A stretch of DNA of 18,071 bases from Methanobacteriota archaeon (GTDB taxonomy: Archaea; Hydrothermarchaeota; Hydrothermarchaeia; Hydrothermarchaeales; SZUA-236): the NCBI GenBank assembly GCA_003695745.1, contig RFHW01000033.1, positions 1 through 18,071 on the forward strand, given 5' to 3'. Under the pieces are notes generated by a model. The model saw only the letters and a program-made list of their open reading frames with translations. It was not told the DNA's origin and did no database searches. The position numbers and the translations under genes are program-made. Positions 1 through 18,071 of the stretch are shown one piece after another. The first letter of the stretch is position 1, and the number at the start of each line of letters is the position of its first letter.

Positions 1-32
1 CGCCTATAATAGGGTTCAAGAAATACGAGTAG
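1..32 (+). CDS. rps14: Ribosomal protein S14 (uS14), C-terminal end only
   Basis: In the frame ending in TAG at 30-32 the sequence reads P-I-I-G-F-K-K-Y-E-stop. The ending GFKKY is typical of archaeal S14, and S14 lies directly upstream of S8 in the archaeal spc-type operon. Only nine codons are inside the window, so the zinc-binding part cannot be seen. The gap to the S8 start is 11 bases and holds a GGTG Shine-Dalgarno-like element. The call rests on this short tail plus gene order. Confidence 0.75.
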   Translation, partial: PIIGFKKYE

Positions 33-43
33 GTGTGTAAAAG

Positions 44-433
44 ATGCTCACAGACCCCCTTGCAGATGCCTTTTCAAACCTTAAGAACCAGGAGAACGCA
101 GGGAACCTGAGCTGCACCATAAGACCTGCGTCAAAGGTGATCGGGAGTGTGCTCTCCATCCTCAGGGAGAAGGGCTATATAGGGGACTTTGAGTTCGTCG
201 AGGATGGCAAGGGAGGCATGTTCAAGGTCACCCTCACGGGGAGGCTGAATGACTGCGGTGTCATCAGACCGCGCTATGCCGTTAAAAAGCTGTCCTTTGA
301 GAAGTTTGAGAAGAGGTTTCTCCCGGCCACTGGCTTCGGGGTGCTCATTGTGTCAACACCGCAGGGAATCATGGGCCATGAGGAGGCGAAGAAGCTCGGG
401 ATCGGAGGCAGGCTCCTGGGCTATGTATATTGA
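44..433 (+). CDS. rps8: 30S ribosomal protein S8 (uS8)
   Basis: A primary 16S rRNA-binding protein that organises the central domain of the small subunit. The 129-residue product matches the usual archaeal length of about 130. It opens with the family start [13 protein letters not shown] and ends with the conserved [13 protein letters not shown] segment followed by a GG-LLGYVY tail. The start at 44 follows the S14 stop by 11 bases with GGTG upstream. The next gene, L6, begins 12 bases after the stop. Co-transcription with the whole ribosomal block is expected; the promoter lies upstream of the window. Nothing is unusual. Confidence 0.97.
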
Positions 434-445
434 GGTGATGTTCAG

Positions 446-994
446 ATGGCTGATTCAGAGAAGATGGAGCGGACCGTTGACATCCCCGAGGGGGTGGATG
501 TGGTGGTGGAAGATTCCACTGTCACGGTCACAGGGCCAAAGGGCACCCTGTCCAGGGTCATGAGCTATCCAGGCATCGCCATAGCTGTGAAGGAGGGGCG
601 GGTGGTGGTGTCCGCAGAGAAGCAGAGGAGGGCCTTCAAGGCCATGGCAGGGACCTTCGCGGCCCACATCAGGAACATGATCACAGGCGTTACCAGGGGC
701 TTTGAATACAGGCTTAAGGTGGTTTACTCACACTTCCCTATCACCATCAAACACACAGGCAACGTGGTGACCATCGAGAACTTCCTCGGCGAGAAGACCC
801 CGCGCATAGCGCAGGTGCCCGGTGACTGCAGCGTCTCCATAAAGGGCGACACGATCCTTGTCGCGGGGATAGATATAGAGCACGTGGGCCAGACAGCGGC
901 AAACATTGAGAAGGCCACAAGGGTGAAGAGGAGGGACCGCCGTGTCTTCCAGGACGGCATATATCTCGTTGAAAAGGGGGTGGCTGCAGAATGA
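446..994 (+). CDS. rpl6: 50S ribosomal protein L6 (uL6)
   Basis: A 23S rRNA-binding protein near the factor-binding site of the large subunit. The 182-residue product has the two-fold repeated L6 architecture. Recognisable segments are an early VDIPEGV-V-V-DSTVTVTGPKGTLSR run, a middle FEYRLKVVYSHFPI stretch, and the C-terminal QTAANIE-A-RVKRRDRRVFQDGIYLV region typical of archaeal and eukaryotic L6. A strong SD, GAGGTGAT, sits just upstream of the ATG at 446. The last codons overlap the L32e start by four bases (ATGA), which implies translational coupling. Confidence 0.97.
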   Translation: MADSEKMERTVDIPEGVDVVVEDSTVTVTGPKGTLSRVMSYPGIAIAVKEGRVVVSAEKQRRAFKAMAGTFAAHIRNMITGVTRGFEYRLKVVYSHFPITIKHTGNVVTIENFLGEKTPRIAQVPGDCSVSIKGDTILVAGIDIEHVGQTAANIEKATRVKRRDRRVFQDGIYLVEKGVAAE

Positions 995-1344
995 ACACAA
1001 AGAGGAAGCCCCTTTTCAGAAGGACACAGGGCGCCATGTTCAGGCGCCTTCGGGACAAGGGCTGGCGGCGCCCTGACGGCAAGCACAACAAGATGAGGAA
1101 AGGTAAAAAAGGCAAGGGGGAATCTCCTTCCATCGGCTACGGGGCTGAAAGGTCTAAAAGACATCTTCATCCCTCCGGATACAGAGAGGTGCTTGTCTCC
1201 TGCGTGGGCGATGTCCAGGGGATCGACCCGGCATCCCAGGCTGCAAGGATATCCGCCCGGGTGGGCGGCAGGAAGAGAGAGACCCTCCTTGCAGAGCTTA
1301 TGAAGAGGAATATCAAGGTTTTGAACCCGAAGGTGAAAGGATGA
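991..1344 (+). CDS. rpl32e: 50S ribosomal protein L32e (eL32)
   Basis: A large-subunit protein found in Archaea and Eukarya but not Bacteria. The 117-residue product carries the family core W-RRPDGKHNKMR, then KKGKG-SPSIGYGAERSKR-LHPSGY, and ends K-LNPKVKG. Compared with typical archaeal L32e of about 130 or more residues it is short at the N-terminus, where the basic leader is reduced to about 20 residues. The start overlaps the L6 stop (ATGA at 991-994), and the end overlaps the L19e start in the same way. The core is intact, so I read it as a short but functional version. Confidence 0.95.
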   Translation: MNTKRKPLFRRTQGAMFRRLRDKGWRRPDGKHNKMRKGKKGKGESPSIGYGAERSKRHLHPSGYREVLVSCVGDVQGIDPASQAARISARVGGRKRETLLAELMKRNIKVLNPKVKG

Positions 1345-1787
1345 ATCTCTCCACTCAGAAGAGGATGGCCTCGCAGATACTGGGGGTCGGATACAACCGG
1401 GTGCTCTTTGACGAGGACGAGCTTGAGGAGATCGCAGCGGCGGTGACCCGCGAGGACATTAAGCGTTTGATAAACAAGGGGGCTATCAGCGCAAGGCAGG
1501 TCAAGGGCACTAGCAGGGGCAGGATAAAGCGGAACATGCGCCAGAAGGCGAAGGGCCGCAGGAGCGGCCACGGCTCACGGAAGGGCTCCAAGAACGCCAA
1601 GGTCTCCTCAAAAAAGAGGTGGATAAAGACCATAAGACCTATAAGGAAGAGGCTGAAAGAGCTGAGAGAAGAAGGCGCTGTGGACCGCTCTGTCTACAGG
1701 AAGACCTATCGCATGGCAAAGGGCGGCATCTTCAGGAGCAAGGCCTATCTGGAGAGCTATCTGAAAGAGCATAAGATGATGAGGTAG
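1341..1787 (+). CDS. rpl19e: 50S ribosomal protein L19e (eL19)
   Basis: An archaeal/eukaryotic large-subunit protein with a long helical arm that contributes to intersubunit contact. The product has 148 residues, the normal archaeal length. The family start MNLSTQKRMASQILGVG is present, followed by the basic stretch around residues 55-85 (RGRIKRN-RQKAKGRR-GHGSRKGSKNA) and the C-terminal YRKTYRMAKGG-FRSKAYL motif. The start overlaps the L32e stop in an ATGA arrangement with AAAGG upstream. L18 begins eight bases after its stop. Confidence 0.97.
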   Translation: MNLSTQKRMASQILGVGYNRVLFDEDELEEIAAAVTREDIKRLINKGAISARQVKGTSRGRIKRNMRQKAKGRRSGHGSRKGSKNAKVSSKKRWIKTIRPIRKRLKELREEGAVDRSVYRKTYRMAKGGIFRSKAYLESYLKEHKMMR

Positions 1788-1795
1788 ATCTGAAA

Positions 1796-2272
1796 ATGGC
1801 TGTGAAAACAGGGTACAAGGTTCCTAAACGAAGGAAGAGAGAGGGAAAGACCAATTACAGGAAGAGGCTGGCCCTGCTCCTCTCCCAGCGGCCCAGGCTT
1901 GTTGTGAGAAAAAGCCACAATAACGTGCAGCTCCAGATCACAGAGTACCATCCCCGGGGTGACCGGGTCCTTGCGTCGGCCCATTCAAAGGAGCTCCGGA
2001 AGCTGGGCTATAAGGGCCACGGCGGGAACGCTGTGTCAGGCTATCTGGTGGGTCTCCTAGGCGGGAAGCGAGCCCTTGAAGCCGGGGTCAAGGAGGCGGT
2101 GCTGGACATCGGGCTCTCAGCCCCTGTGAAGGGTTCCTCTGTCTTCGCGGTCCTTGCTGGCGCGGTGGAGGCCGGTCTTAAGGTCCCCCATGGAGAGGAT
2201 GTCCTGCCTCCGATGGAGAGGTTCTCAGGCGTGGAGGATGTGAAGAAGCGGATCATGGGGGGTGAGGGATGA
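1796..2272 (+). CDS. rpl18: 50S ribosomal protein L18 (uL18), shortened
   Basis: The 5S rRNA-binding protein of the central protuberance. The archaeal hallmarks are present: Y-VP-RRRREGKT-Y-KRL near the N-terminus, RPRLVVRKS-NN, the LG-YKG-GGN-VSGYL-GLL-GKRAL block, and VLDIGLSAP-KGS-VFA-L-GAV-AGL. At 158 residues it is well below the 185-195 typical of euryarchaeal L18. The missing part appears to be the region between the conserved VPH-EE-PP motif and the final helix, because the ending VKKRIM resembles the very end of longer homologues. The stop overlaps the S5 start by four bases. Confidence 0.95.
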   Translation: MAVKTGYKVPKRRKREGKTNYRKRLALLLSQRPRLVVRKSHNNVQLQITEYHPRGDRVLASAHSKELRKLGYKGHGGNAVSGYLVGLLGGKRALEAGVKEAVLDIGLSAPVKGSSVFAVLAGAVEAGLKVPHGEDVLPPMERFSGVEDVKKRIMGGEG

Positions 2273-2925
2273 TGGAAGAGGCCGCCGCTGTGGATGACTG
2301 GGAGCCTGTCACAAAGCTTGGCAGGATGGTAAAGGAGGGCAGGATAAACTCTTTAAGCGAGATATTCTCACAGGGCATGCCCATCATGGAGGAGGGGATA
2401 ATAGATCGCCTTGTCCCTGAGCTGCAGGAGGAGGTGATAGACATAAATCTCGTGCAGAGGATGCATAAATCAGGGAGGAGGGTCCGGTTCAGGGCCACGG
2501 TGGTCGTGGGAGATGGGAAGGGTTATATAGGCTTTGGGAAGGCAAAGGCGAAGGAGGTGGGGCCTGCCATCAGAAAGGCCATATCCGCTGCCAAGCTCAA
2601 CATGATCGAGGTGAAGCAGGGATGCGGCAGCTGGGAATGCAGATGCGGCACCGAGCATTCTGTGCCCTTCAGGGTGACCGGGAAATCGGGCAGCGTGCGG
2701 GTGACCCTTCTGCCTGCGCCAAAGGGCATCGGTATCGTGGGGAGCGCCGTGATAAAGAAGATACTTCTCATCGCAGGTATCAGGGACGTGTGGGTCTCCA
2801 CATCTGGCGACACACGGACCAAGGTGAACTCTGCACAGGCCACCTTTGAGGCTCTGAAAAGGATATCGCAGGTGAAGATCCCGCCTGTAAAGGGCGGGGA
2901 GAAGGCTGCTGAGGCGGTGGATTGA
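2269..2925 (+). CDS. rps5: 30S ribosomal protein S5 (uS5)
   Basis: A small-subunit protein involved in decoding accuracy and shaping the mRNA entry channel. The 218-residue product has the archaeal N-terminal region (W-PVTKLGRMVKEG, then the IDRLVPELQEEV segment), the double-stranded-RNA-binding-like S5 domain from about residue 65 (GRR-RFRATVVVGDGKGYIGFGKAK), the archaeal Cys insert C-SWECRCG-EHSVPF, and the C-terminal S5 domain RVTLLPAPKG-GIVGS. The start overlaps the L18 stop. Two in-frame ATGs are adjacent (2269 and 2272); the first gives the usual overlap arrangement. Confidence 0.97.
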   Translation: MMEEAAAVDDWEPVTKLGRMVKEGRINSLSEIFSQGMPIMEEGIIDRLVPELQEEVIDINLVQRMHKSGRRVRFRATVVVGDGKGYIGFGKAKAKEVGPAIRKAISAAKLNMIEVKQGCGSWECRCGTEHSVPFRVTGKSGSVRVTLLPAPKGIGIVGSAVIKKILLIAGIRDVWVSTSGDTRTKVNSAQATFEALKRISQVKIPPVKGGEKAAEAVD

Positions 2926-2927
2926 AG

Positions 2928-3398
2928 ATGACAAAGAGGCTTGCCGTCATAAGGATCCGGGGCAGGGTGAATGTGAGCCGGGAGGTGGCCCACACCCTTG
3001 ACATGCTCGGCCTGAGAAGGGTGAACCACGCCGTCTTCATCGATGACAGGCCCAGCTACAGGGGAATGCTTCAGAAGATAAAGGACTATGTCACATGGGG
3101 CGAGGTCGATGCCGGGGACGTTGCCCTCATACTCAGGAACAGAGGCGAGGTGATCGGCGGGAAAAGGCTTACCGACGACTATGTGAAGGAGAAGACGCCT
3201 TTCAAATCCATAGAGGATTTTGCCGGGAGGTTCGTCGACTTCAAGGCAGAGCTGGAGGACATCCCTGGTTTGAAGAAGGTCTTCCGGCTCCATCCGCCGA
3301 GAAAGGGCCATGGCAGTATAAAAAAGGCCTATTCCATGGGCGGCTCCCTGGGAAACAGGGGCGGAGAGATAAAGGGCCTGATCCGCAGGATGAGGTGA
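2928..3398 (+). CDS. rpl30: 50S ribosomal protein L30 (uL30)
   Basis: A large-subunit protein of the archaeal long form. The product begins MTKRLAVIRIRGRVNV, followed by the LGLRRVNHAV motif, and has the archaeal extension ending in HPPRKGHGSIKKAY-MGG-LGNRG. I chose the ATG at 2928, giving 156 residues, over an in-frame TTG at 2922. The ATG has GGTGGAT at suitable spacing, and archaeal L30 normally starts close to this AVIRIRG segment. The TTG alternative would overlap the S5 stop. L15 follows after nine bases. Confidence 0.96.
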   Translation: MTKRLAVIRIRGRVNVSREVAHTLDMLGLRRVNHAVFIDDRPSYRGMLQKIKDYVTWGEVDAGDVALILRNRGEVIGGKRLTDDYVKEKTPFKSIEDFAGRFVDFKAELEDIPGLKKVFRLHPPRKGHGSIKKAYSMGGSLGNRGGEIKGLIRRMR

Positions 3399-3407
3399 AC
3401 TTGGGAA

Positions 3408-3869
3408 ATGGCGAGGAAGAACCGCAAGATACACAAGAAAAGAGGCTCACGCACATCTGGCAAGGGCCATCACAACAAGAACAGGGGGGCCGGCAACAGG
3501 GGTGGAGTGGGCATGGCAGGCACCCACAAAGGCAGGTGGAGCTGGGTGGTGAAAAAAGACCCCGGGCGCTTCGGCCGCAGAGGGTTCACCATGCCGCCTG
3601 AGGCCAGGAAGGACCATCTATCCATAAATGTCGGCGCCATCGACCAGTCCCTCCCTGAGCTTGTGAAGGCAGGTGTGGCGGCCAAGAAAGGCAGCGGCTA
3701 TGAGGTGGACCTGACAAAGACAGATTTCCACAAGGTCCTTGGCACCGGCAGGGTCACACACAGGCTCACCATCAGGGCCATGGCCTGCTCTGAGGCTGCA
3801 AGGGGGAAGGTGGAGGAGGCAGGCGGCACCATAATACTTGCAGAAGAGGAAGATGTAGCAGGGGAGTGA
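3408..3869 (+). CDS. rpl15: 50S ribosomal protein L15 (uL15)
   Basis: A large-subunit protein with a long, glycine-rich basic N-terminal extension that threads into 23S rRNA. Seen here are the N-terminal RTSGKGHHNKNRGAGNRGG stretch, GKRGG-like GTHKGRWSWV, the middle segment INVGAIDQ-LPELV, and the C-terminal V-GTGRVTH-LTI-A-ACSEAA--KVEEAGG motif. The length of 153 residues is normal. The final codons overlap a possible GTG start for SecY, so the two are very tightly linked. Confidence 0.97.
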   Translation: MARKNRKIHKKRGSRTSGKGHHNKNRGAGNRGGVGMAGTHKGRWSWVVKKDPGRFGRRGFTMPPEARKDHLSINVGAIDQSLPELVKAGVAAKKGSGYEVDLTKTDFHKVLGTGRVTHRLTIRAMACSEAARGKVEEAGGTIILAEEEDVAGE

Positions 3870-3877
3870 AAGGTTCC

Positions 3878-5230
3878 ATGGGTTTTCTCCACAACTTTGA
3901 GGACATACTCACAACCCTTCCGGAGGTGGAGAGGCCCAGATACGCCCTCACATTCAATGAGAAGCTCAAGTGGACGGGCATCATCCTCGTGGCCTATTTC
4001 CTGCTCTCCGAGACCGCTCTCTACGGCCTTGACCCCCGGACAGTGGACATCTTCGCCAACCTCAGGGCGGTGCTTGCAGGGAACTTCGGCTCCATCATAA
4101 CACTGGGCATAGGGCCCATCGTAACAGGCTCCATCATACTGCAGATACTGGTGGGCGGCAAGCTCGTGGACCTCGACCTCTCAGACCCCCATGACCAGGC
4201 CATATTCCAGGGGACCCAGAAGATACTGGCCATCATCTTCACCCTCTTTGAGGCCGTTGTGATGGTGGCCATGGGAGCCCTTCCGCCTGTGAACGGCGAT
4301 TTCAACATGGCCCTCCTGCTCATCCTCCAGCTCACAGTGGGCGGCATACTCATCATCTTCATGGACGAGGTGGTGTCAAAATGGGGTTTTGGCTCAGGCA
4401 TAGGCCTCTTCATCGTGGCGGGCGTGGCATCACAGGTGGTCATCGGCTCTTTCAACCCCTTCCCGCCCCTGGAAGGAGAGGTTGTCCCAGCAGGCAAGAT
4501 ACCTGCCTTCATATACTCCCTTACCCACGGCACAGGAGATTTCTCCCTCCTCGTGCCCATAGCAGGCACGATCATAGTCTTTGCCATCGTCGTCTACTTT
4601 GAGAGCATGAGGGTTGAGATACCGCTCACCTATGGGAGGTTCAGAGGGGCGCGGGGCCGCTATCCCCTGAAGTTCATCTATGCAAGCAACATCCCGGTCA
4701 TATTCGCAAGCATCCTCATGGCAAATGTCCAGCTCTGGGCCAGGCTCCTTGAGAGGATAAACCACCCCATCCTTGGGAGCTTTGTCGGGAACAGGCCTGT
4801 GAACGGTCTGGCCTTCTATATGCAGCGGCCCCAGCCCATCTACACACCTGATTTCTCGGTGCTACACGCCTTCTATTACACCGTCATACTTATCATACTC
4901 TCAGCCCTCTTCTCCAAGTTCTGGGTTGAGACTGCCGGAATGGACTCCAAGACCGTGGCAAAACAGCTTCAGGAAGGGGGGATGCAGATACCCGGTTTCA
5001 GGGGGGACATACGGATCATTGAGCGGGTCCTTGAAAAATACATCCCGCCCCTCACCATCGTAGGGGGGATCGTGGTGGGCATTCTCGCCGCCTTCGCGGA
5101 CATACTGGGCGCTCTGGGCGGCGGCATGGGAGTCCTCCTCACGGTGGGCATCGTCTATCAGATGTACGAGCAGATGGCGAGAGAGCAGCTCATGGAGGTC
5201 CACCCCATGCTGAAGGGGATACTCGGATAG
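3878..5230 (+). CDS. secY: Protein translocase subunit SecY
   Basis: The channel subunit of the Sec61/SecY translocon in the cytoplasmic membrane, working with SecE and Sec-beta. The ~450-residue product has the expected ten hydrophobic segments. Archaeal landmarks include LPEVERP then F-EKLKWTG near the N-terminus, ITLGIGPIVT-SIILQ-LVG, DEVVSKWGFGSGIGLFI, MRVEIPL--GR-RGARGRYP-KF-Y-SNIPVI, a WVET-GMD segment, RYIPP-like EKYIPPLT, and the ending GALGGG-GVLLTVGI-Y-MYEQ. I chose the ATG at 3878 over a GTG at 3866 that overlaps the L15 stop: the ATG has AAGGT upstream and fits archaeal SecY N-termini better. In many euryarchaea adenylate kinase follows secY; here a convergent gene starts the next block. 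Confidence 0.97.
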   Translation: MGFLHNFEDILTTLPEVERPRYALTFNEKLKWTGIILVAYFLLSETALYGLDPRTVDIFANLRAVLAGNFGSIITLGIGPIVTGSIILQILVGGKLVDLDLSDPHDQAIFQGTQKILAIIFTLFEAVVMVAMGALPPVNGDFNMALLLILQLTVGGILIIFMDEVVSKWGFGSGIGLFIVAGVASQVVIGSFNPFPPLEGEVVPAGKIPAFIYSLTHGTGDFSLLVPIAGTIIVFAIVVYFESMRVEIPLTYGRFRGARGRYPLKFIYASNIPVIFASILMANVQLWARLLERINHPILGSFVGNRPVNGLAFYMQRPQPIYTPDFSVLHAFYYTVILIILSALFSKFWVETAGMDSKTVAKQLQEGGMQIPGFRGDIRIIERVLEKYIPPLTIVGGIVVGILAAFADILGALGGGMGVLLTVGIVYQMYEQMAREQLMEVHPMLKGILG

Positions 5231-5245
5231 CCCTGGGAACAACCC

Positions 5246-6703
5246 TTATTTCTTTGCCTTGCCCTTGCCCCTCAGGGTGTCGACCTTTTTGCCCACCTTT
5301 CTCTCTGCAGCCCCTTTCCCGGTGTCCATGGCCGCCGTCACATCACCAAGCCTTGACTCCACGGCGGTCTGGAACTTCTCAAGGCTTGCGCGGAGGTGCC
5401 CTTCAAACTCGGCGAGCTTTTTGCCTGCAACAGCCAGCCTCTCCATGAGCGCCTCCTTCTCAGCTTCAAGGGCCTTCACCTGTTTCTCGGCCTCTCCAAG
5501 GCGCTTTTCAAGACCCTCCTTCGCCGCAGTGAGGGTCGTGACCTCAGCAACCTTGGCCGAAAGCTCCTCCCTTGCCTTGGCCGCCTCCTTCTCCAGAGCC
5601 ACAACCTTCTCCTTCAGATCCTTTCTCTCTGCAAGGAGGTTCCTCTTCTCCACATCAGGCTCAAGCTCCTCGAATCCCTTGAGATGGAGGAGCGCAAAAT
5701 CCAGATAGGCCTTCACATCAGGCTCGGCCTCACCGATCTTGTCAAGATACTGCTCCCGCGTGTCAAGGATGCCGTCATAATCGGCGAACTTGAAGACCTC
5801 GCTCTTCCTGATCTGGGCGATCTTCTCCTTCAAATCCTCAACAGGCCTCTCAAGCTTCTTCCTCTCTTTCTCAGCCTCCTCACAGGCCTTCTCAAGCCTG
5901 GGGAGCTCAGAATAATCAGACTCAAGCTTTGAGAGAAGCTGCCTCTTCTCCTTCATCACCGGAGCTACACCTTCAAGTATCTCGCTGGAAACATACTTCA
6001 ACACAGAGGTCTTTGCAAGGTCAGCCTCCGCCTTCTTCCCGAAGAACCCGCCTTTCTTCAGCACAAGGGATATCTTCTCGGTATCCTCAGGCTTCTCTGT
6101 AAGATGCTCGAAGAGGCCGTCAATGGTCATCTTGTTCGAGGCAAGGAGGATCTCATGACCCTCCACAATGGGCGTTGTCATCTCCACGAACTTGGCCCGC
6201 ACCTTGTCAAGCTGCTTGTTTATGCGGTCCTCAATACCCTGCAGCTCACGGGTATAGTCATTCTTCATGTCAAAGTATTTCCCGCAGGTTTCAGCGCTCT
6301 TGGCCTCTGCCTCCTTGAGCTTTGCCTCGGCCTTCTCCATCTCCTCGGTCAGGCCTTTGAGCTCCTCGGCAAGGCCCTTTGAACCCTCCAGCACATCATA
6401 GTCGCGTTTGACGAGCACCCGCAGATCCTCAAGGTGGCGGAAGACCTTCTTCGTCATCCACGTTATATCAGAGCGCTCTCCCGGGAAATAATGCTTCAGA
6501 TGGTGCTCAAAACTGTCCACATCGTCCTTGCAGGCATCCACATCGGTATAGAGCCCCTCCACAGCCTTTTTAAAACCCTCTTCAAAGCCGGATTTAAAAT
6601 CTGTGAGCTTCTCAGCCTTTTTCACAAGCCCGTACCAACGAGTCTTGAACCCATGGATCTGCTTCGTCAGCTCTTCCACCGTCAAAAGCTTCTCTTCTTC
6701 CAT
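5246..6703 (-). CDS. Long coiled-coil protein of unknown function
   Basis: A 485-residue hydrophilic protein that I do not recognise as a named family. Residues about 100-160, 270-310 and especially 350-450 show dense heptad-type runs of Leu, Glu, Lys and Ala, so it should form extended coiled coils. The N-terminal ~100 residues contain a W--LV-KAEKL segment and appear more globular. A middle part (about residues 190-260) has a KKGGFFGKKAEADLAK stretch. The tail is very basic and glycine/lysine rich (KVGKKVDTLRGKGKAKK). There is no signal peptide or membrane span. An excellent SD, GGAGGATGA, lies six bases before the ATG at 6703, which overrules the longer in-frame start at 6748. The stop lies 15 bases from the secY stop on the opposite strand. 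Structural or chromosome-associated roles are possible but not shown. Confidence 0.85.
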   Translation of the reverse strand: MEEEKLLTVEELTKQIHGFKTRWYGLVKKAEKLTDFKSGFEEGFKKAVEGLYTDVDACKDDVDSFEHHLKHYFPGERSDITWMTKKVFRHLEDLRVLVKRDYDVLEGSKGLAEELKGLTEEMEKAEAKLKEAEAKSAETCGKYFDMKNDYTRELQGIEDRINKQLDKVRAKFVEMTTPIVEGHEILLASNKMTIDGLFEHLTEKPEDTEKISLVLKKGGFFGKKAEADLAKTSVLKYVSSEILEGVAPVMKEKRQLLSKLESDYSELPRLEKACEEAEKERKKLERPVEDLKEKIAQIRKSEVFKFADYDGILDTREQYLDKIGEAEPDVKAYLDFALLHLKGFEELEPDVEKRNLLAERKDLKEKVVALEKEAAKAREELSAKVAEVTTLTAAKEGLEKRLGEAEKQVKALEAEKEALMERLAVAGKKLAEFEGHLRASLEKFQTAVESRLGDVTAAMDTGKGAAERKVGKKVDTLRGKGKAKK

Positions 6704-6784
6704 TAACTCATCCTCCAGAAAGGGAACACCTGCACCCCGTGTTGCCACTTGGAAATGGAGATGCTAGAGACCCCTTCATCCCAT

Positions 6785-6800
6785 TTAGTATTTATATTTT
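6785..6800 (-). promoter_or_regulatory. Box A/TATA element for the coiled-coil gene
   Basis: Read on the minus strand, AAAATATAAATACTAA matches an archaeal box A. Transcription would start about 25 bases downstream, near 6768. That leaves a leader of about 65 bases before the ATG at 6703, ending in a strong SD. Confidence 0.55.
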
Positions 6801-6858
6801 ATTACAGGCCTTTTTGAAAACCACCGCTCTCAAGGCCCTCAAGCTCTGCAGGACAGAC

Positions 6859-7344
6859 TCAGGCGACCGAAGGGGTGTTTGTTCCCGGGCCGAACCTGCC
6901 GCCGCCGTATCTGGAGTCTATGGTGGAGCGTATCTGCGCAAGGGGGATACCTTTATTGACCATCTCATAGGTCTCAAGGGCCTCATACTGGCAGACATCG
7001 CACATCGAGCCGTGGGAGCCCAGGAAACAGTCTTTCAGGCTTCCATGGCCCAGATTGACGCAGCCACAGTAGCAGGGGATCTTGGAGAAGACATCGCCCA
7101 TGACTATAGAGGGGTCCATAGAAGCCCGGTAGGCCTGCTCCGACCGCGCGCTGATATAGGCATAGGAGGGGAGCTCCACCGCTGTTTCCACCTTAACCTC
7201 AGGCTTCCTCAGACCAAGGGCGCCCCAGGCCACAACAGCCACCACGGCCACAATGAAAAGTATGGCTGCAGCGCCTGTTTTGCCGGTGTCTGTGCCAGTG
7301 TCAGCTGGATCCCGCCCCCTGTTTTTCCTCTTTCTTCTCGCCAT
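6859..7344 (-). CDS. Membrane-anchored PCYCGC-motif protein
   Basis: A 161-residue protein with a short, very basic, hydrophilic head (RRKRKNRGR), one membrane segment at about residues 24-45, then an extracytoplasmic domain. That domain contains P-C-Y-C-G-C at about residues 90-95 and further cysteines near 106, 115 and 118 (C-F-L-G-S-H-G-S-M-C-D-V-C). The PCYCGC motif defines a small family best known from Bacillus lipoproteins of unknown function. Six cysteines plus nearby histidines suggest metal or cofactor binding, which is inference. Here the anchor is an N-terminal helix, not a lipobox. I chose the ATG at 7344, six bases after AGGTGA, over an adjacent GTG at 7347. Confidence 0.85.
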   Translation of the reverse strand: MARRKRKNRGRDPADTGTDTGKTGAAAILFIVAVVAVVAWGALGLRKPEVKVETAVELPSYAYISARSEQAYRASMDPSIVMGDVFSKIPCYCGCVNLGHGSLKDCFLGSHGSMCDVCQYEALETYEMVNKGIPLAQIRSTIDSRYGGGRFGPGTNTPSVA

Positions 7345-7374
7345 CACGATTCACCTGCCACACACCTTTGTCCA

Positions 7375-7390
7375 CATCTTATAAAAAGGA
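7375..7390 (-). promoter_or_regulatory. Box A/TATA element for the PCYCGC gene
   Basis: Minus-strand reading TCCTTTTTATAAGATG. It lies about 37 bases before the ATG at 7344, leaving room for a short leader containing the AGGTGA ribosome-binding site. Confidence 0.6.
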
Positions 7391-7638
7391 TTTCCCAAAT
7401 CAGACCCAAATCGCACCACCCTTTTACCTCGCTGTACGCGTTATTACGCTACAGCTCGGCAAAAGCGCGGCCGGGAAAACCACCTTTTTAACCTCGCTCT
7501 AATTCCAAATGGAATGCACGAGCTCCGGTGAAATCGGGTTTCTTTTCCAGCAGGTTTTCCTTCCATGTGAAATGGCTTGCAACGGTGTCGAGCGACCGAA
7601 AGCGAGATGATAATCGAAGCTTGAGGGAGGGTGACAAG
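7391..7638. other. Non-coding gap with hairpin and degenerate repeats
   Basis: No convincing gene lies here; the open frames cross the tRNA gene and have no family features. Visible structure includes a degenerate direct repeat, ACCACC(C/T)TTTTA(A)CCTCGCT, at 7415-7433 and 7479-7498. There is also a near-perfect hairpin at 7431-7455 and a short inverted repeat ATTCC/GGAAT at 7502-7515. The tRNA transcript would run out into this region on the minus strand. A small RNA or a regulatory zone is possible but unproven. Confidence 0.5.
7431..7455. repeat. Inverted repeat, ten paired bases with one bulge
   Basis: GCTGTA-C-GCGT, then TATT, then ACGC-TACAGC. Ten bases pair on each arm, with a single bulged C and a four-base loop. 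It sits inside the non-coding gap downstream of the tRNA and upstream of the PCYCGC promoter. It has no U-run after it on either strand, so it is more like a structured RNA or protein site than a terminator. Confidence 0.6.
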
Positions 7639-7758
7639 TGGGCCCGGAGGGATTTGAACCCACGACCACCTGGTTTCTCCCAACGGTTCGCAATTCTTTT
7701 GGTGTTTGCTCACCCTTTGTTATGAGCCAGGCGCTCTGCCAGGCTGAGCTACGGGCCC
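7639..7758 (-). tRNA. tRNA with CAU anticodon, containing a 46-base intron (tRNA-Ile2 or elongator tRNA-Met)
   Basis: On the minus strand the gene starts at 7758 with acceptor GGGCCCG, which pairs perfectly with CGGGCCC ending at 7640; the discriminator is A (7639). The D-arm GCTC/GAGC, the anticodon stem CCTGG/CCAGG, the loop CTCATAA once spliced, and the T-loop TTCAAAT are all present. The T-stem has one U50-U64 mismatch. CCA is not encoded. The mature length is 74 bases. The anticodon CAU allows elongator Met or Ile2, whose C34 becomes agmatidine. The G1-C72 start excludes a typical archaeal initiator. The GGGCCCG acceptor resembles archaeal Ile2 as I remember it, whereas elongator Met genes are the more common intron carriers, so identity stays open. 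Confidence 0.93.
7675..7720 (-). other. tRNA intron, 46 bases, between positions 37 and 38
   Basis: The split lies at the canonical archaeal site, one base 3' of the anticodon. A bulge-helix-bulge can be drawn: exon C32-U33-C34 pairs with GAG at intron positions -5 to -3, with an A35/G mismatch as the fourth pair. Three-base bulges flank both cut sites, and an inner helix CAA/TTG continues into GG/CC after one mismatch. Splicing by the archaeal tRNA endonuclease is expected. Confidence 0.85.
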
Positions 7759-7790
7759 TTACGTTTTTGCTGTTCCTCTTCTCTTGGGTA

Positions 7791-7804
7791 TTAAATATAT
7801 TTTT
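7791..7804 (-). promoter_or_regulatory. Box A/TATA element for the tRNA gene
   Basis: Minus-strand AAAAATATATTTAA, centred about 39 bases upstream of the tRNA 5' end. It would give a short 5' leader of about a dozen bases for RNase P to remove. Confidence 0.65.
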
Positions 7805-7813
7805 CCCAAGGGG

Positions 7814-9208
7814 TTATTGTTCTATGAATTCCCGGTGCAGGGCCTGCGCCGCTTTTTTCGAGTCTTTTTCTGATACCACGAAGGATATGTTCACCTCTGA
7901 TGAGCCCTGCGCTATCATGAGGACGTTGACACCGGCCTTTGCCACAGCGGTGAAGACCCTTGCGGCAACGCCTTTTGTCCCTTTCATCCCTGCTCCTATG
8001 ACTGCGATGATCGCCACATCCTTGTTGTATTCCACCTTTCGAACGACCCCTGTGTGTTTGAATCTCTCCTCTATGGAGCTCACCGCCTTTTTGAGGTCTC
8101 TTCTTTCGATGACAAAGGATATGTTCACCTCTGATGAGCCCTGTGATATCATGAGGATGTTAACCCCCTCCTCTGCAAGGGCTGTGAAGGATTTGGCTGC
8201 CACACCGGGCACCCCTATCATGCCCACTCCTGAGATGGTGACGAGGGCGACCTTTTCCATGACGCTCACCGCCTTCACAACCTCCTCTGTCTTTTCCTGT
8301 TCATTGACTATGAGGGTGCCGCTGTGGGCCGGGTTGAAGGTGTTTTTCACCCGAACAGGCACGCCCCTCTCCATCGCCGGCTCGATGCTCTTTGGATGGA
8401 GCACCTTGGCGCCGAAGAAGGCGAGCTCCATGGCCTCAATATAGGATATGACGGGGATGGTCTTTGCCTCTTTTACGAGTCTTGGGTCTGTTGTCATGAT
8501 CCCGTCCACATCCGTCCATATCCATACCTCGTCGGCGTCTATGGCGGCGCCCAGGATGGAGGCTGTGTAGTCGGAGCCGCCTCTTCCAAGGGTTGTTATC
8601 CTGCCTTCCAGGTCGCCTGCGATGAAGCCTGTGACCACGGCTACGGTGTCTTTCAATAGGGGCTGGATCTTTTCTCTGACGCCTTTCACCGTGTGTTCCA
8701 TGAGGGGGGTGGCCCTTTCAAAATTGGAGTCTGTGATGATCCCTGCCTCAACACCTGTGAACCACGCTGACTTTATGCCGCGGGATTTCAGGGCGCCGCA
8801 GACGATGGGCGCGGACATCCGCTCTCCAAAGGATATCACATAGGCGTGGGAGCGGGGTGTGAGCTCGCCCACATATCCTATGCCGATCAGGACCTTTTCA
8901 AGCTCTACAGAGGCCATCTCCAGCTCTATCATAACAGGCTCAAGCTCCTCTCCGTCTATGACCTCCTTGGCGATGGTCCTGTGTCTTTCAAGGAGCTCGC
9001 CGATAAAATCCTTTATCTCCTCCTCTGAAACCTCGCCTAGGGACACCTTTTTTGCTGTGTCCACCAGAAGGTCGGTGACGCCTGAGAGGGCTGACACCAC
9101 CACCACGATCTCATTGCCAGCCCGGTTTGACTCTATGATCTTGCACACATTGGAGATGCGCTGTCCATCCCCGAGGGAGGTGCCACCGAACTTCATCACA
9201 AGCCTCAT
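7814..9208 (-). CDS. lysC: Aspartate kinase with two C-terminal ACT domains
   Basis: Catalyses ATP-dependent phosphorylation of L-aspartate, the first step toward lysine, threonine and methionine. The 464-residue product has the amino-acid kinase fold at about residues 1-290. Visible motifs are K6-FGGTS, the SALSGVTD segment, ITTLGRGGSDYTA (substrate and nucleotide site), WTDVDGI-TTDPR, and GAKVLHP-S-EPA. Two ACT modules follow at about residues 318-390 and 397-460. Each contains GV-A--FTA-A--GVN-LMI-QGSSEVNISFV, which is characteristic of allosteric amino-acid binding. The two ACT copies are strikingly alike, down to the DNA. The gene appears leaderless, since the TATA box is centred about 28 bases before the ATG. 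It is divergent from the small membrane gene at 9267. Confidence 0.96.
   Translation of the reverse strand: MRLVMKFGGTSLGDGQRISNVCKIIESNRAGNEIVVVVSALSGVTDLLVDTAKKVSLGEVSEEEIKDFIGELLERHRTIAKEVIDGEELEPVMIELEMASVELEKVLIGIGYVGELTPRSHAYVISFGERMSAPIVCGALKSRGIKSAWFTGVEAGIITDSNFERATPLMEHTVKGVREKIQPLLKDTVAVVTGFIAGDLEGRITTLGRGGSDYTASILGAAIDADEVWIWTDVDGIMTTDPRLVKEAKTIPVISYIEAMELAFFGAKVLHPKSIEPAMERGVPVRVKNTFNPAHSGTLIVNEQEKTEEVVKAVSVMEKVALVTISGVGMIGVPGVAAKSFTALAEEGVNILMISQGSSEVNISFVIERRDLKKAVSSIEERFKHTGVVRKVEYNKDVAIIAVIGAGMKGTKGVAARVFTAVAKAGVNVLMIAQGSSEVNISFVVSEKDSKKAAQALHREFIEQ
7881..8143. repeat. 29-base perfect direct repeat inside the ACT-coding region
   Basis: Bases 7881-7909 and 8115-8143 are identical over 29 positions; both begin AAGGATATGTTCACC and end GAGCCCTG. 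Similarity continues beyond, through TATCATGAGGA. They encode the QGSSEVNISFV cores of the two ACT domains. Confidence 0.9.
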
Positions 9209-9230
9209 ACAAGGCCAATTTCCCCTATCT

Positions 9231-9241
9231 GGATATAAACC
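9231..9241. promoter_or_regulatory. Shared divergent TATA element between aspartate kinase and the 67-residue membrane gene
   Basis: GGATATAAACC on the plus strand reads GGTTTATATCC on the minus strand, so it is a plausible box A in both directions. The minus-strand ATG (9208) lies about 28 bases from its centre, which implies a leaderless aspartate kinase mRNA. The plus-strand ATG (9267) lies about 31 bases away, which implies a nearly leaderless mRNA there too. Confidence 0.6.
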
Positions 9242-9266
9242 TTTTTAATCTCCCTTGTAGATTTTA

Positions 9267-9470
9267 ATGGTGATGACAGGGCGGGATATTGTGCTCCTTG
9301 CAGACCTTGCGGTGGATCTCCTTGCCGTTGCCGGTTTCCTCTATCTCCTCCGCCAGGGATATTTCACGAACATCGGTGGAGAGTCCCTGAACAGGATCTT
9401 TCTGGAGGTGGGTGTTGTTGGGCTGGTGCTGATGGGGATCACGGTGTATCTTCTTCTGAGGAAAGAGTGA
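9267..9470 (+). CDS. Small two-helix membrane protein
   Basis: A 67-residue protein with hydrophobic segments at about residues 8-27 and 43-64. The loop between them carries G-Y-F-T-N-I-G-G-E-S-L-N-R, and the protein ends in a short RKE tail. No family is recognised. The first ATG at 9267 and a second at 9273 are both possible. The first lies closest to the expected transcription start from the shared TATA element, with essentially no leader. It is followed by a separate promoter and a receiver-domain protein on the same strand, so a link to signalling is possible but rests on proximity only. Confidence 0.7.
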   Translation: MVMTGRDIVLLADLAVDLLAVAGFLYLLRQGYFTNIGGESLNRIFLEVGVVGLVLMGITVYLLLRKE

Positions 9471-9478
9471 TGGGGGAA

Positions 9479-9490
9479 AGATATAAAAAG
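9479..9490 (+). promoter_or_regulatory. Box A/TATA element for the response regulator
   Basis: AGATATAAAAAG. The predicted transcription start is near 9511, which leaves about 30 bases of leader before the ATG at 9543. The receiver gene can therefore be expressed independently of the membrane gene before it. Confidence 0.65.
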
Positions 9491-9542
9491 CAGTGTGTAT
9501 CGATTCTATCCCTATATTCAGGATTCTGGACGGGCTGTTCCG

Positions 9543-9914
9543 ATGAAGAGGATAATGGTCGTGGACGATGAGGAGGATATCAGGGCCATTGTGAGCAAGA
9601 TGCTTGAGAAGGAGGGCTATGAGGTGACTGCCGTTGAGTCGGGGCAGAAGTGCCTTGACCTTTTGAAGGCCGGTGAGCGCCCGGATCTCATTCTCCTTGA
9701 TGTGATGATGCCGGGGATGGACGGGTGGGAGACGTGCAGGGCCATCAGGGACAACAGGGAGACGAAGGACCTCCTTGTTTCCATGCTCACCGTGCGGGCT
9801 GAGGATGAGGACAAGATGAAGAGCATGGGCTATGCCGCTGCCAACTGGCATATCTCAAAGCCCATCGAGAAGCACAGGTTCATTAAGACTGTGAAATGGC
9901 TCCTTGATGAATAA
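9543..9914 (+). CDS. Stand-alone CheY-like response regulator (receiver domain only)
   Basis: A 123-residue single receiver domain that accepts phosphate from a histidine kinase. The phosphorylation pocket is complete: D8 and D9 (VVDDEED), phospho-acceptor D53 in LILLDVMMPGMDG, T83 as the switch Thr/Ser, and K106 in ISKP. There is no output domain, so it should act through protein contact, as CheY does. The ATG at 9543 is preferred over an in-frame start at 9495: the sequence from MKRIMVVDD is the normal receiver N-terminus, and the upstream start lies before the predicted transcription start. No kinase gene is in the window. It is convergent with the Roadblock cluster. Confidence 0.93.
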   Translation: MKRIMVVDDEEDIRAIVSKMLEKEGYEVTAVESGQKCLDLLKAGERPDLILLDVMMPGMDGWETCRAIRDNRETKDLLVSMLTVRAEDEDKMKSMGYAAANWHISKPIEKHRFIKTVKWLLDE

Positions 9915-9930
9915 AACCGGGTTTTCCTGA

Positions 9931-9938
9931 CACTGCTT
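9931..9938 (+). terminator. T-run terminator-like site after the response regulator
   Basis: A run of seven Ts (CTTTTTTTG) lies about 17 bases after the stop codon with no strong hairpin. This is the usual archaeal type of T-tract termination signal. Confidence 0.4.
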
Positions 9939-9976
9939 TTTTTGAAAAGAAGGCGGAGAATATAAAAAGAAAAGAT

Positions 9977-9992
9977 GGGGGTTTTTGCCCCC
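9977..9992 (-). terminator. Hairpin plus T-rich tract ending the Roadblock cluster
   Basis: GGGGG-TTTTTG-CCCCC forms a strong GC stem touching the stop codon of the last gene. On the minus strand it is followed by ATCTTTTCTTTTTATA. This is a convincing terminator for the cluster and may insulate it from the convergent response-regulator gene. Confidence 0.65.
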
Positions 9993-10405
9993 TATTTCTT
10001 GGGTCTCAGCACGTTGTACATGTAGAGGTATGTGATGCCGATGGCAAGGCCTGAGAGACCTTCTAGCATCTCCTTGAACTCGTGGAGACCGCCCTTGGGC
10101 AGGGAAAGCGCCCTTTCATTGACGCCTATGAACTTCCAGAGGAATATGATGAAGAAGGATATCATGAACCCCAGGAAGCCCTTTTCCAGCGCCCCGCCTT
10201 TGGACATGGTCATGAGGCCGTAGGAGAAGTACAGGAGGAAGGCCGATGCGAACATCCATATGGCGTCCTCGCCCATCCTGTAGTTGCCGATGACCGACTC
10301 TCCAGCCCCGCTCTGGGTGTAGAGCATCCATGCCCATGCGAGGAGAAGTATGGGCGCTATTGTTCCCGCTATCGTCCAGATGTTGCTGCCTGATTCCTCT
10401 GCCAT
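9992..10405 (-). CDS. Four-helix membrane protein, last gene of the Roadblock cluster
   Basis: A 137-residue protein with hydrophobic segments at about residues 9-29, 47-67, 73-95 and 113-133, many Trp/Tyr/Phe residues, and an RPKK tail likely on the cytoplasmic face. A hydrophilic loop around residues 96-112 (NERALSLPKGGLHEFKE) separates helices 3 and 4. I do not recognise a family; it resembles the multi-helix membrane parts of sensors more than a transporter, which is only an impression. The start ATG follows the stop of the 95-residue membrane gene with no intervening base (TAG|ATG), so the two should be translationally coupled and may form one complex. Confidence 0.75.
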   Translation of the reverse strand: MAEESGSNIWTIAGTIAPILLLAWAWMLYTQSGAGESVIGNYRMGEDAIWMFASAFLLYFSYGLMTMSKGGALEKGFLGFMISFFIIFLWKFIGVNERALSLPKGGLHEFKEMLEGLSGLAIGITYLYMYNVLRPKK

Positions 10406-10693
10406 CTAAACCACCATCGCCTTCGTAGTCACATAGTAGTCCAGGAAGCCTTTGGTCATCACAAAGGCTGCCAGAGCCCCCAGGATGTATCTGATGGCCT
10501 GCAGCTGCAGGCTGGCGTCGTATCCCGGGACGAACTTCCATGTCACTCTCAGGAAGAAGAGCAGCGTCCCGAAGAAGATCCATGTCCACGCGCTCGTCGC
10601 CCCTTTAGCCAGTTCCCTGAACTGGTAGCTAAAGACGATGGCGACCAGCCATCCCACTATCTGGAAGACCTCTATCGGTTCCAACTCTACCAT
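10406..10693 (-). CDS. Small three-helix membrane protein
   Basis: A 95-residue protein with hydrophobic segments at about residues 8-24, 36-54 and 66-84. The first connecting loop is FRELAKGA, and a WKFVPG motif closes helix 2. No family is recognised. The SD GGAGGG lies six bases before the ATG at 10693, and the gene follows the upstream paralogue's stop by 13 bases, so it is in the same operon. Its WKF-x-x-G at the end of helix 2 is loosely echoed by LWKFIGV in the next protein, which hints that the pair may be related or assemble together; this is weak. Confidence 0.72.
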   Translation of the reverse strand: MVELEPIEVFQIVGWLVAIVFSYQFRELAKGATSAWTWIFFGTLLFFLRVTWKFVPGYDASLQLQAIRYILGALAAFVMTKGFLDYYVTTKAMVV

Positions 10694-10706
10694 AGAATCC
10701 CTCCTT

Positions 10707-11447
10707 TTATATTTTGTTCTCCTCCTTTATCTTGGCAATCTCGGTGAGCGTCTTCTCAGCCACCTTCCCACCTGCCGTGGACCCAACGGCATCCACCATC
10801 GCCGCCAGCACGTCCTCCAGCCCTGCCACGAGCTCATCTCTGGACAGCCCCTTTGCATTTTCCTTCAGGCGGGCCATGTCAGGCCTGCCGTCGCCTCCCA
10901 CTGACACGCCCTTCAGGAGGGCTGGATGCTTCCCTCTAACGCCCTCGATACGCTCTTCAAAGAGCTTTGCGGCCCCGGGGCCCAGGATGAAGGTGATCTT
11001 CTTGGCAGTGACCTCGTACATCCGCCCATAGACGTCAAGGATCCTCTCTGCCTCAGCGCTCTCTGCAGGAGGCGCCTCCTCCTTCTTCTCCTCAGCGGCC
11101 TTGGGCGCTTCAACGGCGGGCGCCGCCTTTATCTTTGAGACAGCCATGTTGGACATGAGCCTGAGGAGCGGGACGTTTATCGATTTTTCAGCGATCACCA
11201 CAAGGATCCTCTCACCAGCAGGTATGACGATGAGCTTTCCGTTCTCAGAGTCCACGGTCATCTTCTCAAGCTTCTTCGTGGCGCCTATCGCCTCCAGCAC
11301 ATGGTAGATCGTCTTTGACACGCGCGGCAGGGCGCCTCCCATGATCTCAGGCACGTCCTCGGCATCCACCCCTCCCTGCCCGCCAATGACAAATGAGCCG
11401 AGTATACCGCCCATGCTGCCTCTGAGCTCTTCCAGCGTGTCCTTCAT
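10707..11447 (-). CDS. Two-domain protein: Roadblock/LC7-like N-domain, Ala/Pro/Glu linker, unrecognised C-domain (copy 1)
   Basis: A 246-residue soluble protein. Residues 1-107 fit the Roadblock/LC7 pattern: a first helix (LEELRGSM), GILGSFVIGG-GG strands, a long middle helix (VSKTIYHVLEAIG), KMTV-S-NGKLIVIPA, ERILVVIAEK and a final N-PLLRLMSN helix. Residues about 108-131 are a low-complexity Ala/Pro/Glu/Lys linker. The remaining ~115 residues are a helix-rich domain with conserved I-GP-AA, G-PDM--LKENAK and a long C-terminal helix; I cannot name it. It is a tandem paralogue of the next gene upstream: the N-domains are identical at 69 of 107 aligned positions without gaps, but the C-domains at only about a third. 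An SD GGTGA precedes the ATG. Confidence 0.75.
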   Translation of the reverse strand: MKDTLEELRGSMGGILGSFVIGGQGGVDAEDVPEIMGGALPRVSKTIYHVLEAIGATKKLEKMTVDSENGKLIVIPAGERILVVIAEKSINVPLLRLMSNMAVSKIKAAPAVEAPKAAEEKKEEAPPAESAEAERILDVYGRMYEVTAKKITFILGPGAAKLFEERIEGVRGKHPALLKGVSVGGDGRPDMARLKENAKGLSRDELVAGLEDVLAAMVDAVGSTAGGKVAEKTLTEIAKIKEENKI

Positions 11448-11500
11448 AGCCTCACCCGATGCAAGACCTCTTTCCTGTACCTAAAACCACTATAGATGCA

Positions 11501-11514
11501 GGACTATAAAAACC
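11501..11514 (-). promoter_or_regulatory. Internal box A/TATA element before Roadblock-like copy 1
   Basis: Minus-strand GGTTTTTATAGTCC in the 75-base gap between the two paralogues. It predicts a start near 11481 and a leader of about 34 bases, so the downstream three genes may have their own promoter. Confidence 0.5.
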
Positions 11515-11522
11515 TTCCCCGC

Positions 11523-12236
11523 CTAAAGGTTCTCTTTGCTCCTTATCCTCTGGATCTCGTCCATGGCCTTCTGCTCCTGGATCGCCCCCGCCGTCTTCTT
11601 CACAGAATCCAGCATGGACAGGAGCAGCTCGTCAAAGGCATCGAGGAGCCTGTCCTTGTCAGAGATGTTCTTGGCATTCTCCCGTATCTTCATCATGTCA
11701 GGCTTGCCTGTAGAATGGAAGGTCACGCCTTCGAACACATCGGGATTGTTCTTCAGGACCTCTGCAGCCCCCTCGGCGAAGTGATGGGCCGATTTCGGCC
11801 CGATGATGTTTGCAAGACGTTTGGCAGCGGCTCCGAAGAGCTGGTCATAGACATCGCATACCCTGCCGGCGTCAAAGGCAGGCTTCTCCGGCTCTGCCTC
11901 CGGGGCTGGCGCCTCTTTTAGCTTGGATATGGCCATGTTGGACATGAGCTTGAAGAGCGGGAGGTTTATGGTCTTCTCAGCCACCACCACAAGGATCCTG
12001 CCATTGGCAGGGATGGCGATCAGCGTTGCCGACTCAGAGTCCACGGTCATCTTCTCAAAGGCCTTTGAGGCCTTTATGACATTTGTCACGTGGTGCAGGG
12101 TCTTTGACACCTTCTCCACAGCCCCTGCCATGATCTCTGGCACGTCCTTTGCAGCCACCTCACCCTTCTCTCCAATGACAAAGGAGCCTATGACCCCGCT
12201 TATGCTACCCTTTAGCTCTTCAAGTATCTCTTTCAT
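11523..12236 (-). CDS. Two-domain protein: Roadblock/LC7-like N-domain, short linker, unrecognised C-domain (copy 2)
   Basis: A 237-residue paralogue of the protein encoded just downstream. The N-domain (residues 1-107) contains GVIGSFVIGE-GEV, DVPEIMAGA, VSKTLHHVTNVI, EKMTVDSES, RILVVVAEKTIN and LMSNMAISKL. The linker (EAPAPEAEPEKPAFD) is shorter than in copy 1. The C-domain (about 115 residues) has DVYDQLF, IIGP-SA--F, a KNNPDVFEGV segment, GKPDMMKIRENAKNIS and a LLSMLDSVKKTAG helix. It could dimerise, or form a mixed dimer with copy 1 through the N-domain; this is inference. The ATG lies 21 bases after the stop of the membrane gene upstream, with only a weak SD-like GGAAGTCTGG. Confidence 0.75.
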   Translation of the reverse strand: MKEILEELKGSISGVIGSFVIGEKGEVAAKDVPEIMAGAVEKVSKTLHHVTNVIKASKAFEKMTVDSESATLIAIPANGRILVVVAEKTINLPLFKLMSNMAISKLKEAPAPEAEPEKPAFDAGRVCDVYDQLFGAAAKRLANIIGPKSAHHFAEGAAEVLKNNPDVFEGVTFHSTGKPDMMKIRENAKNISDKDRLLDAFDELLLSMLDSVKKTAGAIQEQKAMDEIQRIRSKENL

Positions 12237-12257
12237 TTCCAGACTTCCAAGACCTAT

Positions 12258-12542
12258 CTATTTTACCTTGTCCAGCTGTAGCTTCAGACCGAACGCAAGG
12301 GATGCAGACCCAAGCAGCATGAAGAGCAGCACTGCAAGGAGCTCCTGCCCCGGGGAGAGGACAGAGACAGCGCCGCCGGCGATGGCTCCCACAAAGAGCA
12401 TCACCACGCCGATGCCCACATACTGCCATACCTGCGCGAGCTCAGACCCTGTAAGGGCAGCTCTCAGCCCGTTTGCATAATAGGCCCCGATAGCGCTTGC
12501 AATCAGGGTCAGCACACCAAGCACGTTCGTTAAAACCGCCAT
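12258..12542 (-). CDS. Small three-helix membrane protein
   Basis: A 94-residue protein with hydrophobic segments at about residues 4-24, 40-60 and 66-86. It ends in a charged LKLQLDKVK tail. Gly and Ala are frequent within the helices (VGAIAGGAVSVL), which would allow close helix packing. No family is recognised. A near-ideal SD GGAGGT lies nine bases before the ATG, and a TATA element lies about 56 bases upstream. Its position between the DUF2226 gene and the two-domain paralogues suggests a membrane anchor for the cluster, by inference. Confidence 0.75.
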   Translation of the reverse strand: MAVLTNVLGVLTLIASAIGAYYANGLRAALTGSELAQVWQYVGIGVVMLFVGAIAGGAVSVLSPGQELLAVLLFMLLGSASLAFGLKLQLDKVK

Positions 12543-12590
12543 CCACGATTACCTCCTTCAAATTTTTTGTTCATTATTATTGGAACCTTG

Positions 12591-12604
12591 CCATTTATAA
12601 ACCT
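12591..12604 (-). promoter_or_regulatory. Box A/TATA element before the 94-residue membrane gene
   Basis: Minus-strand GGTTTATAAATGG, a close match to the archaeal box A. It lies in the 70-base gap after the DUF2226 gene, so the cluster may split into at least two transcripts. Confidence 0.6.
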
Positions 12605-12612
12605 TTGCGCAC

Positions 12613-13503
12613 CTATGAAGCCTCATTTATGGTCAATCCCTTTTCATAGGGGAAATTCAGCTTTTCCTTCATCGTGTCCTCAACAGTGGACCTGATCTTC
12701 TCCTCCAGCTCCTTGTTAAAGGGCTTGATGTAGACATCTATGTCGAAGCCCACGGAGTCCTCTGTCTTCGAGGAGCTGATGTAGAGGTCCAGCTCCTCCA
12801 GCTTCATCCTGTCCCTGAGCCGCTGCAGCAGCTCTCTTTTAAGCTCCTTTGAGGTCCTGTTTATCTCCTTTTCAGTGGGCAGCTTGAAGCTCTGCAGGAT
12901 GGCCTCGACAAAGTCGTCCTCAGGCTCTTTAAGGCCGAATTTCTTGAGAAGCTCCATCCTCTCCTTCCGCTTCTCCATTATGTCCTTTTCAACGGACCTT
13001 TCAGGTTCCGCCGCGGCCTGCGCCGGCTCAGAGGGCGCCGGCTCCTCAACCTGCGGAGGCCCGGCCGGCCTCTCTTCGGCAACGGTCCCAGCAGGCTCCT
13101 TAACGGCCTTCTCCTCTGCAGGCGCCTTCGCCTTCTCCTCCCGAGCATCCACAGCCTCCTTCTTCTCTGGCACAGACAGGAGGGTCTCGCCGTTCTCCTC
13201 GATGGACAGCTGGATCTGGAAGTCGCTGAATCTGTATATGTCCATGATCCCCTCGCGGGCCGACTCCTCCCTGATCTTCTTATAGGCCGCCGCGCTGAAG
13301 AGGCTCTCATCGCCCTGGAACTCGGCCCCAACCACCTCTCCATCCTTTATAAGGAGATAGCCGTCCTCAATCCCCTTCTTCCCCTCCACCGTCAGCCTGA
13401 GATAGCCGCTGAAACCCTCTGATGCAAGCTCTCCAAGGACAGAGTCCAGCGTTGCCTGCTTGGTAGATAAAAACCTGTAGGAAGTCCCCTTTGGAAGTCT
13501 CAT
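12613..13503 (-). CDS. DUF2226-type archaeal protein
   Basis: A 296-residue protein resembling the uncharacterised archaeal DUF2226 family. The N-terminal ~105 residues form a beta-rich module with the pattern GFSGYLRLTVEGKKGIEDGYLLIKDGEVVGAEF, similar in outline to PATAN/DUF4388 modules of signalling proteins. Residues about 115-175 are a disordered Ala/Glu/Pro/Lys linker. The C-terminal ~120 residues are charged and helical (MELLKKFGLKEPEDDFVEAILQSFKLP), then a conserved-looking strand pair (SVGFDIDVYIKPFNKELEEKI). There is no membrane segment. It starts 13 bases after the stop of the stand-alone Roadblock gene and is clearly co-transcribed with it. The family name is from memory and would need a profile search. 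Confidence 0.7.
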   Translation of the reverse strand: MRLPKGTSYRFLSTKQATLDSVLGELASEGFSGYLRLTVEGKKGIEDGYLLIKDGEVVGAEFQGDESLFSAAAYKKIREESAREGIMDIYRFSDFQIQLSIEENGETLLSVPEKKEAVDAREEKAKAPAEEKAVKEPAGTVAEERPAGPPQVEEPAPSEPAQAAAEPERSVEKDIMEKRKERMELLKKFGLKEPEDDFVEAILQSFKLPTEKEINRTSKELKRELLQRLRDRMKLEELDLYISSSKTEDSVGFDIDVYIKPFNKELEEKIRSTVEDTMKEKLNFPYEKGLTINEAS

Positions 13504-13516
13504 GATTCCCAGGACC

Positions 13517-13888
13517 TTACACCACTTCCTTGAGCTTGGATGCGATATCCTGAACCTCGCTGGAGATCATGTCCACGCTCACATTGGCTGCGGTGGAAAG
13601 CCCCACAAAGACCGGGCCGCTCTGTATGGAGATTATCTTGTAGTCCGGACCCTCCACCACGATCTTCTCCAGCTTACCCAGCTTCAGCTCCGAATCAAGC
13701 TGGGAGCCGATCCCGGCAGAGAACACGGTGATCGCCCCAAGCTCCTCCTCATTCACATTGCCAGAGACGTCTGAGGCCAGGATAGCCCCGTCAGAGGAGG
13801 TTATGACACAGCCCTCTACTCCAGAGATCTTCCTGAAATCACCTACGAACCTTTTCAAAAGGATATCCTTTTCAGCCACATTAACCAC
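13517..13888 (-). CDS. Stand-alone Roadblock/LC7 domain protein
   Basis: A 123-residue single-domain protein. After a first helix (DILLKRFVGDFRKI) it has GVEGCVITSSDGAILASDV, a classic Roadblock hairpin, then a long helix (EEELGAITVFSAGIGSQL), the GKLEKIVVEGPDYKIISIQSGPVFVGL strands and a final helix (SSEVQDIASKL). Roadblock proteins in prokaryotes commonly act as dimeric regulators or platforms, often for MglA-like GTPases. It is the first gene of the cluster. The start is a GTG at 13888; a second GTG at 13879 is possible. The TATA box centred near 13915 puts the transcription start at the GTG, so the mRNA is predicted to be leaderless. Confidence 0.88.
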   Translation of the reverse strand: MVNVAEKDILLKRFVGDFRKISGVEGCVITSSDGAILASDVSGNVNEEELGAITVFSAGIGSQLDSELKLGKLEKIVVEGPDYKIISIQSGPVFVGLSTAANVSVDMISSEVQDIASKLKEVV

Positions 13889-13908
13889 TAATTTTCCTTG
13901 ATTTGTCC

Positions 13909-13922
13909 TAATATAAAAACCT
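13909..13922 (-). promoter_or_regulatory. Main box A/TATA element of the Roadblock cluster
   Basis: Minus-strand GGTTTTTATATTAG, centred about 27 bases before the GTG start at 13888. This gives a leaderless first gene. Confidence 0.65.
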
Positions 13923-13930
13923 TTTCAACA

Positions 13931-13957
13931 CCGGGCCTACCGGAGTGGGCCGCCCGG
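13931..13957 (-). terminator. GC-rich hairpin after purC
   Basis: CCGGGC and GCCCGG arms flank a 15-base loop directly after the purC stop. On the minus strand it is followed by TGTTGAAAAGGTTTTTAT. It probably ends the purC transcript just before the Roadblock promoter. Confidence 0.5.
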
Positions 13958-13961
13958 GGGG

Positions 13962-14660
13962 CTATCCTGCAAGGACCCTCTCCCTGAGGGCCCTGTAAAA
14001 GCCCATCACATCGCCCATGTCCCTCCTGAACCTGTCCTTGTCCATCACATCCCCGGTCTCAGCATCCCAGAACCGGCAGGTGTCAGGGGAGATCTCATCG
14101 GCAAGTATCACCCTGCCGTCATCGGCCCTTCCGAACTCCACCTTGAAATCCACAAGGATTATGCCCCTCTCTGAAAAAAACCCCTTCAGCACATCGTTTA
14201 TCCTAAGGGCCGTTGCCCGCATGTGCTCCAGCTCCTCACGGGTGCAGAGGCCGAGGGCGAGGGCTATGTCGTCGTTGAGCATGGGGTCATGATACTCATC
14301 GCTCTTATATCCGAACTCCACCACAGGCGGGTCAAGCCTCTGACCCTCTCTGAAGGGATAGCGCCGCACGAGGCTTCCTGCGGCAACGTTCCTCACGATC
14401 ACCTCAAGGGGGATGATCTCCACCTTTCGCACCACCATCCTGTCAGGCCTTCTGTACTCGATGAAATGGGTCTCGATCCCCTCCTCCTCAAGGACCTCCA
14501 TGAGCCGTGCAGATATCTCGGCGTTTATGGCTCCCTTCCCCTTCATCGTCTCCCTCTTTGCCCCGTCCCCTGCGGTGATGTCATCCCTGAAGACTATGAC
14601 CGCCTTCCCGCCGCCGGCATCATAGACGGCCTTGACCTTGCCTTCATATATCAGCTTCAT
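13962..14660 (-). CDS. purC: Phosphoribosylaminoimidazole-succinocarboxamide (SAICAR) synthase
   Basis: Joins CAIR and L-aspartate with ATP hydrolysis in de novo purine synthesis. The ~232-residue product has the full set of family motifs: YEGKVKAVYD at the N-terminus, DDITAGDG, FIEYR, VVRNVAAGSLVRRY around residue 90, PPVVEFGYKSDEYHDPMLNDD, LVDFKVEFGR and LADEISPDTCRFWD. Length is normal. I chose the ATG at 14660 (MKLIYEGK) over an upstream in-frame start at 14681, because it has AGGTG upstream and sits four bases after the stop of the HTH regulator. The pair is therefore an operon. Confidence 0.96.
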   Translation of the reverse strand: MKLIYEGKVKAVYDAGGGKAVIVFRDDITAGDGAKRETMKGKGAINAEISARLMEVLEEEGIETHFIEYRRPDRMVVRKVEIIPLEVIVRNVAAGSLVRRYPFREGQRLDPPVVEFGYKSDEYHDPMLNDDIALALGLCTREELEHMRATALRINDVLKGFFSERGIILVDFKVEFGRADDGRVILADEISPDTCRFWDAETGDVMDKDRFRRDMGDVMGFYRALRERVLAG

Positions 14661-14664
14661 AGCT

Positions 14665-15609
14665 TCAGCACCTGCTTGCAAGGGTCTCCAGAAGCTCTGC
14701 CGACGTCTCCATCCTCCCCAGCTCGGTGAGCTTTATGACGGGCAGACCGTCCACACTCTCCTTTGCATCGCTGGATTCGGCAACGACAAAGGCAGAGCGC
14801 CCTGACAGGTCAGATATCTCCTTGAAAAGCCTTATCTCCCGCAGGGTCCTTTCCGGCCTCCGGTCCACCTTTGTGAGGATGGAGTCATCTTCGCTCTTGG
14901 TAACGGCGTCAAAGGGCGCGCGTTTTATGGGCTGTATCTCAAATCCGATCTCCTCAAGCCTTGTGAAGATGGGCTCGTGATGCGCCTTCACAGTAACGGC
15001 GTAATCCTCCTCCAGAGCAGGTATGAAGAACACCTCGGGCACAGCTGTCACATCCTCGCCCAGATACTCCTCAAGCTTGATCACCGTGAGCAGCGTGGCG
15101 CCCTGATCGCTGTGCTCATAGGCATAGACCATGGTCTTGGAAACCCCGATGTGCTCGGCAAGCTCGCCAAGGGATATCCCCCTCTCCCTCCTCACCCTCC
15201 TAAGCTTCTCCCTGTCGATCTTCACATAGTATCCTCCGCGGGAGGAAAGGGTCACAGGATACTCCTCCCTCACGATGATGTCCTCAAAGGTCTTCAGTGT
15301 TATGGCGTTCAGCCCGTATCTGGTGTAGAGCACGCCGTCATCCATCTGAAAGTGCCGTGTCTTCTCGCCTATGATAAGGGGATAGGCCCTGAATATGCTG
15401 GAGAGACGCTTTATATCTGCGGCCTGATCCTCGCTCAAGCCGTCTATGTTCAGCAGGAACTTGAGGAGCAGGATAAAGGACCTTCTTGCGGCCAGGATGT
15501 CAAAACAGGATACCCTGCCCTCCATTATGCTCACATTAAACCGCTCCTTTTCCAGGAGCTCAACCACCTTGGATATGAAGAGCCTTTTTACGTCCATGAC
15601 AGCGCACAT
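14665..15609 (-). CDS. Archaeal HTH-type transcriptional regulator (COG1395-like)
   Basis: A 314-residue protein matching the conserved archaeal family annotated as a putative HTH-type transcriptional regulatory protein. The Xre-like helix-turn-helix is at about residues 133-185 (KLRRVRRERGISLGELAEHIGVSKTMVYAYE). The N-terminal domain has a restriction-like pattern (CFDILAARRSFILLLKFLLNID-L), and the C-terminal ~110 residues end with a segment like those of the family (KEISDLSGRSAFVVAE). The start at 15609 lies four bases after the stop of the small membrane gene; an internal ATG at 15597 (MDVKRLF) is also possible. Which genes it controls is unknown. It is co-transcribed with purC. Confidence 0.88.
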   Translation of the reverse strand: MCAVMDVKRLFISKVVELLEKERFNVSIMEGRVSCFDILAARRSFILLLKFLLNIDGLSEDQAADIKRLSSIFRAYPLIIGEKTRHFQMDDGVLYTRYGLNAITLKTFEDIIVREEYPVTLSSRGGYYVKIDREKLRRVRRERGISLGELAEHIGVSKTMVYAYEHSDQGATLLTVIKLEEYLGEDVTAVPEVFFIPALEEDYAVTVKAHHEPIFTRLEEIGFEIQPIKRAPFDAVTKSEDDSILTKVDRRPERTLREIRLFKEISDLSGRSAFVVAESSDAKESVDGLPVIKLTELGRMETSAELLETLASRC

Positions 15610-15613
15610 CCCT

Positions 15614-15739
15614 CTATTTGCTTTTTGACGACACCTTATTTATCACGTCCAGAAGCCAGCTTGATAGGAGGAAGAGCCCTACAAATAAAAAAAGGACTAT
15701 CGTTGACTGTATCACAGGAGGGAGCTGTGAAAACTCCAT
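15614..15739 (-). CDS. 41-residue single-helix membrane protein
   Basis: The ATG at 15739 opens a 41-residue frame with one strong hydrophobic segment at about residues 10-30 (STIVLFLFVGLFLLSSWLL) and a basic tail (NKVSSKSK). A longer frame extends to 15859, but that part lies before the predicted promoter and overlaps the divergent gene, so it is not used. The TATA element is centred about 26 bases before this ATG, which predicts a leaderless mRNA. The HTH gene begins four bases after the stop. No family is recognised; promoter position and spacing argue that it is real. It could in principle be a leader peptide. Confidence 0.6.
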   Translation of the reverse strand: MEFSQLPPVIQSTIVLFLFVGLFLLSSWLLDVINKVSSKSK

Positions 15740-15760
15740 GTAGATAGATGGGCTGTGCTG

Positions 15761-15773
15761 GCATAAAAAGATT
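15761..15773. promoter_or_regulatory. TATA element between the 41-residue gene and tiaS, probably shared
   Basis: GCATAAAAAGATT on the plus strand; CTTTTTATGC on the minus strand. On the minus side it is well placed for the ATG at 15739 (about 26 bases). On the plus side it predicts a start near 15792, 12 bases before the tiaS ATG. Confidence 0.5.
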
Positions 15774-15803
15774 TTTGTTCTTTGCAGCAGAGGCTCACTG
15801 GAT

Positions 15804-17039
15804 ATGAAGCTCCGCATAGGCATTGACGACACAGATTCAAAGAAGGGCATGTGCACCACCTACCTTGGCGCCGTGCTCAGGGACAGGCTCAGGTCTTTTG
15901 CCAAGGTGTTGGAGCTGAGGCTTGTGAGGCTCAACCCAAACATACCCTGGAAGACACGTGGGAACGGGGCTGTGGCCCTCACCGTTGAGACCGGCGACTA
16001 CGACAGAGCCGTGTCCGAGACCCTGGAGGTTGTGGAAGACCTCGCCGCACTGGATGTGGAGGGCACGAACCCCGGCGTCGTCATCGCCAAGGGAGATGTT
16101 CCATCAGAGCTCACATCCTTTTATTACAACGCGCTCCATGGCGTGGTGACCATTGAGGACGCCGCAGCCCTTGCAGAGAAACATGGATGCGAACTTCACA
16201 TGTTCAAAGAGGGGCGCGGGATAATCGGGGGCCTCGCCGCCATCGGCGCAGACCTCACAGACCACACCTATGAGGTGATCGCATACCGGACTCCGGAGTA
16301 CTGGGGGAGGCCGAGGCACGTTGATCCATCCTCTGTCTATGAGATGGACAGGGCAACCCGCCCGGCCACATACAACAACGTGGATCCTGAGACAGGCCGC
16401 ATACTCGTCACGCCACGGTCGCCCTGTCCCGTGCTCTACGGGATACGCGGCACAGACAGAGAGGTCCTCATCAGGGCCATGAAGATGATCCGGGCAGGCG
16501 AGCCTGTGGAGAGATGGGCCCTGTATAAGACCAACCAGGGCACAGACGCCCATCTCAAGCCATGCGCCATAGAAGAGATAGAACCATATAGCTCGGTCAT
16601 CATCCGGGGCGTGGTGTCTGAGGCGCCGCGGGTCATTGAAGGCGGGCACGTGATATTCTCCATTGCAGAAGGCGGCTGCTCTGTGGACTGCGCCGCCTAC
16701 GAGCCCACCGGCGGCTTCAGAGAGGTGGTGAAGAGGCTCTGCCCCGGCGACGTGGTCAGGGCCTACGGCGGGGTGACAAAGGAGAATAAAACGGTGAATC
16801 TGGAGAAGCTGGAGGTCCTAGATGTAAAGGAGCTCTTTAAGCTGAAAAACCCTGTCTGCCCAAAATGCGGAAAAACCATGAAATCCGCCGGCAAAGGCCA
16901 GGGGTTCAGATGCCGGGGATGCGGCACAAAGGCAGAGGCAAAAGAGCCTGTGCAGATTGAAAGAGACCTCAAACCCGGACTATACTGCGTGCCCGAGAGA
17001 GCCATGAGACATCTGAGCAGGCCGGTTGTCAGGATTTAG
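15804..17039 (+). CDS. tiaS: tRNA(Ile2) 2-agmatinylcytidine synthetase (TiaS)
   Basis: Uses ATP to attach agmatine to C34 of tRNA-Ile with anticodon CAU, making agmatidine so that the tRNA reads AUA instead of AUG. It is an essential, Archaea-specific enzyme. The 411-residue protein opens with the family signature IGIDDTDS (residues 5-12), followed by RLVRLNPN-PWKTRGNGAV. It later has the GIIGGLAAIGADL-DHTYE-IAYR segment, YNNVDPETGRILV, PCPVLYGIRG and TNQGTDAH. An OB-like region and a zinc ribbon with C352, C355, C370 and C373 follow. Length is normal. It faces the opposite direction from the neighbouring operons. The CAU tRNA elsewhere in this window may be its substrate. Confidence 0.96.
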   Translation: MKLRIGIDDTDSKKGMCTTYLGAVLRDRLRSFAKVLELRLVRLNPNIPWKTRGNGAVALTVETGDYDRAVSETLEVVEDLAALDVEGTNPGVVIAKGDVPSELTSFYYNALHGVVTIEDAAALAEKHGCELHMFKEGRGIIGGLAAIGADLTDHTYEVIAYRTPEYWGRPRHVDPSSVYEMDRATRPATYNNVDPETGRILVTPRSPCPVLYGIRGTDREVLIRAMKMIRAGEPVERWALYKTNQGTDAHLKPCAIEEIEPYSSVIIRGVVSEAPRVIEGGHVIFSIAEGGCSVDCAAYEPTGGFREVVKRLCPGDVVRAYGGVTKENKTVNLEKLEVLDVKELFKLKNPVCPKCGKTMKSAGKGQGFRCRGCGTKAEAKEPVQIERDLKPGLYCVPERAMRHLSRPVVRI

Positions 17040-17067
17040 TCTAATAATTCAGTGTGTAGCTTGGGTT

Positions 17068-17502
17068 TCACTGCTCACCTAAACTCTCTAATTCCTCCTG
17101 AGGTGATGCGACGTTGATATGGGGCGGTGTTTTCTTTCTCTGTTCCACATCCAGTGTAATGAGTTTGGAATTGAAAAGCGAGGCTACCCCCACATAAACG
17201 GCATCACATCCTCGTAACATGTATTTTGCAGCGACTTTGGAGGAGGATTCTGAAAGCTCTCGATCGATGGGAATGAAGAGAAAGTTTGGAAGTTGTCTGA
17301 GTTCTTTCAAGAATCTCAGGGCCTTTTGTGGATCATTGGTGCCTCGTGCTATGGCAGAAGCAATCTCAGCCATAGCTATCTCTGGTACGACAACTGTAAT
17401 CTCCTCCTCCCTAATCCTCTCCATCAATCCTCTGCTGAACTTGTGGTGGTCCTCTTCTTCGATAACAGAATTGGTCAAAACGCTGGCGTCGATGCAGTAC
17501 AT
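17068..17502 (-). CDS. PIN-domain protein, VapC-like toxin candidate
   Basis: A 144-residue PIN domain, a metal-dependent ribonuclease fold used by VapC toxins. The acidic active-site set is complete: D5 in MYCIDASVL, E46 in VVPEIAMAEI, D100 in RGCDAVYVG and D118 in LITLDVE. It begins two bases after the stop of a 66-residue upstream gene, the usual antitoxin-toxin arrangement. This stretch is visibly richer in A and T than the surrounding genes, which suggests acquisition by transfer. The RNA target cannot be read from sequence. Confidence 0.9.
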   Translation of the reverse strand: MYCIDASVLTNSVIEEEDHHKFSRGLMERIREEEITVVVPEIAMAEIASAIARGTNDPQKALRFLKELRQLPNFLFIPIDRELSESSSKVAAKYMLRGCDAVYVGVASLFNSKLITLDVEQRKKTPPHINVASPQEELESLGEQ

Positions 17503-17504
17503 GT

Positions 17505-17705
17505 CTAACGCCTGGCTTCTGAGATGATCTGCCAGCTGGGCTTACGCTCTTTCCAAGACCTGCTTATCTCCCTTCCCACCTCATAGAGCCTTTCCCACGC
17601 CTTAGGGTCCTTTCTCTCCGCCGCTACTCCAAGGCTCTTTTTCATCGCCTTAAGCTCTGTCTCAAGATGAGCTATCTTGTTTTTTAAGGCCTTAACATCT
17701 TCCAT
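17505..17705 (-). CDS. Antitoxin-like small protein paired with the PIN gene
   Basis: A 66-residue protein with an N-terminal coiled coil (LKNKIAHLETELKAMKKSL) and a C-terminal segment W-RLYEVGREISRSW--RKPS-QIISEARR. That tail resembles short proteins that commonly precede PIN toxins in Archaea, where it would wrap the toxin. There is no clear DNA-binding fold, so autoregulation, if any, would need the complex. An SD GGTGA lies seven bases before the ATG at 17705. Confidence 0.78.
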   Translation of the reverse strand: MEDVKALKNKIAHLETELKAMKKSLGVAAERKDPKAWERLYEVGREISRSWKERKPSWQIISEARR

Positions 17706-17734
17706 CTTCTTTCACCGTAGGTTATCATTGGAAT

Positions 17735-17753
17735 CATTAATTTAAATAATTTT
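17735..17753 (-). promoter_or_regulatory. Box A/TATA element for the antitoxin-toxin pair
   Basis: Minus-strand AAAATTATTTAAATTAATG, centred about 40 bases before the antitoxin ATG. This leaves a leader of about 14 bases that includes the ribosome-binding site. Confidence 0.5.
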
Positions 17754-17782
17754 AGCATAATGAAGGGGAAAATGGCGCATCG

Positions 17783-17965
17783 CTACTTCTTTTCCCTGTC
17801 TTTCGCGTGCCTGTCTCTGTTGTCCTTCTTGCCATCGTTGTCATCGTCATCATCCACAGCATCAGGAACACCATCATCATCAGTGTCCTCATCATGATCT
17901 ATCTTGCACTCACTTGACTTCACATCCAAGTGTATCTTAATCCTGTCAGCGGTTGTGATGCCGGA
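17783..17965 (-). pseudogene. Remnant of an acidic, calcium-repeat-like protein (C-terminal end)
   Basis: A 60-residue minus-strand frame ends at the stop codon 17783-17785. Its core, DHDEDTDDDGVPDAVDDDDDNDG, matches the Asp-rich DxDxDGxxD loop of thrombospondin type 3 or EF-hand-like repeats, and a basic tail (K-R-D-R-H-A-K-D-R-E-K-K) follows. Upstream in the same frame a TAA at 17966-17968 interrupts it. No ATG occurs in the open part; in-frame GTG and TTG codons have no clear ribosome-binding site. It therefore looks like the end of a broken extracellular-type protein. A short functional peptide from a non-ATG start is not excluded. Confidence 0.45.
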
Positions 17966-17979
17966 TTACTCTGGCATCA
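17956..17979. repeat. Inverted repeat TGATGCC/GGCATCA
   Basis: Two perfect seven-base arms separated by ten bases. They flank the in-frame stop that breaks the acidic ORF. Confidence 0.6.
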
Positions 17980-18015
17980 TGACCACACAGATAACCAAGC
18001 GTAAAGCCAGAATAT

Positions 18016-18040
18016 GGGTCTCTACCAGCTTATGAGACCC
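18016..18040. repeat. Inverted repeat GGGTCTC/GAGACCC
   Basis: Two perfect seven-base arms with an 11-base spacer, near the right edge of the window. There is no T-run next to it, and I see no gene between 17966 and 18071. Confidence 0.6.
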
Positions 18041-18071
18041 TTCCAGACCCTCTCATTTCACTCTCTCTTCC

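Follow-up and report, generated by a model that had tools for sequence, protein, structure and literature searches.

The window (the whole stretch of DNA that was analysed, 18,071 nucleotides) carries a run of seven genes, g1 to g7, on one strand and, convergent to it, a gene for a stand-alone CheY-like receiver (Table 1). Its source is a deep-sea archaeon. The cluster is confirmed as an earlier note had observed it, the interpretation given there is partly supported, and the TATA-like site said to open it does lie ahead of g1, while the hairpin terminator said to close it is only a weak one. The reading of all seven genes as one unit was too strong, since the core consists of g1-g5 plus CheY, g6 and g7 look local, and promoter-like sites are found inside the cluster; three such sites, P2 and P3 among them, argue against a single seven-gene operon. 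Gene maps were drawn with a simple longest-ORF script, which leaves starts and small genes uncertain and which overlooked one ORF each in L241 (Roadblock) and L244 (SepF), both recovered later.

Table 1. Genes and sequence features of the cluster and its CheY neighbour (positions in the window)
Feature	Description	Coordinates	Strand	Profile, motif or score
g1	Stand-alone Roadblock/LC7 protein, 123 aa, GTG start	13517..13888	-	Pfam PF03259
g2	DUF2226 protein, 296 aa	12613..13503	-	PF09987
g3	Small membrane protein, 94 aa, three hydrophobic segments	12258..12542	-	
g4	Two-domain RBp-A: Roadblock (1-108) and helical C-domain (~122-237)	11523..12236	-	
g5	RBp-B, paralogue of g4; two domains as in g4 (by alignment)	10707..11447	-	
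g6	Small hydrophobic protein, 95 aa	10406..10693	-	
g7	Small hydrophobic protein, 137 aa, abutting g6	9992..10405	-	
CheY	Stand-alone CheY-like receiver, convergent to the cluster	9495..9914	+	PF00072, 92.6 bits
P1	BRE/TATA-like site, ~25 nt 5' of the g1 start	13914..13923	-	AAGGTTTWTA
P2	BRE/TATA-like site ahead of g3	12596..12605	-	
P3	BRE/TATA-like site ahead of g5	11507..11516	-	
Terminator	Terminator-like hairpin and U-rich tail 3' of g7	9958..9992	-	-10.4 kcal/mol, z -1.48 (weak)

Co-occurrence in other genomes, on which the earlier note made its proposal of a module depend, is indeed observed: the core genes stand together in G001 and G002, the two other family genomes examined (G000 being that of the window). 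Identity to the copies in both sister genomes is 85-87% for g1, 60-62% for g3 at the sister loci, and 56-62% for CheY, which adjoins the cluster there too. The products of g2-g5 are only 38-62% identical, yet gene order is the same across the three genomes, which belong to two genera. No blast match to g6 was obtained at the two sister loci; three other homologues of g7 were found.

Against Pfam profiles, g1 matches Roadblock/LC7 with 27.1 bits (cut-off 23) and g2 matches DUF2226 with 70.9 bits (gathering score 22), as its earlier assignment to this family had it; PF09987 is matched by all 17 DUF2226 family members in alignment A4. Protein g2 comprises an N-domain, a low-confidence linker, a conserved KKFGLKEP-type motif (found by motif search) and a C-terminal alpha/beta domain. 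Its AF2 model has a mean pLDDT of 76.9, and a Foldseek search with this model gave no PDB match at E<=0.001. The N-domain may be distantly similar to DUF4388, which corresponds to PATAN: DUF4388 matches were obtained for 5 of the 17 relatives (best 4.9e-5), none of them for g2 itself. A GAAD ("GTPase-associated adaptor") match in g2, with an E value of 0.079 and seen in one of the 17 members, was treated as noise. The N-domains of g4 and g5, whose nature the earlier note had singled out as decisive, are Roadblock domains by profile for both proteins and by predicted fold for g4, the fold comparison (VIA list) covering residues 1-113, that is, the protein without its C-domain. The two paralogues are 46% identical, and a third is encoded on another contig of the window's genome; alignment A3, which leaves out the third-paralogue locus L021, is the basis for the structure and for the N- and C-domain profiles. 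The CheY sequence of the window contains the residues typical of active receivers, an acidic pair, an Asp and a Lys.

Of 394 genomes searched with a profile of the helical C-domain, 14 have a match at E<=2e-7, the profile rows including the three family genomes and G055 but not the ten f11/f43 genomes, and in each of the 14 a DUF2226 gene lies 0.2-8.2 kb from the C-domain gene. Similarity across lineages is moderate (g4 and its G055 counterpart are 21% identical). In G055, a DUF2226::Roadblock fusion adjoins a Roadblock gene and a Roadblock-plus-C-domain gene; in the f11/f43 genomes, MscS and sortase genes adjoin the C-domain gene, and the distance to DUF2226 is ~8 kb, with unrelated genes intervening. 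The same search gave no match in G143 (f43) and G195 (f92), which have a DUF2226/Roadblock neighbourhood. Among further matches in seven genomes (E 7e-6 to 0.01), only one is used here, a G136 histidine kinase that has the C-domain upstream of HisKA and is followed by CheY. Proteins of G290 and G168 match the C-domain profile as well. Neither the N-terminal helical part of a G007 Roadblock protein nor a 67-aa helical ORF of G285 is claimed as a C-domain (hhalign probabilities 3.8 and 0.2, respectively).

A search of 297 archaeal genomes detects the DUF2226 family in 95; no paper in the literature searched names it. A Roadblock gene lies within ~5 kb of it in at least 21 of 53 genomes, read by eye. 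MinD is found <=4 kb from DUF2226 at 27 of 58 loci, which were chosen rather than random (about ten for a nearby Roadblock, a few for similarity to g4, none for MinD) and to which several genomes contribute two; none was seen at the other 31, several contigs ending inside 4 kb. This suggests that, of the NTPases near DUF2226, those of the MinD family are the commoner. Among 66 Roadblock loci, also chosen (some for DUF2226 or g4; L181 and L216 yielded no Roadblock ORF), 8 have MinD within 3 kb and 21 have a GTPase or GTPase motif within that distance. All seven mapped f11/f43 loci hold Roadblock, SepF, DUF2226, MinD and the C-domain protein within ~10 kb, the SepF homologue (9e-26 to PDB 7al1; for archaeal SepF, see the part of PMC8178401 drawn on here) adjoining DUF2226 in each. 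Within the window's order, G028 has the run MinD-small TM-Roadblock-DUF2226 and G008 a Roadblock-MinD pair. The window itself contains no MinD, SepF or pilus gene, and no MinD lies <=4 kb from g2. Its genome has six MinD-like matches on other contigs, C127 and C17 among them; one MinD directly follows two CheY genes and the gene for a five-PAS histidine kinase (C17), and this CheY-MinD pair recurs in G001 and G002. SepF is encoded in G000, on the separate contig C57, and in G002; it was not found in G001.

These neighbourhoods lead us to favour, tentatively, a reading of the cluster as a membrane-associated scaffold whose NTPase partner, its gene lying at another site in the genome, is probably an ATPase of the MinD/ParA family rather than a Ras-like GTPase. 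The scaffold would be built of the Roadblock protein g1, the PATAN-like DUF2226 adaptor g2 and the Roadblock-plus-helical-domain proteins g4 and g5, anchored to the membrane by g3 and here also by g6 and g7, and may be modulated by the neighbouring phospho-receiver CheY. With a partner of the MinD/ParA family, it would therefore exert spatial control over a membrane machine, possibly the division ring of FtsZ and SepF or a system resembling type IV pili. Co-location of MinD with the scaffold genes is not interaction; from gene content and context we infer the physical complex at the membrane, the MinD partnership, the CheY input and the cellular target.

The earlier note had proposed that such a complex could recruit a GTPase encoded elsewhere. 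This would be a classic MglB-like system, its Ras-like GTPase, stand-alone or fused to KaiC, either lying in the part of the genome that the assembly lacks or having diverged beyond recognition. A KaiC::GTPase fusion does adjoin Roadblock in G004, of the window's order, and lies beside Roadblock-DUF2226 in three f21 genomes (Pfam was applied to the fusions of L106 and L069), and the 21 GTPase-associated Roadblock loci point the same way. As the earlier note had stated, however, the locus holds no Ras/Arf-like GTPase, and a Roc search of G000, G001 and G002 (89.7, 90 and 80% complete) gave nothing over the cut-off. The best two matches per genome, one to an initiation-factor-like protein (contigs C110, C165 and C168, respectively; 72% identity) and one to an Era-like protein (C126, C31 and C22; 78-79% identity to the G000 copy), were rejected as hidden Ras-like GTPases. 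In an Arf search of G000, the Era-like protein exceeds the cut-off once its pieces are summed, and a weak match on C67 falls within a 331-aa protein. Among the matches classified, the best two per genome, no cognate Ras/Arf-like GTPase was found; further weak matches lie on G000 contigs C144 and C180 and, in G002, on C147. Since the locus has none and the classified matches are Era-like or initiation-factor-like, recruitment of a GTPase from elsewhere is not favoured. No KaiC::GTPase fusion lies <=3 kb from g1, and such fusions go with a Roadblock clade largely different from that of g1. In a Roadblock tree with long branches and few columns (stretches <85 or >140 residues dropped), 19 of 24 GTPase-labelled rows fall in one clade and five outside it; g1 is outside. 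Rows were labelled by locus, so that the second Roadblock of a GTPase locus carries the label too. We consider an MglB-like system unlikely.

Slightly less doubtful is a two-component output scaffold that needs no NTPase, phosphorylated CheY binding the PATAN-like/Roadblock complex and thereby directly controlling a membrane machine. PATAN-type response regulators are thought to control type IV pili in cyanobacteria. CheY is retained beside the cluster, the C-domain forms part of the G136 histidine kinase, which CheY follows, and G007 has a HAMP receptor between a Roadblock and a second Roadblock-containing protein, with a DUF2226 remnant adjacent. (As L098 itself served to build the chemoreceptor profile, the label at that locus was given by eye.) The window's genome has seven T2SSE-type matches on six contigs, and archaeal T4P loci often include Roadblock arCOG02603 (PMC4858521, in the part used here). 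This reading leaves unexplained why, in other archaea, DUF2226 and Roadblock repeatedly lie near MinD or KaiC::GTPase. A chance neighbourhood of generic adaptor genes doing no joint work would fit the internal promoter-like sites, the variable g6 and g7 and the third RBp paralogue elsewhere; it is made very improbable by the order kept in two genera despite the divergence of g2-g5, and by the recurrence of the gene set in three lineages.

Compared with the Myxococcus MglA/MglB/MglC-RomR polarity module, the cluster lacks a detected MglA-like GTPase and adds DUF2226, small membrane proteins and two-domain RBp. In a 2014 survey (PMC4316618, cited here and below from a part of the text), 328 of 749 MglB homologues were orphans, none characterised at that time; as in these, the Roadblock gene is uncoupled from an MglA gene, whereas here several genes, those for DUF2226 and for two-domain Roadblock proteins among them, accompany it as a conserved set. 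Neighbourhoods of PATAN and Roadblock genes (Makarova 2006, as cited in PMC4316618) likewise place a PATAN-type protein close to an MglB homologue, but in archaea DUF2226 is the putative PATAN-like protein and often lies close to MinD. The Streptomyces conservons (histidine kinase, Roadblock, unknown protein and GTPase; PMC4316618) also combine Roadblock with membrane signalling; unlike them, the cluster has neither a histidine kinase nor a GTPase, as judged from a scan of nine proteins. Archaeal FleN/MinD ATPases and Roadblock arCOG02603 have been noted near T4P loci and both linked to membrane machines (PMC4858521), Roadblock, DUF2226 and MinD not being united as one module in the part of that source used here.

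In our judgement, the positioning of pili and of the division ring in archaea is largely an open question. A MinD-linked polarity or division module is worth testing in this context. It is possible, if doubtful, that Roadblock and DUF2226 scaffolds with a MinD-family ATPase in place of a Ras-like GTPase form an archaeal polarity or positioning system, a GTPase-free counterpart of MglA/MglB, linked in some lineages, by way of SepF, to division based on FtsZ, and elsewhere to signalling by CheY. Were Roadblock and DUF2226 proteins partners of MinD, this would give the DUF2226 family a role open to experiment and show that archaeal Roadblock domains serve not only GTPases but also ATPases.

The gene order Roadblock (g1), DUF2226 (g2), three-segment membrane protein (g3), RBp-A (g4), RBp-B (g5) and convergent CheY is the same in the two other genomes of the window's family, G001 and G002. 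Roadblock, DUF2226 and two-domain Roadblock proteins, with a membrane protein and CheY, are a conserved set. Identity to the G001 and G002 counterparts is 85-87% for g1, 60-62% for g3, 56-62% for CheY, 52-53% for g4, 40-42% for g5 and 38-39% for g2. Additional ORFs, possibly an insertion, lie between the g4 and g5 orthologues of G001, and a 61-aa two-segment ORF separates the two RBp genes of G002. The small hydrophobic proteins g6 and g7 gave no BLAST match at either of these loci; g7 has 3 other relatives in a set of 5.8 billion proteins. Homologue searches returned 29 proteins for g4 and 19 for g2, its own protein counted in each, and the match lists suggest that ten source contigs, the window's among them, are common to both.

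Contig C41, which is the window, belongs to a 1.28-Mb archaeal genome (G000; 197 contigs, 89.7% complete). BMS3Abin16, an archaeon of the same family, belongs to Ca. Hydrothermarchaeota, subgroup MBGE-D, in the text available from PMC6759336. Four copies of the motif AAGGTTTWTA are present in the window, against 0.03 expected. Since sites precede g1, g3 and g5, the run may be read as three transcription units, g1-g2, g3-g4 and g5-g6-g7, with read-through possible. The short hairpin and U-rich tail 3' of g7 are weakly better than shuffled sequences (z -1.48). The table includes two further proteins of the window.

Coordinates of features in the window and at the loci compared
Feature	Location	Strand	Remark
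AAGGTTTWTA sites	window: before g1, before g3, before g5, and 9234	minus	motif search of window
500-aa protein	window 5246-6748	minus	apparently coiled-coil-rich; convergent with secY
PCYCGC-motif protein	window 6859-7347	minus	cysteine motif and one hydrophobic segment
Third two-domain Roadblock paralogue	L021, G000:C15:774-1481	minus	beside gene resembling S-adenosylmethionine synthetase
Additional ORFs	L019:6800-8820		G001
KaiC-type ATPase::Arf/Ras-like GTPase fusions	L106:3401-4573; L069:867-2084		each adjoins a Roadblock gene
MscS-like channel, sortase and Roadblock-plus-C-domain genes	L238:8880-11195		Methanobacteriales-like; channel and sortase just before the C-domain gene

No Ras-like GTPase was found for the set with an Arf profile in G000 and a Roc profile in G000, G001 and G002, weak GTPase-profile matches on C144 and C180 (G000) and C147 (G002) aside. 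The Arf profile reached an Era-like protein on C126 (best piece 15.5 bits, 24.3 with neighbouring pieces; cut-off 22.3) and gave a weak match on C67. Nothing in the three genomes exceeded the Roc cut-off, the top two matches in each being an initiation-factor-like protein and an Era-like protein. In two other genomes of the window's order the same Roc search did detect such a GTPase: in G004 as part of a KaiC::GTPase fusion, and in G011 as a similar protein truncated by the contig end.

Among 66 chosen Roadblock loci from 27 families, a GTPase or GTPase motif lies within 3 kb of Roadblock in 21, a KaiC-type ATPase in 19, DUF2226 in 11 and MinD in 8. Fusions of a KaiC-type ATPase to an Arf/Ras-like GTPase beside Roadblock occur in several archaeal families; both fusions tested with Pfam have KaiC and Arf domains. 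In a tree of 88 Roadblock rows, which has long branches and few columns (a program warning), one clade of 36 (99/99) contains 19 of the 24 GTPase-labelled rows. The window's g1 falls outside it, grouped with the Roadblock of G007 (99/97), the RBp domains form a separate clade, and the 10 MinD-labelled rows, with 8 changes, are scattered over several places.

DUF2226 is present in 95 of 297 genomes searched and Roadblock in 96; the two occur together in 53 genomes, at least 21 of which have a DUF2226 and a Roadblock match, read by eye, no more than about 5 kb apart. We chose 58 DUF2226 loci from 36 families, the window family's three included. Within 4 kb of DUF2226 there is a MinD gene at 27 of them, drawn from 22 families; a Roadblock gene at 15, from 9 families; and a SepF gene at 3. 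Because G000 has six MinD-like matches in its 1.28 Mb, we estimate the chance of a MinD in a window of about 9 kb at roughly 4%. The arrangement NYN-DUF2226-X-MinD-Sm is recurrent; in small archaeal genomes (L087-L096, L113-L125) the run is NYN, DUF2226, a protein of about 150 aa, MinD and an Sm-like protein. A single run in G028 comprises MinD, a small protein (60 aa, one hydrophobic segment), Roadblock and DUF2226. Within the window's order, Roadblock lies immediately 5' of MinD in G008; in G013 and G016 MinD comes after a chemoreceptor-like gene and genes of the DUF2226 type. In family f18 (L187, L189), a gene for a 291-292-aa protein stands between Roadblock and MinD; in L189 this protein has a weak LAMTOR5-like stretch.

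The six MinD-like matches of G000 lie on C127, C17, C39, C125, C68 and C148; a gene for a 66-aa membrane protein follows that on C127. CheY lies immediately 5' of MinD on C17 and likewise in G001 and G002. The C17 locus (L161) encodes a five-PAS histidine kinase, two CheY proteins and a MinD-like ATPase whose Walker motif reads KDGVGK; the protein after it ends in the DUF2226 motif described below. SepF was found on C57 of G000 and C15 of G002; a search of G001 found none. A T2SSE-type ATPase gave 7 matches on 6 contigs of G000.

A profile of the helical C-domain of the RBp proteins was matched in 21 of the 394 genomes searched when E<=0.01 was allowed, and in 14 at E<=2e-7: the window family's three, G055 (f21) and ten Methanobacteriales-like genomes (f11, f43). 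The profile included sequences from the family's three and G055; the ten f11/f43 genomes were outside it. The label Methanobacteriales-like is ours, given because their SepF matches PDB 7al1 (E 9e-26), which we take to be SepF from Methanobrevibacter smithii. Each of the 14 genomes has DUF2226 near a C-domain copy, at distances of 0.2 to 8.2 kb; the third copy of G000, on C15, has no DUF2226 in view. G143 (f43) and G195 (f92), both with DUF2226 and Roadblock, gave no match to the profile. In 7/7 mapped loci of f11/f43, a stretch of 9.6-10.5 kb holds MinD, DUF2226, SepF, Roadblock and the C-domain protein (the C-domain ORF of one, L244, was called without its Roadblock part). The two-domain protein of G055 was first detected by a profile made without it (E 0.044 among 6160 ORFs), and hhalign aligned 57 columns at probability 70; gene order there is Roadblock, Roadblock-plus-C-domain, DUF2226::Roadblock fusion, KaiC, KaiC. 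In G136 a histidine kinase carries the C-domain upstream of HisKA, with a CheY gene next.

Across many lineages, DUF2226 proteins carry the g2 segment LLKKFGLKEPEDxFV in the form REELLKKYGIKEPDE..VE.IL; the match is weaker in those of f11/f43 (E 0.001-0.03), and small genomes have it as a stub. A motif of this type also ends the protein 3' of the HK-CheY-CheY-MinD genes on C17 (E 0.033). We regard it as a candidate docking motif.

In the extracts available from PMC4316618, Roadblock proteins are predicted NTPase regulators, 328 of 749 MglB homologues are orphans, none of them characterised, and PATAN proteins near MglB homologues are cited as noted in 2006. The available parts of other papers describe archaeal pilus loci with Roadblock and MinD nearby (PMC4858521), variable gene context for archaeal sepF (PMC8178401) and stand-alone receivers as about 40% of archaeal response regulators, most outside conserved neighbourhoods (PMC5847659). 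DUF2226 is not named in the literature searched, and an association of Roadblock with KaiC, SepF, MinD or PATAN in archaea is undescribed in the titles and abstract openings among the matches listed. We propose that the products of the cluster would build a membrane scaffold with a MinD-family ATPase as its NTPase; CheY would supply its input, and its target would be the division ring or pili.
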